Source: an uncultured Candidatus Saccharibacteria bacterium (GTDB lineage: Bacteria > Patescibacteriota > Saccharimonadia > Saccharimonadales > Saccharimonadaceae). Taken from it: a stretch of 64,000 nucleotides of DNA. The stretch is taken from positions 94,457-158,456 of the forward strand of contig CAMVNH010000002.1 in assembly GCA_947168825.1 (NCBI GenBank), read 5' to 3'. The notes below the pieces were generated by a model. That model had not been told where the DNA came from, searched no databases, and was given only the letters and a program-made list of their open reading frames with translations. The position numbers and the translations under genes are program-made. Positions 1 to 64,000 of the stretch are shown in pieces; position 1 is the first letter of the stretch, and each line of letters begins with the position of its first letter.

Positions 1-126
1 GAATGGGCAAAGGCTAGCGGCAAAAGTATTCAAAAAATATGGTTGGGACTATTGTTTTTGATTTTTTGGCGGGGCAGAGGTTGTGTGGAAGGCAGTAGCT
101 CCGGCTGCGAAGCGCGGGGGCTCTAC

Positions 127-300
127 CGAGCCAAGCAGCGGACTGAATTTCCGTTGTACTTGTTGTTGTTGTTCTGCGAGTTGACGTTCGACGTATTCAG
201 GTTCAGGTTGTACGCGTTTCTGTAATTGTTTACCGTACTAGACCAGAAGTTGCCGTTGCTACCCGCGTTGTTGCGACCGCCAGTGTTGACGTTGCCACTG
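127..300 (-). repeat. Candidate diversity-generating retroelement (DGR) template repeat (TR)
   Basis: Minus-strand translation SGNVNTGGRNNAGSNGNFWSSTVNNYRNAYNLNLNTSNVNSQNNNNKYNGNSVRCLAR*: about 20 Asn codons of 58, nearly all AAC. It has the pattern of a FISUMP/CLec-type C-terminus (FWSST...YNL...KY.G.SVRC). TATAAT on the minus strand at 312..307 would start a transcript at the TR start. Confidence 0.68.
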
Positions 301-528
301 AGCGATATTATAAGTATAGTGAAAACATCGAACTGGCGTGTCGTAATAATAAACATGAGTGCTTCGCAACACAACCTCTTTTTTGCGCTGAATATGTAAT
401 CGTTGAATTTCATCTTGCAAGGTACAGCAAACTGTAATCTTATCTTTAGATAAAGTTACGACACGAGAAGCAACTATTCTTACATCTCAATCCGGTATTC
501 CTGATGGTCGAGAATAAGCTAAATCTTT
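300..528 (-). pseudogene. Possible decayed coding sequence upstream of the TR (KDLAYSRPSGIPD*DVRIVASRVVTLSKDKITVCCTLQDEIQRLHIQRKKEVVLRSTHV...)
   Basis: Protein-like minus-strand reading frame interrupted by an in-frame TGA; no intact start; family not recognised. Confidence 0.25.
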
Positions 529-725
529 TTAAGATCTAGTAGGCCTCGTCGAGAATGATATTTTTTGTCGACAAGAGTGCTTCGGCCTTCCAGCAGGTTG
601 TTTTCCGAGTGGGGGATACATGAGGTCCAACTTGTAAGAGAACTACATCCTTCTCCGAGCCGGAATTCTGCCCCGCTAAAGATATTATAGCAGGAAACTG
701 CTGCTTTTTAAAACCACATGGCTGC

Positions 726-785
726 AAAGTCGTCGGAAAAAGCTGCAGTTTTAGTCTAAAAGTCGTCGGAAAAAGCTGCAGTTTT
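726..785. repeat. Direct repeat, 2 copies of a 27-bp unit (AAAGTCGTCGGAAAAAGCTGCAGTTTT), period 33
   Basis: Copies at 726-752 and 759-785 read as identical. Confidence 0.9.
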
Positions 786-801
786 TGGAAACAACTTTAA
801 A

Positions 802-2421
802 TTAATACATGCCGCCCATGTCGCCGCTGGCTGGGGATGGTTCTTTTTCGGGGAGATCGACGATGAGAGCGCCCATAGTGATGGCGGTGGCGGCGATGGA
901 GATTGCGTTTTGGACCGCTTCGCGAGTTACGCGGGCTGGGTCGATGACGCCGGCTTTTTTGAGGTCTTGGAGGCCTTTTTCTGGTTCCATGACGTTAATT
1001 CCCTGGCCTGGTTTGGCGTTTTCGACTTCGGCAAGGAGGGCCTGGGCGTTTAGGCCGGCGTTTTCCATGATGCTGATAAACGGAGTTTTGAGGGCGTTTT
1101 TGACGATTTTTTCGCCGTCGTCTTCGGCTTTGAGGCTAGTCGCGAGATTTAGGAGGGTGACGCCACCGCCGGTGACGATACCTTCGGAGAGGGCGGCCTT
1201 AGTGGCAGCGACTGCGTCATCGACGCGGAATTTTTTCTCATCGATTTCGGTTTCGGTGGCACCGCCGACTTTGATGACCGCGACTTTGCCCTCTAGGGCA
1301 GCGGCACGCTTATCGAGTTCGCCGCGTTCGTAGTCGGAAGTGGCGAGTTCTTTTTGGGAGCGGATGAGGGCGATGCGGTCTTTTATCGCAGTTTTGTCGC
1401 CAGCGCCTTTGATGATAGTGGATTCGTCTTTGGTGGCGATAACTTTGGCGGCGGAGCCGAGGACTTCGAGGCCGACTTCTTCGAGTTTGAGACCTTTATC
1501 TTCGGAGACGACGGTAGCGTCGGTGAGGATTGCGATGTCTTCCATGATTTCCTTGCGGCGTTCGCCGAAAGCTGGAGCTTTCAAGACCAGGGCGTTGAAG
1601 GCGCCTTTGAGCTTGTTCAAGACGAGGAGGGAGAGGGCTTCGCCGCTGACTTCTTCAGCGATGATGACGAGGTCTTTTTTGCCGGTTCCTGCGCATTGCT
1701 CTAAGATTGGTAAGATTTCGGAGCTGCTGCTGATTTTTTTGTCGGTCAGGAGGATGAGCGGTTTTTCGAAAATCGCTTCTTGGCGGTTGACGTCGGTGAC
1801 GAAGAACGGAGAGCTGTAGCCTTTGTCGTAGCTGAAGCCTTCGACGATTTCCTGTTCCATTTCGAGGCCCTGGCCGGCTTCTACGGTGACGACGCCGTCT
1901 TTGCCGATTTTGCTGATGACGTCGGCGATGAGTTTGCCGATTTGTTCATCGCCAGCGGAGATGGTGGCAACTTCGGCGACTTTTTTGTCGTCGCCTTCGA
2001 TTTTTTCGGCGATTTTGTCGATGCCTTTAACGATTTCGGCACCGGCTTTTTCGATGCCTTTTCTGAGGTCCATTGGACTGATGCCAGCGGCGATGAGCTT
2101 GTTGGCTTCGTTCATGATATTGTAGGTCAAGACTGTGACGGTGGTAGTGCCGTCGCCGGCGACTTTGTTGAGTTTCTGGGCGGCGGTTTTGATGAGTTTG
2201 GCGCCGATCTGTTCGCCGAGGTTTTCGTCGGTGGACCCTAAGTCGACGGCTTCGGCGACGGTGACGCCATCATGGGTGATGGTTGGGGCGCCGTAGGATT
2301 TTTCGATGACGACGTTTTTGCCTTTTGGACCGTAGGTGACTTTAACTGCATTATATAATTGTTCAGCGCCGCTTAAAACTTTTGTGCGGGCTTCTGCTTC
2401 GTAGAAAATCTTTTTTGCCAT
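802..2421 (-). CDS. groEL: Chaperonin GroEL (Hsp60)
   Basis: Full-length 539 aa with GroEL signatures (TYGPKGKNV, GDGTTT, C-terminal GGM tail). Confidence 0.98.
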   Translation of the reverse strand: MAKKIFYEAEARTKVLSGAEQLYNAVKVTYGPKGKNVVIEKSYGAPTITHDGVTVAEAVDLGSTDENLGEQIGAKLIKTAAQKLNKVAGDGTTTVTVLTYNIMNEANKLIAAGISPMDLRKGIEKAGAEIVKGIDKIAEKIEGDDKKVAEVATISAGDEQIGKLIADVISKIGKDGVVTVEAGQGLEMEQEIVEGFSYDKGYSSPFFVTDVNRQEAIFEKPLILLTDKKISSSSEILPILEQCAGTGKKDLVIIAEEVSGEALSLLVLNKLKGAFNALVLKAPAFGERRKEIMEDIAILTDATVVSEDKGLKLEEVGLEVLGSAAKVIATKDESTIIKGAGDKTAIKDRIALIRSQKELATSDYERGELDKRAAALEGKVAVIKVGGATETEIDEKKFRVDDAVAATKAALSEGIVTGGGVTLLNLATSLKAEDDGEKIVKNALKTPFISIMENAGLNAQALLAEVENAKPGQGINVMEPEKGLQDLKKAGVIDPARVTREAVQNAISIAATAITMGALIVDLPEKEPSPASGDMGGMY

Positions 2422-2438
2422 GAGCGATACTCCTTTTC

Positions 2439-2693
2439 TTAGATAGTTGCGAGGACGTCTTTTTCTTCGACGATGACGTAATCTTTGTCGTCTAGTTTGA
2501 CGTTGGTGGTTGAATATTCTTTGTAGATGATTTTGTCGCCTTTTTTGACGGATTTTACATCTGGGCCAACAGATTCCACAACGGCGTAGGCCGGGGCTTC
2601 TTTGGCGGCGCCGAGGAGAATACCAGAGGCGGTTTTTTCTTGGGGTTGCTCCTTTAAAGCAACGATTCTATCTGTGAGAGGTTTTAGTGACAT
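2439..2693 (-). CDS. groES: Co-chaperonin GroES
   Basis: 84 aa, MSLKPLTDRIVALKEQPQEKTASGILL; adjacent to groEL; SD aaaggag. Confidence 0.97.
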   Translation of the reverse strand: MSLKPLTDRIVALKEQPQEKTASGILLGAAKEAPAYAVVESVGPDVKSVKKGDKIIYKEYSTTNVKLDDKDYVIVEEKDVLATI

Positions 2694-2713
2694 AGATTTT
2701 ACTCCTTTTCTCT

Positions 2714-2742
2714 AGTGTAGCACGGTGAATTAGCACTGTCAA
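2714..2742 (-). promoter_or_regulatory. groESL sigma70-type promoter (TTGACA-N17-TACACT)
   Basis: Minus strand: TTGACA (2742..2737), 17-nt spacer, TACACT (2719..2714), followed by SD and groES ATG. Confidence 0.8.
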
Positions 2743-2756
2743 GGCGAGAGTGCTAA
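2730..2756. promoter_or_regulatory. CIRCE operator (HrcA-binding inverted repeat)
   Basis: TTAGCACTG-N9-GAGTGCTAA; consensus TTAGCACTC-N9-GAGTGCTAA with one mismatch, directly upstream of groES. Confidence 0.92.
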
Positions 2757-3623
2757 TTTGCTTGCTATATAATTAAGTAGTTCGTTTTTGACAATTTTGT
2801 CTTCAAGTTTATTGATTGAGAAAACTTTTTTGCCAATATGGTTTAGAGAGGTTCCGATATGGTAGACTTCTTTTTGATCCAAGATGATGTATCGGTCGTG
2901 AAAAGTGTTGTCGATGATGACTTTTAGCTTATTGTTGTATTGCGAGTTGAATTTGGTAATGATTGTGGGCGATAGTTTTGATTTGTTGCTGGTGATGATA
3001 GTGATGATATGGAAGGGTGTTTCTTTGATGAGGTCTAGTAAATTTTTATCGGCGTAAGTGTCAATAATGATTAGCTCGTTTTTGGCGTCGGTAATGATAT
3101 CTGTCAGACTAGAGTAAGCATCGTATGTTGTGCCAGGTAGGAAGAGCTGCTCTTTTTTGTCAAATTTGGAGAAAAGGTAGTTTAGTCTTTCGTCGTGTTC
3201 TATCAGCTTGTTGTTGATATGGATGAGGGCTTTGTCGTTAGGGTTCGCATTTGCTAGATAATGGCGCATGGCGACGAAAGCATCCATAATCATAACGCTT
3301 ACCTGCTCGGCTACTTTTGTTCTGAGAACGGTGGCAAGCATAGCGACACCTTGTTCGGTGAAGGCATAGGGCAAATACCTGCGACCGCCGTAATTTTCGA
3401 AACTTGAGGTTTCAAATTGAAACCTCAAGTTTTTGTATTCCAGTTCAGTTAGCTGAAACATAAATCTCTCCGGAAATTTGTTTGGATGACGTTTGACCGC
3501 TAGGTTTATGGTCTTGGTACCATTGCTACATTGGTATAACTTTGCTAAGTCAAAGTCTAGCATAACTTGTTGGCTGCGGATTTCGTGAATTGGAACCTCG
3601 ACGTTGTTGGTTGAAATATTCAA
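2739..3623 (-). CDS. ORF6N-domain DNA-binding protein with C-terminal PLD-like region
   Basis: N-terminus matches the ORF6N/KilA-N pattern (VMLDFDLAKLYQ...NLAVKRHPNKFPERFMFQLT...YAFTEQGVAMLATVL); C-term HDRYIILD resembles PLD/restriction-like domains. Confidence 0.8.
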   Translation of the reverse strand: MNISTNNVEVPIHEIRSQQVMLDFDLAKLYQCSNGTKTINLAVKRHPNKFPERFMFQLTELEYKNLRFQFETSSFENYGGRRYLPYAFTEQGVAMLATVLRTKVAEQVSVMIMDAFVAMRHYLANANPNDKALIHINNKLIEHDERLNYLFSKFDKKEQLFLPGTTYDAYSSLTDIITDAKNELIIIDTYADKNLLDLIKETPFHIITIITSNKSKLSPTIITKFNSQYNNKLKVIIDNTFHDRYIILDQKEVYHIGTSLNHIGKKVFSINKLEDKIVKNELLNYIASKLALSP

Positions 3624-3655
3624 TATGTCTATAGTTTGCTCCTTTCTGTTTATCG

Positions 3656-3724
3656 GTGTTGAACGCTAAAGTGCGCCAACACGGAGCGATTATATAGCAA
3701 ATTTTGAAAAATTTACAAGCACTA
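3656..3724 (-). repeat. Dispersed promoter/leader element copy 1 (TGCTTGTAA-N18-TATAAT + leader)
   Basis: Reverse complement matches 50494-50562 at about 64 of 69 positions; contains -35 TTGTAA, 18-nt spacer and -10 TATAAT (3694..3689). Confidence 0.85.
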
Positions 3725-3745
3725 CTAATTTGGTATAATAAGTGT

Positions 3746-5047
3746 ATGAGTTTTAAGGATTTACCAGGTTATAATACGGCGGTGTTACCCTATCATTTTT
3801 TGCAGTCGCTTGTTGCGGGGGTGCGGTATGGATTTCCAGGGCGACGACTTCGTGTGATTGGTGTGACGGGGACGAACGGAAAAACGACGACGGCGTTTAT
3901 GATTTGGAAAATGCTGAACGAGAGCGGTTGTAAGGCGGGGTTAATGACGACGGTGGCTTGGGGGTTGTTTGATGAAGATAGTTTGCATAAACAAATTGAG
4001 CACATGACAACGGTGGATGCGATGACTTTGAATCGGCGAATGCGCGAGATTGCGGATGCGGGGGCGGAGTTTCTAGTTTTAGAAGTGACGTCACATGCGC
4101 TAGCGCAGTTTCGGACGCTTAATGTGCCGATTGAGATTGCGGTGATGACGAATGTGACACACGAACACCTGGATTATCACAAGACTTTTTCGCGGTATGT
4201 GGCGGCGAAGACGAAGTTGTTTCGGGGAGCTGGTTTCGGGGTGATTAATGCAGATGATAGGTCTTCTAGCGAATTTATGCGAGCGGTTGGTAAGGGAAAA
4301 TATATCACATATGGTATAAAAAAATCAGCCGATGAGAAGGCTACCTCTGTTGATCTTTCGGCTAGTGGCGTAAGATATTCATGTGATGATATAAATTTGG
4401 TGGATGGGCGAGTTGAAAAAGTAGACGGAAAGCTTTCGATTCAGACACAGATTCCGGGGGAATTTAATGTATATAATTCCCTGGCGGCGGTGTGTGTGGG
4501 ACAGATTTTGGGGCTGACGCCGGGGCAAATCGAGAAAGGAATTTTTGCGCTTTCCGAGGTCGAGGGGCGAATGAACCGGATTGCGGCGCCAGGGTTTGAG
4601 GTGATTGTGGATTTTGCGCATACACCAGATGCGTTTTCTAAGGTGTTTGATTCGGTGAAAGGGCATTCTGGTCGGATTATTTCCCTGTTTGGGGGTGCGG
4701 GGCGACGCGATGAGTCGACGCGAGTTCTAAGGGGGGAAATTGCGGGTCGGAATAGTGATATTGTGATTGTAACTGAAGATGATTCTCGAGACGAAGATCC
4801 CGCTGCGATTGCGGATGAGTTTGTTGATGGGGCACGGAAGGCGGGGCTTGATAATTCGGCGATTATTGTGAATCTTAATCGACGGAAGGCGATTTTTAAG
4901 GCGATTTCATTGGCGCAACCTGGGGATTTGGTGCTGATTTTAGGTAAGGGGCATGAGAAGACGATTTTGCGCGCGGATGGGGCGCACCCGTTTGAAGATC
5001 TAAAAGTGACGCGCGAAGCTATTTCGAAGCTGGATACTAAAAAATAA
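3746..5047 (+). CDS. murE: UDP-N-acetylmuramyl-tripeptide synthetase (MurE)
   Basis: Mur ligase motifs GVTGTNGKTTTAFM, EVTSHAL, TNVTHEHLDYH, GAGRRDESTR. ATG 3746 preferred over track start 3704 because TATAAT (3734-3739) lies 6 nt upstream. Confidence 0.9.
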   Translation: MSFKDLPGYNTAVLPYHFLQSLVAGVRYGFPGRRLRVIGVTGTNGKTTTAFMIWKMLNESGCKAGLMTTVAWGLFDEDSLHKQIEHMTTVDAMTLNRRMREIADAGAEFLVLEVTSHALAQFRTLNVPIEIAVMTNVTHEHLDYHKTFSRYVAAKTKLFRGAGFGVINADDRSSSEFMRAVGKGKYITYGIKKSADEKATSVDLSASGVRYSCDDINLVDGRVEKVDGKLSIQTQIPGEFNVYNSLAAVCVGQILGLTPGQIEKGIFALSEVEGRMNRIAAPGFEVIVDFAHTPDAFSKVFDSVKGHSGRIISLFGGAGRRDESTRVLRGEIAGRNSDIVIVTEDDSRDEDPAAIADEFVDGARKAGLDNSAIIVNLNRRKAIFKAISLAQPGDLVLILGKGHEKTILRADGAHPFEDLKVTREAISKLDTKK

Positions 5048-5072
5048 CCCCAGCTTGGGGCGGGGGTTATTT
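5042..5072. terminator. Bidirectional intrinsic terminator
   Basis: AAATAACCCC-11nt-GGGGTTATTT hairpin with A/T tracts on both sides. Confidence 0.85.
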
Positions 5073-5073
5073 A

Positions 5074-5154
5074 TTAGTCTAGGTGTTTGCGCTTTTCGCT
5101 ATGTTTGTGATTATTATTGCGATTTAGAAGCGCGATGCGAATCTTTTTTGCCAT
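5074..5154 (-). CDS. Putative 26-aa basic peptide MAKKIRIALLNRNNNHKHSEKRKHLD
   Basis: Short ORF absent from the track; leaderless-type -10 TATAAT (5166..5161) 6 nt upstream of ATG; terminator immediately downstream. Confidence 0.6.
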   Translation of the reverse strand: MAKKIRIALLNRNNNHKHSEKRKHLD

Positions 5155-5221
5155 GGGTTGATTATATCATAAAATGTGAGATTTAGGAAATAAAAATAAG
5201 GTCTCTAGACCTTTTATTTTG

Positions 5222-5298
5222 TGGTACACCCGACAGGATTCGAACCTACGACCTTTTGCTCCGCAAGCAAACGCTCTATCCAGCTGAGCTACGGGTGC
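5222..5298 (-). tRNA. tRNA-Arg (anticodon GCG), CCA encoded
   Basis: Cloverleaf GCACCCG...TTTGC-TTGCGGA-GCAAA...GGTTCGAATCC...CGGGTGTACCA. Confidence 0.95.
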
Positions 5299-5313
5299 AC
5301 ATAACCTAAAACT

Positions 5314-5444
5314 CCACACGCTTCATTCAACTTCGTGGTGTGGAAATCGCCACAAGCATCGCAGCTACGCTTTGAAAACTTGAGTGGCGATCATCCACCT
5401 AGAAATTAAATGAGCATCACACGATGTGTGACACCTTTATTTTA
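5314..5444 (-). ncRNA. Structured leader or small RNA upstream of tRNA-Arg
   Basis: Three nested/consecutive stems (CCACAC/GTGTGG 5314-5343, ATCGCCAC/GTGGCGAT 5346-5391, TCACACgatGTGTGA 5417-5431) and a minus-strand -10 TAAAAT at 5444..5439. Confidence 0.35.
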
Positions 5445-5477
5445 TCATATTTTTTAAAAATATGCTATACTTAAATT

Positions 5478-6251
5478 ATGGAAAAGAGTAATACCCCCCT
5501 AAGAGATAAAACTGAAACCGTAAAAAAAGCGAAAAAAACTGAGAAGTCTAAGGGTGGCAAGGGTGCGAAAATTAAGGCAAAGCTTTTAAATACTTATTAT
5601 GGGCACCCGCTTAAAGATATGAAATTGATTTGTGTGACCGGGACGACTGGAAAGGTTGAGGTGGCACACTATGTTTACGAGATTTTGAAGGCAGCTGGGC
5701 ATCCAGTGGAACTGTTGGCGGCTGAGAGTGGTTTTAAGGTAACTACCTTGCATAAATTCTTGTCGCAGTCGTGGAAGTCTGGCGCGAATTATGTAGTGGT
5801 GACGGCACCGGCGGAATCGCTAGAAAAAGACGTGTTTTATGATCTTCCGGTACATGTGGCGGCATTGACGAATTTTGTACCAGCTGGATTGGGTGATCTT
5901 TCGGCCGAGGAATATGCTGATTCGGAGAAGATTTTGTTTAATATGGAACCTGATTTTGTAGTACTGAATCGTGATGATATGCACTATTCGGAGTTTGAGA
6001 AGTTTGCAGGCAAAGATGGGACTTTGACTTATGGACAGGATAGATTCTCGAATGTTCAGATTTTGAGTTCGAAGTTATATAAGAGGGGCGCAGAGGCGAA
6101 TTTTGCAATTGGGACGACGCGATTTACAGTGGCGACGTTCTTAACTGGTGAGCCGGTGGTTTCGTATATGGCAGCGGCGACGGCGATTGCAGATGTGTTG
6201 CACGTGACACCAGAAAAGATTACCGAGGGTATTGCCAACTTCGAGGGTTAA
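5478..6251 (+). CDS. MurE-like Mur ligase paralogue, truncated and catalytically degenerate
   Basis: Mur ligase central-domain layout (KLICVTGTTGKVEVAHYVYEIL, ALTNFVPAGLGDLSAEEYADSEKILF), but P-loop altered and no C-terminal domain. Confidence 0.75.
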   Translation: MEKSNTPLRDKTETVKKAKKTEKSKGGKGAKIKAKLLNTYYGHPLKDMKLICVTGTTGKVEVAHYVYEILKAAGHPVELLAAESGFKVTTLHKFLSQSWKSGANYVVVTAPAESLEKDVFYDLPVHVAALTNFVPAGLGDLSAEEYADSEKILFNMEPDFVVLNRDDMHYSEFEKFAGKDGTLTYGQDRFSNVQILSSKLYKRGAEANFAIGTTRFTVATFLTGEPVVSYMAAATAIADVLHVTPEKITEGIANFEG

Positions 6252-6311
6252 AGGATGGCGACATCGTTTTTTAGCATGTTTGCGTTGTGTTTTTTGTGAT
6301 AAAATAAGAGC

Positions 6312-7850
6312 ATGAGCTTTTTAGAGAAATTCCGAAAAGAGCCGGAAGCAGCGGAGAATATCGGTAATGCATGGCAAGAGATGGCCGATGAGGTTGGAGA
6401 GTTTGAGGATAATGAAGAGAAAAATGCACTTTTGGATTTCAAGAGGGGGTTGCTTCTAAGGACGAAAACTGAGTTAGAGACAGAAGGAGCAGAAGAGGTA
6501 AACAAGAGGATAGGCTTTTATGATCCTACGAAGGGGTCGAATGGGTTGAGTGACCGGGAGGTCGAAAGTAGGCATGAACGAAAAATTCTAGCGATGATGG
6601 CTGGAAAGGGTTTTGATAAACCACTGTCGGCAGGGGTCGGGGCGATAGAAAGTTTTGCGGAACGATATCCGACGCCGATAGATTTTGAGGAGCCTAGTGC
6701 GAATTTGATTAGAATATTAGAGAATTCTGGGAATTCAAAGAAGAAGATAGAGGAATACGAGACAGCGCTCCATAATTTACAAATACATATTTATGGCCAA
6801 AGATATACGGAGTGGCAAAAGATAAAAAATGCGACGAAGGAGGATTTGGCTGATTACGAAAGGCCAAAAGAAGCCCTACGTTTTTATTCAAATGAGGAGA
6901 AAAGAGAGATTATAGAAGATACAGAAGTGGATGGCAATGCTTGGGAAATGGGTGGACAAGAATTAGTACTGACTTCGGATATTTTGCGACGGGAGGGGCT
7001 AGGACCGGAATTTAAAGTTGATTTTGAGGGTACGGAGATTGGATTGTCGAAGGCTTTTGATGCTGGGTTTGGCTACAAGGCAGCAATTGGCTACGTGAAG
7101 GCTGATGACGGGTATAAAGTAAGGGGATATTATAGAAGTAAATCCTCGGGGATGTGGCGGTATCTACCAGATTGTGTAGTAAGAGACGGAAGAATAGTGT
7201 TATATGGAAAAGGTAGGGCGGAGGAGTCTTTGAATTTGCCGCCGAAGATGCAGGAGGCCCTGGATGGCGTATTGGACCAAGAGGAGGCTGTAGTAGCTGA
7301 TAATAAGAAACAATTTTTGCTCGGTGGAACGGCAAAACGGTATAATTCTGAGGGTGAATACAGGATGAAAAGATTGACTGGGGCGCTCCGAGGTGATTTG
7401 TATAAAGAGGTAGACTCTCGGCCAACGATAGAGTTTTCTTCGATGATGGAGGATGGGTGGAGGCCAGAAGATGTGAGGGTAGATAATCCTGAACAGGAGC
7501 CAGATTTTTCAAAATTGGTAGCTGAATATAGTACCGAATCGGAGATTTATGGACATTTGAAGTCGAGATGTGTGAAGTCGCGAGATGGAATCTTGACGTA
7601 TACGTTCATGAAAGATGAACAGGGCCGAGCCTTTGTCGGTGGGATTGACATAGCTAGTGAGATTACTTCGACGGGATTGAGAAAACATTGGGTACATGGA
7701 GGAGATCTTGAAACTCCTTTGTATGAATACAGTAGTCAGGCTCATGGCTTTGGGGATATTAATGATAGGAGAGGGGGTTATGTGGGGATGTGGCGAAAGT
7801 ATTTGTCGAAAATACCAATGATTCGAAGGTTTTTAGAGAGTGGATTGTAA
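6312..7850 (+). CDS. Uncharacterised protein, paralogue A
   Basis: 512-aa ORF, leaderless-type promoter (gataaaat); shares C-terminal blocks with the next ORF. Confidence 0.8.
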   Translation: MSFLEKFRKEPEAAENIGNAWQEMADEVGEFEDNEEKNALLDFKRGLLLRTKTELETEGAEEVNKRIGFYDPTKGSNGLSDREVESRHERKILAMMAGKGFDKPLSAGVGAIESFAERYPTPIDFEEPSANLIRILENSGNSKKKIEEYETALHNLQIHIYGQRYTEWQKIKNATKEDLADYERPKEALRFYSNEEKREIIEDTEVDGNAWEMGGQELVLTSDILRREGLGPEFKVDFEGTEIGLSKAFDAGFGYKAAIGYVKADDGYKVRGYYRSKSSGMWRYLPDCVVRDGRIVLYGKGRAEESLNLPPKMQEALDGVLDQEEAVVADNKKQFLLGGTAKRYNSEGEYRMKRLTGALRGDLYKEVDSRPTIEFSSMMEDGWRPEDVRVDNPEQEPDFSKLVAEYSTESEIYGHLKSRCVKSRDGILTYTFMKDEQGRAFVGGIDIASEITSTGLRKHWVHGGDLETPLYEYSSQAHGFGDINDRRGGYVGMWRKYLSKIPMIRRFLESGL

Positions 7851-7895
7851 AAAAGTTGCGTTTTTTACTGGTTATGTGATAAAATCGATGGTAAG

Positions 7896-9710
7896 ATGGG
7901 ATTTTTAAGACGAAAAAAGACCGAAGACTTTGATGATGGCGAGTGGGCCGACTTGGATAAGTTGCTGCCAAAGGAAGGGCCGTCTGAGAAAGTTTCAGAG
8001 AAGACGTCGGTGAAGGTGTCTGATAAGGCGAAGGTTGCCGAGACTGAAAAAGCTGACCCTAAAAGGGTTGAGGAGAAGAAAGAGGGGACAGCTCCTAGGA
8101 AGATATCGGCAAAAGAGCCGACGATTGAAGAAGAGGTTGCAGAGCTGGAGGAGGAAGTAAAGCGGGAGGATGCTTTAGAATATGAATCTCCAATAGTGGT
8201 ACAGAGGAAATTAGTGGCCGCGTTTTTGTATGGCCATTCGGTGCTAGAGAAGAGTAATGTAGTACTCAGGGCGAGTGATGAGGCTTTGGTGCTTTCTGGA
8301 ATGCGTGACGGAAGGATTACAGAGAAGGACGAAAGAGAACTTTTGATGGCGATTGCGGATCCGATTAAGAAATTCGGTGAGGATGGAGTGGATCGGAGAT
8401 TGGGCTACGCGGAAAAAGAGCGACGGATTTTGTCGTATATGACCGGAGCTGGGTTTAATGGCTGGGAAGCGACAGATGGGGTAACGATTCAGGCGTTTGT
8501 GAAGCGATTCCCTCTTCCGATGGATTTTGAAGCGGCAGCAGAGGGCTTTATGCGCGTGATTCGGTCTCATGGTAATGAGATTGGCGTTTCTGAGTATGCG
8601 AAGGCGATGGAGAATTTTAAGAGTCAGGTGTACGGACTACGTAAGATTTACGCCGAGCAGCTAGCGATTTTGAAAAAGAAGGCTATGGAGCAGGTTCGAA
8701 CCGAAGCTGGGCTGATTGAGGTGAGTCAGGTAGAGGCGAGACTGATATTGGGAAAGACGGTACTTTCTGGCGATGCTTTAGTGCAGGGGCAGATTGAGAG
8801 GAAGTTGACAACGCAGGCACTTTATCGAAATGGGTTGGTTCCGAAATGGAAATTGGAACTCGAGGGGCTAGAGATTGCTTTGTCTGCTGTCTTTAAGTTG
8901 GCGACGAGAGATGTAATTCTGGCCTACATAAAAGTGGGCGAGAAGATGTTAGTTAGAAGCTATTACAGAAATAATTCGCATGGTGTTTGGCGATATTTGC
9001 CGGATTATGTGATGCGTGAGAATAAAGCTGGGAATTCGGAGATTTGGTGTGGTGTGGGGTATGCCGAGGAGATGTTTAATTTGCCAGCAGAGTTACAAGA
9101 GAAACTTTCGGAGGTCGCAACGAAGGACCCAGTACTGACGATAGATGACCCAGAGTTTTTGTTTGTGGGGACAGCAAAAGCCTATCCGTCAGTAGACGAG
9201 TATCTAAAATTGCGACGTGAAGGTAAGTTGGAGGGCGACGTCTATACTGAGGTGGCGGCGAGACCAAAATTGATTTTATCAGAGGTGCCTCGTACGAGGT
9301 TGGAGCCAAAGAAGGTGATTGTTTCTGAGCCGGAGAAGCGGCCGGATTTCAAAGAGAAGCTGTTTGAATGGCAGACGCAGACTACGCTCGATGGAAAGGT
9401 GAAGGCTGAGTGTATAGCGTCGAATGATGGAACGTTACGTTATGTCCTGATGGAAGACAATAAGCATCGGGCTTGGGTGTCTGGTGTGGATGCAGTCTCG
9501 GAGATGACTCAGTTTGGGTTGCGCGCGGAATGGATTTATGCTGGAAACTTAACGACTCCTCTATATGTTTCCCTGTCACTTGCAGATGATTTTGGCGATG
9601 AGTCTGATAAGAAGGGTAATTATATTGGGATGTGGAAAAATTATGTAAGTAAGATTGGTCTGATTCAGGAATACCAGCGCAGCAAAATGGACCGAAAGAA
9701 AGTAGTGTAA
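7896..9710 (+). CDS. Uncharacterised protein, paralogue B with charged N-terminal extension
   Basis: 604-aa ORF; shared blocks with A (SRDGILTYTFMKDE/SNDGTLRYVLMEDN; GGYVGMWRKYLSKI/GNYIGMWKNYVSKI). Confidence 0.8.
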   Translation: MGFLRRKKTEDFDDGEWADLDKLLPKEGPSEKVSEKTSVKVSDKAKVAETEKADPKRVEEKKEGTAPRKISAKEPTIEEEVAELEEEVKREDALEYESPIVVQRKLVAAFLYGHSVLEKSNVVLRASDEALVLSGMRDGRITEKDERELLMAIADPIKKFGEDGVDRRLGYAEKERRILSYMTGAGFNGWEATDGVTIQAFVKRFPLPMDFEAAAEGFMRVIRSHGNEIGVSEYAKAMENFKSQVYGLRKIYAEQLAILKKKAMEQVRTEAGLIEVSQVEARLILGKTVLSGDALVQGQIERKLTTQALYRNGLVPKWKLELEGLEIALSAVFKLATRDVILAYIKVGEKMLVRSYYRNNSHGVWRYLPDYVMRENKAGNSEIWCGVGYAEEMFNLPAELQEKLSEVATKDPVLTIDDPEFLFVGTAKAYPSVDEYLKLRREGKLEGDVYTEVAARPKLILSEVPRTRLEPKKVIVSEPEKRPDFKEKLFEWQTQTTLDGKVKAECIASNDGTLRYVLMEDNKHRAWVSGVDAVSEMTQFGLRAEWIYAGNLTTPLYVSLSLADDFGDESDKKGNYIGMWKNYVSKIGLIQEYQRSKMDRKKVV

Positions 9711-9716
9711 AAAATA

Positions 9717-9734
9717 CCCCGCAAAGTTGCGGGG
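9717..9734. terminator. Intrinsic terminator
   Basis: CCCCGCAA-AG-TTGCGGGG followed by TTT. Confidence 0.8.
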
Positions 9735-9775
9735 TTTAGGGTGTGTGGGTGTCGCTTGACTTGGAGTTGATTGTT

Positions 9776-10045
9776 TTATTTAAACGACACTGATCGGTAG
9801 GTGATAGCCTCTGCAATACCTTCTAATTCCTCGTCACTGAGGTTTGGATCGAGAGACGGAAAAACCTCCGTTAATATAGAGATGATGACTTCCCTGTCAT
9901 CAAATGTGAGACGACTCGAGCCACTGTTGACGAGTTTCGAGAATTCTTTTGAAGCCGTAGCTTTTTTCATTAGCCCTTCTCGAAAATCGAATATTGGGAG
10001 TGACCCCACGACGCCCCTATATTTTTTATAAGACAACTTTCCCAT
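9776..10045 (-). CDS. Small hypothetical protein
   Basis: ORF with strong SD (aggaggt) upstream of ATG at 10045; no recognised family. Confidence 0.6.
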   Translation of the reverse strand: MGKLSYKKYRGVVGSLPIFDFREGLMKKATASKEFSKLVNSGSSRLTFDDREVIISILTEVFPSLDPNLSDEELEGIAEAITYRSVSFK

Positions 10046-10182
10046 GAAATCACCTCCTAAAAGCTGGGACAAAAAAGGTTACCTTATTGGTCTATTATAT
10101 CATATGTGGCCTAATAAGTCAATAGTAGGTAGTTTAGTGGTGATAGTGGCGTATTTTCTCTATTCATGATATAATTTTAGAT

Positions 10183-10272
10183 GGAAGCGTGGCCGAGTGG
10201 TTGAAGGCGCACGACTCGAAATCGTGTGGGCGGTTCCCCGTCTCGGAGGTTCGAATCCTCTCGCTTCCGCCA
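10183..10272 (+). tRNA. tRNA-Ser (anticodon CGA), CCA encoded
   Basis: GGAAGCG...CACGA-CTCGAAA-TCGTG...long variable arm...GGTTCGAATCC...CGCTTCCGCCA; terminator GGCGGA/TCCGCC+T tract follows. Confidence 0.96.
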
Positions 10273-10304
10273 AACAAGTTTGGCTTCAGCGACGCGTCCC
10301 AAGG

Positions 10305-10328
10305 GGCGGACTACTTCCGCCATTTTTT
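10305..10328 (+). terminator. Intrinsic terminator after tRNA-Ser
   Basis: GGCGGA-CTACT-TCCGCC-ATTTTTTT. Confidence 0.8.
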
Positions 10329-10705
10329 TATGCCATTTTTAGTTGTTCAGCGATTTCGGCCATCTCGGAGTCGCTTAGATGTAGCTCTCGGCCGTATTCC
10401 CAAGTTTCGTCGTGTGGTGTCAAATGTACATGTGCGTGCGGCACGTCTGTTCCAATCACCTTAATTAAGGTTCTTGTACCAAGGACTTCCTCGTAATGTT
10501 TTGCTAATTTTTTGACTGTAGTCCAAACGGCTGCATAATCTTCGTCTGAGAGATCATAAATTTTGTCTACTTCTGTTTTGGGGACTACTAATGTATGCCC
10601 TTTTGTCTCTGGTGCGATATCGAGAAACGCAAACGTTTTTTCGTCTTCGTAAATTTTATAACACGGGATTTCACCCTTGATTATTTTTGAAAATACACTA
10701 CTCAT
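10328..10705 (-). CDS. HIT (histidine triad) family protein
   Basis: FSKIIKGEIPCYKIYEDEKTFAFLDIAP...GHTLVVPK...HAHVHLTP. Confidence 0.93.
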   Translation of the reverse strand: MSSVFSKIIKGEIPCYKIYEDEKTFAFLDIAPETKGHTLVVPKTEVDKIYDLSDEDYAAVWTTVKKLAKHYEEVLGTRTLIKVIGTDVPHAHVHLTPHDETWEYGRELHLSDSEMAEIAEQLKMA

Positions 10706-10722
10706 ATCTTTATTGTAACATA

Positions 10723-11388
10723 CTAGTTAGTGTCGAACATTTTTGGGTAGGCACGGTGAATACGAGAATCATCGTAGACAGTATCAAGAAACTTGCCATA
10801 GGGGGTAAAATTTGGAACATTATGGTGACGAAGATTCATTTTCACTACTGCGGATAAGGAGAGCAGGCAGTCGATCGAAACTAAAACTAGTAAGATCCTG
10901 AAGATAATTTCCCCAGTTTTAACAGGGATTTTTTCAATAAGGTTGCTACAGAAAGGATAGACGATTCTGACGAAGAAAAGGCAGATTACTCCCCAGGCGA
11001 GCATAACTTGGGGTGAAGTTTTTCCGGCGATGTTTAAAAATTGATCACTATAGTTCCAAGATGTGGTGCCGGTGAAAATTTCTTGGAGGAGACCCATGGC
11101 GAGCTCAACGATTCCGCCAGCAAGACCGCCAAAGATGACGATTTGCCACCATTTGAGCTCTTTCCTGGCGAAAAGATAGACCATGGTAACTGCGCCGAAA
11201 CCGTAAATGACTGAGAGCGGGCCGTATAAAACTCCGCTTCTGGTTTCCCAGAAGATTTCGTGATTACAGAAGAGGTGAACGACTAAGTTTAAAATCATCT
11301 CGTAGTAGCAGCCGAAAATACTACCGATGATAAAGACAAAGAAAAGTTTTCTAAAACAGATGCCTTCGGCGAATTTTTTAGTAGCCAT
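10723..11388 (-). CDS. Putative ABC-transporter type IV (CmpB/PF06541-like) membrane protein
   Basis: FIIGSIFGCYYEMI...GVLYGPLSVIYGFGAV motifs; multiple TM segments. Confidence 0.7.
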   Translation of the reverse strand: MATKKFAEGICFRKLFFVFIIGSIFGCYYEMILNLVVHLFCNHEIFWETRSGVLYGPLSVIYGFGAVTMVYLFARKELKWWQIVIFGGLAGGIVELAMGLLQEIFTGTTSWNYSDQFLNIAGKTSPQVMLAWGVICLFFVRIVYPFCSNLIEKIPVKTGEIIFRILLVLVSIDCLLSLSAVVKMNLRHHNVPNFTPYGKFLDTVYDDSRIHRAYPKMFDTN

Positions 11389-11454
11389 GATGGTTTTATT
11401 ATAGCATGAGTATTTTCCAGGATGAAGTATAAGTGGCAGAGCTTAGTGATAAAA

Positions 11455-11474
11455 AGCGCCGCAAACGCGGCGCT
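11455..11474 (-). terminator. Intrinsic terminator for the 11493 gene
   Basis: AGCGCCGC-AAAC-GCGGCGCT with T tract on the minus strand. Confidence 0.8.
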
Positions 11475-11492
11475 AGTGTAGGAGGTGAACCC

Positions 11493-12107
11493 TTAGACTG
11501 CCAATTTTGCAGAGGGTTCATTAAGATGAGGCGACCTCCTCGCTGGAATATAGGGCCTGGCCCTGTGCGTCCTCGCAGTGATTCTGTCTGCCGGACTCTT
11601 CAGAATGTAATACTGGTGAAAAGCATCATCAATGAGGCATGAGGCGACGCAAGTGCCATCGTTGCTTAATTTGATGATATTGAAAATCTCGGTGGCCTGG
11701 CGGGTGTTTAACTCGCGCTTGTCATCGAGCTGACCGTGGAGTGCGAGTCGAGACTCGATATGTCCGAGAGAATTTTCTCCAAAAGACAAATCACTGAAGA
11801 TCTTGACGCTGTTTAATTCTGATTCGGAAAACCAGTAGTTCGTAATGCAGCGTGTTTGCGGTGTAATTTGGTGTTGAGGGAAAAGATGAATGGTCTGACC
11901 TTTATCAATAAGCAACAATGTATTCGTATTGCTTTCGATAGAAATCTTGAATATGCCGTTAACCAGGTTGTCCATTCCCTTGTCAGGGTCAGCGATGATG
12001 TGAAGATTTTCACCGTTAGAAACAGTATTTACCGCCTCTAAATAGCCTAGGATACGATTCGGCTCATCAACTTTAGTAGCGAGCCACCAGCGAAAGATAT
12101 TTAACAT
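11493..12107 (-). CDS. Hypothetical protein
   Basis: 204-aa ORF with SD gaggaggt and a terminator. Confidence 0.6.
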   Translation of the reverse strand: MLNIFRWWLATKVDEPNRILGYLEAVNTVSNGENLHIIADPDKGMDNLVNGIFKISIESNTNTLLLIDKGQTIHLFPQHQITPQTRCITNYWFSESELNSVKIFSDLSFGENSLGHIESRLALHGQLDDKRELNTRQATEIFNIIKLSNDGTCVASCLIDDAFHQYYILKSPADRITARTHRARPYIPARRSPHLNEPSAKLAV

Positions 12108-12260
12108 GTAAACCTCCTCTAAAAGTACCTTGCTGGGAACGTAGGGTTCCCGTTAAAAATGTGCAACTTTTCTATTTTACTACATTTTTTCAAAAAATGC
12201 AAGGTTTTCTTAAGAGTTTTTGTGTGATAAAATTAAAGAGATAAAGCGGAGTATTTTTGA

Positions 12261-14861
12261 ATGAAATTTGCAAGTAGCTATGAACCGGGGGATTTTGAAG
12301 CGGATATTTATGCGGCATGGGAGAATTCTGGGGTGTTTCGACCAGCGCCGTACGTTGAGGGTGAGAAAGCCTATTCGATTGTGATGCCGCCACCAAATGC
12401 GAATGGAAACTTGCATATTGGGCATGGGCTGACGATGGCGATTGAGGATTCCCTGGTACGATATCATCGGCTAAGAGGTGAATCTACTTGGTACTTCCCT
12501 GGTGCCGACCATGCGGGGTTTGAGACCTGGGTGGTGTATGAACGGAATCTGGAGGTAACTGGGCATACTCGATTTGAATACTCACGCGATGACTTGTATG
12601 CAAAGGTCTGGAATTTTGTGCAAGAACAGAGAGGAAACATGGAGAAACAGGTGCGAGCGCTTGGCACCTCTTGTTCTTGGGATGATATGACGTTTACGCT
12701 AGATGAGCAGGTAGTCCGAAGGGTCTATAAGACTTTTGAGCAGATGTGGCAGGATGGGATGATTTACAGGGGTGAGAAGTTGGTGAATTATTGTCCAAAG
12801 CATCAGACGGCGTTTGCGGATATTGAGGTGGAACATGAAGATGAGAAGGGTAAGCTTTGGGACATTGCTTATCCGTTTGCAGATGGGACGGGCGAGGTGG
12901 TAGTTTCGACGACGCGTCCGGAGACGCTGTTTGGTGATACGGCGGTAGCGGTAAATCCTTCTGATTCACGTTATGATGGTATGATTGGGGCGATGCTTCG
13001 GTTGCCACTTACAGATAGAGAGATTCCGTTGGTTGCAGATGAGCATGCAGACCCAGAGTATGGAACAGGGGCGGTAAAAATTACGCCAGCGCACGATTAT
13101 GATGATTTTGAGGTGGGGATTAGGCATGATTTGCCACGAATTCGAGTGATTGACGATAGTGGACTGATGACTGGTTGTGGTGAGGAATATGATGGCATGA
13201 CAACCGCTGAATGTCGGAAGTTGGTGCTTCGTAATCTGAAAGAAATGGGGCTACTACGTGGTGAGCGCGAGATTGTGCACGCAGTGGCGCATTGTTATAA
13301 GTGTGGTACAGTGATTGAGCCAACGCTGAAGGAGCAGTGGTTTGTAGACGTGAAAAGATTGGCAGATGCGGCTATTCGTGAGATTAATGCTGATAAAATT
13401 AAGTTCTTCCCTGCTTCGAAGAAGAAGGTGCTAGTCAACTACCTTAAGGGGCTAAAAGATTGGAATATTTCGCGACAGATTCCTTGGGGAATTGCGATTC
13501 CGATGTTTAAGTTGGCAGAGCCAGGGGCGACTTTGCCGGATGGGACGCCAGCGCCGGATTGGGTGTTTGATGAGCGTACGCAGTTAACAGAGATTGAGCG
13601 AGGAGGGGCTCGATATGTAAGAGATGAGGATACGTTTGACACCTGGTTCTCGTCGTCACATTGGCCGATCGTGTGTACAGATTGGGAAGCCCAGAATACA
13701 GGGGCGCATGATCTAAACCCATATTATCCGTTAAACGTGATGGAAACAGGGGCGGACATCTTGTTTGCTTGGGTGGCAAGGATGATCATGATGGGGGTGT
13801 ATGTGACAGGGGAAGTGCCGTTTCGTGAGGTATATTTGCATGGTTTGGTGCTAGACGAGCATGGCCAGAAGATGTCAAAGTCTAAGGGGAATGTGATTAA
13901 TCCGATTGAGCTAGTGTCTAAATATGGGTCAGATGCGTTTAGACTAGGGATTTTAAGGGGTCGCTCGGCTGGTATGAATCAGGCGTTTTCAGAACAGAGT
14001 GTGGTTTCTGGACGTAATTTATGCAATAAATTATGGAATGTGTCAAGGTTCATTCAGCAGCTAGTAGATGAAAATGAAAACGGTGATGAAACAGTACATA
14101 CGTTTAATGCCGGAGAAGATTGGATTTGTCGCGAGATTGATGAGGCGAGGAAGCTTTTGGAGAAACAGATGAAGGAATATCGGTTCTCAGAGGCGGTAGA
14201 GACGCTTTATGGGTTACTCTGGGACGAATATGCCGACTGGTTCGTAGAAAGCCAGAAGATTTACAAAAATGTGCCACTACTAAAACGTACACTTGAGGCA
14301 GTGCTGGTACTGATGCACCCGTTTGCACCGTTTGTAACAGAGGCGATTTGGCAAAATTTGAGTTGGACTGAGGGTATGATTATCACGGCTTCATGGCCTG
14401 AGCGTTTGAAATATGACCCGATTTCGGCCGAAGAATTCGAGAAGATAATGGAGGTTGTGACAGAGGTGCGAAGCACGTTGACAGCGATTCCTGGTGGGAA
14501 GAAGTGGCCAATGCTTTATGGTGATGATTCCCTGGTGGACGATAATCAGGTGCTGATTCAGTATTTGACTCGAGTACCATTGGTGACATCGTGTGAGGAT
14601 CAGCCGAGGGGGATAAGGGTAGCGCTGGCGAATCGTGAGGTGTATTTGGACGTGCCTGAGGATGTAGTGGCTAAATATGCTTCTGCGCTCGAAGAGAGAA
14701 TTTTGGCGGTTGGACGCGAGCTTGATGGGCTAAATGCACGAATGATGAATCCGCGATATGTTGATAAGGCGCCAGCGGCGTTAGTAGAAGAAACGCGAAG
14801 AGCAATTGAAGAGAAAACGGCGTTAATTGAGCGACTGAAGCTGGAGCGGCAGGCGATTTAG
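12261..14861 (+). CDS. valS: Valyl-tRNA synthetase
   Basis: MPPPNANGNLHIGHGLT, STTRPETLFGDTAVAVNP, GQKMSKSKGNVINP. Confidence 0.97.
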   Translation: MKFASSYEPGDFEADIYAAWENSGVFRPAPYVEGEKAYSIVMPPPNANGNLHIGHGLTMAIEDSLVRYHRLRGESTWYFPGADHAGFETWVVYERNLEVTGHTRFEYSRDDLYAKVWNFVQEQRGNMEKQVRALGTSCSWDDMTFTLDEQVVRRVYKTFEQMWQDGMIYRGEKLVNYCPKHQTAFADIEVEHEDEKGKLWDIAYPFADGTGEVVVSTTRPETLFGDTAVAVNPSDSRYDGMIGAMLRLPLTDREIPLVADEHADPEYGTGAVKITPAHDYDDFEVGIRHDLPRIRVIDDSGLMTGCGEEYDGMTTAECRKLVLRNLKEMGLLRGEREIVHAVAHCYKCGTVIEPTLKEQWFVDVKRLADAAIREINADKIKFFPASKKKVLVNYLKGLKDWNISRQIPWGIAIPMFKLAEPGATLPDGTPAPDWVFDERTQLTEIERGGARYVRDEDTFDTWFSSSHWPIVCTDWEAQNTGAHDLNPYYPLNVMETGADILFAWVARMIMMGVYVTGEVPFREVYLHGLVLDEHGQKMSKSKGNVINPIELVSKYGSDAFRLGILRGRSAGMNQAFSEQSVVSGRNLCNKLWNVSRFIQQLVDENENGDETVHTFNAGEDWICREIDEARKLLEKQMKEYRFSEAVETLYGLLWDEYADWFVESQKIYKNVPLLKRTLEAVLVLMHPFAPFVTEAIWQNLSWTEGMIITASWPERLKYDPISAEEFEKIMEVVTEVRSTLTAIPGGKKWPMLYGDDSLVDDNQVLIQYLTRVPLVTSCEDQPRGIRVALANREVYLDVPEDVVAKYASALEERILAVGRELDGLNARMMNPRYVDKAPAALVEETRRAIEEKTALIERLKLERQAI

Positions 14862-14882
14862 CGTCTTTGGCGGGATCTATGC

Positions 14883-14911
14883 TTGACATGTATAATCGTC
14901 TATGGTAAAAT
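14883..14911 (+). promoter_or_regulatory. Sigma70-type promoter TTGACA-N17-TAAAAT
   Basis: TTGACA 14883-14888, TAAAAT 14906-14911. Confidence 0.75.
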
Positions 14912-14985
14912 GATTTTTGTAGTTCCGTTTCTTGGGAGAACTAGGAATCTTAGTAGCTATGAAGTTAAAGAAGGGGGGTGAGAAA

Positions 14986-15168
14986 ATGACGACAATGTTA
15001 ATCTTAAGCTTCGTGATATTATTGTGGATAGCAAAAATGCTAGTAATCAAGTCAAGGTTAATTGCAGTAGGTGTTGACACAGAGTGTTTTTGCGAAGTTT
15101 GGACCAGATCAGCAGCAAGCGACTATCAGTCTAATCTGTTATATCAGATTAGACTTAATGGATTCTAG
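14986..15168 (+). CDS. Small membrane peptide (60 aa)
   Basis: SD aaggggggtgag then ATG 14986; N-terminal TM helix MTTMLILSFVILLWIAKMLVI. Confidence 0.5.
   Translation: MTTMLILSFVILLWIAKMLVIKSRLIAVGVDTECFCEVWTRSAASDYQSNLLYQIRLNGF
15128..15155 (+). other. Perfect 11-bp RNA hairpin
   Basis: AGTCTAATCTG-TTATAT-CAGATTAGACT. Confidence 0.85.
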
Positions 15169-15391
15169 CTTCGCTGCCGGTTGAGGCCGACGTGTCATCA
15201 TTTAGTTTCGATACAAAGAGAAAGAAAGATGAAAGATGGAAAGGTTTCCCCCTCCCCATCTAGTCAGCTTACTGAAGCGTCGTAAAAACGAGTATCGTAA
15301 AACTGAGTAGCACCATTTGAAATTGTTTACTTCCGCAATGGATAATGGAAAAAGGAAAGAAATTGTTACAAGTTTTGTTGAGGAAGTGTGT

Positions 15392-15417
15392 GGCCCCGAG
15401 TTTCGGGGCCTTTTTTA
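15392..15417 (+). terminator. Intrinsic terminator
   Basis: GGCCCCGAGTTTCGGGGCC followed by TTTTTT. Confidence 0.9.
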
Positions 15418-15491
15418 TAGTCTGATTCCCTGTTGGATATATTTTTTCCTGTGAAATTTTTTGAATTTTAATGAAATAAGTGGGATTATGG

Positions 15492-15520
15492 TTGACAAAA
15501 ACAAAATCAAAAGGTATAAC
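15492..15520 (+). promoter_or_regulatory. Orphan promoter TTGACA-N17-TATAAC
   Basis: Near-consensus boxes with 17-nt spacer; nearest ORF starts about 175 nt downstream. Confidence 0.6.
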
Positions 15521-15695
15521 AAGACCTTTCAATAAGTTTTTCTACTTTTACTCCCAATCACTGCTATGATGCCCTTTTAGCTGATGATTGTTATTTTTAG
15601 TTTAGCATAAGCGGGTTGCTAAATCAATAGGTTTCTAAGTATAAGGTTAAAAATAGTGGGGAAATATGCACAAAAGTGGAAAAATGGGGTAAAAT

Positions 15696-15926
15696 ATGGG
15701 TATGGCTTATATTAGGCAATTCGAGACTGGATCTGGTGCAATCGGGGTACAGGTTTGCTACAAGGAGCAGGGAAAAGTGGTAAAGACGATTCATGTGGGT
15801 TCGGCACAGAGTCCGGAGATGCTAAAAAAACTTTTAAGAGAGGCGCAGGGAATTATCGATAGGGAAAAAACGCCATTGTTTAATATAGATAAGTTTGATA
15901 CTAAAGATATTAAGAATTGTTTTTAG
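15696..15926 (+). CDS. Short protein resembling the N-terminus of IS1634-type transposases (possible fragment)
   Basis: VQVCYKEQGKVVKTIHVGSAQSPEMLKKLLREAQGII resembles the 'GSAH..AEL..L' N-terminal pattern; leaderless-type -10. Confidence 0.4.
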   Translation: MGMAYIRQFETGSGAIGVQVCYKEQGKVVKTIHVGSAQSPEMLKKLLREAQGIIDREKTPLFNIDKFDTKDIKNCF

Positions 15927-16936
15927 TGTCGGATTTTTCTAGTAAGACGGTTGGCTTTTCTAGCTAGTTCGTAGAGGCGATATTTTACAGGGTTTAAGAT
16001 TAAATCATAGGTGCCAGAGTACTCGATTTCGCGGCCGCCGAAGGATTTTTTGTATTGGGTGAAATGATACCAGGGGTGATTTTTATCTTCAGATTTGGTG
16101 ATGCCCCAGAAGTCAAAAATAGTTTTTCCTTGGTTTTTGGCATCTAAGATCATTTGAATTAAGAGAATACTGCCGGCTTGGAAATTGCGATGCTCAAAAT
16201 CAGTGGCGGCGTGGGCGTAGTAGCGGGTATCTTCATAGTCGTAGACTAAAGCAGCGGCGATAGGGGAGGTTTTGCCGGTCTCGGGATCCTCGTAATCGGC
16301 GATATAGAGGGTTGCAAAGTTGCCGGATTTTAGTTGATTTTTGAGGTGCTGCTCGGTTTGGGGGATAAATTTGTCTTTTTCGCCCAAATTTTTAAGAAAA
16401 TTTGTCAAGATTGTGATTTCGTCGGGATTTTTGGTAGTGCGAATTTTGATGCCTTTTTTCTCGGCATTTTTCCAGTAGCGGACTTTGCGGGATTCCATAT
16501 TTTTGAGGATTTCCTCCTCTGGATTGGTCAGGTCTAGGACCCAGGTATAGTGGGGGTCTAGATCTTTGGTCTTTTTGGCTTTGAGATTACATTTTTTGGC
16601 GGCTAAGGCGATATCCGTGTCGTTTAGGGCTATAGTGGGTTCGATGCGTATAAAATAAGCATTTTGGTCTTCCGCTAGCGTTCTGAGCGCTTTCAGGGCC
16701 TTCTGGAGGCTATTTTTTGCCATGCTCATGCTTTTTTGGTCGGAATATGGCGATGTTTTAATATTTTTTGAAGTTTTTAGCGCGGGACCGTAGGGAAGGT
16801 AGAGATAATTACCAAATGGAGTGCTGGTTTTTGTAGTTAGACAATCAAAATCAGTATTTGTCAACCGAAAAGTTGGTTTTCCTTCAAGTTTTTCGTATTT
16901 TTCCCAAATTTCACTCTGAAGTAGATGAGTTTCCAT
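15923..16936 (-). CDS. FemA/FemB-family peptidoglycan bridge aminoacyltransferase (GNAT fold)
   Basis: METHLLQSEIWEKYEKLEGKPTFRL...YYAHAATDFEHRNFQAGSILLIQMILDAKNQGKTIFDFWGI...SFGGREIEYSGTYDLI; start at 16936, 7 nt after TATAAT. Confidence 0.85.
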   Translation of the reverse strand: METHLLQSEIWEKYEKLEGKPTFRLTNTDFDCLTTKTSTPFGNYLYLPYGPALKTSKNIKTSPYSDQKSMSMAKNSLQKALKALRTLAEDQNAYFIRIEPTIALNDTDIALAAKKCNLKAKKTKDLDPHYTWVLDLTNPEEEILKNMESRKVRYWKNAEKKGIKIRTTKNPDEITILTNFLKNLGEKDKFIPQTEQHLKNQLKSGNFATLYIADYEDPETGKTSPIAAALVYDYEDTRYYAHAATDFEHRNFQAGSILLIQMILDAKNQGKTIFDFWGITKSEDKNHPWYHFTQYKKSFGGREIEYSGTYDLILNPVKYRLYELARKANRLTRKIRH

Positions 16937-17049
16937 GGATTTAATTATAGCACATTTGGGATTTTGGTGGGGCGTACCGGAGTTTGACAGGGAAGCACCA
17001 GTTTTCCACATGGAGAGAAAAGTTTTACACAGGTTTTTCACAGGAGTGT

Positions 17050-17370
17050 GGGAAGTGGCTGGAAGAAAAGCTGATTAAGGAGGGAAGTCAACTGGTTAGT
17101 AGTACTAACCAGTTAGAAATTTTAGCAAAAGATGGTAAAGTGCGCGAAACCGATGTAATAGATATTGAGTAAGCTTTGCGTTTGATCCAGTCGATTCCAA
17201 GCAAGAAAACAGAACTATTTAGAATGTGGCTAGCGGAGGTGGGGGCGAATATATTGATAAGGTTGTGGATCCGGAGCTTACTATTGACTGAGAGGTTCAG
17301 AATCATAGAAGACTTGGTCATGACGGAGTAAAAGGCAACTTCGGAGAAGAGCACAAAGAAACAGTAATTT
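17050..17370 (+). pseudogene. Decayed BRO/DinD-like (prophage antirepressor-type) protein fragment
   Basis: WLEEKLIKEGSQLVSSTNQLEILAKDGKVRETDVIDIE*ALRLIQSIPSKKTELFRMWLAEVG, then frameshift to EYIDKVVDPELTID; characteristic segments split by a stop and frameshifts. Confidence 0.65.
17090..17114. repeat. 25-nt perfect palindrome
   Basis: AACTGGTTAGTA-G-TACTAACCAGTT. Confidence 0.9.
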
Positions 17371-17372
17371 AA

Positions 17373-17669
17373 TTAGTTTTGGTGGGGATCATGTTGTTTT
17401 TTGGCGTTCGTGGCGTCGCGAGCGGCCTTATGTTCACGGTAGATGCGTTTGGTTTCTTCGACGTTTTCGGGGCCAGAGAGTTTAGCAATATCGGCATCGA
17501 GAAGATCTTCGAAAGAATCCTCCGCTTTTGGCGTAGATTTCTGGTCGGTCGAATTACGAGAAATTAGGTCGTTTGCTAGATTAGCAATTCGGCCGATAGG
17601 TTGGATACGGCTTTGGCGAATGCGTTCGTTTAGATCGTCACTACTATTGATACGGTCGATATTATCCAT
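17373..17669 (-). CDS. Small hypothetical protein
   Basis: 98-aa hydrophilic ORF with -10 TATAAT just upstream of the ATG. Confidence 0.6.
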   Translation of the reverse strand: MDNIDRINSSDDLNERIRQSRIQPIGRIANLANDLISRNSTDQKSTPKAEDSFEDLLDADIAKLSGPENVEETKRIYREHKAARDATNAKKQHDPHQN

Positions 17670-17689
17670 GGAGTAATTATAGCATAAAA

Positions 17690-17710
17690 AAGGGACCGCT
17701 GTGGTCCCTT
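17690..17710. terminator. Intrinsic terminator
   Basis: AAGGGACC-GCTGT-GGTCCCTT flanked by A and T tracts. Confidence 0.8.
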
Positions 17711-17724
17711 TGTCCTATACCTAG

Positions 17725-18069
17725 TCAATGTTTATTCGGGATTTCGCCTCCGGGACTTGCACTGATGGATGACGGTCTGTCACTATAGTAGTATTCTTCA
17801 CCGTAAAATTCGTACGGTGTTATTGGTCGTGCTGGGTTTTCGGGTGTAACTTCTAGATTAGAAGTAGTTTGGGGCTTTGGTGTTGATTCGGAATTTTTGA
17901 TTGGTGAAGACGACACGGTTTCTTGGTCGATCACCTGCTGTTCTTTCTTTACACTAATAGAAGAATTCTGCTGGTCAATTGCAATATGAAATACAAATCC
18001 TGCAACGATTAGTAGGGTCATTAACAATTTAACATTAAAACTGCCGAATCCTATAAAATGATTTTTCAT
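17725..18069 (-). CDS. Small membrane-anchored hypothetical protein
   Basis: N-terminal TM segment, low-complexity Ser/Thr/Pro tail; SD aggaggt. Confidence 0.6.
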   Translation of the reverse strand: MKNHFIGFGSFNVKLLMTLLIVAGFVFHIAIDQQNSSISVKKEQQVIDQETVSSSPIKNSESTPKPQTTSNLEVTPENPARPITPYEFYGEEYYYSDRPSSISASPGGEIPNKH

Positions 18070-18185
18070 GAAAACACCTCCTAGATAAACTGGGACATTA
18101 AGTTACTTAGATCGCCTCTGATCTATCTTCTCATTATAGCATATTTTAACAAAGAAGTCAAGTATATAGTGGTTATGGTTTTTGA

Positions 18186-19256
18186 TTAGTCTTCGAGGAG
18201 TTTGCAGACGAGACTAATAATAAGTGGTCTTTCGGAAGGATTGGACTCGGCGATTAAGAGAGCAATAGCGGTGAGGGCACGGTCAGAAATCTTAGTTTCG
18301 CCATTCTTAGTGAGATTGCAGTCGTTGATGGTGAGAAATACGATGAATAACAGGGAACCGATGCGTTTGTTGCCGTCGTAAAATGGGTGGTCTTTGATGA
18401 TAAAATAGAGGAGGTTGGCGGCTTTTTCGGCGACAGTAGGGTAGAGTTCGGCTCCGTCGAAGCTTTGATAGATAGTTTTTAAGTTACCTTCAAAACTGTC
18501 ATTTCGGCGTTTGCCAAAGAGATCACTGGCGGAGAGGTTATTTTTTAGTTTTTTGATTAAGTCTTCGCAGTCTTTCAAGTCTAGGGTTTTCTGGCGTTTT
18601 TTCGGGTTTAAGTTTTTTAGGTCGATATGGCCATTGTCGAATTGTTCAAGGGCTTTGAAGCTGCCGGCATATTTGGAGATAACCTCTAGGACACCATTGG
18701 CCTCGGGGCCGTCAAGCTCTTGGCGAGCAATAAGACGACGAACGACGCCCATCATATTTTCAACGTTTTTTAGCTTTTTTGTTTCGAGTTGGCTGAGGCG
18801 ATGCTCGTTTATGGCTATGCCGTTTACGACGTATTGTTTTAGGGTTTTTGTGGCCCAGATGCGGAAATCGGTGGCTTTTTTCGAGTTGACACGGTAGCCG
18901 ACGGAGATGATGGCATCGAGATTATAAAAGTTGACCTCGCGGCGAACTTGGCGTTTGCCCTCTGTTCGAACTATTAAGTTTTTCTTAATAGTTCGATTTT
19001 CTTCTAGCTCTTTTTCGGCATAAATTTTTCGTAAATGCATATTAATGTTAGGGGTTGTAACATTAAATAGCTGAGCAATTTGGTCTTGTGTGGCCCAAAT
19101 AGTTTCATTGTTTTTGTCAACATCAAAAACAATTTCGCCTTCTAGGACCTTGTAGATTTCGATTTGTTGATTTTTTGTATCCACTGAGAAAACGACCCTT
19201 TCTGTCCACCGGTTAGTTATTGGTTCGATTGTAACAGAGATGCGGAAGATTTGCAA
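18186..19256 (-). CDS. RhuM-like N-terminal / Fic-like C-terminal fusion protein
   Basis: RhuM-type N-term (ATQDQIAQLFNVTTPNINMHLRKIYAEKEL...NFYNLDAIISVGYRVNS...FRIWATKTLKQYVVNG) and Fic motif HPFYDGNKRIGS. Confidence 0.9.
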   Translation of the reverse strand: MQIFRISVTIEPITNRWTERVVFSVDTKNQQIEIYKVLEGEIVFDVDKNNETIWATQDQIAQLFNVTTPNINMHLRKIYAEKELEENRTIKKNLIVRTEGKRQVRREVNFYNLDAIISVGYRVNSKKATDFRIWATKTLKQYVVNGIAINEHRLSQLETKKLKNVENMMGVVRRLIARQELDGPEANGVLEVISKYAGSFKALEQFDNGHIDLKNLNPKKRQKTLDLKDCEDLIKKLKNNLSASDLFGKRRNDSFEGNLKTIYQSFDGAELYPTVAEKAANLLYFIIKDHPFYDGNKRIGSLLFIVFLTINDCNLTKNGETKISDRALTAIALLIAESNPSERPLIISLVCKLLED

Positions 19257-19259
19257 AAT

Positions 19260-20357
19260 CTAGGAAATGACGGAACGGGGGAGAATATTAAGAGAGTAGG
19301 GATCGGTTGGCTCTACGCCGCTTTTGATTTCGTAGAGGGCGCTAGCGCCGACCATAGCAGCGTTATCACCGGAGAATTTTGGCTCAGGGAAGAAAACGCG
19401 GTCTTCTCCAAATTCTTGGATGGCTTTTTTGCGGAGAGCTTGGTTGGCGCTGACGCCACCAGCGATGACGATGGATTTTACGTCTGGGTTTTCGGTTAGA
19501 GCCTGGCCTAGTTTTTCGAGTAAAATGTCGATAGCGGTTTTTTGGAAACTAGCAGCAAGGTCGGCTTTTTGCCCGTCGGCTAAGAGATTTTTTAGCTCGC
19601 CGGATGGGGTGGAGATAGGAACGTTTGCGATTTCTTGAGCGGTCCTTAGAACTGCGGTTTTGAGACCGGAGAAAGAAAAATCCAGGGAGGGGTTGTCGGG
19701 TTGATTTTTGTCACGAGGGGCGGAAGTGAGTTTTGGGTGCGGGAAGTGGTATTTTTTCGGGTCGCCTTGCTTAGCTTTTTCGGCAATGGCGGGACCACCA
19801 GGGTAGGGAAGACCGAGGATTTTCGCCACCTTGTCAAAACATTCGCCGACGGCGTCGTCGCGAGTGGTGCCGATGATGTCAAAATGGTTATGTTGATTCA
19901 TTTTGATGATTTGGGTATGGCCACCGGAAATGACAAGAGCTATTAGTGGGAATTCTGGGAGGCTATCGTTCGTCAACCAGTTGGCGTAGATGTGAGATTT
20001 TAAGTGATGGACGGCATAGAGGGGTTTATTATGGAGAATCGCGAGGGTGCGGGCGGTCAGGGTGCCGATTAACAGGGAGCCGAGAAGGCCGGGAGTGTGG
20101 GTGACAGCGATGGCGTCGATGTCGTCCCAGGTTTTATCGGCATCTTTTAGGGCTTTTTTGACGACGGGAAGAATAGCTTCGAGATGACTTCTAGCTGCAA
20201 CTTCGGGGATGACACCGCCGTAGGCTTTGAAGATATCAATTTGGGAGACGACGACGTTAGACTCTAGTTTTAGGGTTTCATCGAGATTTTTTGGATCACC
20301 AGAAACGACCGCAGCTGCGGTTTCATCGCAAGAACTTTCGATAGCGAGGATATTCAT
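19260..20357 (-). CDS. tsaD: tRNA N6-adenosine threonylcarbamoyltransferase TsaD
   Basis: MNILAIESSCDETAAAV...GVIPEVAARSHLEAI...SGGHTQII. Confidence 0.97.
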   Translation of the reverse strand: MNILAIESSCDETAAAVVSGDPKNLDETLKLESNVVVSQIDIFKAYGGVIPEVAARSHLEAILPVVKKALKDADKTWDDIDAIAVTHTPGLLGSLLIGTLTARTLAILHNKPLYAVHHLKSHIYANWLTNDSLPEFPLIALVISGGHTQIIKMNQHNHFDIIGTTRDDAVGECFDKVAKILGLPYPGGPAIAEKAKQGDPKKYHFPHPKLTSAPRDKNQPDNPSLDFSFSGLKTAVLRTAQEIANVPISTPSGELKNLLADGQKADLAASFQKTAIDILLEKLGQALTENPDVKSIVIAGGVSANQALRKKAIQEFGEDRVFFPEPKFSGDNAAMVGASALYEIKSGVEPTDPYSLNILPRSVIS

Positions 20358-20396
20358 GGTTTCTATTATACCATGATTTTACAGGGGTAGCAATGG

Positions 20397-21653
20397 TTAG
20401 CGGGAGTACCTAAGAGAGTCGATAGGGTTTTTGCGAGCGGCTTTGAGAGCGGGGTAGATGCCGAAGATGAGGCCGACGGTGACAGAAGTGGTGAGAGTAA
20501 TGCCGATAATGTTGATGTCGATGTACGGGGCAAATGAGGTAACGACAGAGAGTAGAAAGGCAAGAATGTAGCCAAGGACGAGACCGCCGAGACCGCCGAG
20601 ACTGGAAAGGATAAGGGCCTCGAAGAGGAACTGTAGTAAGATATTGCCGCTGGTGGCGCCGACAGCTTTCCTGATACCGATTTCGTGAGTGCGCTCGGCG
20701 ACGGAGACAAGCATAATATTCATGACGCCGATACCACCGACGATAAGCGAGATGCTGGCAACGAGAGTGAGCATGCCGGAGACAATCATGAGCATGCCGC
20801 TAGCGGGGTGTGAGATTTGGTCGCCGTAAGCGATGGAAAAATTAGTATCGTCGTTCTTAGTTTCTCTAAGTTTTTCGGAGATTTCGGTAGATAGTTTCGA
20901 TAGGTCGTTTTTTGAGTTTGCAAGAACGTTGATTTGTTGAATCTGAAGGTTGTTCTCTAAGGTACTTAAATAGTCAGCCTTAACAAAGATGGAATTATTA
21001 AAATTAATATTCATGAAATTTAGCTGATCGTCAGCTTCAGCTAGTATGCCGATGACGATGAACTTTTGACCAAGTAGAGTGAGGGTTTTGCCGACTGGCT
21101 CGGTAGTGCCGAAGAGTCTTAGGGAAAGATCGTGACCGACTACGGCAGTGTTAGGCTGATTTTTATTGGTAAGGAAAGTGCCACTGCTGAGAGTAAGTTT
21201 TTGAATATCGATGAAGGCTGGGTTGGTGGCGATGACCGAGGCGGAATTGATAGTGGAAGTATAAGCTTTACCGTTATCATCAATACGATCGGCGGAGACA
21301 GTGAGTTCGGATTTAGCAATTTCAGAAACGGATTTGACATCAGCAATTTTTGAGATAGTTGTGATGTCTTCTAGGCTCAAATTGCTTTTTAGATATTGAT
21401 TTGAAGATGTAAGCGTTTCAAGAATGTTTTCGGTAGTATCTTTTTCGGAACTTGGGCGGATAACAATGAGATCGGAGCCGGTATTAGTAACTTGATAAGA
21501 GATAATTTTTTGGATGCTGCCAGTAAGGGATAGAATGAGGACGATAGCGGCGACACCGATGGCAATGCCGAGGCAGGTAAGAAAGGAACGGGTGCGATTT
21601 TGATGAATGGAGTCGTAGGCTAGACGATAATGAGTACGGAGAAGAAGGGACAT
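20397..21653 (-). CDS. ABC transporter permease (MacB/FtsX-like)
   Basis: RSFLTCLGIAIGVAAIVLILSLTGS...VAERTHEIGIRKAVGAT...GIYPALKAARKNPIDSLRYS. Confidence 0.93.
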   Translation of the reverse strand: MSLLLRTHYRLAYDSIHQNRTRSFLTCLGIAIGVAAIVLILSLTGSIQKIISYQVTNTGSDLIVIRPSSEKDTTENILETLTSSNQYLKSNLSLEDITTISKIADVKSVSEIAKSELTVSADRIDDNGKAYTSTINSASVIATNPAFIDIQKLTLSSGTFLTNKNQPNTAVVGHDLSLRLFGTTEPVGKTLTLLGQKFIVIGILAEADDQLNFMNINFNNSIFVKADYLSTLENNLQIQQINVLANSKNDLSKLSTEISEKLRETKNDDTNFSIAYGDQISHPASGMLMIVSGMLTLVASISLIVGGIGVMNIMLVSVAERTHEIGIRKAVGATSGNILLQFLFEALILSSLGGLGGLVLGYILAFLLSVVTSFAPYIDINIIGITLTTSVTVGLIFGIYPALKAARKNPIDSLRYSR

Positions 21654-22405
21654 TATTTTTTACCTTTCTTGTTAAAATGGATTTTTACGGGTTCGGGGAG
21701 ATCTTTGTCGGCAACAGTTTTAATATCGGTATCGATACCGCCGTCAAGCATATTGATAACTCGAGTGGCATAAGTTGTGAGGCTAGGGTTATGAGTAACC
21801 ATAATAATAGTGTTGCCTTCACTGTGAATAGATTTTAGCTCTTCCATGACGATATGGGCGGAGCGGGAGTCGAGATTGCCGGTTGGCTCATCAGCAAGGA
21901 TAATTTCGGGTTCGGCGATGAGGGAACGAGCGATAGCGATGCGTTGTTTTTGGCCACCGGAGAGTTGATCGGGCATATAATATTCTTTTGGTTGGAGATG
22001 GAAACGGTCAAGGATTTCATCGGCGCGTTTTTCGCGAGTGAGTTTGGTTTTGCCAGCATATACGAGAGGAAGGGTAACGTTGTCGAGAATATTTAGAGTC
22101 GGGATGAGGTTAAAATCTTGGAAAATCATGCCGATTTTTTTGCTTCGAAGCCTGGCCTTTTTATGATGGCTGATTTTTTCGACGGATTCGCCGTTTAGGA
22201 GATAAGTACCTTCGGTGGCTTGGTCGAGGAGACCGATAATGTTTAGTAAAGTGGTTTTGCCACAGCCGGACGGCCCCATAATCATGATGAACTCGCCCTG
22301 TTTAACTTTGAGGTCAAAGTTTTTCAAAGCGTAACTTTCGGCGTCACCATAGCCATAGCGTTTGGTGATCTTTTTTAGGTTGATGATGACGCTGTTTTTT
22401 GCCAC
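21653..22405 (-). CDS. ABC transporter ATP-binding protein (LolD/MacB-like)
   Basis: [45 protein letters not shown]. Confidence 0.95.
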
Positions 22406-22556
22406 TTAAAATTAACTCCACTTATTTTTGCGCCACCCGTATAGTATTAGGCTCCATTATAATTTCTTGAGAAGTTTTTTTCAAGGGTTGACTTTTCGAG
22501 AACGATAAAAATAATTTTTCGGTGAAATATGGAATCTGTGATATAATGGGGGAGTC

Positions 22557-22646
22557 GGTGGAGTGGCCGAGTGGTTGAAGGCGCACGCTTGGAAAGCGTG
22601 TATGCGGGCAACCGTATCGCAGGTTCGAATCCTGTCTCCACCGCCA
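22557..22646 (+). tRNA. tRNA-Ser (anticodon GGA), CCA encoded
   Basis: GGTGGAG...CACGC-TTGGAAA-GCGTG...GGTTCGAATCC...CTCCACCGCCA. Confidence 0.96.
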
Positions 22647-22706
22647 TTTTTTTGTGCCAAAATGGATATGTTTATGTTATAATGAAGTAGTAAAGAGTTG
22701 GAGGCT

Positions 22707-24023
22707 ATGAAAAAAGTAATAGGAAAGTTGAGTTCGGTTGTCCTTTCTGGAGTTTCTTTGTTGTTTTTTACTTTTGTAAGTGCTAATTTTGGCGAAGCCT
22801 GGGCCACCGCTTCAGTTTCTGGTGATGTGGAAATTTCGGTAGGCATTACTCCATCCGTGGCAATATCAATTCAAAGTCCGAATGATGATGATCCGACTTG
22901 TGTAGCGATTGGACAGAATCCGAAGCCTTCTTGTGCACGAGCGACTGTGGACTCAAACACGTACAGCTCTTCCTATTCTGACGTAACGGTGTTCACAAAC
23001 AATACTAGTGGGTATGGATTGACGGTATCAGCGGAGGAACCAAATTTAGTAAGTAGTACGGATAGCAATAATGTAATACCGACCGGGATTCTATCAGTGA
23101 ATAGTGATGGAACGGTACCTGGCGGACAGAACAAATGGTCATTTAAGACGGATGGTTATATTGAAAACTGGACGGCAATGTCGGTGAGCCCAATTACAGT
23201 AGTAGCGTATAATGCACCTACACCTACTGGAAATACAACGCGGGTGACCTATGGGATTTCTGCGGGAACGAATCCAGCTGGTTCTTATGAAACGGAGTTG
23301 GTTTATACGGCGACGGTTTTTGATGGCGAGAATCCGGATTATGAGGGAGACGTAGCGTATATGCAAGGGTTTACTTGTGGATCAATCGAGGAAGGTGAAA
23401 CGACGACTTTGATGGATCGGCGAGACAGAAAAACTTATGCGGTATCGAAACTTGCGGATGGACTTTGTTGGATGACGGAAGATTTGAAACTTGGTGGAGA
23501 TTATGACATGCAACTAACATCAACATATTCTGATGTAACATCTGATTTCGTGTTGAGGGCAGAAAATACCGGAACATGGTGTACAACAGATGACGCAAGC
23601 TGTACTGATCAGAGTTTAATGTTGAAGACTGGGGCGCCGAATGGGTATCTATACAACTGGTATGCGGCAACGGCAGGTGGTGGTACCTATGAAACTGAAT
23701 CGGGAATGGTGGAAAGTTCAATTTGTCCGAAAGGCTGGAAGCCACCACATGGCGGAACTGGTATTGGGTCGTTCTATTCGATTACGCAGACTTATGATAC
23801 GGTGGCGAAGTTGCTCGATACTCCAATTCCAGCGTTTAATTTCACTGGGTTTAGGAATGGTGCGAGCGTAAACTTCCCAGATTCTGGTGGTTATTATTGG
23901 GCAAGATCAGCGGTAAGTGCATCGAATGCAAACTACTTTGTATTCTATGGTAATGTAGTGAATCCACAACATTCTGGGAACAAATATTATGGCTTTGCAC
24001 TAAGGTGCGTGTCCACGTTATAA
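22707..24023 (+). CDS. Secreted surface protein with FISUMP-type C-terminal domain
   Basis: Signal peptide; [28 protein letters not shown]...[10 protein letters not shown]...[10 protein letters not shown]...YYWARS...[12 protein letters not shown]. Confidence 0.8.
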
Positions 24024-24236
24024 ATTGATGATTTTAGTGTGGGAGTGGGCGCCGCGCTCGATAGTAATGTAAGATTTGGGGACATGGAAATGTTTGGCGA
24101 GAAGTTTGATGAGAGCGGCGTTAGCTTCACCGTCGTGAGGTTTGGCGCGGAGATAGACTGTGTACTCTTCGGGTGCGGTTTCGATAATTTTTTCTTGGCT
24201 GGTGCCGGTTTTGACAGTGATTTTTAGCTGTGTCAT
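24018..24236 (-). CDS. DUF167/YggU family protein
   Basis: TAPEEYTVYLRAKPHDGEANAALIKLLAKHFHVPKSYITIERGAHSHTKII. Confidence 0.9.
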   Translation of the reverse strand: MTQLKITVKTGTSQEKIIETAPEEYTVYLRAKPHDGEANAALIKLLAKHFHVPKSYITIERGAHSHTKIINL

Positions 24237-24261
24237 AAAATAAATATATCATATTATGAAA

Positions 24262-24284
24262 ATAGCCCCCAATAAGGGGGCTAT
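24262..24284. terminator. Intrinsic terminator
   Basis: ATAGCCCCC-AATAA-GGGGGCTAT. Confidence 0.85.
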
Positions 24285-24295
24285 GCTGAGGAAAA

Positions 24296-26404
24296 TTAAA
24301 AAAGATGCACTGAGGAGAGAATGGGTGCAAGAGTGTTTGCAACCGTTGACATCGTCTTGATAAAAATATCAAGAGCGACGCCAACAACGTCTTTACGGGT
24401 GTCACCAACGGTATCACCAACGACGGTAGCTTTGTGCGCAGGGGTCTTTTTACCATATCCGGTCAATAGGCCGGCTTCGACATATTTTTTGGCATTATCC
24501 CATGCACCACCACTATTGCCCATAAAGATGGCTTTAGGGATAGCAACAACAGTGGCACCAACGAGAAGGCCACCGATAAACTCGACGCCGCAAAGTAGCA
24601 TGCCGACAAATGGAATGAAAAGTGCAAGAAGTGACGGTGCTAACATTTTACGTAGAGCTTGTTTGGTAGCCATAGCGATGATGGATTCGTAGTCTGGCCT
24701 GACTGTTCCTTCCATAACTCCAGGGCGAGATAATTGCTCGTCGCCTGCATCGGCCATAAGGTGTGCAGATTCTATGGTGTTATCGGTAAGCATGGCGCTA
24801 AAGTATTCGACAAGAGCACCGCCGATTATTGCACCAACGATAACGATTGGACTAGCAATGTTGAGGACGATTTCGCCTTTAGCATAACTACCGACATAGG
24901 CAAAGATTAGTGAAACGGTTGCGTATGCGGCGGAGCCGATAGCGAAACCTTTGCCGATAGCTGCGGTAGTATTGCCGGTGGCATCCAGTTTGTCGGTAAT
25001 TGCGCGGATAGATTCGTCAAGATGGCAACTTTCGGCGATTCCGCCGGCATTGTCGGCGATTGGTCCGAAGGCGTCAATCGAGACTGTAGTTGCAACAAAT
25101 GAAAGCATACCAAGTGCGGCAATAGCAATACCGTAGACTCCGCAGAGAAACCATGAAACAAGCATTGAGGTGCCTATAACCAGGATAGGTAACAGTGTTG
25201 AACGTGATCCAAGTGCGTCGCCTTTGGTAATAACAAAAGCTTCACCTTCCGGTGAGATTTCTGCAATTTTTTGCACTGGCGAATGATCGGTGCTGGTATA
25301 GTACTCAGTGATTTTGCCAACAAGAACTCCAGAAACAATGCCGAAAATCGAGGCGATCCAGGGCGAACTCCAACCAAATAGGAAACCGCTATTTGCTACG
25401 GCGTCGCTAAAGAGGTATTTTGCGGCGAAAGCGCCGCTAATTACAGTAAGGGCAGCGGAGATGTATGTTGCGTTGTCAAGTTCTTTAGCGGGGTCATCTT
25501 TAGCCTTATGGTACAAGGCATAAGAAAGACCGATAATACAGCTTAAGAGCCCGAAACCGGCAAGTAGTATCGGAAAAGAGCATGCTGCGTCGAATATTGC
25601 TGAGCCAGGCTCAAAAGTGATTTTTGCGATTAAGAGGCAGGCTACAATAGTAGCGACAAAACTTTCCAAGAGGTCACTGCAGTTTCCGGCAATATCATTG
25701 ACATTATCGCCTATGAAATCGGCGATAGTGTTCGGCATGCGACTGTCGTCTTCTGGCATATCGTGGCGAATTTTTGCTACGATGTCGGCAGAGATGTCGG
25801 CGGCTTTGGTGTAATTACCACCAGCTACACGGTTGAACATAGCAACGAGTGAACAGCCTAGCGAGTAGGTTGTTAGACGCATAGTTGTAGCGTTACAGCC
25901 AAAGTTAAGCAAAAGACCATGACTAGTAGTGTCATTCATCCCGCCAGATGTTAGAAAGACGATTGCGAGGCCGAGGATACCAAAAGCTTCAACGGAGAGC
26001 CCACTGATGATTCCGCCTTTTAGAGCAGTGCGAACTGTTCTGCCGACAGTTCCACAACGTAGGGCGCGTCTAGCAACGCGAAAGTTGGCATAGGTTGCGC
26101 CAACCATACCGACAATGCAGGCCGTGCTACTCATGCATGCTCCCAAAATGAATGAGAGCCCACTAAACCTTTCGATAAAAAGAGAAAAGATAGCGGCAAC
26201 AATGATAACTACGATTGAGATTGTTTGGTACTCGGTAATCATGAACGTACGTGCGCCATTACGAATGATGCCGGCTAATTCGAACATATCCTGCTCTTCT
26301 TTAGTGTAGAGCTTTTTCTTTTTTTTGATATTCAAGTAGTAGTAGACAACCATTCCGATAGCGATTAATACGATCGGCAAAACTCCAAGATAGTATTTTT
26401 CCAT
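24296..26404 (-). CDS. hppA: Membrane-bound ion-translocating pyrophosphatase
   Basis: NFRVARRA, GGNYTKAADISADIVAKI, NVGDNAGDCA-like DNVNDIAGNCSDL, GNTTAAIGKG; start at 26404 preferred (SD aggaggaa). Confidence 0.93.
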   Translation of the reverse strand: MEKYYLGVLPIVLIAIGMVVYYYLNIKKKKKLYTKEEQDMFELAGIIRNGARTFMITEYQTISIVVIIVAAIFSLFIERFSGLSFILGACMSSTACIVGMVGATYANFRVARRALRCGTVGRTVRTALKGGIISGLSVEAFGILGLAIVFLTSGGMNDTTSHGLLLNFGCNATTMRLTTYSLGCSLVAMFNRVAGGNYTKAADISADIVAKIRHDMPEDDSRMPNTIADFIGDNVNDIAGNCSDLLESFVATIVACLLIAKITFEPGSAIFDAACSFPILLAGFGLLSCIIGLSYALYHKAKDDPAKELDNATYISAALTVISGAFAAKYLFSDAVANSGFLFGWSSPWIASIFGIVSGVLVGKITEYYTSTDHSPVQKIAEISPEGEAFVITKGDALGSRSTLLPILVIGTSMLVSWFLCGVYGIAIAALGMLSFVATTVSIDAFGPIADNAGGIAESCHLDESIRAITDKLDATGNTTAAIGKGFAIGSAAYATVSLIFAYVGSYAKGEIVLNIASPIVIVGAIIGGALVEYFSAMLTDNTIESAHLMADAGDEQLSRPGVMEGTVRPDYESIIAMATKQALRKMLAPSLLALFIPFVGMLLCGVEFIGGLLVGATVVAIPKAIFMGNSGGAWDNAKKYVEAGLLTGYGKKTPAHKATVVGDTVGDTRKDVVGVALDIFIKTMSTVANTLAPILSSVHLF

Positions 26405-26459
26405 AGAACATTCCTCCTTTTTAATGTACATGTCGGCCTCAGCTACGACAAAAAACAAA

Positions 26460-26477
26460 GGGCGCTCCTCAACGCCC
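26460..26477 (-). promoter_or_regulatory. Possible attenuator/terminator hairpin in hppA leader
   Basis: Minus strand GGGCG-TTGAGGAG-CGCCC followed by TTTGTTTTTT, upstream of the hppA SD. Confidence 0.4.
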
Positions 26478-26594
26478 ACCGTGAAATATAATAACATAAA
26501 TTCTAGAAAAAGTCATCGATGATATGAAGTAGGGCTTATGTTATAATAGAATATAAGTTTATTAATCAGCGGTGGAAGAAGGAGGCGACTCGAG

Positions 26595-28247
26595 ATGACA
26601 AGTAAAAAATGTAAATACATTTTTGTGACGGGAGGGGTGTTGTCTGGGGTCGGAAAGGGAATTACTGCGGCTTCAATGGGGGCGATTTTGAAGGCAAAGG
26701 GCTTTAAGGTAACGATGCAGAAATGCGATCCGTATCTAAATGTGGATGCAGGGCTTTTAAATCCGGTCGAACATGGAGAATGTTATGTGACGCATGATGG
26801 GGTGGAGACAGACCTTGACTTGGGGCATTATGAGCGATTTTTGGATTTCGAAACATCAAAATATTCGATTACGCTGTCGGGCGGGATTTATAAGGAGCTG
26901 ATCGAAAAAGAGCGTGCGGGTGGTTTTCACGGAAAGACGGTGCAGTTAGTGCCGCATTTTACTAATCTTGTGATGGAGAAGATTGAGAAGGCTTCGACTG
27001 GGTCGGATGTACATATTGTAGAAATTGGGGGAACGGTGGGTGACTATGAGGGGCTGCCGTTTATTGAGGCGATTCGGTTGTTTGCAAATAAAGTGGGGCG
27101 GCGGAATTGTTTGTATCTTTCGGTGGTATATGTGCCGTGGATTAATACTTCTAAGGAACTGAAAACAAAGCCGGCACAGAATGCTTTGAAGGATTTGCGT
27201 GGATTCGGAATTATTCCAGATATTGTTTGCGTGAGGACGGAGAAGCCGTGCCCGCGGGCGATTTGTGAAAAGATTGCGGCATTTTCGGGGATTTCGGGCG
27301 ATGCAGTGGTGAACCTGCCGGATATTGATTCGGTGTATGACGTACCGTTTAATGTGCTGAAATCAGGGGTGCTGGAGATTTTGAATGATTTTGTGGGAGA
27401 TGATTCGGAGCCTGATATGTCGAAGTGGGCAGATTTTTCGGCATGGCGGGCAACAGATTGGGAAAAGACTGTGCGAGTTGGATTAGTGGCAAAATATGTC
27501 GGAAATGAGGATACGTATATTTGTGTAACCGAGGCATTAAAGGCGGCCGCGGCACATAACAAAGTCAATTTGGATATAGTTTGGATTAATGCGGAAAGTG
27601 CAGGGGACGAGGACTTTGAGGCTGTCGATGGTTTAGTAGTGCCAGGAGGATTTGGCGCGCGAGGAGCAGAAGGGAAGATTGCTGCAGCTACGTACGCACT
27701 TTCTCATGATAAGCCGTATCTTGGACTTTGTCTTGGAATGCAGATGGCGTGTGTGGCGGCAGCGCGGCGAGGAGGGCTCAAAGGCGCCGGGAGTGAAGAG
27801 TTTATAGAAGGTAAGAAGCCGCGGAATTTTGAGAACGTGATATATATTATGGAGGGACAAGAGGGGAAGCAGTCGACCGGTGGAACGATGCGGCTTGGTG
27901 ATTATCCAGCGATTTTGAAGAAAGGGACTAAGGTTGCAGAGGCTTATCGTGATGAGTTGGAAAATTGTGGCGTTTATATTATGGGGACGGAAATTTTGAA
28001 GAATGGTGATGTAAAGGTGATTGAACGACATCGTCATCGCTACGAAGTTAATCAGAAATATTTGGATGCGATTCGTGATGGTGGGATAAAAGTTTCTGGG
28101 ACTTCTCCAGATGGGAAATTGGTTGAGTTTGTTGAAGCGCCTGACTGTAAGTTCTTTGTTGCAACACAGGCTCATCCGGAGTTTAAGTCGCGACCACTTT
28201 CGGTACACCCGTTGTTTATGGAATTTATTAAGAGTATGAAAGATTAG
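26595..28247 (+). CDS. pyrG: CTP synthase
   Basis: KYIFVTGGVLSGVGKGITAASMG...GLCLGMQMA. Confidence 0.98.
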   Translation: MTSKKCKYIFVTGGVLSGVGKGITAASMGAILKAKGFKVTMQKCDPYLNVDAGLLNPVEHGECYVTHDGVETDLDLGHYERFLDFETSKYSITLSGGIYKELIEKERAGGFHGKTVQLVPHFTNLVMEKIEKASTGSDVHIVEIGGTVGDYEGLPFIEAIRLFANKVGRRNCLYLSVVYVPWINTSKELKTKPAQNALKDLRGFGIIPDIVCVRTEKPCPRAICEKIAAFSGISGDAVVNLPDIDSVYDVPFNVLKSGVLEILNDFVGDDSEPDMSKWADFSAWRATDWEKTVRVGLVAKYVGNEDTYICVTEALKAAAAHNKVNLDIVWINAESAGDEDFEAVDGLVVPGGFGARGAEGKIAAATYALSHDKPYLGLCLGMQMACVAAARRGGLKGAGSEEFIEGKKPRNFENVIYIMEGQEGKQSTGGTMRLGDYPAILKKGTKVAEAYRDELENCGVYIMGTEILKNGDVKVIERHRHRYEVNQKYLDAIRDGGIKVSGTSPDGKLVEFVEAPDCKFFVATQAHPEFKSRPLSVHPLFMEFIKSMKD

Positions 28248-28597
28248 TTTAAATTAGTGAGCTTTCGACTAATGTCGTAGAGTTTTTGAATGTGGTTTTC
28301 GAGAAAATAGTAGTGTTTCACATAGAAGAAAGTAAGTATTACTAAAATAATAGTTGCAGTGAGACATGGGAGGGTAATTAGCCAGTTTGTTTTGACAGTA
28401 CTGAGACTGAGCGCAGAGACTGGTAACATGATAAGTGTTAAAGTGGCGAAGAAGAGGGTGATAATGAGATGGATGAGACGTTCGTGTTGAAAGTTTTGCA
28501 GCATTTCTCGATGGTAGGAAATAAGTTCCGGGCTACGGTCTTTGTTAGTTAATTGTTTTTTGATGAAGGATTCATAATTTTTGACACGTTGTTCCAT
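28244..28597 (-). CDS. Small two-TM membrane protein
   Basis: 117-aa ORF, hydrophobic segments, leaderless-type promoter. Confidence 0.65.
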   Translation of the reverse strand: MEQRVKNYESFIKKQLTNKDRSPELISYHREMLQNFQHERLIHLIITLFFATLTLIMLPVSALSLSTVKTNWLITLPCLTATIILVILTFFYVKHYYFLENHIQKLYDISRKLTNLN

Positions 28598-28654
28598 GGT
28601 TTTTATTATAGCACGAGTATTTGTGATAAGGGGAGAATGTGGTAGAATATAGAT

Positions 28655-30298
28655 ATGGAAGAAATACAGAATTGGCTCTTGAACGTTGTTTTGGAGGTTT
28701 TTGGTGTGGAGATTTTGCCAGAAGTGACGGTGGCGCCGGAAGAGATGAATGCGGACTTTTCATCAAATATAGCGATGCAGCTAACGAGAGAGTTGCATAT
28801 TGCGCCGAGAGAAATTGCAGAGAAAATTGTTGGTGTGCTGAACAGTAATAACGAGTTTTCGAGCCAGTTTAGTGTAGAGATAGCTGGTCCAGGTTTTTTG
28901 AATTTTATATCATCAGATGAGTATTTTAAGCGGAAGTTGGCAGATTTTCGGGCTGATTTTGAAAAAAATATATCACAGGATGAATATTCTGGAAAGACGG
29001 TGATTTGCGAATTCTCAGATCCGAATCCGTTTAAGGTGCTTCATGTTGGACATCTGTATACTTCGATTGTGGGGGATGCGATTTCGCGGTTGGTAGAGTT
29101 CGCGGGGGGACGTGTTGTTCGTGCGAATTTTGGCGGAGATGTTGGTCTGCATGTGGCTAAAACTTTGTATGCGGTAATGAAAGATGGTGTAGACACTTCT
29201 GATATTGAGACAATAGCGAGGTGCTACGTAGAGGGGACGAATGCGTACGAAGAAGATGAACAGGCAAGAGCAGAAATTACGCGACTGAACAAATTAATTT
29301 ATCAGATTGCTGAGAGTGGCGAGAAAGAGGGCAAACTTGCAAAACTGTATTGGGTAGGAAGAGAAGTAAGCTATAAGTATTTTGAAGATTTTTATGCTCG
29401 GGTTGGGGTGAAGTTTGATAAATATTACCCTGAATCGACAGTAGCTAGGCGGGGGTTAAAAGAAGTCTCTGAGCATATTGGTGAGGTGTATGAGAAAAGT
29501 GATGGAGCAGTAGTGTTTCCGGGTGAGAAGTATGACTTACATACGCGCGTGTTCATAAATGCTGAAGGGTTGCCGACGTACGAGGCAAAGGACGTAGGAT
29601 TATTGTTTACAAAATGGGATGACTATAAATTTGACAAGTCGATTGTGATCACGGGCAATGACATTATCGATTATATGAAAGTGGTACTAAAGTCGGTGTC
29701 ATTATATGCACCGGAATTGGTTGAGAGAACTAAGCATATTACGCATGGAAATGTACGATTGCCAGGGAATGAAAAAATGTCATCTAGAAAAGGGAATTTT
29801 ATTCGTGCGGTAGATGTGTTGGATAGCGTTTCTGAACTGGTGCCGGATGAGAAGGTGGCACTTTCGGCGATAAAATATGCATTTTTGAAATATCGAATCG
29901 GTGGGAATATTGAATTCGATGCCCATGAGTCGGTGTCGACTACGGGGAATTCTGGTGTTTATCTGCAATACTCTTCTGTTAGGGCGAAGAAAATTTTAGC
30001 GAAGGAGATGGCTGGTGGTGGGGCAGAGAAATGGAAATTAGATGAACATGAGCGAAAGTTGATACGGAAGGTCTTAGAATATAGAATAGTACTAAAAGAT
30101 GCGGTTTCTGAGCTTGCACCGCATAAGATTGCGAATTATTTGTTCGAAGTTTCACAAGAGTTTTCGAGATTTTATGAGAACGTGAAGGTGGCAGGTTCGG
30201 AAAATGAGAAGGAGCGGCGAGAAATTGTGGCGGCATATTTGGATGTAATGATGCATGGCTTAGGTTTAATGGGGATTGAAGTCCCGGAGGAGATGTAA
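28655..30298 (+). CDS. argS: Arginyl-tRNA synthetase
   Basis: EFSDPNPFKVLHVGHLYTSIVGDAISRL, VRLPGNEKMSSRKGN. Confidence 0.96.
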   Translation: MEEIQNWLLNVVLEVFGVEILPEVTVAPEEMNADFSSNIAMQLTRELHIAPREIAEKIVGVLNSNNEFSSQFSVEIAGPGFLNFISSDEYFKRKLADFRADFEKNISQDEYSGKTVICEFSDPNPFKVLHVGHLYTSIVGDAISRLVEFAGGRVVRANFGGDVGLHVAKTLYAVMKDGVDTSDIETIARCYVEGTNAYEEDEQARAEITRLNKLIYQIAESGEKEGKLAKLYWVGREVSYKYFEDFYARVGVKFDKYYPESTVARRGLKEVSEHIGEVYEKSDGAVVFPGEKYDLHTRVFINAEGLPTYEAKDVGLLFTKWDDYKFDKSIVITGNDIIDYMKVVLKSVSLYAPELVERTKHITHGNVRLPGNEKMSSRKGNFIRAVDVLDSVSELVPDEKVALSAIKYAFLKYRIGGNIEFDAHESVSTTGNSGVYLQYSSVRAKKILAKEMAGGGAEKWKLDEHERKLIRKVLEYRIVLKDAVSELAPHKIANYLFEVSQEFSRFYENVKVAGSENEKERREIVAAYLDVMMHGLGLMGIEVPEEM

Positions 30299-30861
30299 TG
30301 GCGAAAACAGCGACACTTTTATGGGTAGATTTAGAAATGACAGGATTGGTTCCAGGGAAGGATAAAATTTTGGAGGTGGCGGCGATTGCGACGGATTGGA
30401 ATTTGGAGCCAGTGGCGGAATTTACAGCGGTGGTAAAAGTGGATCCTGAGTTGATGCATGAGCGGATGGTGGGTTCGTTCTGGGATAAGAATAGTGAGTC
30501 ACGAGATGGATTGATGGCGCAAAATGAGAGCGGAAAGAGTGCAGCAGAAGTTGAGAAAGATTTGATAAATTGGGTTGACAAATATTTTATGAAGAATCCG
30601 ATTAAGGGGGATGATAAATATGACGGAAAGGTGATTCTTGCGGGGAATTCGATTCATCAGGATAGAAAGTTTATTGATATTGAGTGGTCAGAACTTTCAA
30701 AGCGATTGCACTATCGGATGCTGGATGTGTCGGCATGGAAGTTGTATTTTGAAGGGGCTAGGGGTAAGAAGTTTACCAAGCGTGAGGCTCATCGGGCGCT
30801 TGATGATATTCAAGGTTCGATTGATGAACTAAAATGGTATTTAAGTTTTATGAAAGATTAA
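30298..30861 (+). CDS. orn: Oligoribonuclease
   Basis: LLWVDLEMTGLVPGKDKILEVAAIATDWNLEPV; GNSIHQDRKFID; HRALDDIQGSIDELK. Confidence 0.95.
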   Translation: MAKTATLLWVDLEMTGLVPGKDKILEVAAIATDWNLEPVAEFTAVVKVDPELMHERMVGSFWDKNSESRDGLMAQNESGKSAAEVEKDLINWVDKYFMKNPIKGDDKYDGKVILAGNSIHQDRKFIDIEWSELSKRLHYRMLDVSAWKLYFEGARGKKFTKREAHRALDDIQGSIDELKWYLSFMKD

Positions 30862-30862
30862 G

Positions 30863-31180
30863 ATGGATATTGATATAGATAAAATTTCGGGAATAGGAGA
30901 ATACGTAGAGAAGGCCCTAGAAGTGAATAAAGAGAAGATGAGGGTTTTTCATGTTGGAGATGATGCGGCAGACAAGGCTTTCTTGGTTATTCGTAAGAAC
31001 ACGATTGAACTCAGAACGGATAGAAAGTTGGGGCAACTACTTCGGGAGAAATATGAGAGTGTGATGGAAAGTCGATATTTTGGGCGGGGTGGAATTGAAA
31101 TTGTGAATTCTGGGCAGCTACAAAAAGACGAGGTCGAGGACCTCGTCAGGTTGAGTTATAATCTAACTATTTCTTTGTAG
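30863..31180 (+). CDS. Hypothetical protein (MmcQ/YjbR-like length, family not established)
   Basis: 105-aa ORF following orn. Confidence 0.55.
   Translation: MDIDIDKISGIGEYVEKALEVNKEKMRVFHVGDDAADKAFLVIRKNTIELRTDRKLGQLLREKYESVMESRYFGRGGIEIVNSGQLQKDEVEDLVRLSYNLTISL
31122..31147 (-). terminator. Intrinsic terminator of mscL embedded in the convergent CDS
   Basis: GACGAGGTC-CTC-GACCTCGTC-TTTTT on the minus strand. Confidence 0.8.
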
Positions 31181-31583
31181 ATTTTTTAGCCTTTTTTAGC
31201 TCAGTGGCTTTTGCGACGGCTTTCTCTTTAGCCTTTTCGGCTTTTGCTTTAGCTTCAGCATTGATTTTGTTGACAGCTCGGATAGCAACGAAAATCGAGA
31301 AGGCGATGATTAGAAAATCGACGATGTTCTGGATGAAATTGCCGTAGCGGATGACGGCAGCATCACCAGTGCCAAAGAAGTTTGGAATTGTGATTGCGAG
31401 ATTAGTAAAGTTGACGCCACCGGCGAGGAGTCCGACGATAGGCATGATAATATCGTTAACAAGGGAGTTTACGATTTTTGTAAAGGCACTACCGATAACG
31501 ATACCAACGGCAAGGTCCATGACACTACCCTGGCTAATAAAAGTTTTGAATTCTTCGATGAATGATGGTTTCTTCTTACTCAT
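31167..31583 (-). CDS. mscL: Large-conductance mechanosensitive channel
   Basis: FIEEFKTFISQGSVMDLAVGIVIGSAFTKIVNSLVNDIIMPIVGLL. Confidence 0.96.
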   Translation of the reverse strand: MSKKKPSFIEEFKTFISQGSVMDLAVGIVIGSAFTKIVNSLVNDIIMPIVGLLAGGVNFTNLAITIPNFFGTGDAAVIRYGNFIQNIVDFLIIAFSIFVAIRAVNKINAEAKAKAEKAKEKAVAKATELKKAKKSTKK

Positions 31584-31614
31584 AATGAGTATATTATAAC
31601 ACAAAATCTAAGAT

Positions 31615-32229
31615 TTAGGAAGTACTGTCGGAATAATTAGAAAGTGTCTCATAGATACCGGCAAGGTTGGCATAGGAATTACTGAGAACATTTTTGACGT
31701 CGGAGTTGTTTGTGCGGCTTAGGCATTCGGATTCTAGAGACATGAGGAGCCCGGTTTGAAGAGTCAGGATGCGGACGTAGTTACGATCCAATAGGCCGTT
31801 TAAGCGAGCTTTTTCAAGTTCGGCGTTCACATTTTCGATGTAGGTAGCCTCTTTCTCGGTGATTTTTTCAGAGATTTTACCGTTTTTTAAGCCATAAACG
31901 GAGGATAAGAGTTCGGTGGTTTTGCTGGATGTTTCGGTAAGGATAGATGATAACGAGCTAGCAATAGAGCGGAGTTCCGAAGATTTAGCCTGTTTGTTAT
32001 AGGTAGAAATAGTTTTAGAAAGGTTGACAGAACGGAGGTTAATTTGGGAGACAAGATCCACGCCTTTTTCGCTACCGCTAGAGAGAGAGCCACCGATGAT
32101 AATGATAATAGTGATTAAAACAATAGCGCCAAGAATAATCATTAGCTTTGGAGAGAATAAACTATTAGAGTTTGTTTTAGAAGCACGATTTTCGGCAGAG
32201 ATCTGATTAAGATAGGCGATGTTATCCAT
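31615..32229 (-). CDS. Single-TM hypothetical protein
   Basis: Start 32229 with TATAAT 6 nt upstream; TM LMIILGAIVLITIIIIIGG. Confidence 0.7.
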   Translation of the reverse strand: MDNIAYLNQISAENRASKTNSNSLFSPKLMIILGAIVLITIIIIIGGSLSSGSEKGVDLVSQINLRSVNLSKTISTYNKQAKSSELRSIASSLSSILTETSSKTTELLSSVYGLKNGKISEKITEKEATYIENVNAELEKARLNGLLDRNYVRILTLQTGLLMSLESECLSRTNNSDVKNVLSNSYANLAGIYETLSNYSDSTS

Positions 32230-32258
32230 AAGGATATTATATATGATAAAATGTAAAT

Positions 32259-33875
32259 ATGGAAGACGCAAAGGAGGAAATAAAGGCGCGGCTTGCAGTT
32301 GAGGATGTGGTGGGTCAGTATATTGAATTGTCGCGCGCGGGAAGGAATTTGAAGGGAAGGTCACCTTGGGGAGTGGATAAGACCCCGTCTTTTATGGTGT
32401 CACCAGATAAAGGAATATGGCATGATTTTTCAGCAAATAAGGGCGGTGATATCTTTACTTTTATTATGGAGGTTGAGGGGATTTCTTTTCGTGAGGCTCT
32501 GGAGAAGTTGGCAGCCCAAGCTGGTGTGGAATTGAAAAAATATTCAAATGATGATAGGAGGCAGGCGCAACGAAAGGTAAGAGCGAGAGAGGTGAATGAG
32601 TGGGCGTGTAAGTATTACCAAGTAGCGCTTTCAAAAAATAAGCCGGTATGTGAATACGTATTTTATAAGCGGAACTTAAATCGTGCAACGGTTAAGGAAT
32701 TTAGGATTGGTTATTCTCCACGTCAGGGTATGGCGTTAGTGGAATTTTTGAAGAAAAAGGGGTATTCGATTGCGGAGATGGGGGATGCGGGGGTATTGAA
32801 TCGGTTTTCGAAAGATCTTTTTCGTGGGCGAATGCAAGTGCCGTTTATCGATACGAATGGACAAGTGGTTGGATTTACGGCTAGAATTTTAGAACAGGGT
32901 GAGCCAAAATATTTGAACACGCCGGATACTTTTCTATTTAATAAGTCACGTTATATTTTTGGGTTGTATCAGGCGAAAGAGGCGATCAGGCGGGATGGTT
33001 TCGTAGTGATTGTGGAGGGGAATATGGATGTAATATCTTCACATCAGGCTGGAGTGAAGCAGGCTGTGGCGACATCGGGAACGGCTATGACAGAACAGCA
33101 TTTAAAGATATTGTCACGATTAACGAACGATGTGAGATTGGCTTATGATGGGGATGAAGCCGGGGTGAAGGCCACCGAGAGGGCAATTAATTTGGCGGGT
33201 AGCTTGGGGATAAATTTGTCGGTTATTTCAGATTATCATGGAGCAAAAGATCCTGATGAGTTGATTCAGAAGGGGCCGGAGCTTTGGCAGGAAGCAGTGA
33301 AAAATTATTGTCCAGCAGTGGATTGGTTGCTGGAAAAATATGAAGAAAGATTGGATCTCTCGACTGGGCAAGGTAAGCGTGAGTATTCAGATGTGGCGAT
33401 GAAGGTAATTTCGTATTTGTCAGATGCGGTAGAGCGCTCTCACTATGAGAAGAAGGTGGCGAAGATTTTGGATGTTTCGGTGGAAGATTTGAAGGCAAAA
33501 AAGGTGAATACTGGCAATCGTGTAAAAAAGTTGAAAGCCATTCGAAACGAAATTGTGGGGTTTGAGAAGCTGAAGGGTATTGAGGATAATTTGTTAGCTA
33601 TTATGATCTATGGGGGAGAGGCTGGAGCAAAAATAAATTTGGAAATGCCAGAGGACGAAGCAAGGCTAGCGGAACTGTCTTTGATATATGAAACAAGATA
33701 TGCAGAGTGGGACCAAGAGGCGTTGGAAAGAGAAGTGGCAGAATTACAGAAAAATTATGAGATAGAATTAAAGCAGCAAAAAATTGCGGAATTATCTAGA
33801 AGGCTTGAAGAAGATTTGGATGAAGAGGAGAGCAAAAGCGTTTTGCGGGAAATTGTGAAGCTGCAAAAGGGTTGA
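32259..33875 (+). CDS. dnaG: DNA primase
   Basis: GRNLKGRSPWGVDKTPSFMVSPDKGIWHDFSANKGGDIFTFIM; toprim VIVEGNMDVISSHQAG, RLAYDGDEAGVKAT. Confidence 0.94.
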   Translation: MEDAKEEIKARLAVEDVVGQYIELSRAGRNLKGRSPWGVDKTPSFMVSPDKGIWHDFSANKGGDIFTFIMEVEGISFREALEKLAAQAGVELKKYSNDDRRQAQRKVRAREVNEWACKYYQVALSKNKPVCEYVFYKRNLNRATVKEFRIGYSPRQGMALVEFLKKKGYSIAEMGDAGVLNRFSKDLFRGRMQVPFIDTNGQVVGFTARILEQGEPKYLNTPDTFLFNKSRYIFGLYQAKEAIRRDGFVVIVEGNMDVISSHQAGVKQAVATSGTAMTEQHLKILSRLTNDVRLAYDGDEAGVKATERAINLAGSLGINLSVISDYHGAKDPDELIQKGPELWQEAVKNYCPAVDWLLEKYEERLDLSTGQGKREYSDVAMKVISYLSDAVERSHYEKKVAKILDVSVEDLKAKKVNTGNRVKKLKAIRNEIVGFEKLKGIEDNLLAIMIYGGEAGAKINLEMPEDEARLAELSLIYETRYAEWDQEALEREVAELQKNYEIELKQQKIAELSRRLEEDLDEEESKSVLREIVKLQKG

Positions 33876-33907
33876 AAAAACACTTGAAACATGTATAATT
33901 TATGGTA

Positions 33908-34876
33908 ATGGATAATGAGAATGAAGAAGTTTTATTGAAAAATGTTCAGATTGATGATGATCCGAGCATAAGCGAACTTGCAGATGAGGAAGAGCTTTCC
34001 GATGAAGAGCTTGAGATTACTGTAGATAACGTAGATGCGTTTGCTGATGATTCCGTGAGATTATACTTGCGCGAGATTGGTAAGATTCCGTTACTTTCTC
34101 AAGAGGAGGAACAGAAACTTGCACAGAAGATCTTGAAGGGGGATAAGAAGGCTAAAGACAAGATGGTCGAAGCGAACATGAGATTGGTGGTCTCGATTGC
34201 TAAGCGATATTCTGGTCGTGGATTGGATTTTTTGGACTTAATTCAGGAAGGTAATACTGGTCTTCTCCGCGCGGTGGAGAAGTTTGACCCGTCGAAGGGA
34301 TTTAAATTCTCGACCTATGCGACATGGTGGATTCGTCAGGCGATTACGAGAGCAATTGCCGATCAGGCACGAACAATTCGAATTCCAGTACACATGGTGG
34401 AGACGATTAACAAAACTTTACGTGCAACTCGGAAGTTGACTCAGGAGTTAAATCGTGAACCAACGATTGAAGAGATCGCCAAAGAAATGGATATGGAGCC
34501 TGAGAAAGTCGAGTATGTGATGCGGATTAAACAGGACATCGCATCACTTGATCAAAGTGTAGGAAGAGATGGCGACGACGAGGATTCGGTGTTAGGCGAT
34601 TTCGTAGAGGATGAGGAACGAGCGACTCCGGAAGATTCGGCAGCATCGCAAATTTTGAAGGAACAGCTTGCAGAAATTATTTCAACGCTTTCGGATAGGG
34701 AACAGAAGATCATTAAGCTGCGCTTTGGTATTGGTGGTGGACGCTCGCATACGCTCGAAGAAGTTGGTGCAGAATTTTCGGTCACTAGGGAACGAATCCG
34801 TCAGATTGAGGCAAAAGCGTTATCTAAATTACGTAAACACAAAGATACGAAGAAGCTACATGAGTATCTAAAATAA
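33908..34876 (+). CDS. rpoD: Primary sigma factor
   Basis: [17 protein letters not shown]...[32 protein letters not shown]...[28 protein letters not shown]. Confidence 0.96.
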
Positions 34877-34885
34877 GGAGGTTTT

Positions 34886-35281
34886 ATGCGAGTTTGGAGG
34901 AAGTTTGTAGGCTTGGTGGTGGCGGTAGCGATGGTTTTGGTACCAATGGTAGTAGCAGTCCCAGTTTATGCGGATAATGATAATTGTGTGGAGACCTCGA
35001 TTATTGGCGGCGGGAGCTATTGTGATGATGGTGAAGGAAGTGGTGTCTATCAGATTTTGAATATTATTCTGAATGTATTGCTCGTGGGTATAGGTATATT
35101 GGGTGTACTTGGGATTGTGATTTCAGGTATTCAATATCTTACAGCGGCGGATAATGAGCAACAGATGGCGACCGCAAAGAAGAGAATTGTCGAAGTGGTC
35201 ATCGGCTTAGCCATCTATGCTGTAATGTATGTGGCTCTACAATGGTTAATTCCTGGCGGGATTTTTAATAGTGGTAGTTAA
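34886..35281 (+). CDS. Small TrbC/VirB2-pilin-like membrane protein
   Basis: Signal peptide and two TM helices (ILNVLLVGIGILGVLGIVISGIQYLTAADNEQQMATAKKRIVEVVIGLAIYAVMYVAL). Confidence 0.55.
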   Translation: MRVWRKFVGLVVAVAMVLVPMVVAVPVYADNDNCVETSIIGGGSYCDDGEGSGVYQILNIILNVLLVGIGILGVLGIVISGIQYLTAADNEQQMATAKKRIVEVVIGLAIYAVMYVALQWLIPGGIFNSGS

Positions 35282-36155
35282 GGATAGGGTTGTTGTAGTC
35301 TATAATCCGCGGTCATCTAAGGCTGTGCGGGTAGAACGAGAAGTTTTAGACAACTTGAAGGATGGTGGGCGTGATTTTGGCGTATATAAAGTACGAGAAA
35401 CGAGCGTAAGTGACAATGCAAAGAGACTGGCTAATTTTTTGCGGCGCGGTGATATAGTAATCGTGGCGGGTGGCGATGGGACGGCGACGATTGGTTTAAA
35501 TGGGGTGGCGCTGTCGAAGGAAAAAGTAAAACTTGCGGTTCTGCCGTACGGTAATTTTAATGATATGGCTAGGATGCTTAGATGTAAGAATTTGGAACAG
35601 ATTTTTGAATCTAAGCGGGTGCGGAAATTATATCCGATGGAAATGCTAGTTGATGGTAAGCATTTTCGATATGCTTCGTGCTATTTTACAATAGGGATGT
35701 TTGCGGAGAGTACTAAAATTTTCGATAAGCCAGCAACGAGGAAGGCCTTGCAGAAGGGAAATAGATCTCTAGGTTTTTCGATTTTGAGATTGGTAGAGTG
35801 GTGGAGAAAGAACCGGAGAAAGAAATTTTTGCCGAGCGATCTCTCGGCGACGGATATATTGGCGGTGAATGGTAGAAGTATGGCGAGGATTATGCGAGGA
35901 GATAAAAAGCTAGCTTTTTCAAAGGAAGGATTTTTGGCTTCGAAGCAGAGGTTGTCTTCTTGGGTGGCTATTGGCTGGTTTATGTTTAGGAGTATGATTT
36001 TTCGGGTTCCAGGGGGGGTAGCAAAGGATATGAAATTGGAATTTGATAAGGAAGTGAAGCTGAAAGTACAGGCCGAGGGGGAATGTACTGATGTGAAATG
36101 TAAAAAATTAGAGGTGATTAAGCCGGGTCTGGCGGTAGAAGTTATCACTAGATAG
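35271..36155 (+). CDS. Diacylglycerol kinase family lipid kinase
   Basis: VVVYNPRSSKA...RRGDIVIVAGGDGTATIGLNG...LAVLPYGNFNDMARML. Confidence 0.85.
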   Translation: MVVKDRVVVVYNPRSSKAVRVEREVLDNLKDGGRDFGVYKVRETSVSDNAKRLANFLRRGDIVIVAGGDGTATIGLNGVALSKEKVKLAVLPYGNFNDMARMLRCKNLEQIFESKRVRKLYPMEMLVDGKHFRYASCYFTIGMFAESTKIFDKPATRKALQKGNRSLGFSILRLVEWWRKNRRKKFLPSDLSATDILAVNGRSMARIMRGDKKLAFSKEGFLASKQRLSSWVAIGWFMFRSMIFRVPGGVAKDMKLEFDKEVKLKVQAEGECTDVKCKKLEVIKPGLAVEVITR

Positions 36156-36173
36156 TGGTATACTTAGAGTAAT

Positions 36174-36746
36174 ATGAAGGATAAAGACGTAAAGATTGTA
36201 GCTTATGTTGGGATGAGCGGGAGTGGCAAATCGGTAGCAGTGGATTATATGACCGATAAGGGTTACCCAAAGATTTATTTTGGTGGGATGATTTACAAAG
36301 AGATGAAACGTAGAGGTATAGAACGGACTGAAGACGGAGAGAGTGAGAAACATTTTCGGGAGATGATTCGGGAAACTGAGGGTAAAGATTGGGTCGTAAG
36401 GCAGGTGATTGAGGAAACGCATCGATTGATTGAAGCGGGACAAAAGCGGATTGTGCTTGATGGGGTCTATTCGTGGACAGAATATTTAGCGTTAAAGCGT
36501 GAATTTACTGGAGAGATGACGTTTATTGCTATCGTGGTGCCAAAAAAGTTGCGTTATAAACGTGTGGCTGAACGGGTGGATAGGCCGTTCACATTGGAGC
36601 AGATTAGAGAGCGTGATCGCTCCGAGATTGAAAATTTGGAGAAGGGCGGACCGATCGCGGCTGCGGACTACTATGTATTAAACGATGGAAGTGTATCTGC
36701 GATGACAAATAAAATTGACGAAATCTTGAAGGAAATCGAATTCTAG
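36174..36746 (+). CDS. Dephospho-CoA kinase-like P-loop nucleotide kinase
   Basis: VAYVGMSGSGKSVAVDYM; kinase-like C-term RDRSEIENLEKGGPIAAADYYVLNDGS. Confidence 0.75.
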   Translation: MKDKDVKIVAYVGMSGSGKSVAVDYMTDKGYPKIYFGGMIYKEMKRRGIERTEDGESEKHFREMIRETEGKDWVVRQVIEETHRLIEAGQKRIVLDGVYSWTEYLALKREFTGEMTFIAIVVPKKLRYKRVAERVDRPFTLEQIRERDRSEIENLEKGGPIAAADYYVLNDGSVSAMTNKIDEILKEIEF

Positions 36747-36747
36747 A

Positions 36748-39054
36748 ATGCGAAAACTAGTAATTATTGATGGAAAGAGCGTATTCTATCGCGGTTATTA
36801 TGCGATGGGCGCTTTGTCGATGGCTGATGGGACACCAACCGGGGGGGTGTATGGGTTTGCAGTGATTGCGATGGAACTAGTAAGGGTTTTAAAGCCGGAT
36901 AAAGTAGTAGTAGCCTGGGACAAGGCAAAAACATCAGTGGAAAAGAGAAAGGCAATTTATCCTGAATATAAAGCTGGAAGGGTAAAGCCGCCAGAAGATT
37001 TCTATGCGCAGATTCCGTTGCTTAGAGATTTGATTGCGGCGCTGTCTTGGGGCTTTCTGGAATGTGATGGCTATGAGGCTGATGATATTATTGGGACGCT
37101 TTCGAAACAGGCAGATGATGAGGGTGATTATGATACGATTATAGTATCTTCTGATCTTGATATGCTGCAGATTGTTGATGATAATACCAGGATGTATAGA
37201 CTGTTGAAGGGCTTCTCGAAGCTAGAAGAGATTGATGTAAGGGCTGTAGAAGAGAAGTATGGGATTTTAAAGTCGCAGTTTTTGGATTTGAAGGCATTAA
37301 AAGGGGATGCGTCGGATAATATTCCGGGCGTGCCAGGTATTGGTGAAAAGGGAGCGGTGAAACTATTGAATGAGTATGGGACATTAGATGGGATATATGA
37401 GAATCTCGATAAGATTACGGGTTCGACACATGATAAGTTGGTAGCGGGAAAAGAATTGGCATACATGTCGTATAGGCTTGCTAAAATAATGTTTGACGCG
37501 CCAGTATCTTTGGACGAAGTTCCGGAGTTGGCAGTAGATGGTCCGAGAATTATAGCAGAGCTGAAGAAGCTAGAGTTTAATTCGTTGGTAAGTAAATACA
37601 GTAAAATATTGGGCCATGAAGAGCCTGCGGAAGTAGAGGTTAGGGAATTGCCGAAAGATATAATTGTGAGGTCAGATATAAAGGCTGCAATGCACGCAGA
37701 TAATGAACTTGCGAAGAAGATACTTGAGGGTGCGGAGTTTTGGGATTTGGATCAAGCCGAGTTTTTGCTAGATCCATTAAAGCGGGATGAGGGTGGTGAT
37801 TATTGGCGCGAAAAGAAAGAATTCGAAAAAAAACCGAGGTTGTTCAAAATATTTAAAGAGCTTGATTTACCGTTAATCCCGGTGCTCTATAAGATGGAAA
37901 AACATGGGATAAAGATCTCGAAAGAGTATTTTGCGAGACTTGCGGAGGAATATACGGATTATGTTAAAAAAATTGAGCAAAAGATTTATGCACTTTCCGG
38001 AGTTGAATTTAATATAAATTCGCCCTTACAACTTTCGGAAGTTCTGTTTGATAAGTTAGGTCTTCCGACCAATGGAATTAAGAAGAAACAGCGTGGGTAT
38101 TCGACTGGAGCAAAAGAGTTAGAGAAATTAAAAGATGCGCATCCGATTGTTCCGGTGATTAAGGAGTACCGAGAAGCAGCGAAACTTTTAAATACGTATA
38201 TTTTGCCACTGCCGTCACTTGCGGATGATAGCGGAAGGATTCATACAACTTTTACGCAAAATGTGACAGCGACGGGGAGACTTTCGAGTGTGAATCCGAA
38301 CCTGCAGAATATTCCGGTGCGAACAGAAGAGGGGAAGAGAATAAGGACCGGTTTTGTCGCTGGGGAGGGGAGGAAGTTTGTATCGGCTGATTATTCGCAG
38401 TTTGAATTAAGGCTTGCGGCAGTGCTTTCTGGTGATCAGGCTTTGATTTCGGATTTCAATTCCGGGATTGATATTCATACAAAAACGGCAGCAGATGTAT
38501 TTGGTGTACCGTTTGATGAGGTAACAAAGGCACAGAGGCGAGCAGCAAAGGTAATAAATTTTGGTGTGCTTTATGGGATGAGTGCCAAAGGTCTAGCTGA
38601 TGCGACTGGCATGTCGGTGTCGGAGGCGAGAAAATTTATAGAGGATTATTTTGCAGTACGAAGGCCGATTCGAGAATATTTGGACCGGATTTTGGAGCAG
38701 GCGCGGAATGAAGGATATGTAGAGACTTATTTTGGGCGAAGGCGACCGACTCCGGACGTAAAATCGGCGAACTTTGTGGTGAGGTCGGCGGCTGAACGGG
38801 CGGCGAAGAATATGCCAATTCAAGGGACTGAGGCAGATTTGATGAAGCGGGCGATGATAAGGTTAGATAAGGCTTTGCCAGAGAGTACTGATTTGGTGCT
38901 GCAGATTCATGACTCGCTGATAGTAGAATGTAATGAGGAGGATGCTTCGGATGTCGCAAAAATTTTGCAAGATATTATGGAAAAGGTTGCACCGGAACTG
39001 GATATTAAATTAGCGGTAGAGGTAACGGTTGGTAAAAACCTAGGGGAATTATAG
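36748..39054 (+). CDS. polA: DNA polymerase I (5'-3' exonuclease and polymerase domains)
   Basis: FLDLKALKGDASDNIPGVPGIGEKGAVKLL; TGRLSSVNPNLQNIPVRTEEG; DYSQFELRLAA; QIHDSLIVEC. Confidence 0.97.
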   Translation: MRKLVIIDGKSVFYRGYYAMGALSMADGTPTGGVYGFAVIAMELVRVLKPDKVVVAWDKAKTSVEKRKAIYPEYKAGRVKPPEDFYAQIPLLRDLIAALSWGFLECDGYEADDIIGTLSKQADDEGDYDTIIVSSDLDMLQIVDDNTRMYRLLKGFSKLEEIDVRAVEEKYGILKSQFLDLKALKGDASDNIPGVPGIGEKGAVKLLNEYGTLDGIYENLDKITGSTHDKLVAGKELAYMSYRLAKIMFDAPVSLDEVPELAVDGPRIIAELKKLEFNSLVSKYSKILGHEEPAEVEVRELPKDIIVRSDIKAAMHADNELAKKILEGAEFWDLDQAEFLLDPLKRDEGGDYWREKKEFEKKPRLFKIFKELDLPLIPVLYKMEKHGIKISKEYFARLAEEYTDYVKKIEQKIYALSGVEFNINSPLQLSEVLFDKLGLPTNGIKKKQRGYSTGAKELEKLKDAHPIVPVIKEYREAAKLLNTYILPLPSLADDSGRIHTTFTQNVTATGRLSSVNPNLQNIPVRTEEGKRIRTGFVAGEGRKFVSADYSQFELRLAAVLSGDQALISDFNSGIDIHTKTAADVFGVPFDEVTKAQRRAAKVINFGVLYGMSAKGLADATGMSVSEARKFIEDYFAVRRPIREYLDRILEQARNEGYVETYFGRRRPTPDVKSANFVVRSAAERAAKNMPIQGTEADLMKRAMIRLDKALPESTDLVLQIHDSLIVECNEEDASDVAKILQDIMEKVAPELDIKLAVEVTVGKNLGEL

Positions 39055-39087
39055 ATTCTTGAAGTTGCCTATGGTATAATGGGGGAA

Positions 39088-39795
39088 ATGGCGAGGAAAA
39101 AATTTCGAAATGAATGGAAGTTTGTCTGTGCAGAAGATGAACTGAAATTGCTTTATGAAAGATTGGGTGCGATTTTGGTGATTGATGAACATGCTGGGGA
39201 AAATGGAAAGTACTTAATCCGGAGTTTGTATTTTGATGATTACGAAGATCGGTGCATGAGAGATAACGAAGCGGGAGTGGGCAATCGTTTTAAGTGGCGG
39301 ATTAGATACTATGATGGTGGACCCTCTAAATATATTCACCTAGAATGGAAACAGAAACGAGATGGACGAACACATAAAGAAATGTGTGCTTTGACAGAGA
39401 GAGAATGTATGTGCTTGATTAGGGGAGAGGTGGGGAGTGTGATGTGGGGAACGAAAGAAAAATTGCTAAAGAGATTTTGTGCCGAGATGATGCTGAAAAA
39501 ATACGAACCAAAAGTGATTATTGATTACGAGAGAGTTGCATTTACGGAGCCGGTTCTAAATATTAGGGTAACGCTAGATATGAATATTTCGGCTGGGTAT
39601 GATTTTGAGAAGTTTTTGATTGGTGGATATCAGTGTTTTCCATTACAAGAAAAGAAACGACACGTTTTGGAAGTGAAATTTGATGAGGTTTTGCCAGGTT
39701 ATGTAAGAAATATCGTTACGGCAAGTAGGTTGACACAGACATCGTTTTCAAAATATGGATTAGGAAGGAAAAAATTAGAGGAGGTTCTAAGATGA
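39088..39795 (+). CDS. VTC-domain polyphosphate polymerase
   Basis: NEWKFVCAEDELKLLYERL...YLIRSLYFDDYEDRCMRDNEAGVGNRFKWRIRYYDG...HLEWKQKRDG. Confidence 0.85.
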   Translation: MARKKFRNEWKFVCAEDELKLLYERLGAILVIDEHAGENGKYLIRSLYFDDYEDRCMRDNEAGVGNRFKWRIRYYDGGPSKYIHLEWKQKRDGRTHKEMCALTERECMCLIRGEVGSVMWGTKEKLLKRFCAEMMLKKYEPKVIIDYERVAFTEPVLNIRVTLDMNISAGYDFEKFLIGGYQCFPLQEKKRHVLEVKFDEVLPGYVRNIVTASRLTQTSFSKYGLGRKKLEEVLR

Positions 39796-40463
39796 ATGGA
39801 ATAACAGGAATATTAGACAATATAAAAAATTCATATAGTGACGGCGTAGTGACGCAGACAGTGATTTTGACCGTACTTCTGATGACGGCGGTTTTAGCGC
39901 TTTATGTGTTTCTGATTTATCGGTTAGTTTCGCATCGCGAGTTTTATAATAAATCGTTTAATATTGCGATTTCTGTATTGCCGTTTTTCATAGCAACGAT
40001 TATTTTATGTCTGCAGTCGAATATCGTAATTACGCTCGGTACGATTGGTGCATTGGCGATTATTCGTTTCCGGACGGCGGTGAAGGATCCAGTAGACATG
40101 CTATATTTGCTGTGGTCAGTACATATTGGGATTTGTTGTGGGTGTCAACTGTATGAAGTCGCCGTACTAACTTCAATAGTAGTAACAATTGCTTTGATTA
40201 TTTTCGACAAGGTAGCGATTGGGAAGCGACCATATATTTTGGTGGCACATACGCGAAATGCAAAGGAAGATACATTAAAGAAATTGCTAGACAAGAATAC
40301 AAAAAACTATAGGATTAAAAGTCGTAATTATACTGCAAAAGGAATGGACTATGCAGTAGAAATTAAGGTGCGTAGCCCACAGGCCTTGGTTGATGTATTA
40401 AAAGCTTCAAAGGATGTAGATAAATTCTCGATTATTGAATATGATGCGGACGACATTATCTAA
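39792..40463 (+). CDS. DUF4956-family membrane protein
   Basis: LGTIGALAIIRFRTAVKDPVDMLYLLWSVHIGICCG. Confidence 0.85.
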   Translation: MNGITGILDNIKNSYSDGVVTQTVILTVLLMTAVLALYVFLIYRLVSHREFYNKSFNIAISVLPFFIATIILCLQSNIVITLGTIGALAIIRFRTAVKDPVDMLYLLWSVHIGICCGCQLYEVAVLTSIVVTIALIIFDKVAIGKRPYILVAHTRNAKEDTLKKLLDKNTKNYRIKSRNYTAKGMDYAVEIKVRSPQALVDVLKASKDVDKFSIIEYDADDII

Positions 40464-42039
40464 AAAAATAGCGTGGGGAGCAGTAATAGCGATAACTGTA
40501 TTACTTTTGTTGCTTCTAGAAATAATAGTAGGAACAGGTGTAAGTTTTCATGACTTAGTGATTTCTCAAGGTGAGTGGACGGGGATTATGACGGAGAGGG
40601 AAGAGACCGATGAAGATTTGATTTCCAGTTTGAATTTTGATGGACAAAACTTAACTTATGATAGACTGGAAAATCGATGGCTTTATTCCGTTGTCGATGG
40701 GAGCTCAACTGCGTACGATCCGCTAGTTAGGGTAAGGGGGGAGGCGGCGAAAATAGCGGTTTTGTCGGAAGAGTTGTCAGAAGAGATGGTTGAAAAGAGT
40801 GAGGTACGGAAATTGATGGCGTATACTGACGACGTCTATAGAGTATATGATATTGCGGTAACGACGTTACCAATAGTTAGTTTGGATTACGATGGAGAGC
40901 TGACGCTAACTAGCGAACAGACTGGACAAATGAAAGTTTTCGATAACAGGAGTGGGGCTAAGCAGCGAGTAACGATTTCTGATATGGCGGTACATAAGCG
41001 AGGTGGGGTTTCTTTGAAGGCGGATAAACCGAGTCTGAAAGTAAGCCTCACGATGGAATCTTTAGGTGGAAATAAAAGGAATAACTTTCTGTCACTACTG
41101 GGTATGAGACAGGATGATGACTGGGTTCTATATTCGGCAGTGGATACGATAAATAATGTGTTCAGTTCAAATCTTTGGGATGAGACTAGTGCAGAAAATA
41201 ATTCGCTGGGTGTGCATAATGGTTATGAATATAAATATGTGGAGTTGATTGTAAACGGCGAGTACGAAGGGCTATATGCGTTGGGTTATCGACCGGATGA
41301 GAAGATGATGGAGCTTGCTACGGATGAGAATGGCGAGTATACAGAATATATGTTCAGAAAATCTGATTGGGGAGCTGGGTATATAAAAAATCCGGATGAG
41401 TGGGATGAGACTTTGGCAACAGATGGTTTTTCGCTAGTTTCAACGACAAAACATGAGAACGAAGCGTGGAAAGTGCTGGGCGATTATTACAAAGCGATTA
41501 CTACGAGTCGAGACGAGAATGAACTTAGGGCGATGAGCGATTTGAGAACTGCGACGGACTATCATTTGTTTATAAATTTGGTACAGGCGATTGACCAGGT
41601 AGACGGTTTGTATGATAAGAACTTTTTCTTAACGTTTAAAAAGAATAATGGCGAGTATGTAGCGTTATATACTCCGTGGGATTTGGATGTGAGTTTAGGG
41701 AGAGGATTTGTTGAAGGTGATGTAGACAGAGAGACAAACGTGGAGTTGAAAATTTCTCCAGTTGCCAGGTTGGCGGAATTAGGATCATCGTTGGTTGATA
41801 TGGAGAAACGTTATCGTGATTTGAGGATGAGAGAATGGTCGGATGAAGCAATGAAGGAAAGGTTCGATAGATATGAAGAACAAATTTATGATTCGGGAGC
41901 GTTTGTGCGAGATGCGAAGAGATGGGATATAGAGGTAAATAAAGATAACAAGAACTTGGATATGCTTAAAAAATATACTATGGGGCGTCTAGAGTATTTG
42001 GACGATTTCTATAACTTAAATGAAAAAGACGAGCTGTGA
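40435..42039 (+). CDS. CotH-kinase family protein
   Basis: VSLKADKPSLKVSLTMESLGGNKRNNFLSLLGMRQDDDWVLYSAVDT...LYALGYRPDEKMMELA...PWDLDVSLGRGF. Confidence 0.85.
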   Translation: MNMMRTTLSKKIAWGAVIAITVLLLLLLEIIVGTGVSFHDLVISQGEWTGIMTEREETDEDLISSLNFDGQNLTYDRLENRWLYSVVDGSSTAYDPLVRVRGEAAKIAVLSEELSEEMVEKSEVRKLMAYTDDVYRVYDIAVTTLPIVSLDYDGELTLTSEQTGQMKVFDNRSGAKQRVTISDMAVHKRGGVSLKADKPSLKVSLTMESLGGNKRNNFLSLLGMRQDDDWVLYSAVDTINNVFSSNLWDETSAENNSLGVHNGYEYKYVELIVNGEYEGLYALGYRPDEKMMELATDENGEYTEYMFRKSDWGAGYIKNPDEWDETLATDGFSLVSTTKHENEAWKVLGDYYKAITTSRDENELRAMSDLRTATDYHLFINLVQAIDQVDGLYDKNFFLTFKKNNGEYVALYTPWDLDVSLGRGFVEGDVDRETNVELKISPVARLAELGSSLVDMEKRYRDLRMREWSDEAMKERFDRYEEQIYDSGAFVRDAKRWDIEVNKDNKNLDMLKKYTMGRLEYLDDFYNLNEKDEL

Positions 42040-42052
42040 TATAATATAGAAT

Positions 42053-42907
42053 ATGCCAGAGTTGCCTGAGGTAGAAACTATTCGGCGTGGGTTGGATAGT
42101 TTTTGTTTGCACAAAAAGATTAAACAGGCAAAAATCTATTGTGAGAAATCTTTTATTGGACCGGTTGAGTTGGTGAATGGGACAGAGATTATCGCTTTTC
42201 GAAGGAAGGGGAAGGCCTTGCTGGTTGACCTTTCGAATGGAATAACGATGATGATACATCTGAGAATGACGGGGCAGTTGATTTGGGATGGGAAAGAGAG
42301 GTATGCAGCCGGGCATCCGAGCGAAAATTTTGTAGCAGAGTTGCCAAATAAACAAACGAGAGTTGAATTTGAAATTGAGGATGGAGTGCTGTATTTTAAT
42401 GATCAGAGGAAGTTTGGTTTTGTGAAGCTGATTCCGACGGGAGAGGTGGAACAGGACAGGTTTATTGCGAGTTTGGCACCTGAACCCTGGGATATGAAGG
42501 TAGAAGAATTGCAGGCGAAGTTAAAGAGACGAAAGGACTCGCCGATTAAAGCAGTAATTTTGGATCAGAAGGTGATTGCGGGGATTGGGAATATCTATGC
42601 GGATGAGGCTTTGTTTTTTGCAAAGATTCATCCAGGAAGAAAGGCGGGGAGTTTGAGTTCTAGTGAAGTGGCGGAATTGTTGAAAGGTGCGTGCGAAGTG
42701 ATGACAGCATCGATCGAGTCCGGTGGCTCCACGATGGCGACCTATGTGCGTGCGGATGGAACAAGAGGGAATTATTTGGAGAAGTTTGCGCAAGTTTTTC
42801 GGAGGGAAGGAAAGGAATGTCCAAGATGCGGAGCGGAGATTCTAAAAATTAAAGTGGGAGGGCGTGGTACGCATTTTTGTCCTGTGTGTCAGAAGGAGGG
42901 CTGCTGA
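42053..42907 (+). CDS. mutM: Formamidopyrimidine-DNA glycosylase
   Basis: MPELPEVETIRRGL; IGNIYADEALF; zinc finger CPRCG...CPVCQ. Confidence 0.97.
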   Translation: MPELPEVETIRRGLDSFCLHKKIKQAKIYCEKSFIGPVELVNGTEIIAFRRKGKALLVDLSNGITMMIHLRMTGQLIWDGKERYAAGHPSENFVAELPNKQTRVEFEIEDGVLYFNDQRKFGFVKLIPTGEVEQDRFIASLAPEPWDMKVEELQAKLKRRKDSPIKAVILDQKVIAGIGNIYADEALFFAKIHPGRKAGSLSSSEVAELLKGACEVMTASIESGGSTMATYVRADGTRGNYLEKFAQVFRREGKECPRCGAEILKIKVGGRGTHFCPVCQKEGC

Positions 42908-43548
42908 TGATATATGTATATAAAGGTTCGGATCGGGCGGCGATAGCGGCGGAGGTTGCTAAAGTTTTAGGGAATGATTATGAAATTTTTGAAGGAGAAA
43001 ATTTAGGCGTTCAGGAGTTGATGAATATTTTTTGTGGTACATCTTTGTTCGGGGAAAAGCGACGAATCTTGATAAAGGATTTGACGCCGGCACCAAAGAA
43101 GGGTGACGATGATAAAAAGGCGAGAGTAGATTTTTATGAAAAAATGGAAGAATATGTTGATACGCAGCATACGATAGTAATTTGGGAAAGTTATACAACG
43201 CAGAAAGCATCTTATAAGAAATTCGTAAAGTTAAAGAACGTAACGGAAAAGAAATTCGAGAAAACGAAGCCCATTGATTCACGGAAAGTTTTCGACGTTA
43301 TGGATGTTGCATATCGAGATGGTCGGAGGGCGGTCCAGATACTCAATGAGATAAAGGGCGAGAATGACCCGTACATGTTTTTTGGATTGATGGCTAGCCA
43401 GGCAATACGAAAATATGGTTTATCGGCAGGGGAAAAAGAAAAGAGAGTTCTTGTCGAACTCTCTCAGTTGGATATGCAGATGAAATCTGTAAATATCGAG
43501 CCGTGGGCACTTATTTCGTCGTTTTTGCTGCGGCTTTCTTCGTTGTAG
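42907..43548 (+). CDS. DNA polymerase III delta subunit-like protein
   Basis: MIYVYKGSDRAAIAAEVAKVLG...LFGEKRRILIKDL...; position after mutM and before rpsT. Confidence 0.7.
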   Translation: MIYVYKGSDRAAIAAEVAKVLGNDYEIFEGENLGVQELMNIFCGTSLFGEKRRILIKDLTPAPKKGDDDKKARVDFYEKMEEYVDTQHTIVIWESYTTQKASYKKFVKLKNVTEKKFEKTKPIDSRKVFDVMDVAYRDGRRAVQILNEIKGENDPYMFFGLMASQAIRKYGLSAGEKEKRVLVELSQLDMQMKSVNIEPWALISSFLLRLSSL

Positions 43549-43825
43549 TTTTCTTTGCGGCAGCTTTCTTTGCGGCTGGTTTGGCACCAGCGGCCTTAGC
43601 GATTTTTGCTAAATTAGCCTTACGGCGAGAAGCAGTGTTTTTCTTGATCAAGCCTTTTTTGGCAGCTTTGTCGTATTCAGACTGAATCTTACGCATGTTC
43701 TCGGCGGTAGGATTAGCTTTGAAGGTTTTAAGGGCGGCTTTGATAGCTTTCTTAATTTCTTTATTATGCTCAGTGCGTTTGACACTCTGGCGAGCAGCTT
43801 TTTTCGCGGATTTAATAATCGGCAT
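43511..43825 (-). CDS. rpsT: 30S ribosomal protein S20 (bS20)
   Basis: MPIIKSAKKAARQSVKRTEHNKEIKKAIKAALK. Confidence 0.95.
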   Translation of the reverse strand: MPIIKSAKKAARQSVKRTEHNKEIKKAIKAALKTFKANPTAENMRKIQSEYDKAAKKGLIKKNTASRRKANLAKIAKAAGAKPAAKKAAAKKTTTKKAAAKTTK

Positions 43826-43998
43826 TGATTTTCCTATCAGATTAAATTATATTAACTTTCGTATAATTATATACCTATTAGGCGATTTTGTAAAGGAGTT
43901 TTGAGGGGAAAGTTGAAAAAAGTAAAAAAAGTTGAGAAAAATGTTGATTTTCTATAATAGTTATGTTAAAATGACCCTAGAAATAGGCGAAAATAAAA

Positions 43999-45534
43999 AT
44001 GCAGAAAAATACGAATGACCCAATTAACGCAGTAGTTAGCAAGATAGAAGATGCTAGCAGTATTTTGGTAGCAGTATCGAAAGAGCCTACGATGGATGAG
44101 CTTTCGGCGGCTTTGGGTCTTACGGCAATGTTAGACGGAATGGGGAAACATGCGACGGCAATTTATTCGGGAGAGGTACCAGATTCGTTGCAATTCCTGG
44201 AGCCAGAAAAGATTTTCGAGAAAGATACAAACAGTTTACAAGATTTTATTATCGCACTAAACAAAGATAAGGCTGACCATTTGCGCTATAAGATTGACGG
44301 TGATTATGTGAAAATATTTATCACTCCTTATAGGACGACGATAGACGAGAATGATTTTGAGTTTTCGCATGGAGATTTTAATATTGATCTTGTGATTACA
44401 CTTGGGGTACCAGAGGTAGATGATTTGGACACTGCACTCTATGACCATGGGAAGATTTTGCATGATTCCGACTCAATTAGTATAACTGATAATATTCCAG
44501 GAAAATTTGGGGAGATTCAGTGGGCTGACCCTTCAATGTCTTCGGTTTCTGAGATGGTTGCAAATTTGGCATTTACACTGCGTGATAAGGTAAAAATGAC
44601 GAAGACGGTGGCAACAGCACTTTTGACCGGTATTGTAGCTAATACATCGCGTTTCTTGAATGAGAGAACTACACCGAAGACGATGGATGTTGCGGCAAAA
44701 TTAATGCAGGCGGGGGCAAACCAGCAGTTGATTTCTTCGAATCTAGAGGATGCTTTGTCTGAAGGTGGGCTAACGATTAGCAAGGAAGAACCAGAGGAAG
44801 AGCATAGTGGTGAGCTAAATATTAATAACGATATTTCAGCGGAACAACAGCTTGATCAGATGATTTCTCAACCGCAAGCTGACGTGATGACAGAGCTGCA
44901 GCAGGCATCTGAGCAGACTCTGCCGGAGCCAGCTCCTGAACCAGTTCCTGAACCAGTCTTTGAGCAGACTCCACCAGAGCCAGTTTCGGAGCTGGTCTAT
45001 GAGATGCCGAAAGATTATGGGCAGATGATGGAAGAAGCTTTGGCAGAGCCGTTACCAAATCCAGCAGCGCAAGCGGCGCCAATGGCACCAACGGGGCCAG
45101 AGTTAAACCATATTCCGGAGATGGACTATGTACCACATGCGGCTACGACACCAGTAGAGGTGCCAAAGATGGGGAACGAGTTTTTGACGACACAGCCAGG
45201 GGCTGGACCGGTGAATATGATGCCACAGATGCAGCCGGTACAGCCAGTACAACCAGAGCAACCAATGCCAACAGTAGCACCAGTGCAGGCGGCGCCAACA
45301 GCTAAAATGCCATTGCCGCAGTCTGATGTACAGTTGCCGCCTCCGCTGATGCCGCCGGTATCAAGTGCGCCGATTATGCCAGAATCACCGAGCGCAGAAC
45401 AGATGCAGATACCGACACAGACTCCAGAAGTGCCTACGGTCGCACAACCGATTAATTCAGTGCAGCCGGGACAAACAGTTTCGCAGCTCGAGCAAGCGAA
45501 TGATCCTGGTGCGTTCAAGATTCCAGGAATGTAA
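43999..45534 (+). CDS. DHH-like phosphoesterase-fold protein with Pro-rich tail
   Basis: SILVAVSKEPTMDELSAALGLTAML...DLVITLGVPEVDDLD...SEMVANLAFTLRD...TALLTGIVANTSRF; C-term PEPVPEPV/MQPVQPVQPEQP. Confidence 0.65.
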   Translation: MQKNTNDPINAVVSKIEDASSILVAVSKEPTMDELSAALGLTAMLDGMGKHATAIYSGEVPDSLQFLEPEKIFEKDTNSLQDFIIALNKDKADHLRYKIDGDYVKIFITPYRTTIDENDFEFSHGDFNIDLVITLGVPEVDDLDTALYDHGKILHDSDSISITDNIPGKFGEIQWADPSMSSVSEMVANLAFTLRDKVKMTKTVATALLTGIVANTSRFLNERTTPKTMDVAAKLMQAGANQQLISSNLEDALSEGGLTISKEEPEEEHSGELNINNDISAEQQLDQMISQPQADVMTELQQASEQTLPEPAPEPVPEPVFEQTPPEPVSELVYEMPKDYGQMMEEALAEPLPNPAAQAAPMAPTGPELNHIPEMDYVPHAATTPVEVPKMGNEFLTTQPGAGPVNMMPQMQPVQPVQPEQPMPTVAPVQAAPTAKMPLPQSDVQLPPPLMPPVSSAPIMPESPSAEQMQIPTQTPEVPTVAQPINSVQPGQTVSQLEQANDPGAFKIPGM

Positions 45535-46239
45535 TTAATCTTTGATACTGAAGTCAGATAAAGAGAGGGCGTTTTTGATGTCGTAGTTGCCAATTTTAAG
45601 GCGACTGAGAGTAGTGAGATAAGCGCCAGTGTTGAGTTTTTTACCGATATCTTCGGCAAGAGTCCGGATGTAGGTGCCGCTTGATACGTGACAGCGAATT
45701 TTTAAAGTTGGGTAAGAGTAATCTAGGAGTTCGAGCGAGTAAACGGTGATTTTACGGGGTTCAAGTTTGACTTCTTGGCCCTTTCTGGCGAGATCATAGG
45801 CGCGATGGCCATTTATTTTGATTGCAGAGAAGGCAGGTGGGGTTTGGTATTGCTCGCCTTTGAAAGATTCTAGTACCTGTAATACGGAAGATGTATCGGG
45901 GATAATGGGTCCCGTGAGACTCTGAAAATCTTCGATGATGCCTTCTGGGTCGCCAGTGGTTGAAATTTTGCCAAGATGGAGTATAGCGTCGTAGACTTTG
46001 TCGTGTTTTAGGAAATCTTGGCAGTATTTTGTACATTTGCCACACATGAGGATCAAGAGGCCGGTAGCGAAGGGATCTAATGTACCAGTATGACCGACTT
46101 TAACTTTTTTGCCGGCTTTTTGACTGAGGACTCGACGGATGCGAGCGACAACGCCGAAAGAAGTCATGTTCTCTGGTTTATCGATAAGAATCATGCCATC
46201 GGTAAAATCTGAATCTGGGGTGATTTTGGGAATTTCCAT
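45535..46239 (-). CDS. truB: tRNA pseudouridine(55) synthase TruB
   Basis: GMILIDKPENMTSFGVVARIRR...KVGHTGTLDPFATGLLIL...SSGTYIRTLAEDIG. Confidence 0.96.
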   Translation of the reverse strand: MEIPKITPDSDFTDGMILIDKPENMTSFGVVARIRRVLSQKAGKKVKVGHTGTLDPFATGLLILMCGKCTKYCQDFLKHDKVYDAILHLGKISTTGDPEGIIEDFQSLTGPIIPDTSSVLQVLESFKGEQYQTPPAFSAIKINGHRAYDLARKGQEVKLEPRKITVYSLELLDYSYPTLKIRCHVSSGTYIRTLAEDIGKKLNTGAYLTTLSRLKIGNYDIKNALSLSDFSIKD

Positions 46240-46271
46240 GTATACATTATAGCATGTGTTATAATGAGCTT
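46240..46271. promoter_or_regulatory. Divergent leaderless promoter pair (truB / 46272)
   Basis: Minus TATAAT 46251..46246 and plus TATAAT 46260-46265, each 6 nt from its ATG. Confidence 0.85.
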
Positions 46272-47096
46272 ATGGATAACAAGGTTGCGGAAAAAATACA
46301 GGGTGGCAGTAAAGAAACGAAGTGGGATGCGCTGAAGACGACGAAAGAGCTCACACCTGACGAGATTATCGCGCGGAGGGAGCGGAATTTTGGGAAACTT
46401 CCGGAGGAAAAGAAGAGTGTTGAGAAACCGAAGGAAGCGAAGAACGATGTGGAGAAGCTAGTAGAAAAGAAGTCGATAGGGAAGGCCACGGAGGCCCTGA
46501 TGGAGCTTGAAGACGTAATGGCGGACCCAGAATGGCAGAAGCCGAAGGTTGAGTTATTTAATTTTGATCAGAAATCTGAAATTGATAAAGATAAGATAAC
46601 TTACCCGGTTAAGGGGGATAAATTGGCGGCAGTGCCGAGAGAAAAAGCGATCTGGAGTTTTATGAATCAGGTGCATGAAGCGAAGACAATAGATGATTTT
46701 CAGGCGGCAAATATGTTGGCGAACACAAGGTTGACAGAGCTTGAGGGTGAGCTAGTCGAGTTTAAAGATGATGAAGAGGCTTTGCGGGACGTCGAAGAAG
46801 AAATTGCACAGATTAAAGATTTTCGTGAGAATCCGGCGTATAAGATGAAAGAAACTGGTTTTGCGGTGGAGGGGTTGGCGAAACGGGTAGATAAGGACCA
46901 GAAATTGCTGGCTGAAGTCAGGCACCAGTACACTGAAGCGCGGAAGGGTGGTCCGTTTAAGCGATTGATGAATAGAATGAAGATTCATGAGGCGAAAGAG
47001 AGAATGGCCTGGACGGAGCGAAGACTGGAGCAGGAAAAGAGTGATTTGAAATTGAAGCAGGCAGAGTTAGATGAATTTGTAAAGGTGGCGGCTTAG
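46272..47096 (+). CDS. Coiled-coil hypothetical protein
   Basis: Highly charged helical ORF; start at 46272 based on promoter position. Confidence 0.7.
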   Translation: MDNKVAEKIQGGSKETKWDALKTTKELTPDEIIARRERNFGKLPEEKKSVEKPKEAKNDVEKLVEKKSIGKATEALMELEDVMADPEWQKPKVELFNFDQKSEIDKDKITYPVKGDKLAAVPREKAIWSFMNQVHEAKTIDDFQAANMLANTRLTELEGELVEFKDDEEALRDVEEEIAQIKDFRENPAYKMKETGFAVEGLAKRVDKDQKLLAEVRHQYTEARKGGPFKRLMNRMKIHEAKERMAWTERRLEQEKSDLKLKQAELDEFVKVAA

Positions 47097-47134
47097 GGTT
47101 GTAGTTTTTGGCCTCTTGTGTTATAATGGGGCAC

Positions 47135-47401
47135 ATGATTACTAAAGAGAATAAACAGAAGGCGATTGCTAAGCTTGCGCGTAGCAAAAACGATGTTGGA
47201 TCTCCAGAGGTCCAGGTTGCGATTCTCACCGAACGTATCAAGGAAGTGACGGAGCATGTCAAGCAGAACAAGCATGACTTTATGGCTCGTCGCGGTTTGA
47301 TGCAGATGGTAGGGAAGCGCAAGCGTCTTTTGAAGTACCTCGAGCGTACAGACTTTGAGAAATACAAAGATACTGTCGCGAAATGTGGTCTTCGCAAATA
47401 A
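47135..47401 (+). CDS. rpsO: 30S ribosomal protein S15 (uS15)
   Basis: KARSKNDVGSPEVQVAILTERIKEVTEHVKQNKHDFMARRGLMQMVGKRKRLLKYLE. Confidence 0.96.
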   Translation: MITKENKQKAIAKLARSKNDVGSPEVQVAILTERIKEVTEHVKQNKHDFMARRGLMQMVGKRKRLLKYLERTDFEKYKDTVAKCGLRK

Positions 47402-47455
47402 GCCCTTCGACATCGGCTCGGTCGCGAATCGTGTTCCGACTTGGTCGCATGAAAA

Positions 47456-47480
47456 AAGCCCCTTTTACGAGGGGCTTTTT
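47456..47480. terminator. Intrinsic terminator between rpsO and the convergent RelA/SpoT gene
   Basis: AAGCCCC-TTTTACG-AGGGGCTTTTT. Confidence 0.85.
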
Positions 47481-48109
47481 AAGGTGCTAAGAGTAGTTGA
47501 CATTCCGTCGCGGAGTTCCATGATTTTCTTGTCGAATTCGATAAGGAAATCGGCAGCCTCTTTGAACATGTCCTGCATTTCGGGTGTTTGTGAGCTACCC
47601 TTGTATTGCAGAAGGTGTTCGCGCTTTGCCCAGAGATTCATGGCACCGGTGCGAATTTGGATTTCTACCGGAATAAGTTTGGACTTGCCAGCGTAGATCA
47701 TGATTAGGGCTGTAAGATGTAGGCTTTGGTAGCCGTTTTCCTTTGGCTTTTCCACGTAGTCTTTTACGCAGGCGATATTAAAATCGCGCTGTTTGGAGAT
47801 CTCATCCGCAATGTCGTAGATATTATCCACGAATGGGGTGATGATTCGAATACCAGCCACATCCTTGACATTCTCCTTGATCGAATCAATGCTTAGTTCG
47901 TATCCACGCACTTCGCATTTCCTTACGACGCTTTCAAATGTCTTGATCCGACCTTTCATAGATTCGAAAGGATCGTATAACTCTTCTTCTACGTTGATCT
48001 GTTCCTGCAGATTCTCAAGCTGTGCTTTCATCAAGCGCAGTGCGAAGCTGCACTCTTTTGCGTATTCCTCATACTCTTCTCTTAATTTTTCCATGTCCAT
48101 ATATTCCAC
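47465..48109 (-). CDS. Small alarmone synthetase-like RelA/SpoT domain protein
   Basis: VAGIRIITPFVDNIYDIADEISKQRDFNIACVKDYVEKPKENGYQSLHLTA...VEIQIRTGAMNLWAKREHLLQYK. Confidence 0.92.
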   Translation of the reverse strand: MEYMDMEKLREEYEEYAKECSFALRLMKAQLENLQEQINVEEELYDPFESMKGRIKTFESVVRKCEVRGYELSIDSIKENVKDVAGIRIITPFVDNIYDIADEISKQRDFNIACVKDYVEKPKENGYQSLHLTALIMIYAGKSKLIPVEIQIRTGAMNLWAKREHLLQYKGSSQTPEMQDMFKEAADFLIEFDKKIMELRDGMSTTLSTLKSPS

Positions 48110-48267
48110 CTCCTATATATGTTTGGACAACAGGAAACCATGAGCAGTATGCTCATCTTGTCTATTATAGCATACTTTGACGAAAAAGTCAATATTTGTT
48201 ATAATAAATATAACACAAATAACAGGGAAGACGGCAGATATGTGTGCTTAACTGAGGTTGAGAACAG

Positions 48268-48294
48268 ATACCTGAAGTTTTCCCGGAAAGGTAT
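48268..48294 (+). promoter_or_regulatory. Leader hairpin immediately upstream of pnp start
   Basis: ATACCT-15nt-AGGTAT ending 5 nt before ATG, enclosing AAAGG SD-like sequence. Confidence 0.4.
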
Positions 48295-48299
48295 TTTTC

Positions 48300-50489
48300 A
48301 TGGAAATTATTAACCCGATGGGGAAGAAAACAACTAGTGTGGCAACAGAATGGTGCGGACGTGAGCTATCACTAGAGGTGAACCGAGTTGGTTTCCGGAC
48401 GACTTCTTCGGTGCTGGTACGCTATGGTGATACCGTGGTGCTTGGTTCGGTGGTGGTCGGAAACAAGCCGGTGGTGCAGGATTTCTTCCCGCTATCGATC
48501 GATTATGAAGAAAAATTTTATGCGGCGGGACGGATTCCGGGTTCGCGGTTTATTAAGCGTGAAGGGAAACCTTCAGATAATGCAGTGCTTGTAGGACGTT
48601 TGATCGACCGTCCGATTCGTCCGTTGTTTCCAAAGGGTTATCGCCAGGAAGTACAGGTCGTGACGACAGTGCTTTCGATGGACCCAGATTTTCGTCCGGA
48701 TTGTGTGGCGATGGTGGCAGCTTCGGCAGCTTTGATGAACGCGGGCGTGCCGTTTGATGGACCGGTTGCGGGGGTGCGTATCGGGCGCGTGAATGGGGAG
48801 TTTAAGGCGTTCTTGACCGCTGAGGAGCGGGAGGCTTCGGACCTTGACCTCGTGGTAGCATGCCGCAATGGTAAGGTGATGATGGTTGAGGCTGGCGCGA
48901 AAGAAGTGCCGGAAGAGGTGATTATCGAGGCGATGCGCTGGGCGGTAGAGAACACAAAGCCGGCGTTAGAGCTCCAAGAACAGTTGAGAGAAGTGGTGAA
49001 GCCGGTGGAACAGGAATATGAATTAGTCTTGCCGGATGAGTCAATTCAAGAAAAGGTGGACGCTTGGACCGCTAAGCATTTTGGTGCGCACGGTGAAAAT
49101 GTGCGTGGAAATGTGATGGAGCGGGCAAAGATTTGTGAAGAGATGATGGCCGAGATGGATAAGGAGTTTGCTGAGGAGCTCGGTGAGGGGGAGACTCCAG
49201 AGGAGAAGACCGCAGATTATGACGAGCGTTTGAAGGCAGAATATGACGAGGCGTTTACGCTGTCCTTGCACAAAGAGGTGCGGCGATCAATCGTGGAAGA
49301 TGGGGTGCGTCCGGATGGACGTGCACTTACCGAGGTAAGACCTTTGTCATCGCAGGTTTCGATTTTGCCACGAACACATGGTTCTTCGCTGTTTACGCGT
49401 GGTGTAACACAGGCAATGAATATCGTGACATTGGCGCCACTATCGTTCTCGCAGTTGATTGACACGATGGAAGTAGAAGATGGAACGCGTCGTTACATGC
49501 ACTTCTATAATGCGCCGTCTTATACGGTTGGTGAGACTGGTCGTCTTGGTTCGCCAGGGCGCCGCGAAGTGGGACATGGTTATCTTGCGGAGAGAGCGCT
49601 GTCGGCGGTGTTGCCTTCGGAAGAAGATTTTCCATACGCGATTCGTTCGGTGACCGAGATTATGTCGCAGAATGGTTCGACTTCGATGGCGGCGACTTGT
49701 TCTTCGTGTCTCGCGCTCATGGATGCGGGCGTGCCTTTGAAGCGTCCAGTTTCTGGCGTAGCGATGGGGCTAATGATGGATGTGCCGAAGGGTACGGAAA
49801 TCACTGCGGCTGATGTTGATAAGGCTTATACACTAACTGACCTGATGGATGCGGAAGATTTTGCTGGCGATATGGACTTTAAGGTGACCGGTACAACCGA
49901 GGGTGTGACGGCACTACAAATGGATATGAAGGTGCATGGTTTGCCGGTAGATGTGCTTGAGAAGGCGATTAAACAGTCGCACGAAGGTCGAATGTTTATT
50001 CTAAATCATATGCTTTCGGTGATTTCTGGCCCACGCGACAAGATTTCTTCGCTTGCGCCACAAATTGAAAAAGTGAAGATTAATCCGGATAAAATCGGTG
50101 CAGTCATCGGTAAAGGTGGAGAGATGATTAATAAAATCACGACCGAGACGGGTGCGCAGGTAGATATTTCGGATGACGGGCTGGTGACGATTGCGGGGAA
50201 CAACCCAGAAGGAATTGCGAAGGCGGTTGAGTGGGTTAAGAGCCTGACCGAAGAGCCGGAAGTAGGGAAGATTTATACCGGTAAAGTTGTGTCGATTAAG
50301 GACTTTGGTGCGTTCGTGAATATTATGCCGGGGATTGATGGGATGTTACATGTTTCGCAGATTGCCGACAAGCGTGTCGAAAAAGTTAGCGATGTTCTTT
50401 CGGTTGGTCAAGAGGTGCGAGTGAAGCTAGTAGCAATCGATGACCGGGGTAAGCTTTCGCTTTCGATGAAGGGTGTCGACCAGAATTAA
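48300..50489 (+). CDS. pnp: Polyribonucleotide nucleotidyltransferase
   Basis: IPGSRFIKREGKPSDNAVLVGRLIDRPIRPLFPKGY; KH domain GAVIGKGGEMINKITTETGAQVDI; S1 domain. Confidence 0.98.
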   Translation: MEIINPMGKKTTSVATEWCGRELSLEVNRVGFRTTSSVLVRYGDTVVLGSVVVGNKPVVQDFFPLSIDYEEKFYAAGRIPGSRFIKREGKPSDNAVLVGRLIDRPIRPLFPKGYRQEVQVVTTVLSMDPDFRPDCVAMVAASAALMNAGVPFDGPVAGVRIGRVNGEFKAFLTAEEREASDLDLVVACRNGKVMMVEAGAKEVPEEVIIEAMRWAVENTKPALELQEQLREVVKPVEQEYELVLPDESIQEKVDAWTAKHFGAHGENVRGNVMERAKICEEMMAEMDKEFAEELGEGETPEEKTADYDERLKAEYDEAFTLSLHKEVRRSIVEDGVRPDGRALTEVRPLSSQVSILPRTHGSSLFTRGVTQAMNIVTLAPLSFSQLIDTMEVEDGTRRYMHFYNAPSYTVGETGRLGSPGRREVGHGYLAERALSAVLPSEEDFPYAIRSVTEIMSQNGSTSMAATCSSCLALMDAGVPLKRPVSGVAMGLMMDVPKGTEITAADVDKAYTLTDLMDAEDFAGDMDFKVTGTTEGVTALQMDMKVHGLPVDVLEKAIKQSHEGRMFILNHMLSVISGPRDKISSLAPQIEKVKINPDKIGAVIGKGGEMINKITTETGAQVDISDDGLVTIAGNNPEGIAKAVEWVKSLTEEPEVGKIYTGKVVSIKDFGAFVNIMPGIDGMLHVSQIADKRVEKVSDVLSVGQEVRVKLVAIDDRGKLSLSMKGVDQN

Positions 50490-50493
50490 GAAG

Positions 50494-50562
50494 CTACTGC
50501 TTGTAATTTTTTCAAAATTTGCTATATAATCGCTCTGTGTTGGCGCACTTTGGCGTTCAACA
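50494..50562 (+). repeat. Dispersed promoter/leader element copy 2
   Basis: TTGTAA 50501-50506, N18, TATAAT 50525-50530, then tgttggcgcactttggcgttcaaca leader; matches the reverse complement of 3656-3724. Confidence 0.85.
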
Positions 50563-50662
50563 AGATGAAATCTCTGGGTGGGAAACCACTTTCTGACTGC
50601 GAGGGGGTTTCATTGAACAGCTATTCTAGGTACGCTAGAAACCTCTAGAAAGGAGGAAGTCT

Positions 50663-50743
50663 ATGAGTTTGACTCTGAAATTATTTCGTCTCAGACTTAC
50701 GCTCACCCTTACTAAGGTGAAAGCCAAAAAATCTAGTCGCTAG
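50663..50743 (+). CDS. 26-aa basic peptide MSLTLKLFRLRLTLTLTKVKAKKSSR
   Basis: SD aaaggagg 7 nt upstream of ATG; below the ORF-track size cutoff. Confidence 0.5.
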   Translation: MSLTLKLFRLRLTLTLTKVKAKKSSR

Positions 50744-50758
50744 CAATAGCGACTAGAT
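50731..50758 (+). other. Perfect 12-bp hairpin with GCAA tetraloop spanning the sORF stop codon
   Basis: ATCTAGTCGCTA-GCAA-TAGCGACTAGAT. Confidence 0.9.
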
Positions 50759-50768
50759 ACCAACACAA

Positions 50769-50800
50769 AGACCAGGTTCCCTAGAGACTTGGTCTCTTTT
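50769..50800 (+). terminator. Intrinsic terminator
   Basis: AGACCAGGT-9nt-ACTTGGTCT then CTTTT. Confidence 0.7.
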
Positions 50801-50957
50801 ATATTCTTATTATATCAAACTTAAGCGATTTTGTCTAGGGGGTAGCTTCTTGCATCGATAATAAGAGTTAGGTATCAGGGGTTGATTTTTTTGCGGTTAT
50901 GGTATAAAATGAGGAAAATAAGTGAGGTTAAGAGCCTGGTGGGGGCGAAAGAAAATA

Positions 50958-53183
50958 ATGGCAAAAAAAAGAAAATCGACACGAAGGAAAAGTTCGAAAC
51001 GAACGACACGAGATGTGGCGCCGCAGCATGAGTTGCCGGGAGGTTTTTGGAGACAAGTTGGCGCAGTAGTAATGATAGCGCTCGCTGTAATGTTGGTGAT
51101 GACGTGGTTTGGTAGTGGAGGGAGCGCATTAAATACGGTCCATAAGACAGCGATGGATTTGATTGGATTTGCAGCGTATCTTGCGCCAGTGTTATTAGTT
51201 TATCTTGCGGTGATGATTTTTCGAAGCGATAATAATCGTTTGCCGGCTGTAATGTGGGTAGCGGCAATTTTGATGATTGTGTGGGGCGCAGGGATGGCTG
51301 GTATACCAACGATTGGGCAGAAAAATCCGACGGGGGGGATGCTTGGCGAATGGTTGAACGGATTTGTGACAGAGATTTTGGATCCGGGAGTGGCAGCATT
51401 TATATATATAGTGTTGATATTTATTACGGCTGTGTTTATTTTACAGATGAGCCCAGCTGCGGTCTTTAAGAAATTCTTTGCGATGTTTAAGACGACGAAG
51501 AAAGCGGAAGATGCAAAGAATGCGAAAGTGGCGCGCGAGGCGGAGAGCAAGGAGCCTATGGGTGGATTGAAAGTGAAGGTCGGGGGTGTGGCGGCAGAGG
51601 ATATCAAAAAGCAGTCGGCGTTTAAGATTCGGACCCCAGAAAAGAAGCCAGTAGCTCCATCTAATGAGCCACCAAAGGCGCTTGTATCAGTGAATGATCC
51701 AGATTGGAAAATGCCGCCGACTGATCTCTTGGAAAAGAAGGAATTACCGCCAGATTATGGCAATACACAACAGAACGCATATATTATCCAGTCTACGTTT
51801 AAGCAATTTGGGATTGACGTGGAGATGGATGGGGCGAATGTGGGTCCGAAGGTGACGCAGTATACAATGAAACCGCCGGCGGGTATGAGTTTGTCGAAGA
51901 TTTTGGGCCATGATAAGGAATTGGCACTTAATCTTGCAGTGGAGAGCGTGCGTATTGAAGCGCCGATTCCGGGGAAGAAGTTGGTTGGTGTGGAGATTCC
52001 GAACGTAAAGGCGGGACAGGTGAGATTGCGCTCAATCTTAGAGAGTGACGAGTGGAAGAAGTCGGAAGACAGGCTGTTGTTTGCGGTGGGGAAGGATATT
52101 TCTGGTAAGGTTGTGACGGCAAACTTGGCAAAGATGCCGCACCTTCTGATTGGTGGTACTACTGGTTCGGGTAAGTCGGTGATGATGAACACATTAATTA
52201 CATCGTTGTTGTATCGGAATGCGCCGAGTGATTTGAAGTTGATTTTAATTGACCCGAAGCAGGTGGAAATGTCGCTTTATGATGATATTCCGCACCTTTT
52301 GACCCCGATTATCACCGAGAGCGATAAGGCGGTGTCGGCGATGAAGTGGGCGGTGAACGAGATGGAGCGGCGTTATAGTTTGATGCGCGAGGAGCATGTG
52401 AAGACTATTATTGACTATAATAAGAAGATGGAAAAGGGTGAATCGTCTGAAGAGGATACGGGTGGCAAGATGCCATATATCGTGGTGATTGTGGATGAGA
52501 TGAGCGACATTATGATGGCGGCGGGGAAGGAACTTGAGCCGCCTATTGTGCGAATTGCGCAGAAGGGGCGAGCTGCGGGTATTCATCTGGTGCTTGCGAC
52601 ACAGAACCCGGTTGTGAAGGTTGTGACTGGTCTGATTAAGGCAAATGTGCCGGCGCGTCTTGCGTTTGCGGTACAGAACTTTACCGAATCTAACGTGATG
52701 CTCGGTATGGCGGGCGCGGAGAAGTTGCTCGGCGCGGGTGATATGTTGATGCTTACTACTGATATGATGGGGAAGCCACGTCGAGTGCAGGGCGCCTGGG
52801 TGTCGGATGATGAAGAGGAAAAAATTGTGGAGTTTTTGAAAGAGCAGCGGGCACCAGAATATAACGACGATGTGGTGTCGCAGATGGTGGGTTCGTTTGG
52901 CGATGGTGCGGTAGACGGTAACGCGATTGGAGGCCTGGGCCGAAAGTTTAATCCGCAAGATCCGTATGTGCGAAAAGCCGTGGAAATTTCGATTGCGAAT
53001 GGTTCGTTCTCGACTTCGGCGCTGCAGACGCAGCTTTCTAAGGGGCATGGGTTCGTATCTGGACTTGCAATGTGGCTTTTCGACATCGGAGTGATTGGTC
53101 CGAAGAACGGAAACAAGCCGCGCGAGGTTTTGATCTCTTCGCTAGAAGAGTTTGACGAGCACGCGGCCGGTTCCGCAGAATAG
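50958..53183 (+). CDS. ftsK: FtsK/SpoIIIE DNA translocase
   Basis: Four N-term TM helices; HLLIGGTTGSGKSVMMNTLI, LILIDPKQVEMSLYDDIPHLL, HLVLATQNPVVKVVTGLIKANVPARLAF; gamma domain. Confidence 0.97.
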   Translation: MAKKRKSTRRKSSKRTTRDVAPQHELPGGFWRQVGAVVMIALAVMLVMTWFGSGGSALNTVHKTAMDLIGFAAYLAPVLLVYLAVMIFRSDNNRLPAVMWVAAILMIVWGAGMAGIPTIGQKNPTGGMLGEWLNGFVTEILDPGVAAFIYIVLIFITAVFILQMSPAAVFKKFFAMFKTTKKAEDAKNAKVAREAESKEPMGGLKVKVGGVAAEDIKKQSAFKIRTPEKKPVAPSNEPPKALVSVNDPDWKMPPTDLLEKKELPPDYGNTQQNAYIIQSTFKQFGIDVEMDGANVGPKVTQYTMKPPAGMSLSKILGHDKELALNLAVESVRIEAPIPGKKLVGVEIPNVKAGQVRLRSILESDEWKKSEDRLLFAVGKDISGKVVTANLAKMPHLLIGGTTGSGKSVMMNTLITSLLYRNAPSDLKLILIDPKQVEMSLYDDIPHLLTPIITESDKAVSAMKWAVNEMERRYSLMREEHVKTIIDYNKKMEKGESSEEDTGGKMPYIVVIVDEMSDIMMAAGKELEPPIVRIAQKGRAAGIHLVLATQNPVVKVVTGLIKANVPARLAFAVQNFTESNVMLGMAGAEKLLGAGDMLMLTTDMMGKPRRVQGAWVSDDEEEKIVEFLKEQRAPEYNDDVVSQMVGSFGDGAVDGNAIGGLGRKFNPQDPYVRKAVEISIANGSFSTSALQTQLSKGHGFVSGLAMWLFDIGVIGPKNGNKPREVLISSLEEFDEHAAGSAE

Positions 53184-53426
53184 GAATATGTGCAGATTTT
53201 GATCTGCTGCCCGGTTTTCTGAGCACTCAAAAACAATAGAATTATGATTTATAAGGTGCTAGCCCAACGCGAACAGAAGTTAGTCGACGATAAAACTTTT
53301 GTTCGGGGTTTGTAAAAATTGTTTTTGAGAGGTGAGTGGAGGGATTTTAACGGTGAAGCTTCGCTAGTCCGATTTAAATAGCTTCGCGACATAGACGGTT
53401 TTTGGTCAAAATCCGACCACGCGCCC

Positions 53427-53463
53427 AGTATATAGCAAATTTTGAAATTTTTACAAGCACTAG
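53427..53463 (-). repeat. Dispersed promoter element copy 3
   Basis: Minus: TAGTGCTTGTAA-N18-TATACT. Confidence 0.75.
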
Positions 53464-53485
53464 TGTTTTAAGATAGAATCTTAAT

Positions 53486-53523
53486 GGTAGTGCTTGTAAT
53501 TTTTTTCTTTTTTGATATATAGT
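53486..53523 (+). repeat. Dispersed promoter element copy 4
   Basis: TAGTGCTTGTAA-N18-TATAGT, divergent from copy 3. Confidence 0.7.
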
Positions 53524-53720
53524 GGCGGACGGTGGGGTATGCTGACTGGAATGTTAGACGCAAAACTCTAAGCGTATGTGGGATAATATCAATTTAATTG
53601 GTTAGGGCGGGCAGGCTAAACGATGTAGTTGTTTTTCTGATAGGTTGGCGGAAAGCAGGGAAAGGACTTGCAGAAAACGTGAAACTAGGGTATAATGGTA
53701 GGGATATTAAATTATACTCA

Positions 53721-53744
53721 GTAGACGGGTGTAGCCGCGTCTGC
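53721..53744 (+). promoter_or_regulatory. Candidate S6:S18-binding leader (rpsF autoregulation)
   Basis: GTAGACG-GGTGTAGCCG-CGTCTGC stem with CCG next to the 3' strand, directly upstream of rpsF. Confidence 0.6.
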
Positions 53745-53766
53745 TTTAACCAAAGGAGTAAAAAAG

Positions 53767-54129
53767 ATGAAACAGTACGAACTTACTGTGATGATTCATC
53801 CAGATCTTGAGATGAATCTGCAACCAGCACTAGACAAAATCAGCAAATTGATTGAGTCTGTCGGTGGTAAGATTATCAAAGAAACGAATGAAGGCAAGAA
53901 GCGCATGGCTTACAAGATTGCAAAGCAAGAGTTTGCAGTCTACTATGCTTATGATTTGGAGCTTCCTAGCGATGCACCAGAAAAGTTAGAGCGTTCGCTT
54001 TCGATTGCGGATGAAGTAATTCGTCATCTGCTCGTATCTAAAGATGAGCGCAAAGAAAAGATGGCAGCTAAGCGCAAGGCGGCTGGTGTCGATGATGAAA
54101 AAGGGGTAAGTGAAGAGGAGGAGAAATAA
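53767..54129 (+). CDS. rpsF: 30S ribosomal protein S6 (bS6)
   Basis: YELTVMIHPDLEMNLQPALDKISKLIESVGGKIIKETNEGKKRMAYKI. Confidence 0.95.
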   Translation: MKQYELTVMIHPDLEMNLQPALDKISKLIESVGGKIIKETNEGKKRMAYKIAKQEFAVYYAYDLELPSDAPEKLERSLSIADEVIRHLLVSKDERKEKMAAKRKAAGVDDEKGVSEEEEK

Positions 54130-54130
54130 G

Positions 54131-54571
54131 GTGCGCGGTTTTTCTAAGGCAATTATTGCAGGCAACCTAACTCGTGATCCTGAACTTCGAACTACACCTG
54201 GTGGTGCGAATGTTTGTTCTTTTTCTATTGCAGTGAACCGAAACTACAGAGACGCTAGCGGCAATAATCAGGAATCGGTTTCGTTTATTGACTGTTCAGC
54301 TTGGGGGAAGCTTGGCGAAACGATTAGCCAGTACAAGAAAAAAGGTGATGGCATTCTAGTTTCTGGTCGGCTAGAACAGAGAAGTTGGGATGATAAAAGC
54401 ACTGGGCAAAAGCGTTCGAGAGTAGAAGTAGTGGTTGACGACTGCAACTTTATTGGCGAACGTGGTACAGCAGGCACTTCTGATTCGACGACGTCGACAG
54501 CGGTGGCTGATGTGGTTCCAGATGATGTGCCAACAGATGACGCAATTGATTTAAGTGAAGTACCATTCTAA
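54131..54571 (+). CDS. ssb: Single-stranded DNA-binding protein
   Basis: AIIAGNLTRDPELRTTPGGANVCSFSIAVNR; acidic tail DDAIDLSEVPF; GTG start. Confidence 0.96.
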   Translation: MRGFSKAIIAGNLTRDPELRTTPGGANVCSFSIAVNRNYRDASGNNQESVSFIDCSAWGKLGETISQYKKKGDGILVSGRLEQRSWDDKSTGQKRSRVEVVVDDCNFIGERGTAGTSDSTTSTAVADVVPDDVPTDDAIDLSEVPF

Positions 54572-54592
54572 TAAGGAAGAAAGGAAAGGAAT

Positions 54593-54790
54593 ATGCGCAG
54601 AATTAAAAATGATCCAAATCTGTATTTTGACTATAAAGATGTAAAAACTTTACAACGTTTTCTCGATCCGTATGGACGAATTGACCCAATTGCAAAGACT
54701 GGTCTTTCGACCAAACAGCAGCGCCAGCTTTCAGTGGCGGTGAAGCGTGCACGACATCTAGCATTACTCCCATTTGTGGCGGAGAACTAA
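54593..54790 (+). CDS. rpsR: 30S ribosomal protein S18 (bS18)
   Basis: [50 protein letters not shown]. Confidence 0.96.
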
Positions 54791-54791
54791 G

Positions 54792-55352
54792 ATGTACGGA
54801 CCAACAGATTTGAAGAAAAATGTGCTAATTACCTTAGACGGTCAGCCGTATAAGGTGATTGAGTATTCTCAGAAAGTAATGGGCCGAGGTGGCTCGATTG
54901 TGAACGTGAAAGTGAAGAACCTAATTACTGGGGCACTTCTTCCGAAGACTTTTAAGGGTCAGGAGAAAATTGAGCCGGCTGAGGTAACAACGAAAAAGGT
55001 TCAGTATCTTTATCGTGATGATGAGAAGTTTTATTTCATGGATCCAGCGACGTTTGAACAGTACGAGTTATCTGCTGATATGGTTGGTGATTCCGCTGAT
55101 TTCATGCGTGATGGTGATGAAATGGAAATTCAGTTCTATAATGGAACTGCTATTAACCTAGTATTACCGAAGAATATTTGGTTGAAGGTGACTTATACCG
55201 AAAACGCGGTGAAAGGTGATACATCGACTTCAATTACGAAGGATGCCACGCTTGAGACTGGTGTAGTAGTGAAAGTGCCAGCGTTTATCAAGGAGGGGGA
55301 CATTGTTTCTATCGACACGGAGACTTACGATTACCGTGAACGAAAGAAATAA
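54792..55352 (+). CDS. efp: Elongation factor P
   Basis: TDLKKNVLITLDGQPYKVIEYSQKVMGRGGSIVNVKVKNLITGALLPKTFKG. Confidence 0.95.
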   Translation: MYGPTDLKKNVLITLDGQPYKVIEYSQKVMGRGGSIVNVKVKNLITGALLPKTFKGQEKIEPAEVTTKKVQYLYRDDEKFYFMDPATFEQYELSADMVGDSADFMRDGDEMEIQFYNGTAINLVLPKNIWLKVTYTENAVKGDTSTSITKDATLETGVVVKVPAFIKEGDIVSIDTETYDYRERKK

Positions 55353-55902
55353 GACTCCGGTTTCGAGAGCAGAGAATAAGCTTGCAGGGGCGGTGCAGGC
55401 TTTTTCTTATGATTTTCGGGGAAAGACGGTGCTAGATATTGGGTCATCGACGGGGGGATTTACTGAGTATGCTCTGAGTCGGGGGGCTTTGAAGGTGGTT
55501 GCGGTGGAGAAGGGGACGAGGCAGATGAAGGCGCCGCTGAGGTTTGATCCGAGGGTGGAGCTACACGAGAAGACGGATATTTTTGAGTTTTCTGGGGTTT
55601 TTCCGGACGTAATTTTGGCGGACGTGTCATTTATTAGCCTAACAAAAGTGCTTATGTATGCTAAAATGAGGTTAGCACGTAGAGATACGGACTATCTTGT
55701 GATGTTGAAGCCACAGTTCGAGGCACGGGATTTTCAGCTAAATAGGGGGGTAGTGAAAAATGAGAAGGTGCGACGAGAAATTATTCGGCGATTTGAGGAA
55801 TGGTTGAAGCGAAATGGTTTTTTGGTGGTGAAAAAGCGGGACAATACGCTTGCTGGAAAAAATGGAAACTTGGAACGTTTTTATTGGTTAAAAACGGTGT
55901 AA
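55339..55902 (+). CDS. TlyA-like rRNA methyltransferase (no S4 domain)
   Basis: SRAENKLAGAVQAF...GKTVLDIGSSTGGFTEYALSRGALKVVAVEKG...ILADVSFISLTKVL...LVMLKPQFEA. Confidence 0.88.
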   Translation, partial: NERNKTPVSRAENKLAGAVQAFSYDFRGKTVLDIGSSTGGFTEYALSRGALKVVAVEKGTRQMKAPLRFDPRVELHEKTDIFEFSGVFPDVILADVSFISLTKVLMYAKMRLARRDTDYLVMLKPQFEARDFQLNRGVVKNEKVRREIIRRFEEWLKRNGFLVVKKRDNTLAGKNGNLERFYWLKTV

Positions 55903-55942
55903 ATTTGTTGACTATTGAGCTACTTATGCTTATAATATAGGT

Positions 55943-56989
55943 ATGAGTTTGTTGCACGGAGTGGGCGAATTCTTCGCGATGGACATTGGGACAAATGCAC
56001 TAAGGTTAGTGCAGCTTTCTGGTGATGCGCAACACGGTTGGGCCTTGCAGAAATACGCTTATGTGCCAACAGATGCGAAAATTACTCAAGATAATAGCGA
56101 TTTAGGCAGAAGGAAGTTGGGGGAAAAAATTCTTGGTGCAGTGCGACAGGCTGGTGTGACGACGAAGAACATTGCAATCGGGCTACCAGCACAGAAGACT
56201 TTCACTTCTATTATTGAGGTTCCGAATGCTTCTCCGAAGCAGTTGGAGAATACGATTAAATATGAAGTGGATCGATATATTCCGATGTCAGTAGAGGAGG
56301 CAGAGTTTGATTACACGATTCTTGGCGTAAGTCCGAATGATCCGGCGAAGGCGGAGGTACTTTTGTCTTCGACGGCGAAGGATTATGCAGAGAGAACGAT
56401 GGAGATGATTGAGGGGCTTGGTCTGAATATTATAGCGCAAGAGCCGGAGCCGATTGCGATGGCAAGAGCGTTAGTGCCAGTGGGCAGCAAAGACGCGAGA
56501 ATGATGGTGGATTTAGGAGAAAATTCGACGGATATTGTGGTAATGTACCAGGGGGTACCGAGGTTGGTGCGTTCAATTCCTGGCGGTTTATCTGGATTAG
56601 TAAGATCGGTAGCACAAACTTTGAACGTGCGCGAAGATCAAGCGAGAAGATTTATTTTGAAGTACGGTTTGGCGCAGGATAAGATTGACGGACAGGTATT
56701 TAAGGCAATGGAGATGAATTTGGAATCGTTTGCGCAGGAGTTGATGAATTCGGTAAAGTTCTTCCAGACGAAGTATATCAATGCGCCAATTATTGGGTTG
56801 GTATTGTCTGGGTTTGCGGGTATGATTCCTTTTATTGCAGAGTATATGGAAGCGAAGACTGGGATTCAGACGGTACAGGGTAATCCGTGGCAGTTGGTAC
56901 AGGTAACACCGGCGCAAAGGCAAGCGTTGATGAATGTGGCAAGCGAGTTCTCAGTAGCGATTGGGCTTGCGGAAAGGAACAATGATTAA
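55943..56989 (+). CDS. pilM: Type IV pilus assembly protein PilM
   Basis: FFAMDIGTNALRLVQL...YEVDRYIPMSVEEAEFDYTIL; leads the pil cluster. Confidence 0.92.
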   Translation: MSLLHGVGEFFAMDIGTNALRLVQLSGDAQHGWALQKYAYVPTDAKITQDNSDLGRRKLGEKILGAVRQAGVTTKNIAIGLPAQKTFTSIIEVPNASPKQLENTIKYEVDRYIPMSVEEAEFDYTILGVSPNDPAKAEVLLSSTAKDYAERTMEMIEGLGLNIIAQEPEPIAMARALVPVGSKDARMMVDLGENSTDIVVMYQGVPRLVRSIPGGLSGLVRSVAQTLNVREDQARRFILKYGLAQDKIDGQVFKAMEMNLESFAQELMNSVKFFQTKYINAPIIGLVLSGFAGMIPFIAEYMEAKTGIQTVQGNPWQLVQVTPAQRQALMNVASEFSVAIGLAERNND

Positions 56990-58575
56990 TGGCAGACAAT
57001 AATGTGCAGCAGGCTCAGACTCCAGCTCCGGCTTCGGGGCAAGCGTCGGCACCAGCGCCAGCGAAGAAGAAACTGGATTTAAAGAAACTGAAAAATCTAG
57101 ATATTAAGACTTTGTTCGGCAAAGGCAAGGAAGTGGAGTTAGTTAGTGGTACGGCAAGCACGTTCGAAATTAATCTGGTGCCGAGCGTTAAGGCGGAGAT
57201 GATAAAGTCGCTAAAAATGCGAAATTTAGTGCTGTTTATTTGTATTATTATCGTGGCAGTGTCGGTTGGTATTGTGGCTATTGTTGGAAGTGTGGTGACT
57301 GGCCAAAATATCACGATGAATGACCAGGACAATAAGATTGAGATGATGTCTGGGAAGTTGAGTGGTTTTGAGGGGCTAGGAGAATATCTGACGATTCAGG
57401 ATCAGTTAGGGAATATTACTTCGATTCAAAATAACCGGAAGATTTTGTCGCGAGTGTTCTCGTTTTTGAATGTGCTACTCCCTAGTGATCCGGACCGGAT
57501 TACAATCTCAGAAATGAATGTGGATTTGTCAGAGAACATTATTAGTTTTTCGGGGCAGGCGGATGCTGGAGTGGAGCCGTTTATTGACTATCGCGTTCTG
57601 GAGTCGTTTAAAAAATCTGTCGCACTGGTAAAGTATGATTATGGTCGTTACGTAGATGCGGAGGACAATGAGATTCCAACGAGATGTGTAGTCGAATCTG
57701 GAAGCGATGGAAAGACTTTGGTTGAGGGGAATAGTATCTATGCTTATTGGATGATGGGGAAGAGCGGCTGCGAGACAGCGGTGACTGAGCGTGAAAAGGC
57801 TTTGGTGGAGCTTGCGACAGAGATTGAGGATGCAGCTGCTGCAGCAGCGGAAGATGCTGGAGAAGCTATGTCGGAAGATGAGATTTTGGAGCGGACTAAA
57901 GAGATTTATAATGAATACGCGGATGCGATAGTACCAAACTGGTATGATGAATGGTTGAGCGCCAATGACTTGACGCGTTATTCGGAAAAAGAGTTAAACA
58001 GCAACGATCGCCAGTCGATTTTAGATAGTTATAACGAGTGGAGGAACTCACTTTCGGATGAGGAGCGTTGGGTAGTAGATCAAGAATTGTCACAGGGGGT
58101 GGATTACCGTGACGTAAAGTTCATGAAGATTTATCGAACACCGCAATTCTCAGACTGGTATAAGAAGGAATATATGGACCTTTCTGGTGGAATTACAGGG
58201 GTGCCACATTTTGCTAGCCAGTGTATTACCTATAGCGGCATGGAGCTTGAAGATTCGATTCGTTGGACATCTAATAATGAATGTATGCTGATGGATGGCG
58301 ATGTAAATATTTCGAACTCTTCTAATGGTAGGGACGCGAGCAATAATCTGGTGCTAAGGTTTGAGGCTTCGTTGACTCTGAATGAGGATCCGTTGAAATT
58401 TGAGAATAAACATGTAATGGCGATTGGTCCGAACGGGCAAAATGTGACTGATTCTTATGTTCAGATTGAGGGGATGTTCGGAGAGAAAGCCGAAGATTGC
58501 CAGTCGAGCGATGTGGTCTGTGTTTCGAACACGGAAAATATAACTGGTGGAGGAAGTAAAGATGCCGAAGAATAA
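56989..58575 (+). CDS. PilN-like type IV pilus protein
   Basis: Position after pilM, single TM, INLVPS motif. Confidence 0.65.
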   Translation: MADNNVQQAQTPAPASGQASAPAPAKKKLDLKKLKNLDIKTLFGKGKEVELVSGTASTFEINLVPSVKAEMIKSLKMRNLVLFICIIIVAVSVGIVAIVGSVVTGQNITMNDQDNKIEMMSGKLSGFEGLGEYLTIQDQLGNITSIQNNRKILSRVFSFLNVLLPSDPDRITISEMNVDLSENIISFSGQADAGVEPFIDYRVLESFKKSVALVKYDYGRYVDAEDNEIPTRCVVESGSDGKTLVEGNSIYAYWMMGKSGCETAVTEREKALVELATEIEDAAAAAAEDAGEAMSEDEILERTKEIYNEYADAIVPNWYDEWLSANDLTRYSEKELNSNDRQSILDSYNEWRNSLSDEERWVVDQELSQGVDYRDVKFMKIYRTPQFSDWYKKEYMDLSGGITGVPHFASQCITYSGMELEDSIRWTSNNECMLMDGDVNISNSSNGRDASNNLVLRFEASLTLNEDPLKFENKHVMAIGPNGQNVTDSYVQIEGMFGEKAEDCQSSDVVCVSNTENITGGGSKDAEE

Positions 58576-59461
58576 TAAAGATACTGGTTCCGCAGGGTCG
58601 AAAAAACTAAAGATTTCGAAGGCACAGCAGACGATTCTGATAATCACACTAATTACCTCATTAGTAGTGGGCACTTGTTTGGTGCTAGTGATCCATTTTG
58701 TGCAGTATATTTCGTTTAACTCGAAGGTGATTGCTGCGAAAGACAAGGCAGTATCGAGTTATGAGAAAACTATTACAAATATTGGAGTCTGTAATAAACC
58801 AAAGGGCAAACATTATACCGTAGATGAGCTGAAGAAATGTAACCCGAACACGCTTTCTTCGGAGCAGCTTTCTGGCACTTTGCGTTATAATATTATGGAG
58901 ACAATGGCGTCAAATGCAGATCTTGAATCGGTGGCGAGAGAGAGTCAGGACGACTGTACGTCTTCAGATGGTAAGAAGATTAACTGGAGAGCACGTTACG
59001 ATAGGGAAGAAAATGAAGATAAAAAGGCGTACTATCTCGGTATGGTAAAAATGTGTTCAAGTCTTCGGGTGATTCCGGATGCGTTGCCGGCGCAGAAAAA
59101 TGTAGAGGCGCTGCTTGCAAGTTTGAACCAGATTTTCATTGTTTCGGGATGGGATCCGGAAGCTTTGTCCCCGAACGAGAGTTCGGAAGATTCACCGTAT
59201 GAGGGGGTGCAGTTGATTCCGGTGAGCTTGTCGGTGCAGTCGAGTGTGCCACAGACAATGAAAGTTTTGACAAACATAGAGAAATCGATTCGGACTTTTG
59301 ATATTTCTGCGGCTTCAGTTGAGTGGAGCGGAGACCAACTATCATTACAGGCACAGGCATCGGCGTATTATTTGGAAGAATCTGGCCTAAAGGAGAAGAC
59401 GGAGACTGTCTATGCTTCGAAGAATGCGAAAAAAGCGGCTAAGAATGGGAGTAAAGAATAA
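58562..59461 (+). CDS. PilO-like type IV pilus protein
   Basis: Single N-term TM and periplasmic domain; position between PilN-like and PilB. Confidence 0.55.
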   Translation: MPKNNKDTGSAGSKKLKISKAQQTILIITLITSLVVGTCLVLVIHFVQYISFNSKVIAAKDKAVSSYEKTITNIGVCNKPKGKHYTVDELKKCNPNTLSSEQLSGTLRYNIMETMASNADLESVARESQDDCTSSDGKKINWRARYDREENEDKKAYYLGMVKMCSSLRVIPDALPAQKNVEALLASLNQIFIVSGWDPEALSPNESSEDSPYEGVQLIPVSLSVQSSVPQTMKVLTNIEKSIRTFDISAASVEWSGDQLSLQAQASAYYLEESGLKEKTETVYASKNAKKAAKNGSKE

Positions 59462-59850
59462 TGAAAAAATCGGATCTTATTACAATAGTAATTGTATCGG
59501 TGATTGGAGTTTTTGTGTCGTCGTTAGTTGTGAATGCTGTTTTGGGAAATCCGAGTGAGGCGTATGTAAGTTATAAGACGATCGAGGTGGCAGATCCGGG
59601 GCTATCTGAGCCAGACCCAGAGGTGTTTAATAGTGATGCAATTAACCCGACGATTGAGGTTTATGTGGGTGATTGTGAGGATGTGGACCAAGACGGTAAG
59701 CTGTCACAGGCGGAATTAGTGGCTTGTGGTAGGGCGGAATCGGTAGATACGGCGGACGATGTAGACGAGCCAACAGATGAGGTCGTAGAGGAAGAAACAG
59801 AGATGGTGACGGAAGATATGGAGACAGGGAATGGCTCTACTAACTCGTGA
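59461..59850 (+). CDS. Small acidic membrane-anchored protein in pil cluster
   Basis: TM N-terminus, acidic C-term; translationally coupled. Confidence 0.6.
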   Translation: MKKSDLITIVIVSVIGVFVSSLVVNAVLGNPSEAYVSYKTIEVADPGLSEPDPEVFNSDAINPTIEVYVGDCEDVDQDGKLSQAELVACGRAESVDTADDVDEPTDEVVEEETEMVTEDMETGNGSTNS

Positions 59851-61594
59851 TACACAAGAAAAAGTAATCAAGCTTCTGATTGATGAAGGCTTGGTGGATG
59901 CGGCGGCGGTAAAAGAAGTCGAAGCAGAAGCTGAGAAGACAAAGAAGCCAGTGATGGCACTTTTAGTGTCAAAGGGAATAGCTTCAAATGAAATGATAAC
60001 GCATGCGACGGCCGTGGTGATGGGTGCGAGATATGTTGATCTTAAAAATGTAATGATGGATCAGGAAGTGCTTTTGAATTTACCACAAGATGTGGCGGAG
60101 CGTTCGATGGTGGTAGCACTTGGTGAGAAGAACGGAATGCTTTATGTGGCGATGATGGATGTTTCGAACATTCAGGCGACGGATTATTTAGCGACTCTGA
60201 CTGGAAGGCCGATTAAGGCGCTGATGTCCTCGGAGGAGGGGATACGCTGGGCTTTGTCGCAGTATAAGGGTGATTTTTCCGATGTGAATGCGGCGGCGAA
60301 GGCTTCGGAAGAGGAAAAAGCGGCGAAGGCTTCGGCAAATGTGAAGACGATCGCGCAAGATTCGCCGATCTCGAAGGCGCTTACGACGATTCTTGAATAT
60401 GCTGTGAAGTCGAAGGCTTCAGATATTCATATTGAACCGCTGGAAAATTCGTTGATTATTAGGTGCAGGATTGATGGTGTTTTGCGACAAGTGATGGAGC
60501 TGCCAAAGTCGATTGAGCCGGCGTTGATATCGCGTATAAAAATTTTATCCAACCTCAAGATTGATGAGCATCGTGTACCGCAAGACGGTCAGTTTACGGT
60601 TTTGGTGGGTGATAAAGAGGTTGATCTTCGTATTGCGATTGCGCCAGTGGTGTGGGGTGAGCAGGTGGTGATTCGTTTGCTGGATAAGACCGGAACGACG
60701 CTCGATATTGAGCAGATGGGTATGACTGGGCATGCGTTGAGAATGGTTGAAGAGGGAATCGCAAAGCCAAATGGGATGATTCTAACTTCCGGTCCGACTG
60801 GTTCTGGTAAGTCAACGACGCTCTATGCACTGGTAAAACGCATTAAAGATGAGAAGATTAATATTGTGACACTTGAGGATCCGGTCGAGTATAAGATGGA
60901 TGGCGTAAATCAGACGCAAGTGAATGTGGATGCAGGATTGACGTTCGCGTCGGGGCTTCGTTCGATTTTGCGTCAGGACCCAGATGTAGTAATGGTGGGG
61001 GAGATTCGTGATGGTGAGACGGCGCAGTTGGCGGTGCAGGCGGCGTTGACTGGGCACCTAGTTTTCTCGACACTGCACACGAACTCGGCGGCGGGTATTT
61101 TGCCACGTTTGATTGATATGGGGATTGAGCCGTTTTTGATTTCATCAACGCTAAATACCGTGATTGGCCAGCGACTCGTGAGGCGAGTAGCGGAAAAGCG
61201 CGAGACTTATATCTCTAATGAAATGGAGACACAGGAAATGAATTCGGTAGTGGCCAGTATTTTGCCGCAGTCGCCAGATCAGGTAGCGGCAGTTTCTGAG
61301 GATTTAGGTTATCCTGGACTACCAGTGGCCAACCAGAATGGATATACGCTAGTGAAGGGGATTGATGATAAAGATACTCCGGGTGGATATAAGGGGCGAG
61401 CTGGTTTGTATGAAACGATTTCGATTGATGAAGATATTCAGAAGTTGATTAATGCTCATGCTACATCGGCGGAGATTATGAAGATTGCGAAGATGAAGGG
61501 GACGATTACGATGCGCCAAGATGGGATGTTGAAGGCGCTGTCTGGTATTACGACGATGAAGGAAGTTGATAGGGTGGCGTCGGACCTTGCTTAA
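59831..61594 (+). CDS. pilB: Type IV pilus assembly ATPase PilB/GspE
   Basis: GPTGSGKSTTLYALVKRI, LRSILRQDPDVVMVGEIRDGETAQLAVQAALTGHLVFSTLHTN. Confidence 0.95.
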   Translation: MALLTRDTQEKVIKLLIDEGLVDAAAVKEVEAEAEKTKKPVMALLVSKGIASNEMITHATAVVMGARYVDLKNVMMDQEVLLNLPQDVAERSMVVALGEKNGMLYVAMMDVSNIQATDYLATLTGRPIKALMSSEEGIRWALSQYKGDFSDVNAAAKASEEEKAAKASANVKTIAQDSPISKALTTILEYAVKSKASDIHIEPLENSLIIRCRIDGVLRQVMELPKSIEPALISRIKILSNLKIDEHRVPQDGQFTVLVGDKEVDLRIAIAPVVWGEQVVIRLLDKTGTTLDIEQMGMTGHALRMVEEGIAKPNGMILTSGPTGSGKSTTLYALVKRIKDEKINIVTLEDPVEYKMDGVNQTQVNVDAGLTFASGLRSILRQDPDVVMVGEIRDGETAQLAVQAALTGHLVFSTLHTNSAAGILPRLIDMGIEPFLISSTLNTVIGQRLVRRVAEKRETYISNEMETQEMNSVVASILPQSPDQVAAVSEDLGYPGLPVANQNGYTLVKGIDDKDTPGGYKGRAGLYETISIDEDIQKLINAHATSAEIMKIAKMKGTITMRQDGMLKALSGITTMKEVDRVASDLA

Positions 61595-61622
61595 ATAATA
61601 GTTCTTATGGTATAATTTTAGT

Positions 61623-62702
61623 ATGGATACAAGTGGGCAACAGGGAATAAGAATCGAGCAATTACTAGAGACTTGTGTGCGATCGGGGGCCTCTGACCTT
61701 CATTTGCAGGTAGGGCTACAGCCAATATTAAGGATAGATGGTTCGCTCAGGCCGATTCCAAATACTCCAGTTTTGACGGAGCAAGACACAGAGCGAATGA
61801 TTTTTTCGACGATGGATTCGGAACAGCAACAGATTTTGATGAAAGATAAAGAGTTTGATTACTCTTTTAACTTCGGGGGTTTGGGCAGATTTAGGGTAAA
61901 TGCTTTTCGAGAGAGAGGTAATCTTGCGGCGGCTATGAGGCTAGTGCCGGATGAGATTTTATCTTGTGAAGATTTAAAACTTCCTGCGGTGGTTGAAAAA
62001 TTTACAGATTTTCCGAGAGGATTAGTGTTGGTGACTGGTCCGACTGGTTCTGGTAAATCGACGACGCTTGCGGCTCTGCTTGAGAAGATTAATAACGAGA
62101 AAGCAGTGCATATTTTGACGATTGAGGACCCGATTGAATTTACGTATAAGTCGAAGCGGGCCGTGGTTGTACAGCGTGAGGTGCATTATGATACGTATTC
62201 ATTTTCGAGAGCATTGAGGTCTGCACTGAGGGAAGATCCGGACGTAGTGATGATTGGTGAGATGCGTGATCTTGAGACAATTCAGGCAGCGATTACAGTA
62301 GCAGAGACTGGGCATTTGGTTTTTGCTACGTTGCATACTAATTCGGCGGCACAGTCTGTGGACCGCATTGTAGATGTATTTCCAGCTCATCAGCAACCGC
62401 AGGTGAGATTGCAACTTTCGAGTGTGTTGCAAGCGGTTTGCGCGCAACGTCTAATACCAGCGATTGGTGGAGGTCGTGTGCCAGCGGCGGAAATAATGAT
62501 TTCGAATCCGGCGATTAAGGCTTTGATTCGAGAAGGGAAATCACACCAGCTAGATACGGCGATTCAGACCGGCGTATCACAAGGGATGCAGACAATGGAC
62601 CGGACTTTGGTGAAGATGGTGCAGTCCGGGATCATCACTTATGATGATGCGCGAGATTACGCTGTCGACTTAACTGAGTTTGAAAGGCTCGCTAGGGGGT
62701 AG
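61623..62702 (+). CDS. pilT: Twitching motility ATPase PilT
   Basis: GASDLHLQVGLQPILRIDG; FGGLGRFRVNAF; LREDPDVVMIGEMRDLETI. Confidence 0.95.
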   Translation: MDTSGQQGIRIEQLLETCVRSGASDLHLQVGLQPILRIDGSLRPIPNTPVLTEQDTERMIFSTMDSEQQQILMKDKEFDYSFNFGGLGRFRVNAFRERGNLAAAMRLVPDEILSCEDLKLPAVVEKFTDFPRGLVLVTGPTGSGKSTTLAALLEKINNEKAVHILTIEDPIEFTYKSKRAVVVQREVHYDTYSFSRALRSALREDPDVVMIGEMRDLETIQAAITVAETGHLVFATLHTNSAAQSVDRIVDVFPAHQQPQVRLQLSSVLQAVCAQRLIPAIGGGRVPAAEIMISNPAIKALIREGKSHQLDTAIQTGVSQGMQTMDRTLVKMVQSGIITYDDARDYAVDLTEFERLARG

Positions 62703-62703
62703 A

Positions 62704-63906
62704 ATGTTAAGATTTATCTATAAGGCAACTGACCCGAAAGTGAAGAAAGTTGTAAAAGGTGTGATTCAAGCCGAATCTGAGCGAGCGGCTGGGAAGCTGT
62801 TGATTGATAAAGGTTTGTCTCCGATCTCGATTGAGGAGGAGAATGAAGGCGGACTATTAGATAAGATAACGAACCAGATAACAACGAAGGATAAAATTGT
62901 CTTTACAAGGCAGTTTGCGACTTTGATTGGTGCTGGTTTGCCACTTGCAGCATCTCTAAGAACCTTATTGGAGCAGACACAAAATAAGGGAATGAAAAAA
63001 GTCATTGAGGAGATTTTAACGGACGTCGAGTCTGGTAAGAATTTGACGGATGCGTGTTCAAAGCATCCAGAAGTGTTCGATAAAGTGTACTTAGCACTTT
63101 TGCAGGCTGGTGAGATGAGCGGTACACTTGATGTGTCCCTGAAACGTTTGGCGACGCAGCAGGAAAAAGATGAGGCGGTGATGTCGAAGATTCGTAGCGC
63201 TTTAACTAATCCACTAATTACTCTTGCGGTGATTGTGGCAGTGATCGTGTTCTTGATGATAGAAGTGGTGCCACAGGTGAAAGATTTGTATGATAGTTTA
63301 GGAGAAGAATTACCATCATTGACGGCGGCGATGGTGGCAGTGGCTAGCGTACTGATTAACCAATGGTGGTTGCTGCTAATAGTGATTGGTTTGCTAGTTT
63401 GGTTATTTATGATGTTTAAGAAAACTAAAACTGGCGTAAGAATGGCGGCAAATTTGAAGTTGAATGTGCCTTTGTTTAAAGGGTTGTTTTTACGGCTTTA
63501 TATGGGGCGTTTTGCTAGGACGATGCAGAATCTATTATCTACCGGAGTATCAATGCTAGATTCGATGCAGATTTCGTCAGAGGCGATGGATAATGTGGTT
63601 CTTCAGGAGGAGATAGAGAAGGCTGAGAAGAAAGTACGGGCTGGGCGACCCCTGTCTGAAGCGTTACGTGAAGCAGACTATATTTTGCCACTTGTACCAC
63701 AGATGACATCGATTGGTGAGGAATCTGGTAAAATTGATGAAATGTTGGGCAAGGCGGCGCAGGTATATGAAGATGAAGTAGATGAACAAGTGGCAAGAAT
63801 TTCGCAGATGATTGAGCCTTTGATGATGGTGCTACTTGCGGGTATGGCTGGTGGTATTATCGGCGCGATTTTGTTCCCAATCTACTCACTAGTGAATAAT
63901 ATCTAA
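62704..63906 (+). CDS. pilC: Type IV pilus inner membrane protein PilC/GspF
   Basis: FTRQFATLIGAGLPLAASL...RFARTMQNLLSTGVSMLDSM...MIEPLMMVLLAGMAGGIIGAILFPIYSLVN. Confidence 0.95.
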   Translation: MLRFIYKATDPKVKKVVKGVIQAESERAAGKLLIDKGLSPISIEEENEGGLLDKITNQITTKDKIVFTRQFATLIGAGLPLAASLRTLLEQTQNKGMKKVIEEILTDVESGKNLTDACSKHPEVFDKVYLALLQAGEMSGTLDVSLKRLATQQEKDEAVMSKIRSALTNPLITLAVIVAVIVFLMIEVVPQVKDLYDSLGEELPSLTAAMVAVASVLINQWWLLLIVIGLLVWLFMMFKKTKTGVRMAANLKLNVPLFKGLFLRLYMGRFARTMQNLLSTGVSMLDSMQISSEAMDNVVLQEEIEKAEKKVRAGRPLSEALREADYILPLVPQMTSIGEESGKIDEMLGKAAQVYEDEVDEQVARISQMIEPLMMVLLAGMAGGIIGAILFPIYSLVNNI

Positions 63907-63945
63907 ATATATATTAATATACTATACGTAATTGTGTATGTATGC

Positions 63946-64000
63946 GTGATATGTGATATGTGATATGTGATATGTGATATGTGATATGTGATATGTGATA
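63946..64000. repeat. Heptanucleotide tandem repeat (GTGATAT)n, about 7.9 units, cut by the window end
   Basis: Uninterrupted gtgatat repeats from 63946 to the last base. Confidence 0.97.

Follow-up and report, generated by a model that had tools for sequence, protein, structure and literature searches.

A repeated Saccharibacteria gene family with a structured, covarying mRNA and a predicted antisense RNA: a probable type I toxin–antitoxin-like module

The window, a 64,000-nucleotide stretch of DNA, is part of contig 2 of a 578-kb Saccharibacteria genome assembled in 8 contigs. The locus analyzed here lies between pnp (48300–50489) and ftsK (start near 50922–50958, end 53183), two gene names that were taken over from the initial annotation and with which the translations are consistent. 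That annotation described an orphan transcription unit with a structured leader, switch-like hairpins, a small basic peptide, a tetraloop hairpin and a terminator. Every coordinate it gave holds (TTCTAG at 50624–50629, CTAGAA at 50635–50640 and 50645–50650, CCTC at 50642–50645). The features of the locus on both strands are as follows.

50501–50530, plus strand: mRNA promoter TTGTAA-18-TATAAT, read from the sequence; the full copies, when aligned, show a comparable promoter ahead of the conserved GGGTTGG at the 5′ end
50537–50662, plus strand: structured mRNA leader (~125 nt in the family), based on covariation in 38 divergent copies and on the leader covariance model R1
50538–50542, plus strand: 5′ strand of helix E, pairing with 50761–50765 and closing the 5′ to the 3′ end (80% of cells paired, one double-change pair)
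50556–50561, plus strand: 5′ strand of helix A, pairing with 50612–50617 (89% of cells paired)
50605–50611 (GGGTTTC), plus strand: helix B, pairing with 50638–50646 just upstream of the Shine–Dalgarno sequence (96% paired, double changes in 6 of 7 pairs)
50619–50621 with 50634–50636, plus strand: P3 stem-loop with the loop TTCTAGG (84% paired)
50624–50630 (TTCTAGG), plus strand: leader side of the kissing element K, with the partner CCTAGAG at 50780–50786 (97% paired, double changes in 6 of 7 pairs)
50652–50656, plus strand: Shine–Dalgarno sequence (SD) GGAGG, read from the sequence and conserved across the family
50663–50743, plus strand: 26-aa open reading frame, MSLTLKLFRLRLTLTLTKVKAKKSSR, net charge +8, with an alternating hydrophobic pattern; coding evidence from the sequence and from pN/pS of subfamilies I and II
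50769–50795, plus strand: mRNA terminator, read from the sequence (9 of 9 pairs covary), the loop of which, CCTAGAG, is the K partner
50731–50758, minus strand: putative antisense-RNA terminator, a 12-bp hairpin with a GCAA loop over the stop codon, assigned from its T-run and a strand-specific G-U bias
50725–50803, minus strand: antisense RNA predicted from promoter and terminator, about 79 nt long and complementary over its full length to the mRNA 3′ end (fold z −4.6)
50837–50809, minus strand: antisense promoter TAGACA-17-TATAAT, read from the sequence and conserved in copies

The view that this is a compact transcription unit whose leader is structured is borne out by the unit's own promoter and terminator, by covariation and by the predicted fold of the transcript, which is far more stable than that of shuffled sequences (−97.7 versus −66.1 kcal/mol, z −6.2). 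The terminator expected after the stop hairpin is likewise present. The initial annotation recognized no known riboswitch or noncoding RNA, and a search with the Rfam covariance models agrees: at the gathering score only three tRNAs were found in the whole window, with no riboswitch match and no family within the unit. A tmRNA was looked for in addition and none was found.

The unit is not an orphan. It is one copy of a repeated gene family in Saccharibacteria, which are tiny parasites, previously undescribed within the open-licence literature, with about 94 related copies in all. The genome of the window itself contains two full copies, a further copy interrupted where a contig ends, and a remnant: over the unit of ~337–340 bp the copy on contig 8 is 95% identical and the copy on contig 1, which runs off the contig end, 79%, and the remnant on contig 3 comprises 81 bp of the antisense end only; further, shorter fragments are also present. 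A protein profile built from ten copies and then from 36 (cut-off E ≤ 1e-3) detected the family in at least 48 of the 174 genomes of the genus, with up to seven matches per genome. The genomes searched are mostly draft metagenome-assembled genomes (MAGs), and several copies are located at contig ends, as is expected because repeats break assembly. Similar loci were also found in Candidatus Saccharibacteria MAGs from, among others, sheep ileum and water buffalo rumen. The covariance model R1, which is based on the leader alone, identified extra members that the peptide profile had missed, within the same genus and in the genera g32 and g42 of the family; the g32 and g42 loci share the leader core, the basic peptide, the stop hairpin and the terminator, and g32 contains tandem pairs of copies. 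A shorter version of the leader model matched only members of this gene family in 384 genomes of the phylum and is therefore specific. Among 393 genomes of the order, weak protein matches occurred outside the genus, and those in G303 and G457 proved real, since they lie directly after matches of the leader model. An exact DNA pattern that includes the window's own SD region had no match in the genome contigs. Homologues of the peptide with the same leader, which the initial annotation had suggested looking for, thus exist within the genus and in g32 and g42.

All copies have a common architecture of promoter, leader, basic peptide, stop-codon hairpin, plus-strand terminator and opposing minus-strand promoter. 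None of the 94 copies is overlapped by an open reading frame of at least 100 aa, so the layout fits several loci among unrelated neighbors, and the neighboring genes differ between copies.

Partial and aberrant copies were observed as well. A fragment at 3657–3724 (minus strand) of the window retains the promoter and the first ~30 nt of the leader of a second copy (94% identity) and lies upstream of another gene, as if captured as the promoter of that gene. In L012, 1497–1590 (contig 3, 4836–4877), the SD and the first six codons (MSLTLK) are fused to a different short open reading frame that is followed by a strong terminator. A full-length copy in G071 (L142) has an open peptide frame without an in-frame ATG and resembles a frameshifted start. 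Eight copies (L123, L092, L138, L128, L136, L129, L141, and L010 in the window's own genome) are 5′-truncated, most of them near codons 5–12 (L010 later), and keep the antisense promoter, both hairpins and the C-terminal codons; they may be antidote-only loci or products of decay.

The peptides of the family are 20–31 aa long and basic. In subfamily I (MGIxFSLWRIxITVxLS...) pN/pS is 0.32 in frame compared with 0.98 (+1) and 1.7 (+2), and in subfamily II (MTIQINLLCIIFP...) it is 0.20 in frame compared with 0.84 (+1) and 2.7 (+2). The ratios were computed for these two subfamilies; the window's own is too small for the test, and its copies differ mainly by synonymous changes outside the hairpin. 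These substitution patterns indicate that the peptide is coding and under purifying selection, which upholds the earlier call of a 26-aa basic peptide. The six peptides examined have a net charge of +6 to +9 and an alternation of hydrophobic and polar residues over residues 2–17 (moment 0.41–0.59 at 170 degrees versus 0.08–0.22 at 100), and a test for an alpha-helical transmembrane segment favored beta-type periodicity in all six, with a short hydrophobic run in subfamily II. Comparisons of the peptides with Pfam, NCBIfam, PADLOC, PHROGs and PDB sequences gave no match apart from one sub-threshold Pfam match.

The initial annotation had not considered the minus strand, and its account lacked the minus-strand promoter, the T-run that makes a minus-strand terminator, the pairings between the 5′ and 3′ ends and the multi-copy nature of the unit. 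A minus-strand promoter with at least 9 of 12 consensus matches is present in 87% of the copies compared with 20% of shuffles, and the one in the window matches a promoter found upstream of other genes across the genus. The perfect 12-bp GCAA hairpin over the stop codon was described correctly; its role points to the opposite strand. A T-run follows this hairpin on the minus strand only, and since a G-U pair in the RNA of one strand corresponds to an A-C mismatch in that of the other, the strand on which the hairpin is maintained can be tested. Among the internal non-Watson–Crick pairs of 58 distinct stop hairpins, 33 are G-U when read on the minus strand and 6 when read on the plus strand (binomial 1.4e-5), and the plus-strand terminators of the same copies show the opposite bias (wobble minus 17, plus 109; Fisher 2.5e-16 against the stop hairpins), the binomial and permutation tests in this study taking copies as independent although they are related. 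The G-U bias and the T-run together indicate that the hairpin is kept as an antisense-RNA terminator. An antisense RNA complementary to the mRNA is therefore predicted to be encoded at the locus, with a predicted length of about 68–83 nt in almost every copy. The two lysine codons near the end of the peptide (Lys-Lys, AAAAAA) coincide with the antisense T-run, so that one stretch would have two roles.

Two observations concern promoter sequences elsewhere. Two divergent promoter-like copies of GTGCTTGTAATTTTT..TATATA are located in an intergenic position at 53429–53463 (minus strand) of the window, upstream of a rpsF-like gene at 53767, and a long shared promoter, about TTGACAAAATCGCTTAAGTGTGATATAATAAGAATATA, is found upstream of many unrelated genes across the genus (L023–L047).

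The structure of the mRNA was analyzed in 38 divergent transcripts (similarity ratio below 0.80), counting seven helices. Of 1639 cells, 89% are paired, compared with 72.5% in shuffles and 32–50% with the partners slid, and 348 cells carry double changes compared with 126 in shuffles. Conservation and covariation in relatives, on the presence of which the initial annotation had made its proposal depend, are thus both strongly present. Helix B lies beside the SD with P3 inside it and remains 91% paired in a wider set that includes other genera. In helix E the bases transcribed first pair with a site ahead of the terminator; the alignment of its 3′ side is poor. The claim for helix A is weaker, since it is not preserved in three members with GGGAAGTG; it crosses helix B, and the leader would therefore be a pseudoknot or two alternative structures.

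The kissing element K connects the P3 loop with the terminator loop, 150 nt apart. Its complementarity exceeds that of permuted partners both overall (6.56 versus 5.62, 0 of 3000 permutations as high) and in 20 variant leaders (6.45 versus 4.18, 0 of 3000 as high), in permutation tests that ignore relatedness, with variants that take several distinct forms. The two loops change jointly, as in GCTAAGT/ACTTAGC, GTTAGG/CCTAAC, TTCCATG/CATGGA, TTCCAGA/TCTGGA and GTATAGGT/ACCTATAC. The initial annotation had proposed that TTCTAG switches between the two CTAGAA copies and thereby gates translation. This switch is not conserved: across relatives TTCTAGG pairs with the terminator loop, and the second CTAGAA and the hairpin between CCTC and the SD occur in the window's own subfamily only. 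Being complementary to the terminator loop, the predicted antisense RNA has the loop sequence of the leader and should compete with the leader. Sequestration of the SD by the 3′ end found no support in nested folding, which gave nearly the same probability of an unpaired SD for the full-length and the truncated transcript (0.26 versus 0.25), in a model that cannot represent pseudoknots and with a truncated form that kept E′.

Several of these properties recall known type I systems. In hok/sok, fold-back of the mRNA 5′ and 3′ ends keeps the transcript inactive, the Sok antisense RNA is directed at the leader region at the 5′ end, and Hok is a larger protein; the mRNA fold-back is alike here and no sequence relation was seen. 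The chromosomal multi-copy AapA/IsoA loci of Helicobacter pylori encode a ~30-aa peptide with a basic C-terminus on a ~225-nt mRNA closed by a long-distance 5′–3′ interaction, with an ~80-nt antisense RNA (PMC8167048, PMC6733600, PMC10537873). The present family shares the multiple copies, the short basic peptide, the 5′–3′ closure of the mRNA (here with covariation in E and K) and the predicted ~80-nt antisense RNA. It differs in phylum and in the long-distance contact, here a kissing loop and an end helix. The aapA3 antisense RNA has its promoter inside the toxin open reading frame (PMC6733600). In the present family this promoter is located past the mRNA terminator, so that the mRNA 3′ end would be covered by the antisense RNA; for this reason the family was not filed as a member of AapA/IsoA. 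The last 16 residues of one peptide (L096, MSVEFRFLGLKLVVVLKR...) resemble the end of AapA1, LKISFLGCKVVVLLKR, more closely than any of 1000 shuffles (score 45 versus 26.5, SD 4.1), but AapA1 scores 2.3 bits with the family profile, which is not a match, and no relationship is claimed.

In Gram-positive type I systems the antisense RNA usually pairs with the 3′ end of the mRNA (PMC8167048), and in bsrG/SR4, txpA/RatA and yonT/SR6 of Bacillus subtilis the toxin mRNA and the antisense RNA overlap at their 3′ ends (PMC8167048, PMC5848175). The 3′-end overlap and the small peptide are similar here, as is the charged C-terminus in the case of BsrG, but the Bacillus toxins are larger and hydrophobic (TxpA 59 aa, YonT 58 aa), SR6 is 100 nt long, and no sequence relation to the three modules was found. 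At the short Fst par locus of Enterococcus pAD1 the toxin and antitoxin RNAs, RNAI/RNAII, converge (PMC8167048) and share one bidirectional terminator instead of the separate hairpin for each strand seen here; Fst is a 33-aa alpha-helical membrane peptide (PMC8309996).

We consider it probable that the unit is a new multi-copy type I toxin–antitoxin-like module in Patescibacteria, with toxicity inferred, because the layout of a small toxin-like peptide with a basic C-terminus, the 3′-overlapping antisense RNA and the 5′–3′ interaction match known modules (PMC8167048, PMC8309996, PMC6733600). Comparative sequence evidence supports coding, the antisense promoter and terminator, E, K, helix B and the copy number. 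The plus strand would produce an mRNA of ~265 nt encoding a short and strongly basic peptide, probably active on membranes, and the minus strand a ~75–80-nt antisense RNA from a standard strong promoter, starting just past the mRNA terminator, ending inside the last codons and fully complementary to the mRNA 3′ end. The mRNA would close on itself twice, by the end-to-end helix E and by K, the kissing contact of the terminator loop with the leader loop next to the SD. Leader and antisense RNA, which have the same loop sequence, would compete for the terminator loop. Both RNAs would be made, the closed mRNA may be poorly translated, antisense pairing may lead to decay of the duplex and keep the peptide off, and the peptide may harm its own cell when uncontrolled. 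Against this reading, the peptide lacks a clear transmembrane alpha-helix, unlike known membrane-acting type I toxins, and no peptide was matched as a toxin in Pfam, NCBIfam, PADLOC or PHROGs.

The same observations could arise if the peptide acts outward, as a secreted or released basic amphipathic peptide that is antimicrobial or aimed at the host bacterium of the epibiont, with antisense RNA and fold-back merely limiting expression. Its charge and alternating hydrophobic pattern would suit such a role, as would subfamilies that vary in sequence within a constant RNA architecture, but we consider it unlikely: no signal peptide is visible, an unsystematic look recognized no export or processing gene beside the copies, whose neighbors are diverse, and antisense-covered, self-closing mRNAs are typical of self-harmful products. 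Slightly less likely still is a selfish or mobile repeat, such as a small non-autonomous element, that uses peptide and antisense RNA for its own copy control. Copies that are dispersed and nearly identical within a single genome (95% over 340 bp), assemblies that break at copies, the tandem copies in g32 and the truncated copies would all be expected of such an element. The window copy and L006 extend from the plus-strand −35 to the minus-strand −35, and by eye no terminal repeats or target-site duplications are present at their boundaries; no linked recombinase was noticed in an unsystematic look, and the peptide is under purifying selection.

The 5′-truncated copies, which in several genomes keep the antisense promoter, the terminator and both hairpins, could instead point to a regulatory RNA pair acting mainly in trans, in which antisense halves control several paralogues and the peptide is a benign signal. 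We judge this very unlikely given the strong coding constraint, and recent decay could be enough to explain the truncated copies. A cis-regulatory RNA or leader-peptide attenuator that controls ftsK or senses a ligand, as the switch idea of the initial annotation implies, would explain the compact pseudoknot-like fold directly upstream of the SD. It is the most improbable of the four alternatives, as the unit has its own promoter and terminator, the downstream genes differ between copies, and the leader structure is tied to the terminator loop and not to the alternative CTAGAA partners.

The type I-like reading can be extended, tentatively and with some doubt, to a new, lineage-restricted group of RNA-controlled self-toxins in Patescibacteria, whose peptides are basic and of beta type and whose antisense RNA mimics the kissing loop of the leader and so breaks or replaces a leader–terminator contact that governs translation; stand-alone antisense copies would then be antidote-only loci. 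The presence of a multi-copy, RNA-regulated toxin-like family in genomes of ~0.5–1.3 Mb raises the question of why such reduced epibionts would keep it. The RNA of the family combines unusually strong covariation with a leader-to-terminator kissing loop that the predicted antisense RNA would mirror, an arrangement that is directly testable.
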